In this document: piece after piece, positions 1-64,000 of the stretch | Numbering within the stretch: the stretch's first letter is position 1 | Layout: each line of letters begins with the position of its first letter | Assembly (NCBI RefSeq): GCF_024347075.1 | Contig: NZ_AP024900.1 | Coordinates: 2,542,001-2,606,000, forward strand | DNA from: Vibrio rarus | GTDB lineage: Bacteria; Pseudomonadota; Gammaproteobacteria; Enterobacterales; Vibrionaceae | Length of the DNA stretch: 64,000 bases | Direction: 5' to 3' | Position numbers and translations under genes: made by a program | Notes under the pieces: generated by a model | Told to the model about the DNA's origin: nothing | The model's input: the letters and a program-made list of their open reading frames with translations, nothing else | The model's database searches: none

Positions 1-1356
1 ATCAGCATTAAAGATAAATTTGGTTTCTACCGTTTCAAACTCTATTGCACCACGACGCTCGCGAGACGTTTTGAGTATGCTGTACATATTGTGCAATTCT
101 TGCAAATGAGGCACTAAAGACTCATAACGTTGATTCAGCTCTTCATCACCATTGAGAATATCGTTCACCTTGGTATAGGTTAAACGAGCGTGAGAGTTCA
201 TCACTGCTTCATAATGCTTATAACCAGAAAGCTTACCGCTTTCCGATACCGTCATTTCACATACCATACATAGGCGATCAACTTGAGGGTTGAGAGAACA
301 CAAGCCGTTAGACAACACCTCCGGTAGCATAGGCACAACCTGAGAAGGGAAATACACAGAGTTACCGCGGTTAATGGCTTCTTTATCTAAAGCGGAGTCA
401 GGGCGAACATAATGGCTGACATCGGCAATAGCCACCCATAAGCGCCAACCACCGCTTTTTTTCTTTTCACAATATACGGCATCATCAAAATCTCGAGCGT
501 CTTCACCATCAATGGTAACCAATGGTAACTCTCTTAAATCGACACGTCCCTTTTTCGCCTCTTCTGGCACCTGCTCTTCTAATGAGGCAATTTGCTGAGT
601 GACTTCTTCTGGCCATTCATTAGGTATTTGATGAGTACGGATGGCAATTTGCGTTTCCATGCCCGGTGCTAAATTTTCACCGAGTACGTCAACAACTTGC
701 CCTGTCATGCCTCGAGAGCGACTGCCTCTGTCTGTTATTTCAATAACAACGACATTGCCCATACGAGCACCCATTCGGTGCTCTTTAGGAATAAGAATAT
801 CTTGGTGGATTCGAGAGTCGTCGGCCACAACATACGCTTGGCCAAATTCAAGGAAGAAACGTCCAACAATTTGCATGGCACGCTCTTCTAGCACTCTTAC
901 AATACGTGCTTCTTTGCGGCCTCGCTTATCGGTACCGGACTGCTGAGCGAGCACGTAGTCACCGTGAATGATGCCGCGCATTTGATGAAAAGGCAGCACT
1001 AGGTCGTGATCTTTGCCTATAACACCTTCAGGACGAACCCAGCCAAAGCCATCTTTATGGCCAATAACATGGCCTTTAATCATCTCTAATTTTTCAGGAA
1101 CCGCAAAACATTGGCGACGAGTGAAAACCAATTGGCCATCACGTAACATGGCATTTAAACGACGGCGCAAGCCTTCATACTGATCTTCACCGCTAAGCTC
1201 TAATGCGGTAAATAGGTCATTGCGATTCATTGGCACGCCAGCACCTTCAAGAAAGCTTAGAAGAAACTCTCTGCTTGGTACTGGGTTCTCGTAATTTTTA
1301 GCCTCTCGAGCGGCATGGGGGTCAAGAGATTTAGAATCGGACATGGATGTGCTCAT
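1..1356 (-). CDS. rnr: Ribonuclease R, 5' part only (gene runs off the window)
   Basis: RNase R is a processive 3'-5' exoribonuclease that degrades structured RNA and takes part in mRNA, rRNA and tmRNA-linked decay. About 452 codons are visible, roughly the first half of a protein that is usually about 800 residues. They hold the N-terminal helix-turn-helix region, two cold-shock/OB-like domains and the start of the RNB catalytic domain. The catalytic signature [12 protein letters not shown] is readable near residues 285-297 and supplies the metal-binding aspartates. Two in-frame ATGs, at 1356 and 1344, are possible starts; neither has a strong ribosome binding site, so the start is uncertain. 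nsrR lies 90 bp upstream on the same strand, the nsrR-rnr order known from E. coli, so co-transcription is likely. Confidence 0.95.
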
Positions 1357-1446
1357 TTATTAGAATAATTGTGTAAAGTATATTCTAGTAATGCCCCACA
1401 AGGAAAAAATGCTTTACAAATTAATGAAATAATCACCTTTTTGTTG

Positions 1447-1872
1447 CTAACCTTTAGATAAAAGAATCATTAATTGTGAATTATCGCCCACTAAGTCATT
1501 TAGATGGCATTTATCTAACTCTTGCAAAAAGGCTTCTTTGGCTTGGTGAAGGTAACTTTTCAAGCGGCAAGCGGGGGTGATATGGCAGAACTCGGGAGAA
1601 CAGTTAATCACCATCAACGGTTCTAACTCTCTCACCACATTGCCAATATTTATTTTATCTACCGGTTGATTAAGCCTAATCCCACCATTCTTACCACGAA
1701 TCGTTTTTATGAATCCCTTTTGACCAAGCTTATTTACGATCTTCACCATATGGTTACGCGATATATCAAATACTTCGCTTACTTTAGTGATATTAGTGAG
1801 TTCATCATCTTTAAGGGAGGCTAAGTATATGAGTGTTCGAATAGCATAATCCGTAAAGCTAGTAATTTGCAT
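1447..1872 (-). CDS. nsrR: Nitric-oxide-sensing Rrf2-family repressor NsrR
   Basis: NsrR represses NO-detoxification genes through an NO-sensitive Fe-S cluster. The 141-residue protein starts [14 protein letters not shown], has a winged helix-turn-helix with [12 protein letters not shown] and RGKNGGIRL, and has the three-cysteine ligand pattern [13 protein letters not shown]. These match E. coli NsrR closely along the whole length. I place the start at 1872 because GGAG stands 7 bases before that ATG; an upstream in-frame ATG at 1890 would add six residues not seen in relatives. The gene precedes rnr on the same strand. Imperfect inverted repeats lie just upstream (about 1893-1950), but I could not match them to an NsrR operator. 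Confidence 0.93.
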
Positions 1873-2074
1873 AGTGGTACTCCATGTCATTCCACAAGTG
1901 TAGTTCTTTTGTTGACTTTAATATACACCTTATGTGTGGCACTACTTGTGTAAAAGTGAATACGGCTTTAAGGAGTCAAGTTATCGCTCCACTAAAACAC
2001 GCCCATCATTCATAAGGGGCTTAATTATGAGCGCATAATGAGCAGAAAAATTTGAGTTAGCGCGCGATAGACAC

Positions 2075-2101
2075 AAAAAAACCGGCTAATGCCGGTTTTT
2101 T
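2075..2101 (-). terminator. Intrinsic terminator downstream of purA
   Basis: A 7-bp GC-rich stem (AACCGGC / GCCGGTT, loop TAAT) is flanked by A-runs on one side and T-runs on the other. It can therefore act in both directions. On the minus strand it ends purA transcription 20-45 bases after the stop codon. Confidence 0.88.
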
Positions 2102-2119
2102 ATCAAGATTTCACTGCAA

Positions 2120-3457
<1,338 letters not shown>

Positions 3458-3574
3458 TTAAAAACAGATTTTAGCACCGAAAAATTAAATTTGCAGTCAT
3501 TTTTTAAGCACTGGATAAAAAATAATGGTGCTTGTTCAAATTGATTTAAACAGCGACCGAAAGTTTTTCAATAT

Positions 3575-3760
3575 TCACAGCAACATAAAGGTGATTACCG
3601 CCCCCGCGACAACCAAGCAGCCACCGAGTCGACGTAACTGATTATCGGGCTGCTGACTTAATTGCGCCATCATGTTACGCCAAGCATTAGGCGCGAGTAA
3701 CGGGCCGATACCTTCCAAAACTAAAAGCAAACCAAAAGCTATCCAAATTCCCTGAGACAT
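3575..3760 (-). CDS. yjeT: DUF2065 small membrane protein, YjeT-like
   Basis: A 61-residue, mostly hydrophobic protein with two predicted transmembrane segments (about residues 5-24 and 44-61) separated by a short polar loop containing QPDNQLRRLGG. Length, the two-helix layout and position between hflC and purA match the DUF2065/YjeT family, whose function is unknown. A hairpin lies between hflC and this gene, so expression probably depends on read-through or on its own promoter. No enzymatic motif is visible. Confidence 0.85.
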   Translation of the reverse strand: MSQGIWIAFGLLLVLEGIGPLLAPNAWRNMMAQLSQQPDNQLRRLGGCLVVAGAVITFMLL

Positions 3761-3785
3761 ACGTTTTTCCTGTTTATTCTTTAAA

Positions 3786-3816
3786 TGAAAAAAGGCCCCT
3801 AAATTAGGAGCCTTTA
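3786..3816 (-). terminator. Hairpin terminator after hflC
   Basis: The minus strand carries a stem of about 12 bp with one mismatch (AAAGGC.CCTAA / TTAGG.GCCTTT) followed by a T-run. It begins about 18 bases after the hflC stop, separating the hfq-hflXKC transcript from yjeT and purA, or attenuating between them. Confidence 0.8.
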
Positions 3817-3832
3817 CAATATCTAGCGAGTG

Positions 3833-4813
3833 TTACTTACGTGGTGCACCACTTGAATCATTCATAAAGCGGAAGAAGTCACTCTTAGGATCAAGGACCA
3901 TAATGTCGCTTTTCTCAGAGAAGGATTTCTCATAGGCACGTAAAGAACGCACAAAGCTGTAGAACTCTGGGTCTTTATTGTACGCATCAGAATAAATCTT
4001 CGCGGCTTTCGCATCTGCATCACCTCGAGTAACTCGAGCTGTTCTATCTGCTTCTGCTAGTACCGTAGCCACTTCTAGCTCAGCTTGAGCACGGATGATT
4101 TCTGCTTTCTCACGACCTTGCGAACGGTGCTTACGAGCCACTGACTCACGTTCAGCACGCATACGACGGTAGATTGATTCAGAGATTTCATCCGGTAGGT
4201 TGATTTTCTTCATTCGGAAATCAACTACGCGAACACCTAAGTCATCCATAGCACTTTGACGGGTATCGTCTAAAACCACTGACATGATTTTGTCACGCTC
4301 ACCGTCAATTTCAACGGCGGCACGTGCTGCTTCTGAAACGGTATCATCTAGCTCGGACTCATCCGGTAATATCGCTTTGTTGCGAGGGCCCGAAACAATC
4401 TGCTTGATCTCACGAGAACCGATTTCAGCACGAAGCACATCGGTAACTTTACGCTCTAATAGCGCTTGCGCTGTTAGTGCATTACCGCCACCGGTTGCTA
4501 GGTAATATTGACCGAAATCTTCAATACGCCATTTCACGTATGAATCAATGATAACGTCTTTTTTCTCAGAAGTTACGAAACGGTCAGAACGGCCATCCAT
4601 TGTTTGAATACGCGCATCTAAACGCTTAACGTTATCAAATAATGGCATTTTGAAATGCAGTCCAGGCTCGTAGATACGAGACATTTCATTGTTATCTTTC
4701 AAGATACGACCAAATCGAACCACGATACCGCGCTCACCTTCTGGGACCACAAATACCGACATCAACAATAGTGCGATGATAACCACTACTACAGGGATCA
4801 TTAACTTACGCAT
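3833..4813 (-). CDS. hflC: HflC, FtsH-protease modulator, SPFH/prohibitin family
   Basis: HflC pairs with HflK in the inner membrane, and the periplasmic HflKC assembly surrounds and modulates the FtsH protease. The 326-residue protein has one N-terminal membrane anchor (about residues 4-22), an SPFH domain beginning VPEGERGIVVRFG, and a long charged, Ala-rich coiled-coil C-terminal half (RAERESVARKHRSQGREKAE). It starts only 2 bp after the hflK stop, so translation is probably coupled. Length and sequence are typical of the family. Confidence 0.97.
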   Translation of the reverse strand: MRKLMIPVVVVIIALLLMSVFVVPEGERGIVVRFGRILKDNNEMSRIYEPGLHFKMPLFDNVKRLDARIQTMDGRSDRFVTSEKKDVIIDSYVKWRIEDFGQYYLATGGGNALTAQALLERKVTDVLRAEIGSREIKQIVSGPRNKAILPDESELDDTVSEAARAAVEIDGERDKIMSVVLDDTRQSAMDDLGVRVVDFRMKKINLPDEISESIYRRMRAERESVARKHRSQGREKAEIIRAQAELEVATVLAEADRTARVTRGDADAKAAKIYSDAYNKDPEFYSFVRSLRAYEKSFSEKSDIMVLDPKSDFFRFMNDSSGAPRK

Positions 4814-4815
4814 TT

Positions 4816-6015
4816 CTAGTATCTCCCTTGACGAGTGGTTGTAGTTGAACGAGAGTCCGTAGCGGGTGTTGACGTTTGCGCTGCTTTATCGGCATCTAAC
4901 TCTATTTTATCGTAAGTTGAAGACGATTTATTCGCACGCTTAGTTGATGAACCTTCTTGACCCGCTAATTTATCAATTGGCAAGTAAAGTAGGTTACCGC
5001 TTGATTCAGAATCAATCAGTACTTTAGACGTATTCGAGTAAACTTCTTCCATTGTATCTAAATACAAACGGTTTCGAGTCACCTCTGGAGCCGCCTGATA
5101 TTCAGGGAGTAGTTTTTCGAATTGAGCGACTTGACCAAACGCTTCATTCACGATGCGCTCACTATAACCCAGTGCTTCTTTCTTCAAACGTTCTGCACGA
5201 CCTGTTGCCTTAGGCAAAATTTCGTTTTTGTATGCTTCAGCTTCACGGATGAAACGCTCTTCATCTTCTCGCGCAGCGATAGCGTCATCGAACGAGTCTT
5301 TCACTTGCTCTGGCGGACGTGCGGATTGGAAGTTGACGTCTACAATCAAGATACCCATATCATAGCCATCGATGATGCTATTTAATGTTTCTTGAGTGCT
5401 TTGACGAATTTGCTGACGACCACTGGTTAAAATACTGTCCATTAGTGAGTCACCAATTACCGCACGAAGTGCAGAGTCGGTTGCTTGACGCAAACTGTCA
5501 TCAGCATTAGTCACACGATACAAATATTTATACGGGTCAGAAACTCGATATTGAACACCCATGCCAACTGTAACAACGTTTTCATCTTTTGTTAGCATCA
5601 AACCAGAAGCTTGCAAAGCACGAATAGCTTCAACGTTGACTGTTGTTACTTCATCCACAAAGCGTGGACGCCAGTTTAGACCAGGTTCAACGATGCGATC
5701 ATATTTACCCAGACGTAGTACTACACCACGCTCGGCTTCGCCTACGGTATAGAAACCAGAAGCAAACCAAATCACAATGGCAATAAGAGCAATCAGACCA
5801 AAGCCCATTGCACCGCCACCGGTAGAGGATGAACCACCACCACGTTTACCAAATTTTCCACCCAGCTTTTGACTCAGCTTATTAAACACTTCGTCTAAAT
5901 CTGGTGGTCCTTGGTTGCGACCACCGGATTGCTGTTTGCCACGATCATTATTACCCCAAGGGTCATTATCGCGGCCATTGTTTCCATTATTATTTCCAGG
6001 CTCGTTCCACGCCAT
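4816..6015 (-). CDS. hflK: HflK, FtsH-protease modulator, SPFH/prohibitin family
   Basis: HflK is the HflC partner in the membrane complex that regulates FtsH. The 399-residue protein begins with a Gly/Asn-rich cytoplasmic tail of about 65 residues (NEPGNNNGNNGRDNDPWG), followed by one membrane segment near 71-90. An SPFH domain (VGEAERGVVLRLGKYD) and a helical C-terminal region come next, and the tail is Ser/Thr-rich (about 350-399). It lies 45 bp after hflX and immediately before hflC in the same operon. The Gly/Asn-rich head is usual for HflK. Confidence 0.97.
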   Translation of the reverse strand: MAWNEPGNNNGNNGRDNDPWGNNDRGKQQSGGRNQGPPDLDEVFNKLSQKLGGKFGKRGGGSSSTGGGAMGFGLIALIAIVIWFASGFYTVGEAERGVVLRLGKYDRIVEPGLNWRPRFVDEVTTVNVEAIRALQASGLMLTKDENVVTVGMGVQYRVSDPYKYLYRVTNADDSLRQATDSALRAVIGDSLMDSILTSGRQQIRQSTQETLNSIIDGYDMGILIVDVNFQSARPPEQVKDSFDDAIAAREDEERFIREAEAYKNEILPKATGRAERLKKEALGYSERIVNEAFGQVAQFEKLLPEYQAAPEVTRNRLYLDTMEEVYSNTSKVLIDSESSGNLLYLPIDKLAGQEGSSTKRANKSSSTYDKIELDADKAAQTSTPATDSRSTTTTRQGRY

Positions 6016-6060
6016 TAGAAAACTCCATCACTAGATATGACGTTATAAAGTAACAGTCTT

Positions 6061-7350
6061 TTAACCGACTATAAAGTCGTCCAACTGCGCCTCTTCCCTC
6101 TTTTGCAGTCTAGCCCAATCGGCTTGCTGCATTCGAATATCAATCAACAAGTTACCTTCTTCATCATATGCCTCTTGTCGAATACATTTCAAGTTGAAAA
6201 ATACACCGCGTAAACGCCCTTGGTATAAGGGAGGAATACTCAGGGTATATTCGACCATTTGGCTTGCTAAACGTTCAGTTAGCGCTTGAAACAGAAGGTC
6301 TAAACCCAAGCCTTCCATTGCAGAAACCCACACAGTAGTCGGTACGCCCTCATCATTATACTCAATACGAGGCGTTGCCTTTTCCATGTTGTCTATTTTG
6401 TTCATAACAAGCAAAACAGGGATTTCATGTGCATCGATCTCTTCTAAGACGATATCGACAGCTTGCACATTCTCTCTGAAACGGTCATCACTCGCATCTA
6501 TAACATGTAACAAAATGTCAGCTTCTTGGGTTTCCTGTAACGTTGCTTTAAACGCGGCCACCAAATCATGCGGAAGATGACGGATAAATCCGACCGTATC
6601 CGCTAAGATGGCTAAGCCTACATCGTCTAACTCTATTTTACGTAGAGTTGGATCCAAAGTTGCAAACAATTGGTCGGCTGCATAGACACTGGCTTCTGTT
6701 ATCCTATTGAACAATGTGGATTTGCCTGCGTTGGTATATCCAACTAAAGAGACAGTAGGAATTTCGGCACGTTTTCTAGCTCTGCGACCTTGCTCTCGTT
6801 GCTTAGCGACCTTATCCAAACGACGTAAAATCGCTTTGATGCGGTCTCTTAGTAAACGACGGTCGGTTTCAAGCTGGGTTTCACCCGGCCCTCTTAAGCC
6901 AATACCACCTTTTTGTCTCTCCAAGTGAGTCCAACCACGTATTAATCGGGTGGAGATATGGCGCAATTGAGCCAACTCTACTTGCAGTTTACCCTCATGG
7001 GTTCTCGCCCGTTGTGCAAAGATATCTAATATTAAACCGGTACGGTCTAGCACTCGACACTTACACATTTGCTCTAGGTTTCGTTCTTGGGCAGGGGAAA
7101 GGGAATGATTAAAGATAACGATCTCGGCCTCGAATTGCTGAACGATATCAGCAATTTCTTGAGCCTTACCCTCACCCACGTAATACTTTGCATGAGGGGA
7201 TTGACGACTACCCGTCACTGTTTGCAAGTTATTTACGCCTGCAGAAGACACTAGCATTTCAAATTCTGCTAGGTCTTCCCATTCCCCTTCTTGTGTAAAA
7301 TTAATATGAACAAGTACCGCCTGTTCACCTGATTCATACCGGTCAAACAA
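6061..7350 (-). CDS. hflX: Ribosome-associated GTPase HflX
   Basis: HflX binds the 50S subunit and splits or rescues stalled ribosomes, notably after heat stress. The 429-residue protein has the N-terminal HflX domain, the linker helix region rich in Arg (about 125-195) including GGIGLRGPGETQLE, and a GTPase domain. The P-loop GYTNAGKS is at 204-211, the G3 motif DTVGF near 251 and the G4 motif NKID near 317. It lies 49 bp after hfq on the same strand, the conserved hfq-hflX-hflK-hflC order. Confidence 0.97.
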   Translation of the reverse strand: MFDRYESGEQAVLVHINFTQEGEWEDLAEFEMLVSSAGVNNLQTVTGSRQSPHAKYYVGEGKAQEIADIVQQFEAEIVIFNHSLSPAQERNLEQMCKCRVLDRTGLILDIFAQRARTHEGKLQVELAQLRHISTRLIRGWTHLERQKGGIGLRGPGETQLETDRRLLRDRIKAILRRLDKVAKQREQGRRARKRAEIPTVSLVGYTNAGKSTLFNRITEASVYAADQLFATLDPTLRKIELDDVGLAILADTVGFIRHLPHDLVAAFKATLQETQEADILLHVIDASDDRFRENVQAVDIVLEEIDAHEIPVLLVMNKIDNMEKATPRIEYNDEGVPTTVWVSAMEGLGLDLLFQALTERLASQMVEYTLSIPPLYQGRLRGVFFNLKCIRQEAYDEEGNLLIDIRMQQADWARLQKREEAQLDDFIVG

Positions 7351-7399
7351 ACGATAAGCTCCTTACACAAATTTGTTGATGATTAAATAACTTTTTCAA

Positions 7400-7786
<387 letters not shown>

Positions 7787-7805
7787 GTTTATGCAAAACG
7801 ATCAT

Positions 7806-7811
7806 ATTATA
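7806..7811 (-). promoter_or_regulatory. Possible -10 box for hfq
   Basis: The minus strand reads TATAAT here, just downstream of the miaA stop and about 145 bases before the hfq start. No good -35 box stands at 16-18 bp, so this is only a candidate promoter element. Confidence 0.3.
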
Positions 7812-7821
7812 CACAGCAAAT

Positions 7822-8754
7822 TCAATTAGATGCTATGGTATTTGCGATAGTTTCGACGCCTTGATCGATATTTTGGCTATCTAGCCAAGTTAAATCTTTC
7901 CAGCTACGAAGCCAAGTAATTTGTCGCTTCGCTAACTGCCTTGTTGCGCATATGCCTTTGAAGATTGCTTCATCAAAATCATATTCACCTTCTAGGTATC
8001 CCCACATTTGACGATAGCCTACGCAACGAATAGAAGGAAGATCTGAGTGTAAATCATCACGTTGATGTAACATTCTAACTTCATCTTCAAAACCCGCTGC
8101 TACCATATTTTCATAACGAAGTTCGATCCTACGATGCAACTCTGAACGCTCTTTAGGTGCAATAGCAAACTGCTTCACATCATAAGGGATTGGCTCCCCT
8201 TTTTGTTGTGTCAGTTCCGTTAACGATTTACCGGTGATCTTAAATACTTCGATGGCACGAGATAAACGCTGAGGATCGTTAGGGTGAATGCGCTCAGCCG
8301 ATACTGGATCAATAAGCTTAAGTTCATCGTGCAGTGCTTGCCAACCTTTTTGCTGAGCTTGTTGCTCTATTTGAGCGCGTATCTCAGGGTCTGCTGCGGG
8401 TAATGGCGATAACCCTTCTAATAACGCTTTGTAATACAGCATAGTGCCACCCACTAGCATAGGGATTTTCCCTTGCGAGGTGATCTCATCCATCAGCAGC
8501 AATGCATCACGGCGAAAGTCCGCAGCGGAGTACGATTGTGATGGATCGATAATATCAATCAAACGGTGGGGAGCGGCCGCTTGTTCTGCTGCTGTAGGCT
8601 TAGCTGTGCCTATATCCATTCCTTTATAAACTAGAGCTGAGTCAACGCTGATCAACTCAATAGGAAAACGGCTACGTAAGCGAATAGCCAATTCAGTTTT
8701 TCCTGAAGCCGTTGGGCCCATTAAAAATATCGCCAGAGGCAATTTATCATTCAT
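7822..8754 (-). CDS. miaA: tRNA dimethylallyltransferase MiaA
   Basis: MiaA transfers dimethylallyl to adenosine 37 of tRNAs that read codons starting with U, the first step to ms2i6A. The 310-residue protein has the P-loop GPTASGKT at 13-20, the conserved [16 protein letters not shown] region near residues 38-53 and the tRNA-binding region RLSRAIEV. It starts inside the 3' end of mutL (8-bp overlap), so the two are translationally coupled. The order mutL-miaA-hfq is the classic gammaproteobacterial arrangement. Confidence 0.97.
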
Positions 8755-10753
8755 GTAATAACGCTTTAATTGATGTGGAAAAATCCACTAATTGAATAAG
8801 TTTAGTATCTTTTAAGTCGAGCGCTTGTTCTGATACGCCTTCTAGGTCTGAAAGTAACTGAATAGCTTCAGATAACGTGTATATTTTATTTTGCTGGGCT
8901 ATCTCAGAGGCAAGCCATAAGCTCAGTTGTTCAACGGTAAATTGTCGCTCATCGCTGAGTTGGCGGAGCAACTGAGAAAAAATGTGCTGTAAATTATGTT
9001 GTCTAAGAGGTTGTGGCACCGCCATTACCATCACTTTGGCACCGGCTTTAAACATTAACTGGATAGCAAAGCGTTCTAACACTGGCTGAATTTGCTTTAA
9101 GCGAGTGATGTCCTCACTGGTGACCCTCAAGGCTAAGGGGATTAATAACGGTTGTTTGATCAGTGGTCTTTCATTCACCGATAATTGCCCGCGTAACTTT
9201 AAGACCTCCGCTTGCGCTAAAGCCAGTAACCCACATCCAGCATTGGTGTTTATTAATAGATAACGCTCATGCACAACAGCAAGCGCCTTACCCAATTGAG
9301 TTATCGCTTGTGTTGGGGTTGTAACTGAGGCGGAAGTTGCTACATGTGATGGTTGAGATTCCGTACTTGGCGCTGGCGTCATCAGTTGCTGGTATAGCTT
9401 TGATTCTTGTTGCGATAGCTGAGGTTTATCTACTCTGCCCGCACTTTTATTGCCCCAGTTGCGATTTAAATTTTCATTTTTTTCGGCAATCAGCCCTCTT
9501 TCATCGCTCTCTCTTGCACTTTGCTCCTTTCCACCTTGCGCCCTTGCAGAGTGCAAAGGATAAGTATCATCCGCTCTATTAGGGTATGCCGGAATATGTT
9601 GCATCCCTTGCGCTTCTGCTTGAGAAACGGTTGAGCTATTTTGAGTGTGAGAGAGGTCGTTAGCCGTACTCGTTTGATTTTCAGACTCAGCCTCTAATGT
9701 AGGTTGAGGTGTGGCAAATGCACTTTGACGTCGTTCTTGACAGAGCAGTTGTTCTGACTGACCTAAGGCATCCACTAAAGCCTGATAAATAAAATCATGC
9801 ACTAAACGGGCTTGATGAAAGCGTACTTCATGTTTGGCTGGGTGGACATTCACATCCACTTGATGTGCATCTATCTCAATAAATAACACATAGGTCGCAA
9901 ACTGATCCGGTCTTAGCGTTAACTCATAGCTCTGACGAATCGCGTGGTTGATCAACTTATCGCGCATCATACGTCCATTCACATAGCAATACTGTAAATC
10001 ACCTTGTGAACGTGCGGCGGTCGGTGTTGTAATCCAGCCATGCAGTTTGAGATCTTGGTGTTGCAACTCCACTTTGAGCATGTTTTCTGCAAAGTTTTTT
10101 CCACATACCGCTTGAATACGTTGCTCAATTTGCCGTTCTGTTTTTGCACCACGATATTGTTTTATCAGTTTGCCGTTATGACGCAGGTTTAAAGTGACAT
10201 CAAAGCGGCTTAAGGCTATGCGCTTTAATAATTCCTCAATATGCGTGAACTCGGTTTTTTCAGTACGTAAGAACTTACGTCTTGCTGGTGTATTAAAAAA
10301 CAGATCCAGAACTTCCACCGAAGTGCCCACGGGGTGCGCTGTAGGTTGCAGTTTTACCTGCATATCGCGCCCTTCAGAATACGCAGACCACGCCTGCTCT
10401 TGTGTCGCTGTGCGCGAAGTCATGGTTAAGCGTGCAACAGAACTGATACTAGCAAGGGCTTCACCACGAAATCCTAAGCTCATAATCGCTTCAAGGTCAT
10501 CTAAGGTGGTGATCTTAGATGTCGCGTGACGACTTAAAGCCAGCTGCAATTCATCTTTGATAATGCCTTTGCCATTATCTCTAACACGAATTAGCTTACT
10601 GCCCCCTTTTTCGATATCGACATCAATGCGAGTCGCACCCGCATCAATACTATTCTCAACCAGTTCTTTTACTACAGAAGCAGGCCTTTCAACCACTTCC
10701 CCTGCTGCTATCTGGTTTGCCAGTCTTGCTGGCAAGATTCTTATTTCACTCAT
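8747..10753 (-). CDS. mutL: DNA mismatch repair protein MutL
   Basis: MutL couples mismatch recognition by MutS to the downstream nicking and unwinding steps. The 668-residue protein has the N-terminal GHKL ATPase with general base E30, [16 protein letters not shown] (59-64) and GFRGEAL (94-100). A low-complexity linker (about 345-460) rich in Gln, Ser and Thr follows, then a C-terminal dimerisation domain. The endonuclease motif DQHAxxERxxYE of MutLs from bacteria lacking MutH is not visible, in keeping with a MutH-dependent gammaproteobacterial system. It overlaps amiB by 4 bp and miaA by 8 bp. Confidence 0.97.
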
Positions 10754-12420
10754 CGGTTTGGAATAATTAGTACCTGCCCAACGGCAAGGGAATCTGAACG
10801 AAGTTTATTAGCACTGCGGATGCTGCTCACAGACACACCATATTTAGCCGCAATTTTACCTAAAAACTCACCGCGCTGAACTTTGTGCTTACGAATCGGC
10901 TTATCTTTAACGGCCACCGTAATTTTCAGTTTTTGCCCCACATGTACTGTGTTCGATTTAAGATTATTTTCACGCTTAATGGACGCGACAGGCACTTTAT
11001 ACTGACTGGCAATTTTGCCTAAGTACTCTCCGCTTCGTACTGTATGTGTTATCACTCTTGTTTCAACAGAGTTCAAGGTACTTGAAGCAATAGCTCTCCC
11101 AGGTATAGCGAGTTTCTGCCCCACTTTTAAGGTGTCACTTTTTAAGTTGTTGGCCGCCTTAAGGGCATTTACAGACACTTTGTGGTTTTGCGCTATTTTG
11201 GAGAGAAAATCACCACGCTTAACAATATAGAATCCTGAATGATGAGGCACTGACTTATCAAAGCTTGTGCCTTCTGGCGGGTTACTGTGTAAATACGTCA
11301 CAATGGCTCGTGAAAGAGCTGAGGCTAATTTATCCTGATATGAACGCTGGAACAGCAACTTCTCTTCTTTAGGGTTAGAAATAAAACCCGTTTCCACTAA
11401 CACTGAGGGAATTTGCGGAGAACGCAATACCGCTAAGCTCGCTTCACTTGGTTTGCTCTTATGTAAGTGCGCCACTTTTTTGAGCTCTTTTAGTATATCA
11501 ATAGCCAACTTCTCGCCTTCGCGCTTTGAATGAGTGAACTGCAAATCAAGCAAGGTTTGATTCACGTTCTTATCATTACGAATGACCGTAGAGGTGCCAC
11601 CCAGTTTTCTGGATTGACGCTCTTGGTTTTCAACCCAACGCGAGATCTCAGTGTTTCGACGGCGGTCATTTAAGAAGAATACCGATGCGCCTCTTGGGCG
11701 TGGTGAGGTAAATGCATCAGCATGGATAGATACAAATAAATGCGCATTTTTCTTATCTGCAATGGCAACGCGCTGGTCTAAAGGCACGAAATAATCGCCA
11801 CTTCGTGTGAGCTTAGTTGTGATACCCGGTATCGCATTGAGTTGTGCCGATAATTTCTTAGCAATATTTAACGTGACAAATTTTTCATATTTACGACTTG
11901 GACCAATAGAGCCTGGATCTTTACCACCATGACCGGGATCAATCACAATCAGCACATCTTGTCGGTGAGGGACTGTCATTTTGCTGGCAACCACAGGTTT
12001 ATTCGCGACAGCCTTTGTTTGCACCCCAAAAGGAATATCCACCACCAATCGATGGCCATTGCCTTTATCTGGCCCTAGTTTAAAGACATTTGGGGAAGCC
12101 TTGCCTTTTAATTCAAAAACTAAGCGAACCGTATTCTTATGCGGTGGCGAACTTTTACGGACTTTAGATAAAATCGGACTTTTCGTAACTAACTTAGGTA
12201 GCTTGGCACTGTTTGAGCTGCTTTTAATATCTACCACTACGCGCTCTGGGCTCGCTAAGGTAAAGAAACTGTATTCAGCAGCGTGAGTAAGGTCAATCAC
12301 AGCCCGAGTATCTTTATTGGTGGTGGAGATACGAATGTTTTTTATTTCATTTGCCTGCACAGTGGCAAACAAGGTTGAAATAAATAGCAAAGTAAGCGCC
12401 CATACTGAGTTCTTAATCAA
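10750..12420 (-). CDS. amiB: N-acetylmuramoyl-L-alanine amidase AmiB with three LysM domains
   Basis: AmiB cleaves the amide bond between MurNAc and the stem peptide and helps split the septal cell wall after division. The 556-residue protein has a signal peptide (cleavage likely after VQA, residue 23) and an AMIN targeting domain (about 28-130). A zinc amidase_3 catalytic domain follows, with [12 protein letters not shown] and SIHADAF motifs and a conserved late glutamate in VLVETGF. Three C-terminal LysM repeats (about 398-442, 458-502, 509-555) each carry a G-D/E-x-L-x-K-I-A core. E. coli AmiB lacks LysM; extra LysM copies are common in vibrios. Its family activator EnvC is encoded at 47839-49002. 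Confidence 0.95.
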
Positions 12421-12881
12421 TTTAGCTCCAGATTTTTTAGCAGTGTTAATCCATTGTCACTGTTTGCAGTCACAGTGGCGATACGACCATTGCCTTGATA
12501 GCGAATATCCAACTCAAGGTCTGCGGCAGGTAATAAACCAACGCCTCTCTGTGGCCACTCGACGAGACAAATAGCATCAGGCGTAAAATAATCGCGGATC
12601 CCCATGAATTCTAGCTCTTCTGGATCAGCAAGGCGATAAAGATCAAAGTGGTACACTTGCCACTGTTGTAAATCATAAGGCTCAACTAAAGTGTAAGTCG
12701 GGCTTTTTACATTCCCCTTATGCCCCATAGATTGGATAAAACCTCGACTAAAGGTTGTTTTCCCCGCCCCCAGATCACCATGCAAATAAATCGTTGTTTG
12801 CTCAGAGCATAAGGCAGACAGGCTTGCCCCTAACTTTACTGTGTCGTGCTCATCCTTAAGAGAGAAATGCTTCTGGGTCAT
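12417..12881 (-). CDS. tsaE: tRNA threonylcarbamoyladenosine biosynthesis ATPase TsaE
   Basis: TsaE is the ATPase needed with TsaB and TsaD to make t6A37 in tRNAs reading ANN codons. From the ATG at 12881 it is 154 residues, the normal length; an upstream in-frame ATG at 12953 would add 24 residues not typical of the family. The Walker A motif GDLGAGKT (35-42) and the following FSRGFIQ helix are clear, as is the [10 protein letters not shown] region. It overlaps amiB by 4 bp (ATGA) and heads the amiB-mutL-miaA-hfq operon. In E. coli nnr sits between queG and tsaE; no such gene is present here. Confidence 0.95.
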
Positions 12882-13079
12882 AAACGTTAATCTTCGATTG
12901 GTTTTAATAAATAATGGCCTAATTATCTCTACTGAGCGCGTTTTGTCGAGCAAAGCTACTTCTTTGGTAGACTCTAAACAAAAACTTTTGTTCCTAAACA
13001 GAGAGAAATAGTCACTATATTACCTGTTCGCTGTTTTATTCGCTAAAATAATGGCAACTTTCTCCAATTTATCAAAACA

Positions 13080-14192
13080 ATGGATCTTCAACGTTTAGCA
13101 GAACAAATCAAACTTTGGGGTAACGAACTTGGTTTTCAAAAAGTAGGCATCACGGATATCGACCTATCCGCCCATGAAGCTGGATTAAATAAATGGCTCG
13201 CACAGGGCTATAACGGCAGTATGGAATGGATGGAACGTAATGGAGATAAGCGAGTACACCCAGAATTATTGCATCCTGGCACGGTTAGGATCATCAGTGT
13301 CCGTCTAGATTATCTTCCTCCTGAGGCGCATTTTGCCAGTAATTTATCGGATTCGACTCAAGCGTACATTAGCCGTTATGCTTTAGGACGTGATTACCAT
13401 AAATTGATGAGAAATAAGCTAAAGCACTTAGCGACTAAAATAGAACAAGAGGTCGGCCAGTTAAATTACCGACCTTTCGTGGATTCAGCACCAGTATTAG
13501 AAAGACCGTTAGCAGAGAAAGCAGGGCTAGGCTGGACAGGTAAACACTCCTTGTTACTTGATGAGCATGCCGGTTCTTGGTTTTTTCTCGGTGAATTGAT
13601 GGTAGACCTGCCATTACCCGTCGATAAAGTAATAGAAAACCAATGTGGTAAATGTCGATCTTGCATCACCAGTTGCCCTACAGGAGCAATTGTTGAAGAG
13701 GGCGTAGTTGATGCTCGCAAGTGTATTTCATACTTAACTATTGAATATGACGGCATCATTGACAAGGCTCTATGTGATGTCATGGGCAATCGCATCTATG
13801 GTTGCGATGACTGCCAACTTGTATGCCCATTTAACCGACAAGCAAAGATCACTAAGCAAGCTGATTTTCATCGCAAAGAGACCATCAAAAACAGCGATTT
13901 ATTGCATCTATTTTTATGGGATGAAAGCACTTTTTTAAAGAATTTCGAAGGCTCAGCCATTCGGCGTATCGGCTATATTCAATGGTTGAGAAATTTATCT
14001 ATTGCTATCGGTAATAGTCATTATTCAGAAGATGTGATTAACACATTAAAAACTAAACTGGGTCTAAATGATGTACTCGACCATCATATTAACTACGCCA
14101 TAGAACGACTCACATCCCAAGCGTCATCCGTTTCAACCAAGCAACAAAGATTGATTCGTATCGTACAAAAAGGATTACCCAGAGACGCGTAA
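13080..14192 (+). CDS. queG: Epoxyqueuosine reductase QueG
   Basis: QueG performs the last step of queuosine synthesis, reducing epoxyqueuosine in tRNA to queuosine with a cobalamin cofactor and two [4Fe-4S] clusters. The 370-residue protein has the DUF1730 cobalamin domain with FVDSAP around catalytic Asp135. A ferredoxin-like double cluster region follows, with cysteines 189, 192, 195, 199 and 242, 245, 249 (CGKCRSCITSCPTGAI and GCDDCQLVCPFN). A HEAT-like C-terminus closes the protein. It is divergent from tsaE, and the non-coding DnaA-box region follows it. Confidence 0.95.
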   Translation: MDLQRLAEQIKLWGNELGFQKVGITDIDLSAHEAGLNKWLAQGYNGSMEWMERNGDKRVHPELLHPGTVRIISVRLDYLPPEAHFASNLSDSTQAYISRYALGRDYHKLMRNKLKHLATKIEQEVGQLNYRPFVDSAPVLERPLAEKAGLGWTGKHSLLLDEHAGSWFFLGELMVDLPLPVDKVIENQCGKCRSCITSCPTGAIVEEGVVDARKCISYLTIEYDGIIDKALCDVMGNRIYGCDDCQLVCPFNRQAKITKQADFHRKETIKNSDLLHLFLWDESTFLKNFEGSAIRRIGYIQWLRNLSIAIGNSHYSEDVINTLKTKLGLNDVLDHHINYAIERLTSQASSVSTKQQRLIRIVQKGLPRDA

Positions 14193-14281
14193 CCCTAGAC
14201 GCAAAAACCAACCTTACTCCGCCCTGCTAATCCCCAACTTTCACTAGAATATAATTCGTAGGCTACATAAAAAACCGCCTT

Positions 14282-14290
14282 TTATGCACA
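14282..14290 (+). promoter_or_regulatory. DnaA box, exact consensus
   Basis: TTATGCACA matches TTATNCACA exactly. It lies 90 bp after the queG stop, on the far side of the IHF site from the other exact box. Confidence 0.6.
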
Positions 14291-14482
14291 TTATTTCATT
14301 TGAAACTAGCGAAATGTATTGGGGCGTAGGGCAATGTGGAAAAAGAAGCTGAAGAGAAGCCCATTTAAGCACGCACTAAAGTTAAACACAGAAGATAAAT
14401 ATGATAAAGATCAAATAATAAGGTAACCAAGATCGAATAATCACATTGCAACGATCAATGGTTTTACTTGTTATCCCTTTTA

Positions 14483-14495
14483 TATCAATTAGTTA
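14483..14495 (+). promoter_or_regulatory. IHF-binding site, exact consensus
   Basis: TATCAATTAGTTA fits WATCAANNNNTTR at every position. It lies between the two exact DnaA boxes, about 95 bp before the main box cluster, so IHF bending could bring the box groups together. Confidence 0.55.
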
Positions 14496-14589
14496 TAGTG
14501 ATGGTAGAGTGTATTATTGTGCTGCAATATGAAATAGATCTTGACAGAGGATCTTGTAAATTCAATATTTTTTATTTTTATCAACCAAG

Positions 14590-14629
14590 TTATCCACAGT
14601 TTTGCTTTTGTGGGTAACTCTGTGCATTA
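14590..14629. promoter_or_regulatory. Cluster of three DnaA boxes
   Basis: TTATCCACA (14590-14598, exact, in the context AGTTATCCACAG) is followed by reverse-strand TTACCCACA (14609-14617) and TAATGCACA (14621-14629), each one mismatch from consensus. The first two face each other with a 10-bp gap. A fourth near match, TTAAACACA, is at 14647-14655. Confidence 0.6.
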
Positions 14630-14760
14630 ATTATTAACTTCATGTGTTAAACACAGGAAAAACTAAAGATTAATGATAATTAGAGCTAAAAATGGTCAAT
14701 AGGGATAAGTAGGACTTAAATAACCTTAGGAAGACGCATGAGGAGTTAAACAATAGAAAT

Positions 14761-14837
<77 letters not shown>

Positions 14838-14895
14838 TCCGTATTGTGTCACCGTTAAGTACGATGAAGACTTTTTATCTCTCAAAGAAAGAGAT

Positions 14896-14971
14896 TGGAG
14901 CGACACACGAGGTTCGAACTCGTGACCTCAACCTTGGCAAGGTTGCGCTCTACCAACTGAGCTAGTGTCGC
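14896..14971 (-). tRNA. tRNA-Gly (GCC), copy 1
   Basis: A 76-base tRNA with a 7-bp acceptor stem GCGACAC / GTGTCGC, anticodon loop around TTGCCAA and encoded CCA. It has the same anticodon as glyV, glyX and glyY, which occupy this place beside queG in E. coli. Confidence 0.97.
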
Positions 14972-15011
14972 ATTCCGCTGACAACCCGATATTTTCAAGT
15001 TATCTAGAATT

Positions 15012-15088
<77 letters not shown>

Positions 15089-15143
15089 TCCGTATTGTTT
15101 CACCATTTAAAAGCATGGTTAAGCTTGATATCTCAAAAGAGAT

Positions 15144-15219
15144 TGGAGCGACACACGAGGTTCGAACTCGTGACCTCAACCTTGGCAAGGTTGCGCTCTA
15201 CCAACTGAGCTAGTGTCGC
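15144..15219 (-). tRNA. tRNA-Gly (GCC), copy 2
   Basis: Sequence identical to the copy at 14896-14971, with encoded CCA and an intact cloverleaf. Confidence 0.97.
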
Positions 15220-15259
15220 ATTCCGCTGACAACTCGATATTTTCAAGTTATCTAGAATT

Positions 15260-15336
<77 letters not shown>

Positions 15337-15394
15337 TCCGTATTGTGTCACCGTTAAGTACGATGAAAACTTTTTATCTCTCAAAGAAAGAGAT

Positions 15395-15470
15395 TGGAGC
15401 GACACACGAGGTTCGAACTCGTGACCTCAACCTTGGCAAGGTTGCGCTCTACCAACTGAGCTAGTGTCGC
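15395..15470 (-). tRNA. tRNA-Gly (GCC), copy 3
   Basis: Sequence identical to the other intact Gly copies. Confidence 0.97.
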
Positions 15471-15510
15471 ATTCCGCTGACAACTCGATATTTTCAAGTT
15501 ATCTAGAATT

Positions 15511-15587
<77 letters not shown>

Positions 15588-15643
15588 TCCGTATTGTGCC
15601 ACCGTTAAGTACGATGAAGACTTTTTATCTCTCAAAGAAAGAT

Positions 15644-15719
15644 TGGAGCGACACACGAGGTTCGAACTCGTGACCTCAACCTTGGCAAGGTTGCGCTCTA
15701 CCAACTGAGCTAGTGTCGC
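15644..15719 (-). tRNA. tRNA-Gly (GCC), copy 4
   Basis: Sequence identical to the other intact Gly copies. Confidence 0.97.
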
Positions 15720-15759
15720 ATTCCGCTGACAACTCGATATTTTCAAGTTATCTAGAATT

Positions 15760-15836
<77 letters not shown>

Positions 15837-15891
15837 TCCGTATTGTTTCACCATTTAAAAGCATGGTTAAGCTTGATATCTCAAAAGAGAT

Positions 15892-15982
15892 TGGAGCGAC
15901 ACACGAGGTTCGCTTTCCCTTGAACATAAGCGTGACCTCAACCTTGGCAAGGTTACACTCTACCAACTGAGCTAGTAGTTAC
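15892..15982 (-). pseudogene. Damaged tRNA-Gly (GCC) with altered T-arm and acceptor
   Basis: The D-arm, the anticodon arm with GCC and the 3' end GTGTCGCTCCA are kept. The T-arm is replaced by a longer sequence, giving a gene of about 91 bases; the insert can form its own stem (CGCTT / AAGCG around a 12-base loop). The 5' acceptor strand reads GTAACTAC instead of GCGACAC, so the acceptor stem cannot pair. It should not act as a normal tRNA. It sits second in the array, between an intact Gly gene and the first initiator gene. Confidence 0.85.
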
Positions 15983-16004
15983 ATTCAATTTTCTCAAAAG
16001 AGAT

Positions 16005-16080
16005 TGGAGCGACACACGAGGTTCGAACTCGTGACCTCAACCTTGGCAAGGTTGCGCTCTACCAACTGAGCTAGTGTCGC
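16005..16080 (-). tRNA. tRNA-Gly (GCC), copy 5, first gene of the array
   Basis: An intact 76-base copy, the first to be transcribed. Its 5' end lies about 29 bases after the likely transcription start below the TATAAT box. Confidence 0.97.
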
Positions 16081-16114
16081 ATCATAAACGTGTTTAAATC
16101 GTTTAGGGGTGCGA

Positions 16115-16142
16115 ATTATAAGAGGTTATTTTTGTGATGCAA
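16115..16142 (-). promoter_or_regulatory. Promoter of the tRNA array
   Basis: The minus strand shows -35 TTGCAT (16137-16142), a 16-bp spacer and a perfect -10 TATAAT (16115-16120). GC-rich TCGCACCCC follows, like the discriminators of stringently controlled stable-RNA promoters. Confidence 0.85.
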
Positions 16143-16164
16143 GCCTTAATTCTGGTTTTTTTTC

Positions 16165-16189
16165 TTATCGCTCATTTAATGAGCGATAA
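16165..16189. repeat. Perfect hairpin between orn and the tRNA promoter
   Basis: TTATCGCTCATT and AATGAGCGATAA form a 12-bp perfect inverted repeat with one central base. It lies 10 bases past the orn stop. On the orn strand an A-run, not a T-run, follows, so it is not a standard terminator; it may be an mRNA 3'-end stabiliser or a protein site. Confidence 0.6.
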
Positions 16190-16199
16190 TTGAGCAAAA

Positions 16200-16745
16200 T
16201 TAGATGTTCATTATCGTCTGACGGTAATAACGAAGCTCTGCAATAGACTCTCTAATATCATCTAAAGCTAAATGTACGCCCTGCTTAGAAAAACCGTCAA
16301 GAATCTCTGGTTTCCAGCGACGAGTTAATTCTTTTAAAGTACTGACATCCACATAGCGATAATGGAAATATTGCTCAAGTTCTGGCATGTGCTTGTACAA
16401 AAAGCGACGGTCTTGGCCAATACTGTTACCACAAATAGGTGAAGCGCCTTTAGGAACCCATTGTTCTAAAAACTCAATGGTTAATGCCACTGCTTTATCT
16501 TCATCTATCTCACTATTGATGACTCGTTCAACCAATCCACTATTGGTGTGAGTATTGGTACACCAATCATCCATTTTTGCTAACTCAGCCTGCGATTGAT
16601 GAATTGCAATCACGGGCCCCTCAGCCAAAATATTAAGCTCGCTATCCGTTACGATAGATGCGATCTCAATGACCTTATGGACTTCAGGATCTAACCCAGT
16701 CATTTCAAGGTCAACCCAAATTAAATTTTTATCGTTCAACGCCAT
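16200..16745 (-). CDS. orn: Oligoribonuclease
   Basis: Orn is the 3'-5' exonuclease that finishes RNA decay by degrading dinucleotides and also clears pGpG from c-di-GMP turnover. The 181-residue protein has the DEDDh exonuclease motifs: [10 protein letters not shown] with D12 and E14, and late conserved [11 protein letters not shown]. Length is normal. It is divergent from rsgA and precedes the tRNA array, as orn precedes glyVXY in E. coli. Confidence 0.97.
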
Positions 16746-16914
16746 GGATTAAATTGCCTATTATTGTTGTGGAAGAAACACCAGAAAAGTTACCAAAATG
16801 TGGCCGTGATAGTCGCATAATTACCAACAGATACCGCTTAATCTCGCATCTTAAGGTCAATTAGGTATATCATACTCTTCAATTATAGAAAGCCAACTGG
16901 ACACATAAGAATAC

Positions 16915-17970
16915 ATGGCTAAAAAGAAAAAGCTAACCAAAGGACAAGTACGTCGTGTTCGCGGTAATCAAAAGAAACGATTACAACAAGACAATACAGT
17001 TCAATGGGACGAGCAAATGCTTGGTGAAACCAAAAAGGGATTAGTTATCACTCGCTTTGGCCAGCATGCCGATATCGAGGATACTGAAACTGGGGATATA
17101 CACCGTTGTAATTTGCGTCGTGGTATCGAAAGTTTAGTCTCTGGTGACCGTGTGCTTTGGCGTATTGGACTTGAGTCCATGGCTGGGATCTCTGGGGTGG
17201 TTGAAGCGGTAGAACCAAGAACATCCATGCTAACAAGACCAGATTATTACGATGGTCTAAAGCCTGTAGCGGCCAATGTTGAGCAAATGGTTATTGTCTC
17301 TTCTGTACTGCCTGAGCTATCGCTCTCTATTATTGACCGTTACTTGGTAGCCTCAGAAACTCTCAGCATTGCTCCGCTGTTAGTGCTCAATAAAATCGAT
17401 TTAACCACGGCGGAACAGCTGAAAACGCTTAAAAAGCAGTTGAAGATTTATAGTGATATTGGTTATAAAGTTTTGCTAGTAAGTAAAGAATCTGGCGAAG
17501 GCATCACAGCCCTTGAAAGTGAACTTGCTGGAAAAATTAATATCTTTGTAGGTCAATCTGGAGTAGGTAAATCGAGTTTAGTGAATGCGTTAATGCCCGA
17601 ACTTGATGTCGAAGAAGGCGTAATCTCAGAAAACTCAGGTCTTGGTCAACATACCACTACAGCGGCTAGGCTGTATCACTTCCCTGCAGGAGGCGATCTT
17701 ATCGACTCTCCAGGAGTTAGAGAATTTGGCCTTTGGCACCTTGAACCCGATGAAGTCACCAACGCTTTTGTTGAATTTAGAGAGTTCTTAGGGCTATGTA
17801 AATTCCGCGATTGTAAGCATGCTGACGATCCTGGCTGTGCATTACAACAAGCGATTAGTGATGGCAAAATACATCCTAATCGCTTTGAAAACTATACAAG
17901 AATTATTGAAAGCATGGCGGAAAATAAAGCAAACCGTCAGTATTCAAAAAACAAAAAGTTAGACCAGTAG
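16915..17970 (+). CDS. rsgA: Small ribosomal subunit biogenesis GTPase RsgA
   Basis: RsgA checks late 30S assembly and helps release RbfA. The 351-residue protein has a basic N-terminus ([21 protein letters not shown]), an OB fold and a circularly permuted GTPase in which G4 (LNKID) precedes the P-loop GQSGVGKS (213-220) and G3 (DSPG). A C-terminal zinc knuckle follows with [14 protein letters not shown]. The permutation and zinc motif are diagnostic. It is followed after 55 bp by psd, the conserved orn / rsgA-psd neighbourhood. Confidence 0.97.
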
Positions 17971-18025
17971 TTAATTTAGACAAATCGCGGCAGTTTAAGT
18001 AACATCCCGCGCAAATTTACGAATA

Positions 18026-18901
18026 ATGGACTTTATTGTGATAAATAAAATCAAAGTCGGTGCCCAATACTGGATGCCACAACACGGCCTTACACGCCTA
18101 GTTGGAAAGCTTGCATCTGCGAAACTTGGCGGGGTTACCACGTCGATTATTCGCGGTTTCATTAAGCAATATAAAATTAACATGGACGAAGCGTTGCACT
18201 CAGATCCAGCGCATTTCGCAACATTTAATGACTTTTTCGTTCGCGAACTCAAACCAGGAATAAGACCCATCGTTGAAGATGAGTCTGTCATTACTCATCC
18301 TGCTGATGCCTGTGTTAGTCAATTTGGTCCAATCGTAGATGGTCAGTTGATTCAAGCAAAAAAACATAACTACTCTGCACGAGAACTGCTCGGTGGTGAT
18401 CTAGAACTCGCTGACGCTTTCGCTGATGGCAGTTTTGCTACTCTGTATTTATCGCCAAGTGACTATCACCGCGTGCACATGCCCTGTGATGGCACATTAA
18501 AGCAAATGATTTATGTGCCTGGTGACCTGTTCTCCGTTAACCCATTAACCGCTGAAAACGTAGAGAATTTATTTGCACGTAACGAGCGTGTAGTTTGTAT
18601 TTTTGACACTGAATTTGGCCCAATGGCACAAGTATTAGTGGGTGCAACTATCGTAGGTAGCATAGAACTTACTTGGGCTGGGACTGTCACACCACCACGT
18701 GGTAACACTGTGTATCGCTGGGATTATCCAACACAAGGGGACAAAGCGATTCATATTAAGAAAGGGGAAGAAATGGGTCGTTTCAAACTCGGCTCAACGG
18801 TTATCAACTTATTCCCTAAAGATGCCATTGAGTTTGACTCTAGCATGCAATTGGAAGCGATTACACGCTTGGGTGCCGCTTACGCTCATCAACGTAAATA
18901 A
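18026..18901 (+). CDS. psd: Phosphatidylserine decarboxylase proenzyme
   Basis: Psd makes phosphatidylethanolamine at the inner membrane and carries a pyruvoyl group formed by self-cleavage. The 291-residue proenzyme contains the cleavage motif LGST, with the cut expected between G256 and S257, leaving a short alpha chain of 35 residues. [10 protein letters not shown] and [12 protein letters not shown] are family motifs. The start is uncertain: ATG at 18026 gives [12 protein letters not shown], and a GTG at 18038 would also fit. A strong hairpin terminator follows. Confidence 0.95.
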
Positions 18902-18920
18902 CGGCCACTTAAACAGCATA

Positions 18921-18942
18921 AAGGAGCTTCGGCTCCTTTTTT
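18921..18942 (+). terminator. Terminator after psd (UUCG loop)
   Basis: A 7-bp stem AAGGAGC / GCTCCTT closed by a TTCG tetraloop, followed by T's. It sits between convergent psd and the TetR gene, 20 bases after the psd stop. Confidence 0.9.
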
Positions 18943-18944
18943 AT

Positions 18945-19592
18945 TTACTGTTGTTCTGTAGGAAATGCCATTTCTAAGCTTTCCTCAAGTAACTGCAGTT
19001 GTTCTTTTCCTGTTATGGTCGCCAAAGGTTTCACCATTGCCAAGATCTGTAGCATTCCTTGCATGATCATCGACTCAGTCACTTTTTTATTGGAGTTCAT
19101 GGCCGATTGATAACCTAACCACCCCGTAGCAATCAAATGCAAATTGGTCACCAAACGAGAAATATCCTGCCCCTCGACACGAATAAGCCCCAACGTTAAA
19201 AAAGATCTCACTATGGCAACTAAGTTCACGCGTAGTTTATCTTGAACGGCGCAGTATGCTGCGTGAAGTTGAGTATCACGACTTACGATGTCAGCGAGGT
19301 TGACGTATAAAAAACGATATTTCCACATTAAAGAAAACGTAGAATTAATGTAATGCTTGAGTAGTACTAAGCTTTCTTCTTGCGCGGCGTAAGGGCGGAA
19401 CCTATCCAGTAATTCGGCAGTATAATCATCAAAAATGGCACGAATAATCTCTTGTTTATTCGAATAGTGATAATAAAGATTTCCTGGACTCATCCCGAGA
19501 TGTTCTGAAATATGGTTAGTGGTAATGTTACGTTCACCATGTTGGTTGAATAGCTCTAGAGCTCCATGCACGATTCTTTGCTTTGTTTTCAT
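18945..19592 (-). CDS. TetR/AcrR-family transcriptional regulator
   Basis: A 215-residue protein with an N-terminal TetR DNA-binding domain: about residues 1-48, with NITTNHISEHLGMSPGNLYYHY as the helix-turn-helix and following segment. The helical C-terminal domain is of the kind that binds a ligand and dimerises. Similar proteins occur next to psd or menA in vibrios. It is divergent from menA with 99 bp between, so it may act on its own promoter or on menA, but nothing in the sequence fixes its target or ligand. Confidence 0.85.
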   Translation of the reverse strand: MKTKQRIVHGALELFNQHGERNITTNHISEHLGMSPGNLYYHYSNKQEIIRAIFDDYTAELLDRFRPYAAQEESLVLLKHYINSTFSLMWKYRFLYVNLADIVSRDTQLHAAYCAVQDKLRVNLVAIVRSFLTLGLIRVEGQDISRLVTNLHLIATGWLGYQSAMNSNKKVTESMIMQGMLQILAMVKPLATITGKEQLQLLEESLEMAFPTEQQ

Positions 19593-19649
19593 TTAGCGAC
19601 TCTATACCCTAGGCCATTGTTAAATTGATCAAATAGAAAATAGTTTTGC

Positions 19650-19655
19650 TATACT
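19650..19655 (+). promoter_or_regulatory. Extended -10 promoter for menA-rraA
   Basis: TGCTATACT is an extended -10 (TGnTATACT), with a weaker TTGATC 19 bp upstream. Transcription would start about 30 bases before the menA start codon. Confidence 0.5.
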
Positions 19656-19691
19656 CAGCACTTTCACAATAACGTAAAAGCTATTATTACT

Positions 19692-20588
19692 TTGTCTGCA
19701 TCTCATTGGCTATCTGCCGCTAGACCTAAAACATTGCCTTTGGCTCTCACTTCCATCGTTACTGGAAGCTGCCTGGCCTATACCCACCAGCATTTTTCTT
19801 GGAAAGTGAGTCTTTTAGCACTGCTAACGGCGACGCTATTGCAAATATTATCAAATCTAGCTAACGATTTTGGTGATGCTAAACAAGGAACCGACAATCA
19901 TGACAGGCTTGGACCTACTCGGGCTATCCAATCCGGCGAAATTACGGCCAAACAAATGCAAGTGGCGATGGTTGTCTGTTCCATATTGAGCTTAATGTCA
20001 GGTCTTGCCCTCATTCTATCATCACTCACTACCCTGTTAGATATTGCTATTTTCCTTGGGTTAGGTGTTCTTGCGATATTTTGTGCCATTGCCTACACCG
20101 TAGGTAAACGTCCATACGGGTACATGGGTTTGGGTGATTTAGCTGTTTTTGTATTCTTTGGTTTACTCGGTGTCGGTGGGACATTTTATTTACACACTCT
20201 GAGCATCTCAGGCGATTTATTATTACCGGCCACAGCAACTGGTCTGCTGGCCGTCGCGGTGTTGAACGTCAACAATATGCGCGATATCGACAATGACAAA
20301 GCCTTTGGCAAAACCACGGTGGCGGTTCGTTTAGGGCTCACGAAAGCCAAGCAGTACCACGCCTTTTTGATTTTAACGGCATGGCTTGCTTATTTGGCTT
20401 TTGTTTTAAGTAACCATTGCAGTTCATTGAGCGTCTTGATGACCGCGCTGATCTTAGTACCAAGCGCATTACATCTTCGCGCTCTACAGAGTGCAAAAGA
20501 TAGCTTAGCCATTGCGCCTTTGATGGCCGGAGTGGTAAAACTGGCCTTAATTGCTAACTTAGTCTTTTCTCTGGCAATTATTGTTTAA
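19692..20588 (+). CDS. menA: 1,4-dihydroxy-2-naphthoate octaprenyltransferase MenA
   Basis: MenA attaches the polyprenyl tail to DHNA at the inner membrane to give demethylmenaquinone, the quinone used by fumarate reductase. The 298-residue UbiA-family protein has about eight membrane helices and the two Asp-rich prenyl-binding motifs, NDFGDAKQGTDNHDR (about 59-73) and NNMRDIDND (about 195-203). RPKTLPLA near the N-terminus matches E. coli MenA. The start appears to be TTG: no ATG or GTG lies between it and an upstream in-frame stop, and no clear ribosome binding site is seen. rraA follows, as in E. coli. Confidence 0.93.
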   Translation: MSASHWLSAARPKTLPLALTSIVTGSCLAYTHQHFSWKVSLLALLTATLLQILSNLANDFGDAKQGTDNHDRLGPTRAIQSGEITAKQMQVAMVVCSILSLMSGLALILSSLTTLLDIAIFLGLGVLAIFCAIAYTVGKRPYGYMGLGDLAVFVFFGLLGVGGTFYLHTLSISGDLLLPATATGLLAVAVLNVNNMRDIDNDKAFGKTTVAVRLGLTKAKQYHAFLILTAWLAYLAFVLSNHCSSLSVLMTALILVPSALHLRALQSAKDSLAIAPLMAGVVKLALIANLVFSLAIIV

Positions 20589-20675
20589 TCAAAACGTTAA
20601 CTTGCATCAACTATCCAAGGCTGTTGCAATATATACTCAAGCTTAAGAATACTAACTTAGAAGGTGACACTGATT

Positions 20676-21191
20676 ATGGAATACAACACTTCAGCCCTGT
20701 GTGATGTCTACTTAGATCAGGTTGATGTCGTAGAACCAATGTTTAGCAATTTTGGTGGCAGCGCTTCATTTGCAGGTCAAGTAACCAGCATCAAATGCTT
20801 TGAAGATAATGGACTAATACGTTCTGTTCTAGAGCAAGATGGCCAAGGTAGAGTATTACTGATTGATGGCGGTGGCTCCTTAAGAAAAGCGCTTATTGAT
20901 GCTGAAATAGCCTCCCTAGCCGAAGAAAATGAATGGGAAGGCATCGTTGTTTATGGCTCTGTTCGTGAAGTAGACGAGCTAGAAGAGATGAATATCGGCA
21001 TTCAAGCACTCGCTTCTATCCCTGTTGGCGCCATTCAAAGTGATGCGGGTGAAGTGGATGTCCCCGTTAATTTTGGTGGAGTGAGTTTCCTACCAGAAGA
21101 CTACATTTATGCTGACAATACCGGCATCATCTTATCTCAAGAACCTCTAGATACTAACTTCGACCTGGATGAGAGTGAAGAAATAGCGTAA
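20676..21191 (+). CDS. rraA: Ribonuclease E activity regulator RraA
   Basis: RraA binds the C-terminal part of RNase E and lowers its activity. From the ATG at 20676 the protein has 171 residues starting [12 protein letters not shown], aligning with E. coli RraA (MKYDTSELCDIY). A GTG four codons upstream overlaps the AAGGTG sequence and is less likely. [10 protein letters not shown] and [13 protein letters not shown] are family-conserved stretches. The acidic tail DESEEIA is an addition beyond the E. coli length. It follows menA by 87 bp and ends in a terminator. Confidence 0.94.
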
Positions 21192-21220
21192 TTTCAGCCC
21201 TTGCCATGGGATATATTTAG

Positions 21221-21251
21221 AAACAGTTCGATAAAATCGAGCTGTTTTTTT
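21221..21251 (+). terminator. Terminator after rraA
   Basis: An 11-bp stem (AACAGTTCGAT / ATCGAGCTGTT with one G-U pair) with a long T-run follows the rraA stop by 30 bases. Confidence 0.88.
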
Positions 21252-21373
21252 TTGATTAAAAGCAAAGTAACCACAAATAATTGACTCGCATTTGCAAAAA
21301 AGTGTAGAACGTCCGAATAATTGCAACATGTTTCTTATACCCTGCCATTTCTCAGAGAAAAGGAAATAGCGGG

Positions 21374-22789
21374 ATGAACAAAGAACACTCAAGCCAGGTC
21401 ACTAAACTCGCATTTTGTATCCTGATACCGATATTGATACTAATGATGCCAAGCACTTGGTTTCCCATTGACGACCTGACTGTGATACAGCATCGACTGT
21501 TGGCTATTTTTATTATGTCGGCACTACTTTGGGTACTGGAACCTGTACCGGTTTTTGCCACTTCAATATTGATCATCACATTAGAGTTAATCTTTTTATC
21601 TGATAAAGGCTTAACGGTTTTACGCATTGATCATGCTAACGAATCTTTTGGCTCATTAATTCCATATACCGATATCTTAGGCTCATTTTCTTCGCCCATT
21701 ATCATACTGTTTATGGGGGGATTTGCCCTTGCTATTGCCGCCTCTAAATATCAATTAGATAACAACCTAGCTCGAGTACTGTTAAAACCATTTGGGACAC
21801 AACCTAAATACATCATGCTAGGGCTCATGCTCATTACTGCTGTGTTCTCTATGTTTATGTCCAATACAGCGACCACTGTCATGATGTTGGCCTTACTAGG
21901 ACCTATCGTCGCCTCAGCAAAGCCTGGCGATCTTGGAATTAAAGCCTTGGTACTTTGTATTCCTATTGCCGCCAATACAGGCGGGATAGCGACGCCCATA
22001 GGCACCCCTCCTAATGCCATTGCCTTACAGTACCTTACTGGTGAGCACAGTATCGACTTTTTAAGCTGGATGATGTTTGGCCTACCCTTTGTCATCATTC
22101 AATTAGCGATTGCGTGGGTGTTACTACAAAAACTATTCCCGTCGTCACAAGAAAAAATGGTGCTGGCTTTAGAAGGTGAGTTTCTAAAATCTTGGCAGGC
22201 CATAGTGGTGTACATCACTTTTGCGCTCACCATAATTTTATGGATGACCACCAAACTGCACGGAATGAACACCTATGTAGTATCTGTGATTCCTTTAGCC
22301 GTCTTTACCTTAACTGGCATTATGGGTAAAACAGAGATCAAACAAATTAACTGGGATGTACTGTGGTTGGTTGCCGGTGGTATTGCCATTGGACTGGCTT
22401 TAGACAAAACCGGTCTTGCCAAAGCCTTAGCGCACTCCATTGATTATCAAAGCTTATCTCCTGTGGCTGTGGTGCTGACTCTATCCATCATCTGCTGGCT
22501 AATGGCTAACTTTATGTCCAACACAGCCACCGCTAACCTATTAATGCCTATTGCAGCGGCAATAGGGGCATCCATGCCAAGCCTAGTGGCCATTGGTGGC
22601 CTACAAGGATTACTCATAGTGGTCGCCTTCTCTGCGTCACTGGGTATGATTTTACCTGTATCGACACCGCCTAACTCTTTGGCTTATTCCACCGGCCTCA
22701 TCGAAAGCAAAGATATGGCAAAAACAGGGCTTATTCTCGGTATCTTTGGTTTAATACTGGTGTACATCGCCATGTTTCTCTTAACTTAA
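21374..22789 (+). CDS. DASS/SLC13-family anion symporter
   Basis: A 471-residue membrane protein with about 11-12 hydrophobic segments and the two repeated SNT motifs of the divalent-anion/sodium symporter family: MSNTATTVMM (about 160-169) and MSNTATANLL (about 374-383). Each is followed by the conserved proline region (ATPIGTPPNAIAL and ILPVSTPPNSLAY). Family members import succinate, other C4-dicarboxylates, citrate, sulfate or phosphate. The substrate cannot be read from the sequence; a C4-dicarboxylate would suit the fumarate genes in this window. Confidence 0.88.
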   Translation: MNKEHSSQVTKLAFCILIPILILMMPSTWFPIDDLTVIQHRLLAIFIMSALLWVLEPVPVFATSILIITLELIFLSDKGLTVLRIDHANESFGSLIPYTDILGSFSSPIIILFMGGFALAIAASKYQLDNNLARVLLKPFGTQPKYIMLGLMLITAVFSMFMSNTATTVMMLALLGPIVASAKPGDLGIKALVLCIPIAANTGGIATPIGTPPNAIALQYLTGEHSIDFLSWMMFGLPFVIIQLAIAWVLLQKLFPSSQEKMVLALEGEFLKSWQAIVVYITFALTIILWMTTKLHGMNTYVVSVIPLAVFTLTGIMGKTEIKQINWDVLWLVAGGIAIGLALDKTGLAKALAHSIDYQSLSPVAVVLTLSIICWLMANFMSNTATANLLMPIAAAIGASMPSLVAIGGLQGLLIVVAFSASLGMILPVSTPPNSLAYSTGLIESKDMAKTGLILGIFGLILVYIAMFLLT

Positions 22790-22821
22790 CTGGCTAAGAT
22801 TGACTACATAAGGAGGCCGCT

Positions 22822-23541
22822 ATGTTTGTTATTGCTCATCGAGGTGCCAGAGAAACCCACCCAGAGAATACGTTACTGGCCTTTGATAACGCATTAAAAG
22901 GGGGCGCAAAAGCCATTGAGCTGGACATTCATCAACACCAGCAGCAATTTTGGGTGATTCACGATAGTTGGGTTAATCGCACGACCAATGGTGTCGGTCT
23001 ATTACATTGGTTTAGCACACAAAGCCTTAAAAAATTGGATGCAGGACAAGGGGAATGCATACCGACATTAAAAGAAACCTTACGCCACTTAGCTGGGAGT
23101 TGCGCCTTAAATATAGAGCTAAAAGGAATGGACAGCATAGCGCTACTCATAGAGCACCTAGACTATGCGATCAATAAATGTGGATTTTCCCATGAGCAGT
23201 TACTGGTATCTTCTTTTAATCATCATTGGCTTGCAGAGCTTCACCAGCAAAGACCCGATATAAAATTGGCGGCTCTAACAGCCAGCAAGCCCATAGGTTT
23301 ATGTCTATTTGCACAACAGCTTAATGCCTACAGTGTCAATATTGATCTCCATGTCGTAGATAGTGAGATGATAAACGACGCCAAACAACGTGGACTAAAA
23401 ATCTTTGTCTATACAGTCAATCAAGCAGAGGATTGGGCTCGCCTGCAACAAATGGGAGTCGATGGCATTTTCTGTGATAATCCCCAGCAAGCTGTCAGCT
23501 ATTTTTCCTCGAATATTCGGCAAAACCCAAGCTGGCCTTAA
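22822..23541 (+). CDS. Glycerophosphodiester phosphodiesterase, GDPD family
   Basis: A 239-residue cytoplasmic-type protein (no signal peptide) that should hydrolyse glycerophosphodiesters to glycerol-3-phosphate and an alcohol. The catalytic pattern HRGARETHPENT (residues 5-16), ELDIH (about 33-37) and the second histidine in WVIHDSW (about 48) are present, followed by IELKG. AAGGAGG stands 6 bases before the ATG. It starts 32 bp after the DASS transporter gene and may share its transcript. It resembles UgpQ, but no ugp transporter lies nearby. Confidence 0.9.
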   Translation: MFVIAHRGARETHPENTLLAFDNALKGGAKAIELDIHQHQQQFWVIHDSWVNRTTNGVGLLHWFSTQSLKKLDAGQGECIPTLKETLRHLAGSCALNIELKGMDSIALLIEHLDYAINKCGFSHEQLLVSSFNHHWLAELHQQRPDIKLAALTASKPIGLCLFAQQLNAYSVNIDLHVVDSEMINDAKQRGLKIFVYTVNQAEDWARLQQMGVDGIFCDNPQQAVSYFSSNIRQNPSWP

Positions 23542-23641
23542 CCAGTCCCCCCGGCTTATTTCCCTATGGTTTGGGGTTTCTTATTCCACCTCAATGATGC
23601 ATATTGAGAGCATCTTGCGTAACTACACATAAATAAACACC

Positions 23642-24529
23642 ATGAAATACGAATGGCTCGCCCTTGCTGCGGCGTTCTTATGGGCTATATCTAGCCTTAT
23701 CTCTGTTAAACCTGCTCGCTACTTAGGTCCTTTTGCCTATAGTCGCTGGCGAATGGGTTGTACCGCTGTCATGTTAACCGCTATGGCCGCCTTCACCGGT
23801 GGGTGGTCTACGGTGAACTCTGAGCATATTACCCCTATGATGCTGTCTGGTTTAGTCGGTATTTTTATTGGCGATACCGCATTATTTGCCTGTATGAATC
23901 GAATGGGACCACGCCAAGCAGGGTTATTGTTTTCCTGTCACGCTGTCTTCTCTGGCATTATCGGTTACTGGCTGTTTAGTGAAACCTGGCAAGGAATGGA
24001 ATTACTCGGGGCAATATTGGTGTTCTCTGGAGTCGTTACGGCGATCTTTTTCGGCCGTAAACAATCAGGTAAACATGAATGGGAATCCTTGCAGGGAAAA
24101 ATGGCCATTGGTATTGGCATGGGGCTTCTTGCGGGGCTTTGCCAAGCGCTCGGGGGCATTATTGCTAAACCGGTTATGTTAACCAGTGTTGACCCTATTG
24201 CTGCCTCTGCTATTCGAATGATTAGTGCTTTTGTAGCTCACTCGCTGTTTTATTTCAGTGGCTCGAAACAGGCCAAAGCCAAGCAAAAAATCAACCTCAA
24301 TATTTTTGCCATTACCGCCTTAAATGGCTTTTTAGCTATGGCTGTAGGAATGACATTAATTCTCTACGCATTGCAAGATGGTAATGTGGGCATGGTGGCC
24401 CTACTTTCTTCAACAACCCCAATCATGATACTGCCGCTGCTTTGGTTTATCACTAAACAGCGGCCTAACCGCTACGCATGGTATGGCGCAATATTGGCCG
24501 TAATCGGTACCGGTATGATAGTCCTTTAA
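23642..24529 (+). CDS. EamA/DMT-family transporter
   Basis: A 295-residue inner-membrane protein with ten predicted helices in two EamA repeats (about 3-135 and 155-292). The pattern is that of the drug/metabolite transporter superfamily, whose members export amino acids or other small metabolites. [14 protein letters not shown] and [16 protein letters not shown] are the typical conserved stretches of the two halves. The substrate is unknown. It is convergent with epmA and overlaps its 3' end by 4 bp. Confidence 0.88.
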
Positions 24530-25500
24530 GCGCGCGGAAAAGCAAACGCCGTAACTTTATCAATGTGCGTCTGTTGGCAAGCCAGCATAATAAGACGATC
24601 TATACCGAGGGCGACGCCTGAACATTGCGGCAACCCGTGCTTAAGCGCCTCAATTAAATGATAATCAATAGGTTGAGGTGACAATCCCATCTCAAGGCGC
24701 TTTTTATTGTCTTGCTCAAAGCGCAGTAGTTGCTCGTCGGCATTATCAAGCTCATGAAAGCCATTCGCTAATTCAATGCCTTTAAAATACACCTCAAAGC
24801 GGTCAGCCACACGGCTATCTTGGGCATTGATTTTAGCCAGTGCGGCTTGAGATGCGGGGAAATCATAAACAAACGCCGGTGCTTTCAAGCCTATTTTTGG
24901 CTCAACACCAACACTAAAGAGTAGCTGTAATAAGGTATCTCGATCGCTCTCTGATTGGGCAATGTCGGCCAACCCTAAATGGGCGGCTGCGACCTTTAAT
25001 TCATCCATTGATGACTGCAAAGGACACACCTGTAGCTGTGATAAAAATGCCTGTTGATACGTCATTTTTTCTGCTGCGTTACAACCTAAGACAAGCTGTA
25101 GCAATTGGTCCATTTCATTCATAAGTTGATGATGGTCAAAGCCGATACGATACCACTCTAATAGCGCAAATTCTGGGTTATGGTAACGACCGGCCTCTTC
25201 ATTTCTAAACGCTTTACCTATTTGATAAATACAGCCACTACCTGCTGCCAATAATCGCTTCATATGAAATTCAGGACTGGTCATAAAGTAAAGTTTTTTT
25301 CCATCAGCAAACCCAGGCCCAACAAACTCTGTTTGAAAGGTGTGCAAGTGAACATCGGTGACGGTGGCATGACTCATGGCAGGGGTATCCACTTCTAGCA
25401 CGTTTCGTTCAACAAAAAACTGTCGAATGGCTGCGATAATTGCAGCTCTTTTTCTTAAAGAAGATATCTCTGCTGATGGTTGCCAGCTATCGGTGCTCAT
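24526..25500 (-). CDS. epmA: Elongation factor P--(R)-beta-lysine ligase EpmA
   Basis: EpmA (GenX/PoxA/YjeA) resembles the catalytic core of class II lysyl-tRNA synthetase but lacks the anticodon-binding domain; it attaches beta-lysine to Lys34 of EF-P. The 324-residue protein shows class II motif 2 ([20 protein letters not shown]) and motif 3 ([12 protein letters not shown]). The length fits EpmA, not LysS. It is divergent from frdA, as in E. coli, and efp and epmB are encoded just past frdD. Confidence 0.96.
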
Positions 25501-25593
25501 AATGCGTCCTATGAAATAAATTTAATATTAAAAATCGGTTTTCCCCCTATTTTGGCATGATAACGATCACAGTCCTTGCTGTTTTTAGCTTTT

Positions 25594-25607
25594 TTGACAT
25601 TAATCAA
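25594..25607 (+). promoter_or_regulatory. FNR-like box upstream of frdA
   Basis: TTGACATTAATCAA differs from the FNR consensus TTGAT-N4-ATCAA at one position. It is centred about 127 bp before the frdA start. A possible -10 (TAGAAT, about 25653-25658) would put the box near -64. It suits anaerobic induction of fumarate reductase. Confidence 0.6.
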
Positions 25608-25727
25608 TATGAAAAAACCAATTGAATCAATTTTTTCGTAACACGAATCCCCTAGAATGACAGGTAAAGTATATTTATAGATTTACAACCACGAGCAGGA
25701 CAACCTGCCTTACTCTGGAGGATAACT

Positions 25728-27551
25728 GTGAAGATACTCAACACAGATATCGCGGTAATCGGCGCAGGGGGTGCCGGTCTTCGAACTGCTATCGCAGCAG
25801 CTGAAGCGAACCCTGAATTGGAAGTGGCTCTCATTTCTAAAGTTTACCCAATGCGCTCACATACTGTGGCAGCTGAAGGTGGATCTGCCGCCGTCGTTAA
25901 AGACGAAGACAGCCTAGACAATCACTTCAATGATACTGTTGGCGGTGGTGACTGGCTTTGTGAACAAGACGTTGTTGAATATTTTGTTGAAAATGCAACC
26001 CGTGAAATGATCCAAATGGAGCAATGGGGTTGTCCGTGGAGCCGCAAGGAAAACGGTGAAATCAATGTGCGCCGCTTTGGTGGTATGAAAGTAGAACGCA
26101 CTTGGTTTGCAGCGGATAAAACTGGCTTCCACATGCTACACACTCTCTTCCAGACATCGATGAAATACCCTCAAATAAAACGCTTTGATGAGTATTTTGT
26201 TGTCGATTTACTTGTGGTAGATAACGAAGTCCAAGGCTTGATTGCTATTCATATGGCTGAAGGCGAATTAGTGACGATTAAAGCAAAATCCGTGGTATTG
26301 GCTACTGGTGGCGCTGGACGTGTTTACCATACCAACACGAACGGTGGCATCGTTACGGGTGACGGCATGGCAATGGCGTATCGTCATGGTGTGCCATTGC
26401 GAGATATGGAGTTCGTCCAATATCACCCAACCGGCCTTCCAGGCACTGGCATATTGATGACCGAAGGGTGTCGTGGTGAAGGCGGTATCATAGTTAATAA
26501 AAATGGCTATCGCTATTTGCAAGACTATGGCATGGGGCCTGAAACCCCAGTAGGACAGCCGAAAAACAAACACATGGAGCTTGGCCCTCGCGATAAAGTA
26601 TCGCAAGCATTTTGGCACGAGCAACAAAAAGGCAACACCATCAAGCACCCACTCGGTGATGTGGTACATCTCGATCTTCGCCACCTTGGGGAAGAGTACC
26701 TACAAGAGCGCCTGCCTTTCATTTGTGAATTGGCTAAAGCTTACGTCAACGTTGATCCGGCTAAAGAACCTATCCCAATTCGTCCTACGGTTCACTACAC
26801 CATGGGGGGTATTGAAACCGATGCAAGTTGTGAGACACGGATTAAAGGTCTATTTGCTGTAGGTGAGTGTGCTTCTGTAGGTCTGCACGGTGCTAACCGT
26901 TTAGGCTCTAACTCTTTAGCCGAGTTTGTGGTATTTGGCCGCGTTGCGGGTGAAGCTGCTGTGAAACATGCCTCTGAGTTTACTGAGTGGGATGACGATG
27001 CGATTCACTCCCAAGTAGAGTTGGTTGAAGCGCGTATTCAAGCTCTTATGGATCAAGAAGGCGATGAAAACTGGGCAACCATTCGCACTGAAATGGGTAA
27101 TACCATGGAAGCGGGTTGTGGTATCTATCGCAGTGAAGACTTGATGAAAGAGACCATAGACAAGCTTACCGAGCTCAAAGAGCGTTACAAGAAAATCAGC
27201 ATCAAAGACAAAGGTAAAGTGTTTAACACGGATCTACTGTACGCCATTGAAGTGGGCTACGGGCTAGAAGTAGCGGAAGCGATGGCGCATTCAGCGTTAT
27301 TGCGTAAAGAGTCTCGTGGTGCTCACCAACGCCTTGATAGCGGTTGTACAGAGCGTGATGATGAGAACTTCTTGAAACACTCACTGGCCTTCTACAAACC
27401 CAATCATGCCCCGAGTATTGATTACAGCTCAGTGAAGATCACTAAATCACAACCAAAAGCCCGTCTCTATGGCGCTGAAGCCGAAGCCGCTGCTGCTGCA
27501 GAAGAAAAAGCGGCTAGCGATGCTGCCAATAATGCAGAGGAGCAAAAATAA
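25728..27551 (+). CDS. frdA: Fumarate reductase flavoprotein subunit FrdA
   Basis: FrdA reduces fumarate to succinate at a covalently bound FAD on the cytoplasmic side of the membrane. The 607-residue protein has the dinucleotide-binding motif GAGGAGLR (12-19), the FAD-linking His45 in [10 protein letters not shown], and active-site stretches such as HPTG and [13 protein letters not shown] is the start, with GGAGG 8 bases upstream. The C-terminal tail is Ala/Glu-rich. A small hairpin (GCAGG / CCTGC, 25694-25707) lies in the leader. It heads frdABCD, whose genes overlap or abut. Confidence 0.97.
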
Positions 27552-28288
27552 TGCCCGCTCGAATTCAAAAAGTAGATATTCTGCGTTACGACCCAGAAAA
27601 AGACTCAGAACCGTACTTTCAATCTTTTGATGTGCCCTTTGATGAGACTATGTCTGTGCTGGATGCGCTAGGTTATATTAAAGATAATCTAGATAAAGAC
27701 TTAGCTTATCGCTGGTCTTGCCGTATGGCCATCTGCGGTTCATGTGGCATCATGGTCAACCAAGTGCCTAAATTAGCGTGTAAAACCTTTTTACGTGACT
27801 ACCCTAACGGCGTAAAAATTGAAGCACTGGCCAATTTCCCTATCGAAAAAGATTTAATTGTAGATATGACGCCTTTCATTGAGCGTCTTGAAGCTGTTAA
27901 ACCTTATATCATAGGCAATGATCGCACCCCTGAAGATGGCACAAATATCCAAACCCCAGAGCAAATGGCGCGCTATAAACAATTTGCCGCCTGCATTAAC
28001 TGTGGCCTATGTTATGCCGCTTGCCCGCAGTTTGGTTTGAATCCAGATTTCTTAGGGCCTGCTGCGCTAACCTTAGCTCATCGCTATAACTTAGACAGCC
28101 GAGATGATGGTAAGCAACAACGTATGCCACTTATTAACAGTGACAACGGCGCTTGGGGTTGTACCTTTGTTGGTTACTGCTCTGAAGTTTGTCCAAAGAG
28201 CGTCGATCCAGCAGGTGCTGTAAACCAAGGCAAGATTGAATCGTCAAAGGACTTTGTCATTGCAATGTTTAAGCCGGAGGATGCGTAA
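27551..28288 (+). CDS. frdB: Fumarate reductase iron-sulfur subunit FrdB
   Basis: FrdB carries electrons from menaquinol, oxidised in FrdCD, to FAD in FrdA. The 245-residue protein has an N-terminal [2Fe-2S] ferredoxin domain ([14 protein letters not shown] about 57-70, plus a later Cys) and C-terminal cysteine motifs [12 protein letters not shown] and [14 protein letters not shown] for the [3Fe-4S] and [4Fe-4S] clusters. Its start overlaps the frdA stop by one base, and its stop overlaps the frdC start. Confidence 0.97.
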
Positions 28289-28671
28289 TGTCTAACCGTA
28301 AACCTTACGTACGAGAAATGAAGCGTAGTTGGTGGCAAAACCACCCTTTCTATCGCATGTATATGCTAAGGGAAGCCACTGTAATCCCTTTAATCCTGTT
28401 TACCTTGTTTATCACATTTGGTTTAGGTGCGCTGGTAAAAGGGCCTGATGCATGGGCAACTTGGTTAGCGTTTATGAGTTCCCCTATTGTGGTACTGATT
28501 AATATTCTGGCGCTCATTGGCAGTCTATTTCACGCATATACTTTCTTTAATATGATGCCTCAAGTTATGCCAATGCGTTTTAAAGGCAAAACACTGGACA
28601 AGAAAGCTATTGTTCTTGCTCAGTGGGCTGCGGTCGCCTTTATCTCTCTCATTGTTCTAGTCATTGTTTAA
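28288..28671 (+). CDS. frdC: Fumarate reductase membrane anchor FrdC
   Basis: FrdC is one of two small membrane subunits that hold FrdAB at the inner membrane and bind menaquinol. The 127-residue protein has three hydrophobic segments (about 28-50, 64-87, 107-126) and the family N-terminus [15 protein letters not shown]. It is close to the E. coli length and overlaps frdB by one base. Confidence 0.95.
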
Positions 28672-28684
28672 GGAGTCAACTGTG

Positions 28685-29044
28685 ATGAATAAAAACCCTA
28701 AACGCTCAGATGAACCAGTATGGTGGGGACTCTTTGGAGCCGGTGGCTCATGGTTTGCAATGATAACGCCCGTCACTATTTTTGTGCTGGGTATTCTTGT
28801 GCCTCTTGGCATCATAGATTCGAATGCGATGAGCTATGAGCGAGTATCCACCTTTGTGACATCTATTATCGGTGGCCTATTTGTCATTGCGACTATTGCG
28901 CTACCTATGTGGCACGCGATGCATCGCTTGCATCACGCTATGCATGACCTTAAATTCCACACAGGCACGGCTGGCAAGGTTGCAGCCTACTTTGTGGCGG
29001 CCTTTTTAACGGGTCTTGCCATTGTGTTTGTATTTATGGTGTAA
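28685..29044 (+). CDS. frdD: Fumarate reductase membrane anchor FrdD
   Basis: FrdD completes the membrane anchor and quinol site with FrdC. From the ATG at 28685 the protein has 119 residues, the same as E. coli FrdD; a GTG one codon earlier is also possible, and AAGGAG lies 6-9 bases upstream of these. Three membrane helices are predicted (about 17-40, 58-78, 97-119). The motif [15 protein letters not shown] is His-rich, as in relatives. A strong terminator follows. Confidence 0.95.
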
Positions 29045-29062
29045 CGCCTATTACCTAAAGAC

Positions 29063-29097
29063 AAAAAGCCGCGGTTCCTAAGAACCGCGGCTTTTTT
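29063..29097. terminator. Bidirectional terminator between frdD and efp
   Basis: A 15-bp perfect stem (AAAAAGCCGCGGTTC and complement, loop CTAA) with T-runs in both directions serves the convergent frdABCD and efp transcripts. Confidence 0.93.
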
Positions 29098-29126
29098 AAT
29101 GCATTTTAAACAATGTTATGAATGCG

Positions 29127-29693
29127 TTATTTTACACGACCAACGTATTCGCCAGAGCGTGTGTCGCACTTAACAACTTCACCAATTTGAATAAATAGCG
29201 GAACACGAACCACAGCACCTGTGCTTAGTGTTGCAGGCTTACCACCTGTACCTTGAGTATCACCTTTCAAGCCTGGGTCTGTCTCAACCACTTCTAGCTC
29301 AACAAAGTTTGGTGGAGTAACTACAATTGGGTTACCATTCCACAAAGTGATCATACACGTGTTGTTTTCAACGAGCCATTTAGCGTTATCGCCTACAGCT
29401 TTAGCGTCAGCAGCAATTTGCTCAAAAGTTTCGTTGTTCATGAAGTGATAGAATTCACCATCTGAATAAAGATAATCTAGATCGATATCTAGAACATCAG
29501 CAAGCTCAACAGATTCACCAGACTTAAATGTCTTCTCTAGAACTTTGCCAGATAGTAGTTTACGAACTTTAACACGGTTGAACGCTTGGCCTTTACCTGG
29601 TTTAACGTATTCGTTTTCTAGGATTGAACATGGCTCGTTATCGAGCATGAACTTTAGACCGCCCTTGAATTCATTGGTACTTACAGTAGCCAT
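29127..29693 (-). CDS. efp: Translation elongation factor P
   Basis: EF-P enters the ribosomal E site to relieve stalling at polyproline stretches. The 188-residue protein has the three EF-P domains; the modified loop reads KPGKGQ with Lys34 as the target of EpmA/EpmB. The C-terminal signature region [16 protein letters not shown] is typical. It is divergent from epmB (34 bp apart), so the factor and one modifying enzyme share a control region, and epmA lies 3.6 kb away beyond frdABCD. Confidence 0.97.
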
Positions 29694-29727
29694 TTTTTCC
29701 TCTTTAGATTCTTAGAGTAAGTTTTTA

Positions 29728-30753
29728 ATGTCGCATATAATACCCCAAAAAAACCTATCTGTTGAACAAAACTGGTTACAACAACTGGCGAATGGGATCT
29801 CTGATCCTGCAGAATTGCTTTCTATACTTAATATAGATCCGAAAAATTATGCTACTGACTTCAGTGCTCGTACACTTTTCGCACTGCGTGTACCGATAAG
29901 TTTTGTCGAAAGAATGGAAAAAGGCAATCCGAATGATCCTCTTTTACTGCAAGTTATGCCTGTTAAAGAGGAGTTTCAGCACGTTGCCGGATTTAGCACC
30001 GATCCACTAGAAGAGCAAAACAACACACAACCCAGTTTGCTGCATAAATATAAAAACCGAGTGCTGCTAGTTTTAAAAGGTGGTTGTGCTGTTAATTGTC
30101 GCTACTGCTTTCGCCGTCATTTTCCTTATTCCGAAAATAAAGGCTCTAAATCCATCTGGCAAAAGAACCTACAATATATTGCTGACCACCCGGAGATCTC
30201 TGAAGTTATCTTATCTGGTGGCGACCCGCTCATGGCCAAAGATCATGAGTTACAATGGTTAATTAAAGAAACCGAAAAAATTAAACACGTTCGTACATTT
30301 CGCATTCACACCCGCTTGCCGGTAGTTATTCCAAGTAGAGTCACCGACTCCCTTTGTTCTATGCTCAAAGAAACACGCCTTAATACGGTGGTGGTCACAC
30401 ATATTAATCATCCTAACGAGATAAATAATGAACTGGCTCATGCCATGACCATGCTCAAACAGAGTAACGTCACTTTGCTTAATCAAGGCGTTATGCTGAA
30501 AGGAGTGAACGACAACGTGGCAACACTCGCCTCTCTAAGTGAAAAGCTATTTAGTATCGGTATTTTACCTTACTACATGCATGTATTAGATAAGGTACAA
30601 GGTGCGGCGCATTTTTATATTAGTGATGAGAAAGCAAAACAGTTAATGCGTGGATTAATGGCGGAAGTCTCTGGGTATTTAGTCCCCTCCCTCACCCGAG
30701 AAATCGGTGGCAGGAGCAGCAAAACACCATTGGATCTTAATTTATGCCAATAA
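29728..30753 (+). CDS. epmB: EF-P beta-lysylation protein EpmB (lysine 2,3-aminomutase-like)
   Basis: EpmB is a radical-SAM, PLP-dependent aminomutase that makes (R)-beta-lysine for EF-P. The 341-residue protein has the radical-SAM triad CAVNCRYC (C120, C124, C127) followed by FRRHFPY, and the SGGDPL stretch. It lacks the extra N- and C-terminal regions of clostridial lysine 2,3-aminomutase, as EpmB does. It is divergent from efp. Confidence 0.96.
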   Translation: MSHIIPQKNLSVEQNWLQQLANGISDPAELLSILNIDPKNYATDFSARTLFALRVPISFVERMEKGNPNDPLLLQVMPVKEEFQHVAGFSTDPLEEQNNTQPSLLHKYKNRVLLVLKGGCAVNCRYCFRRHFPYSENKGSKSIWQKNLQYIADHPEISEVILSGGDPLMAKDHELQWLIKETEKIKHVRTFRIHTRLPVVIPSRVTDSLCSMLKETRLNTVVVTHINHPNEINNELAHAMTMLKQSNVTLLNQGVMLKGVNDNVATLASLSEKLFSIGILPYYMHVLDKVQGAAHFYISDEKAKQLMRGLMAEVSGYLVPSLTREIGGRSSKTPLDLNLCQ

Positions 30754-30761
30754 TAGTAAGA

Positions 30762-30823
30762 TTACTCTCAGCAATAGCGTAAAAAAGCTTTGAGAGTAAA
30801 GCCCCGAAAAATATCGAGGCTTA
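30762..30823 (+). terminator. Two weak hairpins after epmB
   Basis: TTACTCTCA (30762-30770) pairs with TGAGAGTAA (30791-30799) around a 20-base loop. A second stem (AAGCC..CGA / TCG.GGCTT, about 30799-30822) follows at once. Neither has a clear T-run, so termination is only a possibility. Confidence 0.35.
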
Positions 30824-30880
30824 TACTTAGTGCAGTCAATCACCGTTCATTCTAGCGAGTGACGGTGAGGCTGCTAACGG

Positions 30881-31444
30881 TTACTTAGCAAAGTTCACAA
30901 TTGGGAAGCACTTAAAGAAACCATTGTCTGCACAGTTAATTAAACCTATTTGCACACCTTCAATGTTATCCGTTTTATTGAAGATACCGAGCTGGAATGT
31001 CGATGTCTTAGAGATACTAGCAAATGCTACGTCAGCCACCGTTTTGCCTTCTGAGTAGTTAGCAAGACCTAAGTTAAGCCCTTTCACATTGTTAGTAATG
31101 TTCACCATACTGATGTTGGCACCGGTAGTATTACCCGGCATCCAGTTAAATAAACCAAATGCAGCGCCAGTCATCTGTTGGTTTACCTTAGCACCACCAA
31201 AAAGAATCCCTAAGTTCACGCCGGTCATTTTATCGCGCTCTGACATGCCCAATACCGAAATATCAAGCCCTTTCACTTCACTCACTTGACCGTGTAATAC
31301 TGAAAGGCGAACACCACCTACTGAGTTGGCATTTGGCGCATTAAAACCATTTAAAGAAGAAAACATCACAGGTGCACTATCTGCCATAGCAAATGGAGAA
31401 GCGAGTGCCGCTGTTGCTGCTAGTGCTATTAGTCGTTTTTTCAT
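30881..31444 (-). CDS. Secreted/surface repeat protein of unknown function (VC2662-like)
   Basis: From the ATG at 31444 this is a 187-residue protein with a clear signal peptide (MKKRLIALAATAALASPFAMA, cut near residue 21). The mature part is built from about seven short repeats of 17-22 residues with the core G-(V/L)-x-(L/I/F)-(G/S)-(hydrophobic)2-N/G. Examples are GLDISVLG, GVNLGILFG, GAAFGLFN, GLNLGLAN, FQLGIFN and GVQIGLIN. Two cysteines near the end (CADNGFFKC) could form a disulfide. The pattern resembles surface-repeat proteins predicted to form stacked beta strands. Function is unknown. A longer 203-codon reading would hide the signal peptide. Confidence 0.8.
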   Translation of the reverse strand: MKKRLIALAATAALASPFAMADSAPVMFSSLNGFNAPNANSVGGVRLSVLHGQVSEVKGLDISVLGMSERDKMTGVNLGILFGGAKVNQQMTGAAFGLFNWMPGNTTGANISMVNITNNVKGLNLGLANYSEGKTVADVAFASISKTSTFQLGIFNKTDNIEGVQIGLINCADNGFFKCFPIVNFAK

Positions 31445-31563
31445 TATTAAAATCCATCTTGTTGAGAACAACTTAACAGGTTTGATATACAAACCCTGTA
31501 GAAATAAGCATAAATCAAATTCAACTTATTGCATATAAATTATCACTATTTCAGGAACTTATA

Positions 31564-31594
31564 ATAAAAAAAGCCCCTGCTTATGCAGAGGCCT
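31564..31594 (-). terminator. Terminator after the ABC-F gene
   Basis: On the minus strand a 10-bp stem (AGGCCTCTGC / GCAGGGGCTT, with wobble) and loop ATAA are followed by a T-run, about 30 bases after the stop. Confidence 0.85.
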
Positions 31595-31621
31595 ATAAAA
31601 GATTCAACAATGTGATTCGGT

Positions 31622-33208
31622 TTAAATTCCGCGAGCTTTTAAAAACTCAGCATACGTACCGCGGAAGTCCATGATCTTATTGTCTTTAATTTCTAAGATA
31701 CGCGTAGCCAATGAATCTACAAATACACGGTCATGAGAAACGAAGAACAGTGTGCCCTTGTAGTTTTCAAGTGCTAGATTCAAAGACTCAATGGATTCCA
31801 TATCCATGTGGTTGGTTGGTTCATCCATTAACAAGATGTTTGGTTTATGCATCATAATCTTACCTAGAAGCATACGACCTTGCTCACCACCAGAGAGTAC
31901 CTTAACCGATTTTTTAATATCGTCCTGACCAAACAGCATACGACCTAAGAAGCTACGTACAACCTGCTCATCGTCCCCTTCTTGACGCCATTGCGCCATC
32001 CAGTCAAATACTTTTAAGTCTTTCTCAAAGTCATGAGCGTGGTCTTGAGCATAATAACCAATGTTCGAGTTTTCTGACCACTTATACTCACCGCTGCGAG
32101 GAGCTAAAGCACCCGCTAAAGTGTTGAGTAATGTTGTTTTACCTACACCGTTCTCACCGATAATAGCAACACGCTCACCCACTTCAAAAATCGCATTGAA
32201 ATCCGTGTAGAGATCGTCTTCAAAGCCTTGAGTGATATTTTCTACAATCAATGCATTACGGAAAAGTTCTTTCGATTGCTCAAAACGAATGAAGGGGTTT
32301 TGACGGCTAGACGCTTTCACTTCATCCAGTTGGATTTTATCAATCTGCTTAGCACGAGAGGTGGCTTGTTTTGCTTTTGAGGCGTTAGCCGAGAAGCGAG
32401 AAACGAAGGTTTGTAGCTCCGCAATTTGCGCTTTCTTCTTGGCATTGTCCGATAATAGACGCTCACGAGCTTGTGTTGCCGCTGTCATGTACTCGTCGTA
32501 GTTACCTGGGTATAAACGCAGCTCACCATAATCTAAATCGGCCATATGCGTACATACAGAGTTTAGGAAGTGACGGTCATGGGAGATGATGATCATGGTG
32601 CAGTTACGTTGGTTTAACGTCTCTTCTAGCCAGCGGATCGTATCCATATCCAAGTTGTTGGTAGGTTCATCAAGTAACATGATATGCGGGTCAGCAAACA
32701 GAACTTGAGCGAGAAGCACACGCAGTTTCCAGCCGGGAGCCACTTCGCTCATTAAGCCAAAGTGTTGCTCTTCTGGAATACCTACAGCCAATAGCAGTTC
32801 ACCTGCTTTAGCTTCGGCCATATACCCATCCATTTCCGCGAACTCAACCTCAAGGTCGGCCACTTTCATGCCATCTTCTTCACTCATTTCTGCTAATGAG
32901 TAAATACGATCACGCTCTTGCTTTACTGACCATAGCTCTTTAAAGCCCATGATAACGGTATCGATAACCGTAAATTCTTCATAGGCGAACTGGTCCTGAT
33001 TTAGTTTCGCTACACGCTCATTTGGATCGTAACTCACATTACCACCAGAAGGCTCAAGCTCTCCGCTCAAGATCTTCATGAATGTGGACTTACCACAACC
33101 ATTTGCACCGATCAGACCATAGCGATTGCCTTCGCCAAATTTAACTGAAATGTTTTCAAATAGTGGTTTTGCACCAAATTGTTGAGTGATATTAGCTGTG
33201 GAAATCAA
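31622..33208 (-). CDS. ybiT: ABC-F family ATPase, YbiT-type
   Basis: ABC-F proteins are soluble twin-ATPase proteins that bind the ribosomal E site rather than transport. The 528-residue protein has two ATPase domains: Walker [10 protein letters not shown] (34-42) with [10 protein letters not shown], and Walker [10 protein letters not shown] (about 350-358) with LSGGEQGRM and [11 protein letters not shown]. They are joined by a charged helical linker (about 240-300). No membrane segments are present. Overall sequence fits the YbiT subfamily. Confidence 0.9.
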
Positions 33209-33311
33209 ACCAGACCCTTATGCATTGAGAATTTAACCGCGCAAAGGTACTCGTTTGCGCTAAAAATAGCCAGTAAAGTTTGAACCAGCACACATATTTA
33301 TATGCAAAAGA

Positions 33312-34751
33312 TTAACTAATCACCAGTCTGTGCCCTTGTTCTACGGGTTCAAAATCGATGAAATGGTCTATGGCCTCTAATGAATCTTCAGCGTAGTGCG
33401 TCACATACAGTAATTGGCTCATATTGGTCTTAGCAATACGGTTTAGCACAAACAGCACTAATTTACGGTTAATGTAATCTAGCCCTTGGTAAGGTTCGTC
33501 TAGTACTAATAATGCAGGTTGTTTAATTAAAGCTCGGCCAATAAGTAGCAAACGTTGCTGCCCATAATCTAGAGTTTTAAAGCCGACTTTTTCAAACTCC
33601 GCCATTTCCAACACTTTGAGCCATTGTTGGGCTATTTGGATTTGTTTTTTGCTCGGTCGCTCATACAAACCTATGCTGTCATAGAAACCCGACAACAAAA
33701 CATCTAGGGCATTACAGTTGACTCGATATTGCAGATGCAAGGCCGATGACACTATGCCTATCTGCTTTTTAATGTCCCATATGCTTTCCCCTGAACCACG
33801 CTTCATGCCTAGTACGGTAATATCGTTGCTATAGCACTGCGGGTGGTCCCCCATGATTAAGCCCAATAAAGTACTCTTTCCGCATCCGTTCGGACCACGA
33901 ATTTGCCAATGTTGTCCCAACTTTGCTTGCCAATTAAAATCTTTAAAAATCACCCCATCTAGATACTCTACTTTGACATTATTCATATCAATCAAAGGAT
34001 CTGGGAGAGTTTGTGGCTCATGATAAGATTCAATTAACTCAAAAACGCCGCCCCCTTTTTGTTGAGATAACTTTTTAATGTGCTGTTTTATGGGGTGGTT
34101 TTGCCACTCTTCTAAAGTCATTGTTTGGGTTAAAGCGTGCTGATTGAACAGCGCCACATGGCTAATGCAATCGGGCAGTTCATCTTCACGAGAGGTGATA
34201 ACGATTAACTGCATTTGCTGAGCGCAAAGGTTAAGCAACTGGCTAAGGGCCAATCGATGCTCTTTATCTAACCCTGTATAGGGTTCATCTAAAATCAATA
34301 ACTCCGGCTTGGTCACTAAAGCACGGGCCAGCATAACCCGTCTTGTCTCACCGGTAGACAGTTGGCGAAAAGGACGCTGGCGCAAAGCGTCTAGATCCGT
34401 CTTGTTAATCACCTCTTCCAACTCCGATGAAGTGCAACCCATATTAGAAATCAGCTGTTGTACTGTAGACCCATAATCAATACTGTCTTGAAAATCCGTT
34501 TCATCCTTAGCAATTTCTTCTTCTAGTAAACGTTGTTGATGCAACAAAGACACGCAAGCAATGCGTTGAGGACTATCAGAGATCTCACCTGAATTAGCAC
34601 TTAACTCACCACTTAATAGCTGAACAATGAGCGCCGAGCACTGGCTTTGAGATGAAAAAATGCCCCAGTGTTGCCCTGTCTCAATATGCCAATCCGCTAT
34701 GGATAGCGCAGCCATGCCATCTTTGTATTTCAGTTTCTGTATGTGCATCAT
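33312..34751 (-). CDS. modF: ModF-like twin ATP-binding protein with degenerate first P-loop
   Basis: A 479-residue soluble protein with two ABC ATPase domains and the ModF-specific stretch RGSGESIWDIKKQIGIVSS. The C-terminal domain has intact Walker A GPNGCGKST (about 290-298), QQRLLLIGRAL and LVLDEPYQGLD. The N-terminal domain keeps the signature LSTGETRRVMLARAL and Walker B LLILDEPYTGLD, but its P-loop reads FSSQSQCSAL, with neither the glycines nor the lysine. E. coli ModF has an intact P-loop there and lies beside modABC; no mod genes are visible here. Role is uncertain. Confidence 0.85.
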   Translation of the reverse strand: MMHIQKLKYKDGMAALSIADWHIETGQHWGIFSSQSQCSALIVQLLSGELSANSGEISDSPQRIACVSLLHQQRLLEEEIAKDETDFQDSIDYGSTVQQLISNMGCTSSELEEVINKTDLDALRQRPFRQLSTGETRRVMLARALVTKPELLILDEPYTGLDKEHRLALSQLLNLCAQQMQLIVITSREDELPDCISHVALFNQHALTQTMTLEEWQNHPIKQHIKKLSQQKGGGVFELIESYHEPQTLPDPLIDMNNVKVEYLDGVIFKDFNWQAKLGQHWQIRGPNGCGKSTLLGLIMGDHPQCYSNDITVLGMKRGSGESIWDIKKQIGIVSSALHLQYRVNCNALDVLLSGFYDSIGLYERPSKKQIQIAQQWLKVLEMAEFEKVGFKTLDYGQQRLLLIGRALIKQPALLVLDEPYQGLDYINRKLVLFVLNRIAKTNMSQLLYVTHYAEDSLEAIDHFIDFEPVEQGHRLVIS

Positions 34752-34821
34752 TGTTCTCTAACTGTTTCGATGAGCTTAGTGTGCAAGATATTTGAAGGGA
34801 AGACTAGTCACCAATACACAT

Positions 34822-34853
34822 AAAAAAAGCACCACTTAAATAAGTGATGCTTT
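34822..34853 (-). terminator. Terminator after the pullulanase gene
   Basis: A 12-bp stem with one mismatch (AAAGCA.CACTT / AAGTG.TGCTTT) and an AAAT loop has a T-run on the minus strand, about 55 bases after the pullulanase stop and before the modF-like gene. Confidence 0.85.
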
Positions 34854-34907
34854 GTTTTAAGCCAACGAAGCTAGTGATCAATAATCACAGATAGATGGTA
34901 AACACCT

Positions 34908-37900
34908 CTATTGTTGTTTAATGGAAACCACTTTGCTTAAAAAGTTGAACGTGACTTCATAAGTCGCTGTCGCAACTGGAGTGAAATTTAGATTGCCACC
35001 ATTTTCATCAATCGCTAGAGAATCACTCGCGATGGATACATCGGTATACCCATGCTCACACGCTCCCCAATCACCACAGGTCATTTTGAACTCATAATCC
35101 ACTCCTGAAGTGAGTTCGGCAGTTGTAAACAACGCGACGCCTTTTTCTTCAGAAAAAACCATTTTACGTTCATCAGTATGATCCCAGTTACCGGAAATGG
35201 AACCTGGGATATACCACTGTTTACCTTCGTAGCTCTCCACCAGTTTAGCCTCGACAATTTCAGGAGTAGACGTATCACTCGCATTCAAAGCAAACTCATA
35301 CATTCCCATTTCGTTGACTTCTACTAAGCAGTTTTCACCATCACAACCAATAGCACTGTCCCAATCACCCAGTGTGAATTTATACTCAGCACTCTCACTT
35401 AAACCCAGAGTAACGCTGTACACACCATTGGTTAAATAAGGCACTTCTATTGTTGCAGGCTCCCAAGATGCCGCAGGAAAGCTCCCAGCAATGTAAACCG
35501 GTGACGCGCCAAAGGGGGGAAGATCTTGATCTTTTTCAGCAACCGCTAATCCATTTCCTTGTGTATCCCCCTGAGGTAGCACAAAAACAGCCGTGGTTAA
35601 TGCAGGAACAGAGAAAGCTCCCTCGGAGAATGTTGCAGTACGCACAATTGAGTCAGCGGATGCGGCGTGCACCTCATGAAGTTCAAAACCGGCTGCCCCC
35701 TCAATGTTAAAATGCTGCTCTTCTGCCGAAGCATTAATCACCACCACTATGGCGTCATTATTAGGGTCAAGGTCATCCCCGGCATAAACACCATCATCAA
35801 TAGACATAACGATTAGGCCCTGAACTTGCCCTTCACCTACGTTACGAAAGTCTACGCGTTTCATTACCTCTTCTTTAGAACCAAGTAAGAACAATTCACT
35901 AGAGTTGCGAATGTGCAATAACTCGAGGAATTGCTGCTTTGCCAGTTCAATATCTTCGACACTTGGTTTATTCGTGCTATCGGCAATAATGTCAGAGATT
36001 AAAGGCCAATTTGCACCATCCTTATCAAAACGAGGTAATCCAACGTTCCAGTTATTATCTGAACCATCAAATCTCACTCGGTTAAACCAATCACCAGAGT
36101 CATAAGAGTCTCGCTGCATGGATTTAGAACGAAGTAGCTCTGATCCCATGTGTATAAATGGTATCCCTTGCCCCATCATCACAGTAGAGATACCAACAGA
36201 CTGCATACGAGCGCGCTGATCTGAACTCACTGCTGTCGCCGTTTTATAAGCATTGTTGTCCCAGAAGGTTTGGTTATCATGCTTAGAGACATAAGAGATA
36301 TTTTCTGACGGATCTTGGGTGTAGCCAGCAGGTGCACCATTGTAGTCAATGCTACTTCCTTTTTGAGTTACCCCTTCATAATCCACTAAAATAAAGTCAG
36401 CCAAATTTCCTGCCATACCCAAGCGCACTAAATCTTGATTATGTAATAGGTCTTCGGTTTCTTCTGCGCTCATCTCTCGACGTTCATTTGGATAGGCCGC
36501 ATTAGCAAAACCCTGATTTCTGCGCAAACCAGTACCATCGCCATCAAATGGGCTACCACCACGCACAGCATCACGCAATCGATCAGAGAAAGTACCAATA
36601 CCGGTTCCGGCCATGTTTATCTGAGTGGCTTGCTCGAAACGAGCATTATTAGCCACTTCACCAAAGTCCCAACCTTCACCGTAGAACAAAATATCTGGGC
36701 GAATTTTGCGTATCTCTTCCAGAGCTTCAATCATTAAGTCTTTAGGTTGGTGCGCCATGAGATCAAAGCGGAATCCATCCACATTATAATCTTTTGCCCA
36801 CGTTACTAATGAATCAATCATTAGCTTGCCCATCATTAAATGTTCGGTTGCAGTGTTGTCGCAACAGGTTGAGTTTTCTACGCCACCCGTATTCACATTC
36901 AAGCGGTGATAATATCCAGGGACAATCTTATCTAGTACGGACTTATCATTGGTACCAGAAGCATTGGTATGGTTATAAACCACATCCATAATCAATTTAA
37001 GATCCATATCATGAGTGGCTTTCACCATTTCACGAAACTCTTTTACACGATAAGAGCCTTCGGCATTAGTCGCATAACTCCCTTCTGGGACCGTATAATG
37101 GAATGGGTCATATCCCCAGTTAAAGCTGTCTAAATCACGTAAATCGTTCATTAGAAGCTGTACTTGGTCGGTTGTTGGATCGTAGCTTTGTAGGACACTT
37201 TCTAAAGTAGCGCTTGAATCCTCAGCACCACACACCACCGCACTTGGCCTTACCTCACAAAGTTCAGCGACCGTATCATTAATATCAACGGTGTCTTCTT
37301 CATTTACGGTGGCGATATCAAAGGCGGGAAGAATATGGAGAGTGTTTAAGCCTGCCGCTTGAAGTTCTTTAAGGTGACTCACCGATTCACGATCTTGTTC
37401 AGTAAGAGCAAGATATTTTCCGTTGAGGCTTGCCGTGCCCTTGGTATCACTGAAGCTAAAGTCTCTCAGGTGCGATTCGTAAAGTACATGAAACTCATCT
37501 AAGTACTCTCCATCACTGTTTTTCGGGGTTTCTGGTCTATCGTAGTTATCCCAATTATCAGGTTTCAGATCCGGATCATTGTCTAAATCGACAACTTGAG
37601 AATAGGTAGAATTAGCAGAAACACTTAAAGAGTAAGGGTCTGTCACCATAACGGTTTCAATTTTCTTCGTCGTTGGGTGATAGACAGTGACTTCATAGCG
37701 ATAATACTGATCTACAACACCCGCTACCTCAGCGGACTCCCATACCCCAGTTTGCCTGTTCTCCGTTAATGGCACTTGCTTAACTTGCTCTTTAGCAGAG
37801 TTATAAATATACAGGTCTACATTCTGCGCTGTGGGTGCCCAAAGTTTGAATACTGTCGTTGAGTCATTAACAAGGGCGCCAAGCTGTTGTGAAATAGCAT

Positions 37901-38816
37901 TACCTGCCCCCTCACGAACAAAGACATCATCCAATACACCGGCTTTCTGCACTTCAGTTGAACTGGTTAGCTCATCACTTTCATTGTAAGTCGCTAAGAC
38001 AATCTGGCTTTTTAGTATCTGAGTTAATGTATTGTCATCCACATCGATATGAGTGGCCGTCAAACCCGCGAGGTGCGGGAAATTCGATTTAAGTTCATCA
38101 CTTAAACTGCCTTGAATTTGTAAAGTAACTGAGGTGCCACCCGTGATGATTTTAGAGTCAGCATCAAGGGCGATATTGTTGGTAGGTGAATAATAGAGCA
38201 CTACTTTTGTCGCCGTGGCAGCCGCTTCTAAGCCAATGGTTTGCTTATCTAACCAATGGGCTTTTTGCCCATCAATCGCTACTGGACGTTCGGCGATAGG
38301 CTCATAATAAAGTTCACTACTGCCATGAAAACCAAATAAGCTACGGCTGTCACCCAACTGCACTAGCTGCACTTTTTGGTTGGCACTACCAAAGCCTTTT
38401 TCATCGCCTTTATGCAGAATAAAGTTCATACATTGGTGAGGATCAGAAGCGAGCTCATCCACTTTCAGGACATAGTAGGCACCGTAAGTTCGATTAAAAC
38501 CAGTGGCTAGGTAAGGTTCAGCCCAACTTGTACCGGAGTCACTTATGCCCATATCCTCTAGGTCAGTGCTGGTACAACCTTCGCCATTCCACAGGTGTAG
38601 ACCCCAATCGTCATAGTCACTTTCTGCCGCGCCATCACGTTTATAATAGATAACAACTTCATCCGCTTGTGCGGGATAAAGAGCTTCATTGCCAGGAGTA
38701 TCATCAGGCACTAGTGGGTTATCAGGAGAGAGATCATCGTCTCCACATCCAGAGAGTAAAGCTGCCACTAACATCGGCATGGTCGCCTTCGCTAGTATAT
38801 TCACGTTAAAACTCAT
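34908..38816 (-). CDS. pulA: Lipoprotein pullulanase (GH13 alpha-1,6-glucosidase) with C-terminal repeat modules
   Basis: A 1302-residue lipoprotein that should cut alpha-1,6 branches in pullulan, starch or glycogen outside the cytoplasm. The signal peptide ends in the lipobox LLSGC with Cys24. N-terminal pullulanase-associated modules precede a GH13 domain. Its four conserved regions are DVVYNHT (about 610), GFRFDLMAH (nucleophile Asp, about 683), YGEGWD (acid Glu, about 713) and SKHDNQ (about 847); YNWGYDPFHYT-like sequence marks the type I pullulanase. After the beta domain, two similar modules of about 95 residues (about 1115-1300) with YIAGSF/WYIPGSI and YEFKMTCGDWG/YKFTLGDWDS look like starch-binding domains. 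AAGGGAAG precedes the ATG by 5 bases. Confidence 0.93.
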   Translation of the reverse strand: MSFNVNILAKATMPMLVAALLSGCGDDDLSPDNPLVPDDTPGNEALYPAQADEVVIYYKRDGAAESDYDDWGLHLWNGEGCTSTDLEDMGISDSGTSWAEPYLATGFNRTYGAYYVLKVDELASDPHQCMNFILHKGDEKGFGSANQKVQLVQLGDSRSLFGFHGSSELYYEPIAERPVAIDGQKAHWLDKQTIGLEAAATATKVVLYYSPTNNIALDADSKIITGGTSVTLQIQGSLSDELKSNFPHLAGLTATHIDVDDNTLTQILKSQIVLATYNESDELTSSTEVQKAGVLDDVFVREGAGNAISQQLGALVNDSTTVFKLWAPTAQNVDLYIYNSAKEQVKQVPLTENRQTGVWESAEVAGVVDQYYRYEVTVYHPTTKKIETVMVTDPYSLSVSANSTYSQVVDLDNDPDLKPDNWDNYDRPETPKNSDGEYLDEFHVLYESHLRDFSFSDTKGTASLNGKYLALTEQDRESVSHLKELQAAGLNTLHILPAFDIATVNEEDTVDINDTVAELCEVRPSAVVCGAEDSSATLESVLQSYDPTTDQVQLLMNDLRDLDSFNWGYDPFHYTVPEGSYATNAEGSYRVKEFREMVKATHDMDLKLIMDVVYNHTNASGTNDKSVLDKIVPGYYHRLNVNTGGVENSTCCDNTATEHLMMGKLMIDSLVTWAKDYNVDGFRFDLMAHQPKDLMIEALEEIRKIRPDILFYGEGWDFGEVANNARFEQATQINMAGTGIGTFSDRLRDAVRGGSPFDGDGTGLRRNQGFANAAYPNERREMSAEETEDLLHNQDLVRLGMAGNLADFILVDYEGVTQKGSSIDYNGAPAGYTQDPSENISYVSKHDNQTFWDNNAYKTATAVSSDQRARMQSVGISTVMMGQGIPFIHMGSELLRSKSMQRDSYDSGDWFNRVRFDGSDNNWNVGLPRFDKDGANWPLISDIIADSTNKPSVEDIELAKQQFLELLHIRNSSELFLLGSKEEVMKRVDFRNVGEGQVQGLIVMSIDDGVYAGDDLDPNNDAIVVVINASAEEQHFNIEGAAGFELHEVHAASADSIVRTATFSEGAFSVPALTTAVFVLPQGDTQGNGLAVAEKDQDLPPFGASPVYIAGSFPAASWEPATIEVPYLTNGVYSVTLGLSESAEYKFTLGDWDSAIGCDGENCLVEVNEMGMYEFALNASDTSTPEIVEAKLVESYEGKQWYIPGSISGNWDHTDERKMVFSEEKGVALFTTAELTSGVDYEFKMTCGDWGACEHGYTDVSIASDSLAIDENGGNLNFTPVATATYEVTFNFLSKVVSIKQQ

Positions 38817-39178
38817 ATGTCTTCCCTTATGTCTTTATTATTATGATTAAACTTCAAGATTATTGGCTCTTGATAGACCGACATAGTAGTGAAGAACATA
38901 AACTACATAACGTGATTGACCACAAACAAAATCAATAAAAACAAACACATAAGACAACTCAAGAATAGGATCACACTTTGCAGGTATACAAAACATTATC
39001 ACTCTCAACGTTTGTACGCTGAGTCGCTACGCCTCAAAAGTAGCGATGTACGCCCTCTTGTATCCCCCTATTGGCATAATCAGCCTTGTCACCTCACACA
39101 TTGTGCTTTATAGCGTTTTTAAACAAAAAACGGGAGCCTAATAGGCTCCCGTTTCTAATTTAAAGGTAAATGATGCGT
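38817..39178. other. Intergenic region between pulA and groL
   Basis: These 362 bases hold the pullulanase promoter area and the groL terminator (39125-39154). A 7-bp stem (TCGCTAC 39024-39030 / GTAGCGA 39040-39046) is present. I found no gene, no convincing MalT box and no full CRP site. Confidence 0.6.
39125..39154 (-). terminator. Terminator after groL
   Basis: A GC-rich stem AAACGGGAGCC / GGCTCCCGTTT (loop about 3 bases) with a T-run on the minus strand, 25 bases after the groL stop. Confidence 0.92.
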
Positions 39179-40828
<1,650 letters not shown>

Positions 40829-40884
40829 TTAATTCCTTTCTAAATTCGATTCTATTTTTAGTTGTTGATTCAGAGAATGGTTAC

Positions 40885-41175
40885 TTATTCAACAATCGCC
40901 ATGATGTCATTTTCAGACATGATAAGAACTTCTTTGCCATCAATCTTTTCAGTCTTAGTGCCGTAGCCTTCAGCGAAGATCACTGTGTCACCAACTTGAA
41001 CGTCTAGAGGTTGAACGCTGCCGTTCTCTAGGATGCGACCTTTACCGACTGCAAGGATTTTACCGCGAGTAGATTTCTCAGCAGCAGAACCAGTTAAAAC
41101 GATGCCGCCAGCAGACTTGGATTCAACTTCTTGACGTTCAACGATAACTCGATCATGTAATGGACGAATATTCAT
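40885..41175 (-). CDS. groS: Co-chaperonin GroES
   Basis: GroES caps the GroEL chamber as a heptamer. The 96-residue protein has the normal length, the N-terminus [14 protein letters not shown], the mobile loop [16 protein letters not shown] (about 17-32) and the roof-hairpin region. A ribosome binding site (AGGAG) lies 7-8 bases upstream, and a sigma-32-type promoter lies about 70-95 bp upstream. Confidence 0.98.
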
Positions 41176-41243
41176 CGATTGATTCTCCTAAATAATGTTT
41201 CTAACAAATGGATAAAATGCCGTTTCTTGGCTAGTGAAGAATA

Positions 41244-41271
41244 TGTTGGGGACAATCCGTGTGATCGCAAG
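41244..41271 (-). promoter_or_regulatory. Heat-shock (sigma-32) promoter of groSL
   Basis: The minus strand reads CTTGCG, 14 bp, then CCCCAACA, close to the sigma-32 consensus CTTGAA-N14-CCCCATNT. The predicted start would give a leader of about 60 bases. Confidence 0.75.
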
Positions 41272-41403
41272 GGTCAGCAGAGAGTTTTTTACAAAAACTT
41301 CATATAAATGTGCGCTTTGATAACTTACATTCGTGATTACTTCTCTGGTTGAATGAGATGTTACAGGTTATTCTAAGCGCCCAATCAAAACAGCAGAGCC
41401 TCT

Positions 41404-42753
41404 ATGCAAGATAAACATGGCCTACTCACCGCTCCTATCGACAAGGTTTTACGTCAAATGACGCTGCCTATGGTGTTCGGTATCGTGGCTATCTTAATGT
41501 TTAATCTGGTGGATACTTTCTTTATTTCTCTGCTAGGTACTGACGCCCTTGCCGCCATCAGTTTTACGTTTCCGGTCACTTTCGCCATCAACTGCATCAC
41601 TATGGGGATAGGCATGGGGCTCTCCACCCATATTGGGCGATTTTTGGGGCAAAACCTCCCCGAACAAGCGGCTCGATTTGCTAGCCATGGCATATTACTC
41701 GCCATTGTGTTGGTTAGTCTTGCTTCCTACGCTGGACTGCACAGTATCGACCCACTATTTACTCGGCTCGGCGCAGAAACCAAACTACTGCCTCTTATCG
41801 ACCAATATATGTCCATATGGTATCTCACCATCCCGTTATTAGTGATCCCTATGAGTGGCAATGCCGCTATTAGAGCCAGTGGTGATACCAAGACTCCCGC
41901 CAAAATCATGATCTGTGCCGGTATAGTCAACGGTATCTTGGACCCATTATTCATCTTTGGTATTGGTCCATTTCCGCAACTGGGCATTCAAGGTGCCGCT
42001 ATCGCCAGTGGCATAAGTTGGTTTGTCGCCATGATTGGCGCATTTTACTTTTTGGTCACTCGGGTCAAGTTACTGGCGCCACCTAAACCGAAACAACTGT
42101 TTAGTGATTGGAAGTGCATACTACAAATTGGCACACCTGCAGCGCTTTCTAGTGCGCTCAACCCAATCAGTGCCGCAATTTTAATGATGATGCTAGCGGC
42201 ACATGGTACAGCGGCCGTCGCCGCTTATGGCGCAGCACAACGTATTGAGTCTTTGCTTCTTATTGTGTTGATGGCACTCACTTCAGTTCTAACCCCCTTT
42301 ATGGCACAAAATCTAGGGGCAAAAAACCCCCACCGAAGCCTTAAAGCATTATTTATGTGTATTCGGTTCTCGCTCACTTTTCAATTGCTTATCTTTATTA
42401 TGATGGTACCGCTAAGTGCTCCTATTGCGCGCCTTTTCAGCCAAGAAGAGAGTGTTCGTCATTTACTGTGGTTGTACTTGATTTGCGTGCCTGTTAGCTA
42501 TGGGTTCCAAGGGGTGATTATGCTACTGGTGAGCAGTTTAAATGCGATGCACAAACCCATATTGGCTTTTATTTGGAGTTGCTTACGTTTGTTTGTGTTC
42601 ACCCTGCCCTGCGCTTGGATAGGAAGCCAATGGTTTGGTATTACTGGGCTGTTTTTAGGGGTTGCACTAGGCAATATACTCGGTGGGATAGCGGGGTATG
42701 TTTACGCGTTAAAATTGCGCCACCTCAGCGTCAATGAAATCAGTCCAGCCTAG
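41404..42753 (+). CDS. MATE-family efflux transporter
   Basis: A 449-residue inner-membrane protein with about 12 helices in two MatE repeats (about 15-175 and 240-400). MATE proteins export cationic drugs or metabolites using a Na+ or H+ gradient. Family-typical stretches are MVFGIVAILMFNLVDTFFIS and SGDTKTPAKIM. It is divergent from groS and convergent with cysE. The substrate is unknown. A hairpin overlaps its stop codon. Confidence 0.9.
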   Translation: MQDKHGLLTAPIDKVLRQMTLPMVFGIVAILMFNLVDTFFISLLGTDALAAISFTFPVTFAINCITMGIGMGLSTHIGRFLGQNLPEQAARFASHGILLAIVLVSLASYAGLHSIDPLFTRLGAETKLLPLIDQYMSIWYLTIPLLVIPMSGNAAIRASGDTKTPAKIMICAGIVNGILDPLFIFGIGPFPQLGIQGAAIASGISWFVAMIGAFYFLVTRVKLLAPPKPKQLFSDWKCILQIGTPAALSSALNPISAAILMMMLAAHGTAAVAAYGAAQRIESLLLIVLMALTSVLTPFMAQNLGAKNPHRSLKALFMCIRFSLTFQLLIFIMMVPLSAPIARLFSQEESVRHLLWLYLICVPVSYGFQGVIMLLVSSLNAMHKPILAFIWSCLRLFVFTLPCAWIGSQWFGITGLFLGVALGNILGGIAGYVYALKLRHLSVNEISPA

Positions 42754-42761
42754 GCTGGACT
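42742..42761. terminator. Palindromic hairpin overlapping the MATE gene stop codon
   Basis: AGTCCAGCC-TA-GGCTGGACT is a perfect 20-base palindrome containing the TAG stop. Only a weak T-rich tail follows, so it may be a poor terminator or a 3'-end protector. Confidence 0.5.
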
Positions 42762-42820
42762 TATTGCTTAAAATTAAATGCTGTCATCTATAAGGTAGCG
42801 GCAGCGGATAAGGCACAATA

Positions 42821-43642
42821 TTAAATGCCTGCACCATCGATAAAATGTTGTGAGCGACCATTAAAATTTTGATCCATATCTTCTGCTGGCTTATCAGATT
42901 TAGGCTTGCCCATAATCTTCGCTGGCACACCTGCAACCGTAGTATGTGGTGGCACGGCTTGTAGCACCACTGAACAAGAGCCAATCTTGGCGCCCTCGCC
43001 CACTTCGATATTACCGAGCACCTTAGCGCCCGCACCTATCATCACCCCTTCACGGATTTTAGGGTGTCGATCGCCCCCTTCTTTACCGGTACCGCCCAGT
43101 GTCACGTCTTGCAAAATAGACACGTCATTTTCTACTACAGCCGTTTCACCGATAACAATGCCTGTGGCATGGTCTAGCATGATCGCTTTGCCAATTTTTG
43201 CAGCTGGGTGAATATCTACCTGACAGGCGACAGATATTTGGTTTTGTAGGTATGTGGCAAGAGCTACACGACCTTGCTTCCATAGCCAATTGGCAATGCG
43301 ATAACCTTGTAATGCGTGATAGCCCTTTAAATACAATAACGGTATCGAGTACATTTCTACGGCAGGATCTCGATTGACTGTAGCGCAAATATCACACGCG
43401 GCAGAATCGGTAATACTCGGATCAGCGGCCAGCGCCTCTTCCACCACATCACGAACTCCCATGGCGGGCATGCTTGCGGTTTTTAGCTTATTTGCCAGTA
43501 TGTAACTTAGCGCTGCGGCAAAGCTATCGTGGTTAATGATGGTTGCGTGATAAAAACTCGCCAGCATAGGCTCTTGTTCTGCTTGCTCTCGAGCTTCTCT
43601 AACAATGCATTGCCATACTGCATTTGCTTCACACTCATCCAT
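42821..43642 (-). CDS. cysE: Serine O-acetyltransferase
   Basis: CysE acetylates serine with acetyl-CoA, the first step to cysteine, and is normally feedback-inhibited by cysteine. The 273-residue protein has the N-terminal helical SATase domain and a left-handed beta-helix of hexapeptide repeats (IHPAAKIGKAIMLDHATGIVIGETAVV onward). The catalytic His is in LDHATG, and the GTGKEGGDRHPKI loop is present. The C-terminal tail ends in I, as in cysteine-synthase-binding CysE proteins. It follows gpsA by 27 bp. Confidence 0.97.
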   Translation of the reverse strand: MDECEANAVWQCIVREAREQAEQEPMLASFYHATIINHDSFAAALSYILANKLKTASMPAMGVRDVVEEALAADPSITDSAACDICATVNRDPAVEMYSIPLLYLKGYHALQGYRIANWLWKQGRVALATYLQNQISVACQVDIHPAAKIGKAIMLDHATGIVIGETAVVENDVSILQDVTLGGTGKEGGDRHPKIREGVMIGAGAKVLGNIEVGEGAKIGSCSVVLQAVPPHTTVAGVPAKIMGKPKSDKPAEDMDQNFNGRSQHFIDGAGI

Positions 43643-43669
43643 AAATACAATCCTTTCTACTCTATGCGA

Positions 43670-44707
43670 TTATCTTTCTGCTTTTTTGTCACGAGCTAAT
43701 AAATCTTGAGCCGCTACCATGGCATCTTTGTCTTGATAAAGAACTTGATAAATTTGCTCAACGATTGGCATTTCTACCCCTTGGCGACTCGCCAACATCC
43801 ATACTTCCTTAGTATTTCTGTAGCCTTCAACCACTTGGCCTATCTCTTGTTGCGCGGTATCTACATCTTGCCCTTTACCTAGCGCGAGTCCAAAGCGGCG
43901 GTTGCGTGACTGATTATCGGTACAAGTAAGTACTAAGTCACCTAAGCCGGCCATGCCCATAAAGGTCTCTGGCTTGGCTCCCAAAGCAATACCAAGACGT
44001 GTCATTTCAGCAAGCCCACGGGTAATCAGTGCTGTACGCGCATTAGCACCAAAGCCAATACCATCTGACATTCCTGCCCCTATGGCGATCACGTTTTTCA
44101 CCGCACCGCCGAGCTGCATGCCAATAAAGTCATCATTGGCATAGACACGGAAAGATTTGCTGCAGTGGATTTTTTCTTGCAGTTGGCTGGCAAACTGGCA
44201 ATCAGAAGAGGCAACGGCAATCGCCGTAGGTAATCCCATGGCCAACTCTTTGGCAAAAGTAGGACCGGACAATACCGCCAAAGGATAGCTGTCGCCAAGT
44301 TTCTCTTGAGCCACATCTTTTAACAGGCGTCCCGTTTCAGGCTCAAGGCCTTTCGTTGCCCAGCAAATACGCGAATCCGCTTTTAAGTGAGGCTTTAATG
44401 AGTCGAGTACGATGCCAAAAACATGGCTAGGTACAACCACTAGCAGATCTCGACTGGCGGCCACCGCTTTCGCCAAATCGGCTTCTACTGTCAAAGAATC
44501 AGGAAAAGGGACATCCGGCAAGAACTCTCGATTCATACGATCGACTTGCAAGTTCTGCATATGCTCAATCTCGTGACCCCAAATGACGACTTTTGCTCCA
44601 TTACGAGCGAGAGATATCGCCAATGAAGTCCCGTAAGAACCCGCACCAATAACTGTCATTGATACGTCTTTTAGCTCACAATTTGTTGCTGCCATATTCC
44701 AATCCAT
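43670..44707 (-). CDS. gpsA: Glycerol-3-phosphate dehydrogenase [NAD(P)+]
   Basis: GpsA reduces dihydroxyacetone phosphate to glycerol-3-phosphate for phospholipid synthesis. The 345-residue protein has the nucleotide-binding motif [10 protein letters not shown] (about 21-30), the catalytic lysine region [13 protein letters not shown] and [10 protein letters not shown]. An ATG 6 codons later could also be used, since the first residues MDWNMAA are not strongly conserved. secB lies upstream with a hairpin terminator between, and cysE follows. Confidence 0.97.
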
Positions 44708-44770
44708 AATGCGTGATAAATGGTCTAGCGACCGCGCCAGTTAAGAGCAACTGGACAATTAAGATAGTAT

Positions 44771-44820
44771 AAATAAAAAATGCACAATGCATCCGTTAAT
44801 CCGGTGCAATGTGCATTTTA
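44771..44820 (-). terminator. Long hairpin terminator between secB and gpsA
   Basis: On the minus strand AAAATGCACA pairs with TGTGCATTTT, extended inward by TGCA and CCG with one mismatch and one bulge. A T-rich tail follows. It stands between secB and gpsA, which are often one operon. Confidence 0.75.
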
Positions 44821-44864
44821 ATTTCTAAATAAATTCAATCAACTATGATTGAAGCTATCTTTTA

Positions 44865-45341
44865 TTAAGCGTCAGCTGGAGATTGCTCTTCTTGCTGCTG
44901 TTGGCTTTGCAGGTAGTTCATGAACAATGCATCGAAGTTTACTGGAGCAAGGTTCAATTGTGGGAACGTACCTTTAATTACTAGGCTTGAGATAGTTTCA
45001 CGAGCGTATGGGAATAAGATGTTAGGGCAGAATGCGCCTAGGCAATGAGCAAGTTGACCTGCTTCCATTTCTTCTGCAGTGAAAATACCTGCTTGTTGCA
45101 CTTCACATAGGAAAGCCGTCTCTTCAGCATTTTTAACTGTAACAGTTAAACGAAGAACAACTTCATATACGCCTTCACCTAGTTGAGCACTTTTAGTGTC
45201 TAGGTCTAGGTTTACATCTGGTTGCCATTCTTTTTGGAACATGCTTGGTGAACTTGGTGCTTCAAAAGAAACATCTTTCAGGAAGATGCGTTGAATAGTG
45301 AAGTTCTGTTGTGGTGCTTGGGTTTCAGCTGCTTCAGACAT
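44865..45341 (-). CDS. secB: Protein-export chaperone SecB
   Basis: SecB is a tetrameric cytoplasmic chaperone that keeps preproteins unfolded and passes them to SecA. I start it at 45341, giving 158 residues ([20 protein letters not shown]); a longer upstream reading adds 13 residues not seen in the family. The conserved core [13 protein letters not shown] and [17 protein letters not shown] are present, and the C-terminal tail is Gln/Glu-rich. The rhodanese gene precedes it by 64 bp. Confidence 0.97.
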
Positions 45342-45405
45342 TATTTTATTCCTTAAATTACATATTTTTGTATTGAACACTCTGCATAGGTGTTCAATTC
45401 ATTAT

Positions 45406-45879
45406 TTATTCGGTTAGAGCTTTCTGTTTTTTCTTCTTGCGCGGCTCTTTTTTAGCTCGAACTAGAGGAAGATTGGCATCACTCCAAGAAGATAAACCGT
45501 GTTTCAAAACGAAAACTTGTTCAAAACCAGCTTTCGCTAACAAGTTGGCACTATCGACTGCTGTTTGACCTGTCTTACATACAACAATGATTGGGTCGCT
45601 TTTCTTGTTTTCAAGCGCTCCAAAAGTACCATTTTTAATTTCAGACGGTAAAATGTGAACCGAGTCAGTAATATGACCCTTTTTAAACTCTTCTTTAGTA
45701 CGTATATCGGCTACTACACCGTTTTCACGGTTAATCAAAGACGTCACACCCTGGGTATCTACTTCTTTATACTGTGCAGTGGAAGACTTAATAATGTTCA
45801 TCACAAGGGCGACAACAATACCAACCCAAACTACAGCCAGAATCATGTTCTGGTGAAGGAAATCTAAAATTTCTTGCAT
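45406..45879 (-). CDS. Membrane-anchored rhodanese-domain protein, YibN-like
   Basis: A 157-residue protein with one N-terminal membrane helix (about 11-28) and a rhodanese domain (about 45-135). The active-site loop VVCKTGQTA keeps the catalytic cysteine that would carry a persulfide. The C-terminus is very basic (KKEPRKKKKQKALTE). Position just upstream of secB matches E. coli yibN. The sulfur substrate and partner are unknown; YibN has been linked to membrane-protein insertion. Confidence 0.88.
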   Translation of the reverse strand: MQEILDFLHQNMILAVVWVGIVVALVMNIIKSSTAQYKEVDTQGVTSLINRENGVVADIRTKEEFKKGHITDSVHILPSEIKNGTFGALENKKSDPIIVVCKTGQTAVDSANLLAKAGFEQVFVLKHGLSSWSDANLPLVRAKKEPRKKKKQKALTE

Positions 45880-46233
45880 CGTCGGATACTCTTTTTAATT
45901 CATAAGCGGTAATTTTAACGCGCAGTATACCATTACAAACGTAGGATGCGAGATAGAGCCTACCCTGTTCACTTTTTAAAAAAGAAACCTAGATCACGAT
46001 TACACGACTATTCACGCAAAAATTTCAATATTTAAACTCGAGCGCAACCTAATAGATCGTAAATACACACTTTTTTTGAAAGTCAGTTACTCCTACTGTC
46101 TAAAATTTCATCGCATTGTGCTTTGCAAAGCCATAATAGAAAAATTAATTTGATCTTAAACGACTGCAATTGGGGTATTCTGTAGTAAAATTACGCTAAT
46201 TAAAGCTATTGAAACTTAAAACGAGGCCAAACT
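45880..46233. other. Intergenic region between the rhodanese gene and gpmI
   Basis: These 354 bases hold divergent promoters for secB-side and gpmI transcription. I see AT-rich DNA and a CTTTGCAAAG palindrome, but no gene and no site I can name with confidence. Confidence 0.5.
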
Positions 46234-47772
46234 ATGTCAGCTAAGAAGCCTATGGCTCTAGTGATCCTTGACGGTTACGGATACCGCGAAGATAAACAAG
46301 ATAACGCTATCGCAAATGCAAAAACTCCCATTTTAGATGGTTTAATTGCCAATCAACCAAGTACTTTAATCTCAGCTTCTGGCTTAGATGTTGGTCTACC
46401 TGACGGTCAAATGGGTAACTCTGAAGTAGGTCACACCAATATCGGTGCTGGACGTGTGGTATATCAAGATCTGACTCGTATCACTAAGTCTATTGCTGAT
46501 AACGAATTCCAAAGCAATGCCACTCTTGTTGACGCTATGGATAAAGCGATCAAGTCAGGCAATGCCGTACACATTATGGGACTTATGTCTCCAGGTGGCG
46601 TTCATAGCCATGAAGATCACATCTATGCTGCTATCGAAATGGCGGCTGAACGTGGTGCAGAAAAAATCTACCTACACTGCTTCCTCGACGGACGTGATAC
46701 CCCACCTCGCTCAGCAGAGAACTCTCTACAGCGTTTCCAAGAGTTGTTCGCGAAGCTAGGCAAAGGCCGTATCGCTTCTCTTGTTGGTCGCTACTACGCT
46801 ATGGACCGTGATAATAACTGGGATCGCGTACAACAAGCTTATGACCTTCTCACTGAAGCAAAATCTGAATTCACATTTGATGATGCGGTTGCTGGCCTTG
46901 AAGCGGCTTATGCTCGTGACGAAAACGATGAGTTCGTTAAACCAACGGAAATCAAAACGGAATCAGAAGCGTCTGCCGCTATCGTTGATGGCGATGCCGT
47001 TATCTTTATGAACTACCGTGCTGACCGTGCACGTGAAATCACTCGTTGTTTCGTAACAGAATTTGCAGGTTTCGAGCGCAACGTATTCCCTGCCGTTGAT
47101 TTTGTTATGCTAACTCAATACGCAGCTGACATCCCTCTACTATGTGCATTCCCACCAGCTTCGCTAGAAAACACCTACGGTGAATGGCTATCGAAAGCGG
47201 GTAAAACTCAGCTTCGTATTTCTGAAACTGAAAAATACGCTCACGTGACTTTCTTCTTCAATGGTGGCATTGAAAGCGAATTTGCTGGCGAAGAACGTCA
47301 ACTTGTTGCTTCACCAAAAGTGGCTACTTACGATCTACAACCAGAAATGAGCGCTCCTGAGCTAACTGATAAATTGGTTGCTGCTATCAAATCTGGTAAA
47401 TATGACGCTATCGTTTGTAACTACCCTAACTGTGACATGGTTGGTCACACAGGCGTTTACGATGCAGCAGTGAAAGCAAGTGAAGCACTAGACGCATGCC
47501 TAGGGCGCGTAGTTGAAGCCATTAAAGAAGTGGACGGTCAAATGCTGATCACCGCAGACCACGGTAATGCTGAAATGATGGTGAACCCTGAAACGGGTGG
47601 TATCCACACGGCGCATACTAACCTGCCAGTTCCTTTAATCTACGTTGGTAACAAAGACCTAGAGTTTAAAGACAATGGTAAGCTATCTGATCTTGCACCA
47701 ACTATGCTTAATTTGGTAGATATGGACATCCCAGCTGAGATGTCTGGTCAGGTTCTTGTAAATCTGAAATAA
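46234..47772 (+). CDS. gpmI: 2,3-bisphosphoglycerate-independent phosphoglycerate mutase
   Basis: GpmI interconverts 3- and 2-phosphoglycerate using two metal ions and a phosphoserine intermediate. The 512-residue protein belongs to the alkaline-phosphatase superfamily: [10 protein letters not shown] starts the metal site, [14 protein letters not shown] carries the catalytic Ser (about 64), and [10 protein letters not shown] gives the C-terminal metal ligands. Length is normal. envC follows, as in E. coli, with a hairpin in the 66-bp gap. Confidence 0.97.
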
Positions 47773-47785
47773 TCATTGCCTATTA

Positions 47786-47817
47786 TTCTTTGTCACAGTG
47801 TATGCTGTGGCAAAGAA
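47786..47817. repeat. 13-bp hairpin between gpmI and envC
   Basis: TTCTTTGTCACAG and CTGTGGCAAAGAA pair over 13 bp (one G-U) around TGTATG. No T-run follows on either strand, so it is not a standard terminator; it may protect or process the gpmI-envC mRNA. Confidence 0.6.
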
Positions 47818-47838
47818 AGCCAAGATTAAAGATTTAGG

Positions 47839-49002
47839 ATGAATCTCATTCCTCATAAGCCAACATTATTCAAAAAATCAAACGTCAGTGCCATTTGTGC
47901 TGGCGTTTTGTTATGCCTATCGTCTGCGATTTTTACCTCAACACCCGCTTCAGCCAATACGGAAGAATTAAAAGGGGTGAAGGGAGAGATTACTCGTCAG
48001 CAAAAAAACTTATCTCATCAGCAAAAAGAGCTCGATAAGCTACAAAAGCAACTTAAAAGTGACGAGCTTGCTATTGCCAATACCAGCAAAAGTCTTGCTC
48101 AAACTCGCACTTCACTCAAACGCTCGAAAGCAAACCTTAAAGCGTACGATGAACAGCACCGAGAGTTAATGGCAAAAACACAATCACAAGCGGAAGCGTT
48201 GCAGAAGCTAGTGAAGTCCTATTACATGATGCAGACTAACGCCAAAATTGAAAGTTTTCTTAGTCATGAAAGTACTCAAGAAAAAGACCGTATCAGCCAA
48301 TACTACCAACACCTCGCCAAGCAACGTGCTGCGATTATTAGTGAACTGCAACAAAGCAATATTCAATTAGAGAAAAAGAATCAACAGTTAGTGGCTGAAC
48401 AGCAACAGATTGAGTCGCTACTCGATCAGCAAACCCAACAACTAACAAAAAGACGCAGTAGCCAAGCCAACCGAAAAACAACCGTGGCGAAAATTAAAAA
48501 AGGCATTGCCGGTGATAGCGCTTACCTCAATGAGTTAAAACGCAACGAATCTAGACTAAAAGCTGAAATCGCTAAAGCAGCGAAGCGTAATTCGGTTCCT
48601 ATGGACGGACTAGCCAAACATAAAGGTAAACTGCCTTGGCCGGTTAAAGGACGTATTCTGCATTACTATGGCACAAAACAAAGTGGCCAAATGAATTGGA
48701 AAGGCTTGGTAATTAACGCCAAGTATGAACAACCTGTTAAAGCTGTTTATCCTGGTACCGTGGTCTTTGCTGACTATCTACGTGGGTATGGGTTAGTTCT
48801 ATTGTTAGATCATGGTAAAGGTGACATGACCCTTTACGGCTACAACCAAGTACTGACTAAAAAAGAAGGGGATAAAGTCACCGCAGGGGAAACCATTGCT
48901 CTGGCAGGTGATACCGGTGGTCAGTCTCGACCTTCGGTTTATTTTGAACTGCGCCGTAACAGTCGAACGCAAAATCCTCGCTCTTGGCTTACCCGCCACT
49001 AA
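47839..49002 (+). CDS. envC: Murein hydrolase activator EnvC
   Basis: EnvC is recruited by FtsEX to the division site and activates periplasmic amidases such as AmiB. The 387-residue protein has a signal sequence (hydrophobic about 16-33, cut near ASA-NTEE), a long Gln/Lys-rich coiled coil (about 45-255) and a C-terminal LytM/M23 domain (about 270-385). The metal-binding histidines are missing in this domain, as expected for an activator rather than an enzyme. It is convergent with zapB. Confidence 0.95.
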   Translation: MNLIPHKPTLFKKSNVSAICAGVLLCLSSAIFTSTPASANTEELKGVKGEITRQQKNLSHQQKELDKLQKQLKSDELAIANTSKSLAQTRTSLKRSKANLKAYDEQHRELMAKTQSQAEALQKLVKSYYMMQTNAKIESFLSHESTQEKDRISQYYQHLAKQRAAIISELQQSNIQLEKKNQQLVAEQQQIESLLDQQTQQLTKRRSSQANRKTTVAKIKKGIAGDSAYLNELKRNESRLKAEIAKAAKRNSVPMDGLAKHKGKLPWPVKGRILHYYGTKQSGQMNWKGLVINAKYEQPVKAVYPGTVVFADYLRGYGLVLLLDHGKGDMTLYGYNQVLTKKEGDKVTAGETIALAGDTGGQSRPSVYFELRRNSRTQNPRSWLTRH

Positions 49003-49043
49003 AGACAGAAACGCCAGCTATTAAGCTGGCGTTTCTGTCTTTA
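49000..49043. terminator. 20-bp perfect inverted repeat between envC and zapB
   Basis: TAAAGACAGAAACGCCAGCT and its exact complement flank an ATTA loop. The first three bases are the envC stop codon, and the zapB stop lies 20 bases past the other end. It lacks a long T-run but is a very stable structure for both convergent transcripts. Confidence 0.75.
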
Positions 49044-49062
49044 GCAATTAAGCAAGTAGTGA

Positions 49063-49305
49063 TTATTCTACTTCTTCCATCTTGCCTAGCATGTTGCGAA
49101 TGCGTTCTTGCCACGCATCGTGCTCAGCTTGAACTTGATGTGCACGTTGTTCTGTTTCTACTTTCTCATTACGCAACTGTTCTGCTTCATTAACGAGTTG
49201 TTGCTTTTGCTCTTTCAGTTCTTCAACTTCCATTTGCAACAAAGTAATTGTATCAACCGCTGTTTGCACTTTGGCTTCTAGTTTTTCTAATACTTCTAAA
49301 GACAT
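49063..49305 (-). CDS. zapB: Cell division protein ZapB
   Basis: ZapB is a small coiled-coil protein that forms a layer at the Z ring through ZapA and links it to the chromosome terminus via MatP. The 80-residue protein is almost wholly coiled coil ([19 protein letters not shown] and heptads onward) and has the family's N-terminus [10 protein letters not shown]. It is divergent from glpX, the standard zapB-glpX neighbourhood. Confidence 0.93.
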
Positions 49306-49600
49306 CTTGGCCTACCTAATTCGTTATCTATAGTTAAAGACTACTTACCCATTCTACCCACAGCCATGTATATAAACACACCTAAAAATTTAATTCTGGT
49401 TTAAGTGAACAAAAATACTACGATTTTAATCAAATCCTGACAATGAAAAACGGATAGTTGTAATAAATGCCGCAGAAACAGAAAAAGGCATCCCATTCCT
49501 CCCCCTATTGAGGCTTAAAGTTGCACAATTTACGCAAACCTTCAGCGAAAGATATGCTAAAATCTCGGCTATTTTTTGAACCCTTTTGATTGGAGTCGAT

Positions 49601-50608
49601 ATGAAACGCGATTTAGCAATAGCCTTTTCTCGTGTAACTGAAGGTGCAGCCCTAGCCGGTTATAAATGGCTTGGCCGTGGAGACAAAAATGCGGCTGATG
49701 GCGCCGCAGTTGAAGTAATGCGCACCTTGCTCAATAAAACAGAAATCAGCGGTGAAATTGTTATTGGTGAAGGTGAGATCGACGATGCACCTATGTTGTA
49801 CATTGGTGAGCATGTTGGTGTTGGCGGTGATGCTGTAGATATCGCCGTTGATCCTATCGAAGGCACACGCATGACAGCCATGGGCCAATCTAACGCCTTA
49901 GCGGTATTGGCGGCTGGCGAAAAAGGCAGCTTCCTTAAAGCGCCGGATATGTACATGGAAAAACTAGTGGTAGGCCCTGGAGCTAAAGGGGTTATCGACT
50001 TAGCGAAGCCACTGACTGAAAACTTAGTCAACGTAGCAAAAGCTCTAGGTAAATCACTGCATGAACTAACGGTAATCACACTGGCTAAACCTCGTCATGA
50101 CAAAATGATTAAAGACATGCAAGCCATGGGCGTACGTGTGTTTGCTGTGCCTGATGGTGATGTTGCAGCATCAATTTTAACCTGTATGCCAGATAGCGAA
50201 GTAGACATGATGTACTGCATTGGTGGCGCACCAGAAGGTGTTGTGTCTGCAGCGGTTATTCGTGCCTTAGACGGTGACATGCATGGTCGCCTACTTCCTC
50301 GTCATGAAGTGAAAGGGGATACAGAAGAAAATCGCATCTATGGCAACGAAGAACTCAAACGTTGTGCTGAGATGGGTGTAGAAGCCAATGTGCTGTTAAC
50401 CATGTCAGATATGGCTCGCAGTGATAACGTAGTCTTTGCCGCAACCGGTATTACTAAAGGTGATTTACTAGAAGGTATTACTCGTAAAGGCAATATTGCT
50501 ACCACTGAAACATTACTGATTCGCGGTCGCTGTCGTACTATTCGTCGCATCAAGTCTATTCATTACCTTGAGCGTAAAGATGACGAAATTAAAGAGCACA
50601 TCCTTTAA
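49601..50608 (+). CDS. glpX: Class II fructose-1,6-bisphosphatase GlpX
   Basis: GlpX dephosphorylates fructose-1,6-bisphosphate in gluconeogenesis. From the ATG at 49601 (GGAG 6-7 bases upstream) it has 335 residues starting MKRDLAIAFSRVTEGAA; a reading from 49586 is less likely. Metal and substrate motifs GEGEIDDAPML (about 57-67) and DPIEGTR (about 85-91) are clear. In this window it neighbours zapB, tpiA and pfkA. In E. coli glpX follows glpFK; those genes are absent here. Confidence 0.97.
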   Translation: MKRDLAIAFSRVTEGAALAGYKWLGRGDKNAADGAAVEVMRTLLNKTEISGEIVIGEGEIDDAPMLYIGEHVGVGGDAVDIAVDPIEGTRMTAMGQSNALAVLAAGEKGSFLKAPDMYMEKLVVGPGAKGVIDLAKPLTENLVNVAKALGKSLHELTVITLAKPRHDKMIKDMQAMGVRVFAVPDGDVAASILTCMPDSEVDMMYCIGGAPEGVVSAAVIRALDGDMHGRLLPRHEVKGDTEENRIYGNEELKRCAEMGVEANVLLTMSDMARSDNVVFAATGITKGDLLEGITRKGNIATTETLLIRGRCRTIRRIKSIHYLERKDDEIKEHIL

Positions 50609-50617
50609 TTTCCCCGC

Positions 50618-50646
50618 AAAAACGCAGCGTTCTCGCTGCGTTTTTT
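50618..50646. terminator. Bidirectional terminator after glpX
   Basis: A 12-bp stem (AAAAACGCAGCG / CGCTGCGTTTTT, loop TTCT) with T-run serves glpX and the convergent DUF805 gene, whose stop codon overlaps the T-run. Confidence 0.92.
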
Positions 50647-51067
50647 AATTTTTAAACGCTTCGCCATAGCTATTATCACCTTGGCTGCCCTTCAAAAAAC
50701 CACACTCCACTAAAATCCATAAACCGCACGCAAGCGCAATCAATGAAAACAGACGCGACAAGCCTTCAGCTGTTTCAGCTTGAGCTGAGACGGGGAGCAG
50801 AAGTCGTCCCACAATCAGCGGAATATTAAGCAATAAAAACCGATTCGACTTATTACGATCATGCCAACGTTTTGCCGTTACGGCTAAATCAGGGTAGAGC
50901 AGGATCAAAGACATGCACGGCACGGCGTATAACGCCACAGTCGGTGACATTTGTGCCAGCGCAGATCCTAACATCGACAGGAATAGGTAATAGCTGATGT
51001 TCCACAACCAAAACTGCTTTCTTCCTATACGCCCATCAAAGGAAAGTAATAGCCATTTAAGGTCCAT
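50645..51067 (-). CDS. DUF805 membrane protein
   Basis: A 140-residue inner-membrane protein with about four helices and the DUF805 pattern: FDGRIGRKQFWLWNI at the N-terminus (about 10-24) and AVTAKRWHDRNKSN in the middle (about 62-75). DUF805 proteins have no assigned function. It begins 10 bp after the CHMI-family gene and probably shares its transcript. Confidence 0.88.
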   Translation of the reverse strand: MDLKWLLLSFDGRIGRKQFWLWNISYYLFLSMLGSALAQMSPTVALYAVPCMSLILLYPDLAVTAKRWHDRNKSNRFLLLNIPLIVGRLLLPVSAQAETAEGLSRLFSLIALACGLWILVECGFLKGSQGDNSYGEAFKN

Positions 51068-51077
51068 ATTTCGCTTC

Positions 51078-51428
51078 CTATATATTGGTCTGCTTACAAA
51101 AACAGTCCATATCCATATCTCTTATATTGACGGTTAAACTCCCCACCCAAGCGGCTTGTTCAATTAGTAATTGAAAAATACGTTGAGAGAGCAACCTCTT
51201 CTGCTCCGCCGTTCTTCCACCGAGCATTTCCACTGTAATATGAATAAAATCATGCTGATCTTCTGAATCACCAATAAGCCACGAATGACAACGTAAAGCC
51301 CGAGATTTGATCGAGTTTAATTCAAATAGATCACTTTCGATCATGGCTTGGTGGGTATCTTGTAACAACCCATGAATATTCAGTCGACTCTCTAAAGAAT
51401 CCGTATATTCCATTACTAAATTCGGCAT
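51078..51428 (-). CDS. 5-carboxymethyl-2-hydroxymuconate isomerase family protein
   Basis: A 116-residue protein of the CHMI branch of the tautomerase superfamily. Its N-terminus MPNLVMEYTDSLE gives an N-terminal proline after Met removal, the catalytic base of this superfamily. In E. coli C the homologue HpaF works in homoprotocatechuate breakdown; no other hpa gene is visible here, so the real substrate is uncertain. It is followed closely by the DUF805 gene. Confidence 0.82.
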   Translation of the reverse strand: MPNLVMEYTDSLESRLNIHGLLQDTHQAMIESDLFELNSIKSRALRCHSWLIGDSEDQHDFIHITVEMLGGRTAEQKRLLSQRIFQLLIEQAAWVGSLTVNIRDMDMDCFCKQTNI

Positions 51429-51646
51429 TGTTGGTTCTCCTATAGCTCTAAACCATACACCAAGCTCACCACTTTTTACGGCTATGACGCTGTTTTTGCT
51501 GATGGGATCACCCTTGTCTCATTTATCAAATGAGACAAATGTAGCAGCCACAATACAACAAATGATAGTGATTGAGATTTCACTGTTTTTATCTGTTATA
51601 TTCTCTGCAACGTATATCTTTTACTAATTTAGAAGGGAGTATTTTT

Positions 51647-52420
51647 ATGCGTCATCCTGTAGTTATGGGTAACTGGAAGCTAAACGGCTCCAAAAAAATG
51701 GTTATCGACTTATTAACTGGCCTAAATAAAGAGCTAGAAGGCGTAACCGGCGTTGATGTGGCAGTCGCGCCACCAGCACTTTACATCGATCTTACTGAAC
51801 GCACGTTAACCGATGTTGGCAGCGCAATCATAGTGGGCGCTCAAAACACCGACGTGAACAACCAAGGGGCTTTTACTGGTGACATGTCTCCAGCAATGCT
51901 AAAAGAGTTTGGGGCAACTCACATTATCATTGGTCATTCTGAGCGTCGTGAGTATCACCAAGAATCAGACGAATTTGTTGCTAAAAAATTCGCATTTCTA
52001 AAAGAAAACGACTTAACACCTGTACTGTGTATTGGTGAGTCTGAAGCGCAAAATGAAGCGGGCGAAACCGAAGCAGTATGTGCACGTCAAATTGACGCTG
52101 TCATCAACCTGCTTGGAGCTGAAGCTCTAAATGGTGCGATTATCGCCTACGAACCTATCTGGGCTATCGGTACAGGTAAAGCAGCAACAGCTGACGATGC
52201 ACAACGTACCCACGCATTTATCCGTGCGCACATTGCAGAGAAAAACCAAGAAGTCGCCAACAATATTGTGATTCAATACGGTGGCTCTGTTAAGCCTGAA
52301 AATGCAGCCGCATACTTTGCTCAACCAGACATCGATGGTGCTCTCGTTGGCGGTGCCGCTCTTGATGCGAAAAGCTTTGCCGCTATCGCTAAAGCCGCTG
52401 CTGAAGCGAAAAAAGCGTAA
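51647..52420 (+). CDS. tpiA: Triosephosphate isomerase
   Basis: TpiA interconverts dihydroxyacetone phosphate and glyceraldehyde-3-phosphate. From the ATG at 51647 (AGAAGGGAG about 8 bases upstream) it has 257 residues starting [14 protein letters not shown]; a reading 25 codons longer lacks family support. Lys in NWKLNG, His in IIGHSERR and Glu in AYEPIWAIG are the catalytic residues. It is convergent with pfkA. Confidence 0.98.
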
Positions 52421-52443
52421 CAAATTACGCATTTCAGTTTACT

Positions 52444-52469
52444 AAAGTCAGCTCTAAGCTGGCTTTTTT
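52444..52469 (+). terminator. Terminator after tpiA
   Basis: A 10-bp stem (AAAGTCAGCT / AGCTGGCTTT, one G-U) with a T-run, about 25 bases after the stop. Confidence 0.88.
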
Positions 52470-52493
52470 GTTTTTATGACACTCTATAAAAAC

Positions 52494-52523
52494 AAAAAAC
52501 CGCAAACATTAGTCTGCGGTTTT
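52494..52523 (-). terminator. Terminator after pfkA
   Basis: A stem AAAACCGCA / TGCGGTTTT around a 10-base loop with a T-run on the minus strand, about 25 bases after the pfkA stop. Confidence 0.87.
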
Positions 52524-52547
52524 CATTATTCGTATCTCTAGACGGGT

Positions 52548-53510
52548 TTAAAATAACTCGTCGGCAACCTCATAGAGATCATTACGAACAGGTCGGCGCA
52601 TATTTTCAATGGCATCGATAATATCGTGATGAACTAACTCTTCTTTTTGGATACCCACACAGCGACCACCATGACCTTCCAATAGAAGATGGACGGCGTA
52701 GTTGCCCATACGAGAAGCCAATACTCGGTCAAATGCCGTTGGACGACCACCACGTTGAATGTGCCCCAGAACCGTTGCGCGTGTTTCGCGTCCCGTTGCC
52801 GATTCAATGTCTTTTGCCAATTCGTTAGCGTCAAACATCAACTCCGTCAGAGCTATAATGGCGTGCTTCTTACCTTTAGCAATACCTTCTTCAATGCTTG
52901 TAATTAACTCTTCTTTGCTCCATTGGCGTTCAGGCGTAATGATGTACTCACATCCCCCAGCAATCGCTGACATTAAGGTTAAATCACCACAATGACGCCC
53001 CATGATCTCTACAATTGAGATACGTTGGTGAGAAGAAGACGTGTCACGCAAACGGTCAATGGCATCAATAACGGTATTCAGCGCCGTTAAATAACCAATC
53101 GTATAGTCCGTGCCCGCAATGTCGTTATCAATGGTTCCAGGTAGACCGATACATGGGTAACCCATTTCTGTGAGTTTCTTCGCCCCCATATACGAACCAT
53201 CACCGCCGACAACCACAAGAGCATCAATACCGTGCTGTTGAAGATTTTCAATGGCTTTAGCTCGTACCGCTTCCTCTTTAAACTCAGGAAAACGCGCTGA
53301 GCCTAAAAATGTGCCACCCTTATTGATAACATCTGAAACACTTGAACGGCCTAATTTTTCAATTCGGTTTTCATACAGTCCTTGATAGCCATCATAAATA
53401 CCATAGACTTCAATACCTTTCGACAATGCCGTACGCACCACCCCACGTACTGCTGCATTCATACCCGGTGCGTCACCACCACTTGTTAGTACACCAATTT
53501 TTTTAACCAT
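52548..53510 (-). CDS. pfkA: ATP-dependent 6-phosphofructokinase
   Basis: PfkA phosphorylates fructose-6-phosphate, the committed step of glycolysis. From the ATG at 53510 it has 320 residues ([20 protein letters not shown]), the E. coli length; an ATG four codons upstream is less likely. Motifs GGDGSYMGA and [13 protein letters not shown] with the catalytic Asp are present, as is the signature [12 protein letters not shown]. fieF lies upstream on the same strand, as in E. coli. Confidence 0.98.
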
Positions 53511-53745
53511 GTTGCCCCTCAACTATTGGGATAATTCTAATTTATTTTTGTATTGCCTTATCACTGGCAAGAACTCCAATCACCCTGCTAAAGCCCCCTT
53601 CTAGACTTGTACAAGCAAAGCGAATAGATATTCATTGAGTAGAGTATTGCAGTTTCCTACACAATTAAGATTGACTCAAATCAGAATCTGAAAACTTAAC
53701 CACTCTACTTAAGATAACTAACTTTAACTTAATTTCACTCACAAC

Positions 53746-54660
53746 TCAGCGTTTATCATCAGTTTGTGAGCGCAGTGAATCATTGCTATCAACAACTGAA
53801 AGCGGGTCTTGATGTATCAATACATCACTGCCCTCAAAACGTTGTTCAATTCGGTTTTCTACCTCTTCGGCGATATTGTGCGCTTCAATCAAGGGCAGTT
53901 GATCATCGAGCTCCAAATGTAATTGAATAAATCGAGTCGGCCCTGACATGCGCGTTCTTAAATCATGGATGCCATGTACTTTATCCACCGAACTTGCAAT
54001 ATCGATAATCTCTACCAACTCCGTCTCTGGTAACTGTCGATCCAGTAAAGATTGAACCGCCAACATAATCATTTGGTAGGCACTATACAAAATGAACACA
54101 CCAATACCGATGGCAAACACCGAATCCGCTTGTCCAAAACCAAACATGCTCAGTACCAAGGCCAATAAGATCGCGCCATTCATATACAAGTCTGTTTGAT
54201 AGTGTAGCGAGTCTGCAGCAATAGCTTGGCTTCCCGTTTGTCTAACCACACGTTTTTGAAAAACCACTAACGCAAAAGTCAGCACAATGGAGAATAAACT
54301 CACATAAATACCCACTTCGGGCTGATTTAACTCTTGCGGTCGAAAAAAGCGCTCTACACCATTCAGAATCAAAAATAATGCTGAACCGGAAATAAACATA
54401 GACTGCGCTAAGGCGGCTAAAGACTCAGCTTTACCATGGCCAAATGTATGCTCTTCATCGGCCGGTTGCAGTGAGTACTTCAATACCACTAAATTAATTG
54501 AAGACGCGGCTATATCTAAAAGAGAATCAACAACAGAAGCCAAAAGGCTCACCGAACCGGTTAACCACCAAGCGACAATTTTCACTATCAACAACAAGGT
54601 TGCAATCAATGTGGCAGACCATGCTGCTATGGTCACTAATTTTTTATACTCTGGTTTCAT
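53746..54660 (-). CDS. fieF: Cation efflux protein FieF (CDF family)
   Basis: FieF exports Fe2+ and Zn2+ from the cytoplasm in exchange for protons. The 304-residue protein has six membrane helices (first about 11-31), metal-binding Asp/His residues in [11 protein letters not shown] and [14 protein letters not shown] (helix 2 and the loop after it), a matching HYQTD in helix 5, and a cytoplasmic domain with [10 protein letters not shown] near the end. It lies between pfkA and cpxP, the same order as in E. coli. Confidence 0.95.
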
Positions 54661-54822
54661 AATTTTCTAATAGCACTAGTTTAAGAAAATTATACTACAT
54701 CGAATTGTAAATAGGTGCATTGCTAGACAGTAACCTAAACTCGCTATATTGGATTAAAAAAAGAGTTACAGAATTTAATCACAACGGCAACTTTGGTCTT
54801 TTTTCTTAAATAGCTAACAAAC

Positions 54823-54857
54823 AAAAAAAGCGCAACTTCAACAAGTTGCGCTTTTTT
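54823..54857 (-). terminator. Terminator after the cpxP gene
   Basis: A 15-bp stem (AAAAAAGCGCAACTT and complement, loop CAAC) with T-runs in both directions, about 40 bases after the cpxP stop. Confidence 0.92.
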
Positions 54858-54897
54858 CAATCTAGCTCACTCCGAACTATGACATTCTATAAAGGCG

Positions 54898-55407
54898 TTA
54901 TTCATTGCCTTTTTTCGACATTTTCTTTTGCATTTTTTGCTCACACTTAGTTGCTTTCTCTGCTTGTTTGTCCACAAGCTTTTGCTTTTGATCATCGGTT
55001 AATACACTCATCATGCGATGCATAGTGCGCATTTTTTCGACTTTCATCGCTGTACGTTCCGCAACCATTGAAGAGGCGAGTTGTTGTGCTTTGGCTTCAT
55101 CAAAATCAGCGGCTAAAACCAGTTGCTGCTCCTGATCTTTCATGGATTTCATTTGTTGACGCTTGCTATCACCCTCGGCTTTTTTTGATGCACGTACTTC
55201 ATCACGAATTTTTTTCATTTCCGTTTTTTGTGCGTCCGTTAAATCTAAACCGCGAAAGGCTTTCTTACCGTCCATTCTCATTTCACAGGCATGGCCACCT
55301 TTATGACCTTTGTCGCCATCTTTTTTGCCATTAGCAAGCACTGAGGCACTACCTAGTGTCAGTGGAACCATCATTGCTACTGCTAACCATTTTTTATTCA
55401 TTGCCAT
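54898..55407 (-). CDS. cpxP: Periplasmic CpxP/Spy-family chaperone
   Basis: A 169-residue periplasmic protein with a signal peptide (cut after VLA, about residue 25), a Gly/His/Lys-rich segment (KKDGDKGHKGGHACE) and an all-helical body with two LTxxQ-type motifs: LTDAQKTEMKKI (about 56-67) and LTDDQKQKLVDK (about 136-147). CpxP binds the CpxA sensor and damps the Cpx response. GAGG lies 8 bases before the ATG at 55407. It is divergent from cpxRA with an exact CpxR box between. The protein is unusually lysine-rich. Confidence 0.9.
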   Translation of the reverse strand: MAMNKKWLAVAMMVPLTLGSASVLANGKKDGDKGHKGGHACEMRMDGKKAFRGLDLTDAQKTEMKKIRDEVRASKKAEGDSKRQQMKSMKDQEQQLVLAADFDEAKAQQLASSMVAERTAMKVEKMRTMHRMMSVLTDDQKQKLVDKQAEKATKCEQKMQKKMSKKGNE

Positions 55408-55498
55408 GATATTAACCTCAATTATTTAGACATAGGCTGCTGTTTTCAGCAGGTGTTTTTATAATAATAGTTCTCTTGTAAAGTGCGGTATGTTGAAC

Positions 55499-55513
55499 GT
55501 AAAGATAAGTAAA
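55499..55513 (-). promoter_or_regulatory. CpxR box between cpxP and cpxR
   Basis: GTAAAGATAAGTAAA fits the CpxR consensus GTAAA-N5-GTAAA exactly. Another GTAAA half-site lies 21 bp away at 55478-55482. The site is 92 bp from the cpxP start and 71 bp from the cpxR start, so CpxR could control both. Confidence 0.8.
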
Positions 55514-55583
55514 TCGCCCCCATCCTTTTCCTAATCCCCTTACAATCTAAGTATTGAAGATAGCAGTAAAGTGAGAATTTTTT

Positions 55584-56267
55584 ATGCACCATATACTATT
55601 GGTCGATGATGACATCGAGTTAACGGCTCTATTAGAAGACATTCTTACTTACGAAGGTTTTGCTGTATCGCAAGCCCATAATGGGCAAGAGGGGTTAAAT
55701 GCCGTCGATGAAAGTGTTGACCTGATTTTACTCGACATCATGATGCCGAAAATGAACGGCATGCAAATGCTAAAACAGCTGCGTGAAAACTGGCAAACTC
55801 CGGTGTTATTTCTGACCGCTAAAGGAGAGGAGGTTGATAGAGTGATCGGTCTAGAGCTTGGCGCTGATGATTTTCTGCCAAAACCGTTCAGTGATAGAGA
55901 GTTACTGGCTCGTATTCGCGCTATTTTGCGTCGCACATGCACTCCAGTTACTACAACCGCGGGTACTGTTTTTCAAGACATCACACTCAACCCAGGGGCT
56001 CAAGAAGCCTATTGTAACGACACTCTGCTCGATCTAACGGGCACAGAATTCAGCCTTTTAGAGTACTTTTTACGCCACCCCGGTGAAGTGCTCACCAAAG
56101 AGAGCATTAGCCTTGATGTACTCGGTAAACGCTTAGCCGCTTTTGATAGAGCGGTCGATATGCACGTTTCCAACTTACGTAAAAAGCTACCGGAACGAGC
56201 AGATGGAAAACCTCGCATCAAAACATTACGTGGTAAAGGCTATCTATTTATTGAGAGCACACAATGA
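55584..56267 (+). CDS. cpxR: Envelope stress response regulator CpxR
   Basis: CpxR is the OmpR-family response regulator phosphorylated by CpxA on envelope stress. The 227-residue protein has a receiver domain with phospho-acceptor Asp51 (LLDIMMPKMNG), acidic VDDD near the N-terminus and Lys100 (LPKPF), and a winged-helix DNA-binding domain with DRAVDMHVSNLRKKL. It overlaps cpxA by 4 bp. Confidence 0.97.
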   Translation: MHHILLVDDDIELTALLEDILTYEGFAVSQAHNGQEGLNAVDESVDLILLDIMMPKMNGMQMLKQLRENWQTPVLFLTAKGEEVDRVIGLELGADDFLPKPFSDRELLARIRAILRRTCTPVTTTAGTVFQDITLNPGAQEAYCNDTLLDLTGTEFSLLEYFLRHPGEVLTKESISLDVLGKRLAAFDRAVDMHVSNLRKKLPERADGKPRIKTLRGKGYLFIESTQ

Positions 56268-57634
56268 GACTGCCTAAATCCAACAGCCTCTACGGTCGTA
56301 TCTTCGCCATCTTTTGGCTCACTATTTTAGTCGTTTTGCTAGCGGTCATTGGTTTACAAAAACTCGATCCGAGAAAATCTCATGCGATAAAGCACGACTC
56401 TCTAAATAAAATCAATCGCCTGGTATCCTCCATAGAGCAAAAGGTCACCGATAGCCCTACCCCACACCTCGCGCTAAAAAACTTAGAAGAGCGACGCTTT
56501 GGCAGTAAAGATTTTCGACTCTATTTAGTCAGTGAGCAAGGTCGCCTTCTCAGTCGCGCAAGTGGCCCAAAACGTCAAGCTCTGCAATCGATGGCGGCGC
56601 AATATGTCAATGCTAAAGAACCCAACCAGCAATTGTTTGGACGTTATATGGTTGCAGGTCCCTTCCCCATTATTATTAATGGCGAAAACTACACTGTCTA
56701 TGCAGGGTTCTCTACCAAACGTCCACCGCCGATCCTCTACCAGTTCTTAGATGCGCCCTTTAAATTACTGTTATTTATTATGCTAATAAGCACCCCCTTA
56801 TTGTTGTTATGTGCTTGGCGATTAAGTTTACCCGCTCACAAACTTGAGCGAGCAGCAAAACGCGTGACTCGCGGCGAATTTATCGTTGATCCTAGCCTTG
56901 AGAAAGGGACGAGTGAGTTTAAGCAAACCGGTGCGAGCTTTAATCAAATGGTGCTCTCTATTAATCAAATGGTATCGGGACAACAAAAACTATTATCTGA
57001 CATTTCCCATGAGCTTCGCTCTCCCTTAACACGTTTAACAATGGCCAATGCACTGGCTATCCGTAAGCAAGGCACGTCTAAAGAGCTACAACGTATAGAA
57101 ACAGAAGCCGAAAGATTAGAGCAGATGATTAAAGATCTGTTGGATTTGTCACGTATACAAATAGACAGCCACCACAATCGAGCCCTACTGGACGCTCACT
57201 CATTATGGGGCGAGATATTACAAGATGCGCAATTTGAAGCGGAACATAACCATATAGATCTGCATTTCCAAGCGGTACCTAAGGTCAAATTAACCGGTAA
57301 TAAAAAACTGCTAACCAGCGCCTTTGAAAATATCGTGCGTAACGCCATTCGTTATGGACATTCAAAGATCGATATACAGTTTTCTATCCACAATAATCAG
57401 CTCACCTTTATTGTCGAGGATGATGGTGATGGCGTTGCTGAAGATGAGTTAGAAAGTATTTTCCGCCCCTTCTACCGCGTTTCAGAAGCAAGAGACAGAG
57501 AAAGTGGCGGTACTGGGCTGGGCTTAGCCATCACTGAAAGTGCTATTTTACAGCACAACGGTACCATTAAAGCGCAAGCGGGAAGCTTGCTCGGCGGGTT
57601 AAAAATGACCGTATGTTTGCCAATACAAATTTAG
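56264..57634 (+). CDS. cpxA: Envelope stress sensor histidine kinase CpxA
   Basis: CpxA senses misfolded envelope proteins and controls CpxR. The 456-residue inner-membrane protein has two membrane helices (about 11-29 and 167-187) around a periplasmic sensor domain, a HAMP domain, and a kinase core. The phospho-accepting His249 is in SDISHELRSPLTRL, and N and G boxes are seen as NIVRNAIRYG and GGTGLGLAI. It begins inside the end of cpxR (ATGA overlap). Confidence 0.97.
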   Translation: MRLPKSNSLYGRIFAIFWLTILVVLLAVIGLQKLDPRKSHAIKHDSLNKINRLVSSIEQKVTDSPTPHLALKNLEERRFGSKDFRLYLVSEQGRLLSRASGPKRQALQSMAAQYVNAKEPNQQLFGRYMVAGPFPIIINGENYTVYAGFSTKRPPPILYQFLDAPFKLLLFIMLISTPLLLLCAWRLSLPAHKLERAAKRVTRGEFIVDPSLEKGTSEFKQTGASFNQMVLSINQMVSGQQKLLSDISHELRSPLTRLTMANALAIRKQGTSKELQRIETEAERLEQMIKDLLDLSRIQIDSHHNRALLDAHSLWGEILQDAQFEAEHNHIDLHFQAVPKVKLTGNKKLLTSAFENIVRNAIRYGHSKIDIQFSIHNNQLTFIVEDDGDGVAEDELESIFRPFYRVSEARDRESGGTGLGLAITESAILQHNGTIKAQAGSLLGGLKMTVCLPIQI

Positions 57635-57661
57635 TGGTATCCATTAAATAGTATCTCTAAC

Positions 57662-57700
57662 GGGCAGTGCACCTAAGATAGGTTTGGGTATATACTGCCC
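57662..57700 (+). repeat. Inverted repeat upstream of trmL
   Basis: GGGCAGT (57662-57668) and ACTGCCC (57694-57700) are exact complements around a 25-base loop in the 93-bp cpxA-trmL gap. Too weak to call a terminator; an operator is possible. Confidence 0.4.
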
Positions 57701-57727
57701 CCATTCATTTTAATTACAGTACAGCTT

Positions 57728-58204
57728 ATGTTTGACATTGCCTTATACGAACCCGAAATTGCGCCTAATACAGGCAACATCATTAGACTTTGCGCAAACT
57801 GCGGCGCAAACTTACATCTTATCGAGCCATTAGGGTTTGATTTAGAAGAGAAAAAAGTAAGACGTGCCGGGCTTGATTATCACGACTTAGCCCGTGTTAA
57901 GCGCCATAAAAACTACCAAGCTTTTATCGAGTATTTAAATGAGCGAGAAGGCGAATATCGCATTTTTGCTTGCACCACTAAAACGACGGGACACCACGTA
58001 GATGCCCAATACCAACACGGCGATGTGTTGTTGTTTGGCCCAGAGACTCGTGGATTACCCGCAGACTTAATCGATGCTCTGCCTATGTCACAAAGAGTAC
58101 GCATTCCAATGGTTCCGGATAGTCGCTCACTCAACCTATCGAATGCCGTAGCCATTATTGCTTTCGAAGCATGGCGTCAGATGGGCTTCCCTGACGCGAT
58201 CTAA
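57728..58204 (+). CDS. trmL: tRNA (cytidine(34)-2'-O)-methyltransferase TrmL
   Basis: TrmL methylates the ribose of the wobble base in tRNA-Leu isoacceptors. The 158-residue SPOUT-class protein forms a deep-knot dimer; [19 protein letters not shown] (about 8-26) and the SAM-binding end [12 protein letters not shown] plus [18 protein letters not shown] (about 121-138) are diagnostic. Length matches E. coli TrmL. It is convergent with fxsA. Confidence 0.95.
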
Positions 58205-58225
58205 ATCACTCTATAATATGGATGA

Positions 58226-58714
58226 TTAATTAAGACGGTCTTTATCTTGATCGTCTTTTTTCTCGTACTCACCTTCAAACACATCCCCGTCCTCTTTTTG
58301 CTGAAAAGGACCGTTCTGCCCAAAGTGCGTATGCCCCTGAAAACCCGAGTGCATGCCATTAACTTTGACTTTCTTCATTAACTGACGAGCAATAATCGCT
58401 CTCGGTTTAGGTAGTAAAACCACCATACCCAATGTATCGGTCATAAAGCCAGGAGTCAGCAATAGTACCCCTGCCACAGCTAGCATGACACCCTCAACAA
58501 TTTGCTGAGCCGGCATTTCACCTTGTTGGAGACGAGACTGCACGGAAAGAAGCGTTGCAATCCCCTGACTGCGCACCAATGATGCGCCAATTAACGCAGT
58601 CGAAATAACGATTGCTATCGTAGTCCAAACCCCGAGGAATCCACCTACTTGAATAAATAGACCTATTTCAACTATGGGTACACATATGAATAACAACAAT
58701 AAAATAGGAAACAT
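58226..58714 (-). CDS. fxsA: FxsA family membrane protein
   Basis: A 162-residue inner-membrane protein with about three to four hydrophobic segments in residues 1-105 and a polar cytoplasmic tail. Overproduced FxsA blocks phage T7 exclusion by the F plasmid in E. coli; its normal role is unknown. Family motifs include EIGLFIQVGGFLGVW and LLTPGFMTDTLGM. It is divergent from aspA, as in E. coli. Confidence 0.92.
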   Translation of the reverse strand: MFPILLLLFICVPIVEIGLFIQVGGFLGVWTTIAIVISTALIGASLVRSQGIATLLSVQSRLQQGEMPAQQIVEGVMLAVAGVLLLTPGFMTDTLGMVVLLPKPRAIIARQLMKKVKVNGMHSGFQGHTHFGQNGPFQQKEDGDVFEGEYEKKDDQDKDRLN

Positions 58715-59034
58715 GCATCCTCCTCACATTAAGGTGCTCAGTTTAAGCTCAAAAAGGGTATAAGCTCAATTGTTATATACCTTTAGCCGCCTTTCATCTC
58801 ACACAAATACCAAGCAATGGTCATTGTGTGCAAAATTCTGTGTTTTTCCCTCGTAAAAGTGATCAATTTATAATTTTTATTTTCTTATTCCATGTATGGT
58901 GTTGCATATGAAATCTAGTCTGATTTTATCGCTAAATAATCTACGAATGGACTCATTAAACTGAATTGATAAATGAATAGTTACTTCTAAACTATTCATT
59001 GTTATATCAAATAAGATGAATAAAGGTCCATGCT
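58715..59034. other. Intergenic region between fxsA and aspA
   Basis: This 320-bp AT-rich stretch holds the promoters of both genes. A 10-bp inverted repeat lies in the aspA leader (58972-59000). I did not find a convincing FNR or CRP site; a few half-site-like GTGATCA and TTGAT sequences occur. Confidence 0.5.
58972..59000 (+). repeat. 10-bp inverted repeat in the aspA leader
   Basis: AATGAATAGT and ACTATTCATT are exact complements around a 9-base AT-rich loop, ending 34 bases before the aspA ATG. No T-run follows. It could be a leader hairpin or an operator for a dimeric regulator. Confidence 0.55.
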
Positions 59035-60486
59035 ATGACAACATCTGCTGCACTGTTAGCCACCCGTATAGAAGAAGATCTCCTTGGGCAACGCCATGTT
59101 CCTGCCGACGCCTATTATGGTATCCACACCCTGCGCGCTATTGAAAACTTTACCATTTCAAGTATGACGATTTCCGATGTGCCGGAATTTGTTCGCGGCA
59201 TGGTTATGACGAAAAAAGCGGCGACCATCGCCAATAAAGAACTTGGTGTTATTCAACCCGATGTTGCTCAGCACATCATTGAGGCATGTGACGTCATACT
59301 GGAAACAGGACGTTGTATGGACCAATTCCCTTCCGATGTCTTTCAGGGGGGGGCAGGCACCTCAGTCAACATGAATACCAACGAAGTGATTGCCAACCTA
59401 GCCCTTGAACTCATGGGCAAAGAGAAAGGCCAATACGACATTGTTAACCCCAATGATGACGTTAACAAAAGTCAATCAACCAACTGTGCATACCCCACTG
59501 GCTTCCGCATCGCGGTATACAACAGCGTCAGTAAACTTATTGAAGCCATTGAGTATTTAAAATGTGCCTTTGCCGATAAAAGCACTGAATTTGACGGCAT
59601 CCTCAAAATGGGACGTACCCAGTTACAAGATGCGGTACCTATGACCGTGGGCCAAGAGTTTCATGCGTGGTCGGTCACCCTGTCCGAGGAGATTCGCAAC
59701 CTACAATACACCGCCAAACTGCTGCTTGAGGTTAATTTAGGGGCAACGGCGATTGGAACGGGATTAAACGCTGCCGAAGGCTATCAAGAGTTGGCTGTCA
59801 AAGCCTTAGCCGAAGTCACTGGGCTTGAGTGTGTGCCATCAGAAGATCTCATCGAAGCCACTTCAGACTGTGGTGCTTATGTCATGATGCACGGCGCACT
59901 TAAACGTCTTGCCGTTAAGCTTTCTAAAATTTGTAATGACCTGCGCCTATTATCCTCAGGGCCACGCGCAGGCCTTAATGAACTCAACTTACCGGAGCTT
60001 CAAGCCGGTTCATCTATCATGCCCGCTAAAGTAAACCCTGTGGTTCCCGAGGTGGTTAACCAAGTGTGCTTTAAGGTGTTGGGAAATGACAACACCATCT
60101 CATTTGCAGCAGAAGGGGGGCAACTTCAGTTAAACGTAATGGAACCCGTCATTGCGCAAAGCATGTTTGAATCCCTAACCATTTTAACCAATGCCTGTGT
60201 CAATCTGCGTGATAAATGCATTGCCGGCATTACCGTAAACAAAGAGGTTTGTGAAAGTCACGTTTTCAACTCCATCGGTATCGTCACCTATTTAAACCCA
60301 TATATAGGACATCACGAAGGCGATATCGTCGGTAAAATTTGTGCTCAAACAGGCAAAAATGTCCGTGAAGTGGTTTTAGAGCGTGGACTGCTTACAGAGG
60401 CGGAACTGGAAGATATCTTCTCAGCTGAAAACTTAATGAAGCCACAATATCGAGCTAAGCGCTTCGAACAAACTCACAGCAAATAG
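59035..60486 (+). CDS. aspA: Aspartate ammonia-lyase
   Basis: AspA deaminates aspartate to fumarate and ammonia, feeding fumarate respiration. The 483-residue protein is in the fumarase/aspartase superfamily with the signature [12 protein letters not shown] (catalytic Ser loop), [17 protein letters not shown] and [14 protein letters not shown]-type spacing before ATG is poor as a ribosome binding site, but the N-terminus [25 protein letters not shown] is the family one. dcuA follows after 95 bp. Confidence 0.97.
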
Positions 60487-60581
60487 GTACCGTCTCTTTT
60501 CATTCGATAAGCTCAAATTTTATGCCTGAAATTTGAGCTTAATGTTACTAACACAATTTAATTAAACGAAAGGAAACAACA

Positions 60582-61889
60582 ATGATAATGATACAACTAC
60601 TGGTTGTTCTGGTGTTCATCTATATAGGTGCCAGAATTGGCGGTATAGGCATTGGTCTCGCGGGCGGACTAGGCGTTATTGCGCTCTCTTTGGGGCTTGG
60701 TGTCCCAACTAGCCAAGCGTTTATACCGGTCGACGTTATACTAATTATTATGTCGGTCATTACCGCTATTGCCGCAATGCAAGTGGCAGGTGGTATGGAT
60801 TGGCTGGTACAACTGGCCGAAAACTTCTTACGCAAACACCCAGAAAGAATCACCTTCTACGCGCCGATCGTAACCTTTTTCATGACCCTTATGGCGGGTA
60901 CTGGGCATACTGCATTCTCAACTCTACCGGTTATTGCCGAAGTAGCAAAAGGCCAAGGCATTCGCCCTTCAAGACCTCTTTCTATTGCCGTTGTGGCCTC
61001 ACAAATTGCAATTACCGCTTCACCAATTTCTGCTGCCGTAGTCGCTTTTGCAGCCATGCTTGATCCTCTCGGTGTCGATTACCTCACTCTACTTGCTGTG
61101 TGCATTCCAACCACTTTTATCGCATGTATGATAGGGGCGTTTGTTGCCAACTTTATTGGCTGTTCACTTAAAGATGACCCTGTTTATCAGGAGCGTCTAG
61201 AGCAAGGACTCATCAAACTAAATAGCAGTACCCAACGTGAAATACTGCCAACAGCAAAACGTGCGACCTTTATTTTCTTAGGTGCCATTTTATTTGTGGT
61301 CCTATATGCGGCAGCCATCTCTGGTTCTGTTGGCTTGATTGAAAACCCGCACTTAGGTCGAAACGAAGCCATCATGACGGTGATGCTCGGTGCTGCTGCC
61401 ATTATTGTTCTCACCACTAAGATTGATGCGTCTCTAATTCCATCAGCGGCGACGTTCCGTTCCGGTATGACCGCTTGTGTGTGTGTATTAGGTGTGGCTT
61501 GGCTTGGCTCTACCTTTGTGAACGCGCATGTTAATGACATTAAAGAAGTGGCGGGAGCACTGCTAGAAACCTACCCATGGATGCTGGCTATCGTGTTATT
61601 CCTAGCGTCTATGTTGCTTTACTCTCAAGGAGCGACCACTGTGGCACTGATGCCTGCAGCTCTTGCCATTGGCGTAGCTCCTCTTACTGCGGTAGCTTCA
61701 TTTGCGGCGGTGAGCGCTTTGTTTGTATTGCCAACCTATCCAACACTTTTGGCGGCGGTAGAAATGGATGACACGGGTTCAACTCGAATCGGTAAATATG
61801 TGTTTAACCACCCTTTCATCATCCCTGGAGTGGTTACCATTGCCACATCAGTAACACTTGGCTTCTTAATTGGTAGTTTCTTTATTTAA
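60582..61889 (+). CDS. dcuA: Anaerobic C4-dicarboxylate transporter DcuA
   Basis: DcuA exchanges aspartate, fumarate, malate and succinate across the inner membrane. The 435-residue protein has about 10-12 helices and family-conserved stretches GTGHTAFSTLPVIAEVAKG and SPISAAVVAF. AAAGGAAAC precedes the ATG by 7 bases. Located right after aspA, it fits aspartate uptake and conversion to fumarate. In E. coli cutA lies between dcuA and dsbD; here dsbD follows directly. Confidence 0.96.
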   Translation: MIMIQLLVVLVFIYIGARIGGIGIGLAGGLGVIALSLGLGVPTSQAFIPVDVILIIMSVITAIAAMQVAGGMDWLVQLAENFLRKHPERITFYAPIVTFFMTLMAGTGHTAFSTLPVIAEVAKGQGIRPSRPLSIAVVASQIAITASPISAAVVAFAAMLDPLGVDYLTLLAVCIPTTFIACMIGAFVANFIGCSLKDDPVYQERLEQGLIKLNSSTQREILPTAKRATFIFLGAILFVVLYAAAISGSVGLIENPHLGRNEAIMTVMLGAAAIIVLTTKIDASLIPSAATFRSGMTACVCVLGVAWLGSTFVNAHVNDIKEVAGALLETYPWMLAIVLFLASMLLYSQGATTVALMPAALAIGVAPLTAVASFAAVSALFVLPTYPTLLAAVEMDDTGSTRIGKYVFNHPFIIPGVVTIATSVTLGFLIGSFFI

Positions 61890-61922
61890 GTCACCGCTTA
61901 TTTAAGTTCACTACTTAACATA

Positions 61923-61951
61923 AAAAGGGGCGCACTATGCGCCTCTTTCTG
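61923..61951 (+). terminator. Terminator after dcuA
   Basis: An 11-bp stem (AAAGGGGCGCA / TGCGCCTCTTT, one wobble, loop CTA) with a T-rich tail, about 35 bases after the dcuA stop. Confidence 0.85.
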
Positions 61952-62040
61952 TTTTAATCTAAATTAATACGATAGACGACGAAACTTAACACCCCTCTAT
62001 CAGGTCTCTTTATTAACTGAATTCGATTTGTACGGACACT

Positions 62041-63840
62041 ATGCGCTCAACCCTAATCTCATTATTGTTATTATGCTTTTCTCACGCCACTTTGGCCGCG
62101 TTTAGCAGTCAAACGACGCCTACGCCTCAACCGAACTTTGAGCAAGCAAGCTTTGGTCAACCGGCCTTTAAAACCGTAGAGCAAGCCTTCCCTTTTACGA
62201 CTATCCAACAGGATAACCAAGTTCAATTAACGTGGCAGGTTTCTAAAGGCTACTACCTTTATCAGTCTCGATTTGATGTGCAAGCTCAAAATGCCACCTT
62301 AGGTAAGTTACAATTAAGAGATGGCACACCGTACAAAGATGAATTTTTTGGCTTAGTGAATATTTACACTGAGCCTGTGACGATAACGGTGCCCATTACA
62401 GAATCACACAATAACGCACAACTTACCGTGCAATACCAAGGCTGTGCTAAAGCAGGGTTTTGCTACCCCCCAGAAACTAAGGTCATTTCCTTAGCACCGA
62501 GCAGTGCCACAACCACCAGCACCGCACTTACCATACCCCCTACCGAAACATCCAAGAGCGCCTCCATTGACGCTCTACCTAAAAACGACAGTGATATGGC
62601 GGCGCTACTTAGTGACTCTATTTGGACGCCATTAATCTTTTTATTACTCGGTATCGGCCTAGCCTTTACACCCTGTGTATTGCCTATGTACCCCATTTTA
62701 ACCAGCATAGTTTTAGGTAATGGCAAACAGTCTTCGGCTCGCGCCCTATCATTGTCTTTTATTTATGTGCAAGGTATGGCGTTAACATACACCCTACTAG
62801 GACTAGTGGTGGCCTCTGCTGGAATGCAATTTCAGGCGGCACTGCAGCATCCTGCGGTGCTCATCACCATTAGTGTCCTGTTTGTCTTACTGTCGCTATC
62901 CATGTTTGGCCTATATAACTTACAACTTCCTAGTAGCGTGCAAACTAAGCTCAGCGAAATAAGCAATCAGCAAAAAGGTGGGCGCTGGTTGGGGGCTTTT
63001 GTTATGGGCATTATATCTGGATTAGTGTGCTCTCCTTGTACTACTGCCCCTCTATCTGGAGCCTTGCTGTATGTGGCTCAAACCGGCGATATCTTAACGG
63101 GCGCCATCACTCTATATGCATTAGCTCTAGGGATGGGCATACCACTCATCATACTGGCTGTTTTTGGTAATCGCTTCTTACCCAAAGCTGGATTATGGAT
63201 GGATAAAGTCAAAATCGTATTCGGTTTTGTATTACTGGCAGCTCCGCTATTTTTCTTGGAAAGAATCATCAATGAGCAATGGGTGTTAGCTCTGTGGTCT
63301 CTTTTAGGGATCTCGTTTTTTGCTTGGCTCTATCATGCAAAAAATCAATTACCTTTTGGCAGTTGGAAACAAAGCCTTATTGGCGTCATTGCGGTATTAG
63401 GTTTAATTGGTTCAGCACAACCTATATGGAATAAATTACTCGGCTTAGATAGCCATATTGCGCCAGTTACATCTGAAATTTCCTTTACCCGAGTCAGCAC
63501 AGTTGCTGAATTGCAACAGCAACTAGATAAAGCCAAGCTCGCAGGAAAACCTGTGATGCTCGACTTTTATGCTGACTGGTGTGTGGCCTGCAAGGAGTTT
63601 GAGAAATACACCTTCCATGAGGCGCAAGTAGAGAAAAAACTGACTCAGTTTGTACTACTGCAAGCGGATGTCACTAAAAATCAAATGCAGGACATCAAAC
63701 TCCTTGAACACATGCATGTGCTAGGGTTACCTACCATCGAGTTTTGGGATGCTAACGGGGAACACCAGCCCGCATCTCGACTCACCGGTTTTGTCAAAGC
63801 GGAGCCTTTCTTAAATCACCTGCAGCGCATTAACCCATAA
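62041..63840 (+). CDS. dsbD: Thiol:disulfide interchange protein DsbD
   Basis: DsbD moves electrons from cytoplasmic thioredoxin through the membrane to periplasmic DsbC, DsbG and CcmG. The 599-residue protein has a signal peptide (about 1-20), an N-terminal periplasmic domain with the redox pair in CAKAGFC, eight membrane helices including CVLPMYPI and [10 protein letters not shown] with the membrane cysteines, and a C-terminal thioredoxin-like domain with WCVAC. It is a full-length three-domain protein and ends with a terminator. Confidence 0.97.
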
Positions 63841-63849
63841 AACACCCAC

Positions 63850-63879
63850 ATGCCCATTCCTCATTGAATGGGCATTTTT
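63850..63879 (+). terminator. Terminator after dsbD
   Basis: A 9-bp stem ATGCCCATT / AATGGGCAT around an 8-base loop, followed by T's. The remaining bases to 64000 are AT-rich with no gene visible. Confidence 0.88.
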
Positions 63880-64000
63880 CAATCTGCTCAATAAATATCG
63901 ATATAGCCCAGAGTTTTCACTCCTCAATGTTGTTCATTGCATGAAAAGTATTAATAATCTATTAAATAAACTCTAACAACATGGATACAAGTGACATGGA

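Follow-up and report, generated by a model that had tools for sequence, protein, structure and literature searches.

In Escherichia coli, the minimal datA locus consists of the high-affinity DnaA boxes 2 and 3, the low-affinity box 7 and one IHF site; the essential boxes all point in one direction, the interval lengths are said to be optimised, and bending by IHF is thought to join boxes 2 and 3 (PMC5742627). Four residues of DnaA, R281, R285, L290 and R334, are needed for datA-dependent ATP hydrolysis (PMC5742627). Clusters of DnaA boxes in Bacillus subtilis and Streptomyces coelicolor have been described as analogous to datA and as repressing untimely initiation (PMC5742627). DARS sequences have been reported in Vibrio cholerae (PMC6090056, PMC8682772). 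A description of datA on chromosome 1 of vibrios was not found in the literature searched, although an earlier mention in the primary datA papers is possible.

The window analysed here, a stretch of 64 kb from chromosome 1 of Vibrio rarus (contig C1, 2.85 Mb), holds a non-coding intergenic spacer of 568 bp (14193-14760) between convergent queG and an array of tRNA genes, in which five Met(CAT) alternate with five Gly(GCC) genes. The first-pass annotation had placed the spacer between queG and tRNA-Gly(GCC); the former flank is correct, whereas the nearest tRNA gene is tRNA-Met(CAT), with Gly(GCC) following. Among the named genomes scanned, Vibrio breoganii encodes the closest QueG match, on its chromosome 1 (81% identical). 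In the region 12417-13080, an ORF read as tsaE directly precedes queG in divergent orientation, and nnr, which lies between queG and tsaE in E. coli, is absent from that place in the window. A degenerate, interrupted tRNA-Gly-like copy is seen at ~15890-15990, flanked by the last Met and Gly tRNA genes to be called; ARAGORN makes no call there. The seven DnaA boxes claimed for the spacer, two of them exact and five with one mismatch, were all refound by a scan for TTATNCACA with at most one mismatch, and the exact IHF consensus WATCAANNNNTTR is likewise present (Table 1). Dinucleotide shuffles of the spacer lead one to expect 1.10 boxes instead of seven, and 0.05 exact boxes instead of two. 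The excess is local, because the whole window is not enriched (62 boxes with up to one mismatch vs 74.4 expected). Exact matches to the IHF consensus number seven in the window vs 5.0 expected, and a single such match alone is weak evidence.

Table 1. Features of the queG-tRNA spacer and its flanks; positions are those of the window, and the equation with datA boxes is our own assignment.
Feature	Position	Strand	Identity	Remarks
queG	13080..14192	+		Convergent flank; E. coli queG lies under DNA match
Exact DnaA box TTATGCACA	14282..14290	+		Lineage-specific, outside conserved core
DnaA box A TTTTCCACA	14335..14343	-	1.00 (38 Vibrio spacers)	One mismatch; placed as datA box 2 counterpart by position and direction
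DnaA box B TTAAACACA	14382..14390	+	0.94	Presumably a low-affinity site (one mismatch); left member of inner pair; without a counterpart seen in E. coli
Conserved GATC 1	14409..14412			B+27; at this place in 58/98 Vibrionaceae loci
Conserved GATC 2	14431..14434			B+49; 58/98 Vibrionaceae loci
IHF consensus TATCAATTAGTTA	14483..14495	+	0.83 (mean, specified positions)	Midway from B to C
AGATCT with conserved GATC 3 (14537-14540)	14536..14541		0.99	GATC in 57/98 loci, AGATCT in 28 of those
DnaA box C TTATCCACA	14590..14598	+	1.00	Exact; right box of inner pair
DnaA box D TTACCCACA	14609..14617	-	0.99	One mismatch; TTATCCACA in most relatives; placed as datA box 3 counterpart
DnaA box E TAATGCACA	14621..14629	-	0.77	One mismatch; 12 bp from D; box in some species only
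One-mismatch DnaA box TTAAACACA	14647..14655	+	50% (mean, columns)	Outside conserved core
tRNA-Met(CAT)	14761..14837	-		Convergent flank, nearest gene of tRNA array

Across the Vibrionaceae, the conserved core of the spacer consists of boxes A, B, C and D and the IHF motif. In an alignment of 38 Vibrio spacers these reach 95.3% identity vs 58.4% for the rest of 14335-14629, a value that none of 294 circular shifts matches; A-D were selected from the boxes of the first-pass annotation after the alignment had been seen, the GATC sites, picked with the same hindsight, are not counted among these elements, and the full set of seven boxes with the IHF motif has a mean identity of 75.3% vs 46.0% for the remaining spacer. 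The comparison of boxes and IHF site with spacer, on which the earlier proposal of a datA-like locus had been staked, thus came out in its favour. Of the two boxes singled out as exact, C is conserved, whereas the one at 14282 is covered in full by a gap in 32 of the remaining 37 Vibrio spacers. The boxes at 14282 and 14647, both poorly conserved in the 38-spacer alignment, were therefore dropped as members of the core.

One four-box element is shared by all 50 Vibrionaceae loci with the best QueG matches (48 distinct, window counted; 30 including the window's genome plus 20 named), and its typical layout, start to start, is A(-)-48-B(+)-101-IHF-107-C(+)-19-D(-). Together with 16 further loci, chosen because their genomes lack an exact box pair with a 10-bp gap, the arrangement A(-), B(+), C(+), D(-) is present with near-fixed spacing in 66 of 66 loci (63 distinct), as judged by a model, built after inspection of the boxes in the spacers, that sets ranges for the spacing and tolerates one mismatch in each box. 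Among the 63 distinct loci, A and B are 48 bp apart in 52 and 47 in 11, and C and D 19 bp apart in 46 and 18 in 17. Within the B-C interval, the position of the best IHF match is B+101 in 34 of the 63 loci and falls anywhere from B+99 to B+104 in 57, tied positions having been resolved towards B+101; the match is exact in 14, has one mismatch in 36 and two in 13, so that 49 loci deviate from the consensus by one or two bases. The C-D pair, written as TTATCCACA-N(8-11)-TGTGGRTAA, occurs in 234 of 246 Vibrionaceae genomes, nearly all with one locus (G236 has two), its position beside queG being confirmed for the individually read loci only; the backward pattern, used as a control, matches in 5 genomes, and the pattern with a fixed gap of 10 in 198 of 246. 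The pattern as written is missing from 12 genomes, three of which (G003, G047 and G233) were examined and have the element with one mismatch, and in G195, which has the C-D pair by pattern, the four-box element was not located. Elsewhere, the four-box arrangement was found neither in the rest of the window (14000-15000 masked) nor in control loci and loci of other groups that together make up 479 kb. In two genomes (2.1 and 2.6 Mb) without a QueG match (G002 with L133 and L220; G021 with L134 and L221), the four boxes are retained 0.3 and 2.1 kb past an ORF read as orn, with no tRNA in the 12-13 kb around the element. In G170 (L146, L218), ~0.9 kb of extra DNA separates queG from the element. 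GATC sites 1 and 2 are absent at their places in nine named Photobacterium and Enterovibrio loci; the recurring GATC sites may link the locus to Dam methylation and SeqA. The AGATCT around the third site is one that we take to be possibly an ATP-DnaA 6-mer, and three AGATCT motifs lie at ~3480-3540 of L132, beside mnmG and presumably at the chromosome-1 origin. An apparent strand bias of exact DnaA boxes was rejected, as minus-strand boxes such as one in L132 are missing among the matches listed.

The geometry of the element can be compared directly with that of E. coli. When an arm is measured from the centre of box A or D to the centre of the IHF motif, the A and D arms are typically 151 and 124 bp long in Vibrionaceae (150 and 124 in the window) vs 94 and 67 bp in enterobacteria (95 and 67 in K-12); both Vibrionaceae arms are thus ~57 bp longer than those of E. 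coli, whereas the difference between the two arms is ~27 bp in both groups. The Vibrionaceae set comprises 108 loci, of which 98 are distinct and have four boxes, seven are repeats and three lack the four boxes (L146, L147, L219); it is not a presence test, as 36 of the 40 loci added later had been picked around the C-D pair, and its counts are per locus, related species not being independent. A single best IHF match is found in 79 of the 98 loci; 71 of them have arms that differ by 26-28 bp, three by 18 and one by 29, and four give scattered values. Among the enterobacterial-type loci, 25 of 32 have a single best IHF match and 20 of these 25 give a difference of 27-28; one of the five that do not, L090, has an exact IHF consensus elsewhere, and a site giving 26-28 is among the candidates in every one of the seven loci with ties except L109. 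The half-lengths of the inner pair behave in a similar way: the B-C distance ranges from 203 to 214 bp (195 in three loci), and the IHF motif stays midway. In 63 of the 79 loci the B-IHF and IHF-C lengths differ by 6, and 72 show a difference of 5-7; five additional loci give 6 or 7, and all 19 tied loci include a midway site. The pairs seen are (99,105), (100,106), (101,107), (103,109) and (104,110). Enterobacteria, for their part, show the length pairs (91,68), (92,69) and (93,70), also (93,69) and (94,70). The correlation of left and right half-lengths is 0.37 over the 73 loci called at B+95 to B+115, and 0.98 without the outlier L196 (n=72). These paired changes are not an artefact of calling, because a misplaced IHF site would shift the two lengths in opposite directions. 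Moreover, the real IHF motif falls at one offset in 80% of cases (61/76), whereas 200 scrambled motifs reach at most 61% (median 13%), and the opposite-strand motif occurs at the midpoint in 0 of 38. Differences in loop length hence fall almost equally on both arms, which suggests that the register across the IHF bend is under selection.

Position and host factors are also those of a datA-type locus. The distance from the locus to mnmG, which adjoins oriC in K-12, amounts to 9.95% of chromosome 1 here, 10.07% in K-12 and 7.1-11.9% over 23 genomes, the host's own among them, with contigs taken as whole chromosomes and G049 and G061, where mnmG is on another contig, left out; since it partly follows from the common gene order, this distance is not independent evidence. 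The DnaA of the host is identical to that of E. coli at 393 of 467 residues, and at 90 of 94 in domain IV, and it keeps R281, R285, L290 and R334. Protein families IhfA and IhfB score above cut-off in the host genome.

The boxes might merely bind and store DnaA, with the IHF motif being incidental. Seven boxes within 568 bp would suit such passive titration, as would extra boxes that vary by lineage, for example in the Photobacterium frigidiphilum spacer L060, which has 13 with at most one mismatch. However, titration requires a number of boxes and not a geometry, while orientation and spacing are near-fixed here and the IHF motif holds the B-C midpoint although the B-C distance varies, which makes this explanation unlikely. 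A third DARS-type element, reactivating ADP-DnaA, is a still more improbable reading. The order C(+)-D(-)-E(-) is that of the E. coli DARS cores, with the + - - order of DARS1 and DARS2, D and E are 12 bp apart like DARS II and III, and DARS2 uses IHF (PMC5742627). However, the three-box core of DARS has gaps of 5 and 3 bp, as opposed to 10 (or 9) and 3 in the element (the C-D gap is 10 bp in the window and 9 in 17 of the 63 distinct loci), the neighbouring genes differ, box E is weak in most species, and the IHF motif lies on the datA-like side of box D. Elsewhere, the genome does contain cores spaced as in E. coli (gaps of 5 and 3 bp): one at C1:869174, beside an ORF read as uvrB, has no mismatch to the pattern, and one at C1:519919, between ORFs read as mutH and rppH, has two. 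A third DARS-core-like match, also with two mismatches, lies on the second contig (C2:235231-235265, L158). Remote from the loci treated here, two exact DnaA boxes 126 bp apart are among the matches listed (G000:C1:139049-139183). Finally, it is highly improbable that the spacer holds a transcription element serving queG or the tRNA operon, or else an RNA or a small gene, in which DnaA-box-like sequence occurs by chance: C and D do form an inverted repeat and E. coli datA is crossed by tRNA read-through transcription (PMC10950094), but queG and the tRNA genes both point towards the spacer, the only Rfam matches at E up to 1 in 14000-15000 are tRNAs, promoter-like matches number 1 vs 2.2 in shuffles, the C-D repeat lacks a subsequent T-run on both strands (read by eye, as the 10-base loop is beyond a terminator scan that allowed loops of 3-8), the letters of the boxes and not pairing alone are conserved, and the element persists in the two reduced genomes that have neither a QueG match nor a tRNA in the 12-13 kb around it.

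It is therefore a datA-type function that the locus most plausibly serves. The first-pass annotation had suggested as much, and gene order, an IHF motif between same-direction boxes, the distance to oriC and the DnaA residues all fit. The observations concern motifs, orientation, near-fixed spacing, gene order, conservation and distance to oriC; binding by IHF and DnaA, looping, ATP hydrolysis and cell-cycle timing of the element are what we infer by analogy. The spacer is likely to be the Vibrionaceae ortholog of datA, in which IHF would fold the arms, DnaA would meet across the fold, hydrolysis of DnaA-ATP would be promoted and re-initiation damped. In this mechanism, IHF would bend the DNA at its motif and lay the two arms side by side, so that DnaA on the outer box A could meet DnaA on D, and DnaA on the inner box B that on C. 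The resulting DnaA assembly would lead to hydrolysis of DnaA-bound ATP, as in DDAH of E. coli, and, as the locus would be duplicated soon after initiation, re-initiation at the chromosome-1 origin would be damped; plain titration of DnaA by these sites would then be a by-product. A broader proposal, which we put forward tentatively and regard as somewhat less than an even bet, is that datA in general might be a two-armed clamp selected for register, i.e., ~27 bp between the outer boxes, and not for arm length. The Vibrionaceae element might then be a double clamp, with outer A/D and a symmetric inner pair B/C of opposite direction, holding two DnaA assemblies on one IHF hairpin.

Outside the Vibrionaceae, a box pair of E. 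coli type was seen in enterobacteria and in three further families of the order. In a set of 38 non-Vibrionaceae loci (L076 and L086 excluded; L086 has 23 bases after queG), seven have a same-direction exact box pair 160-164 bp apart, all of them enterobacteria without a tRNA called within 3 kb, and in the other 31 exact boxes are missing up to 600 bp from queG. In a second set, the same-direction pair is present in 4 of 36 loci (family codes f4, f10 and, twice, f17), and the remaining 32 lack an exact box over 700 bp from queG onwards. Three loci (L118, L128, L181) have queG beside tRNA-Gly without the box pair. This distribution would fit a single origin of the datA-type element in an ancestor of Vibrionaceae and enterobacteria.

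Compared with E. coli datA, the element thus occupies the same slot between queG and Gly-tRNA genes, and the order orn, tRNAs, spacer, queG in the window is that of K-12, where the tRNAs are three Gly genes. In both, a single IHF motif lies between boxes of the same direction, A(-) and D(-) here as boxes 2 and 3 in E. coli, a likeness of sequence motifs: in K-12, TTATTCACA(-) and TTATCCACA(-) flank TATCAATAGGTTA(+), and the strand of the IHF motif relative to queG is the same. The box numbers placed on the datA sequence are our assignment, from reviews and the sequence itself. The context of box D, TGTGGGTAACTCTGT in the window, resembles that of box 3, TGTGGATAACTCTGT in K-12, with TGTGG[A/G]TAACTCTGT in common, and box E follows D at 12 bp as TTGTAAACA does box 3. 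The likeness to minimal datA covers boxes 2 and 3 and the IHF site. In contrast, the intervals from box 2 over the IBS to box 3 differ, only the ~27-bp difference between them being kept, and a plain copy of E. coli datA was accordingly rejected; with interval lengths unlike those of datA, the element is classed as a variant and not as the same element. The inner boxes B(+) and C(+), which lie at almost the same distance from the IHF motif, have no counterpart in E. coli datA and run opposite to A and D (A, D and E being minus), whereas the essential datA boxes share one direction (PMC5742627). Fixed GATC sites likewise set the Vibrio element apart from E. coli datA. A locus on V. cholerae chromosome 2 that binds the initiator RctB outside an origin has been likened to datA in print, but it acts on chromosome 2 through unrelated sites (PMC3937223). 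The queG-tRNA element is thus a probable datA ortholog of new architecture. If this is true, datA-type control of DnaA would reach beyond E. coli into a family with two chromosomes, and a natural datA variant with different arm lengths would be at hand, whose conserved register and paired length changes, set against the E. coli arrangement, would make the switching of DnaA-ATP hydrolysis by an IHF bend experimentally addressable.
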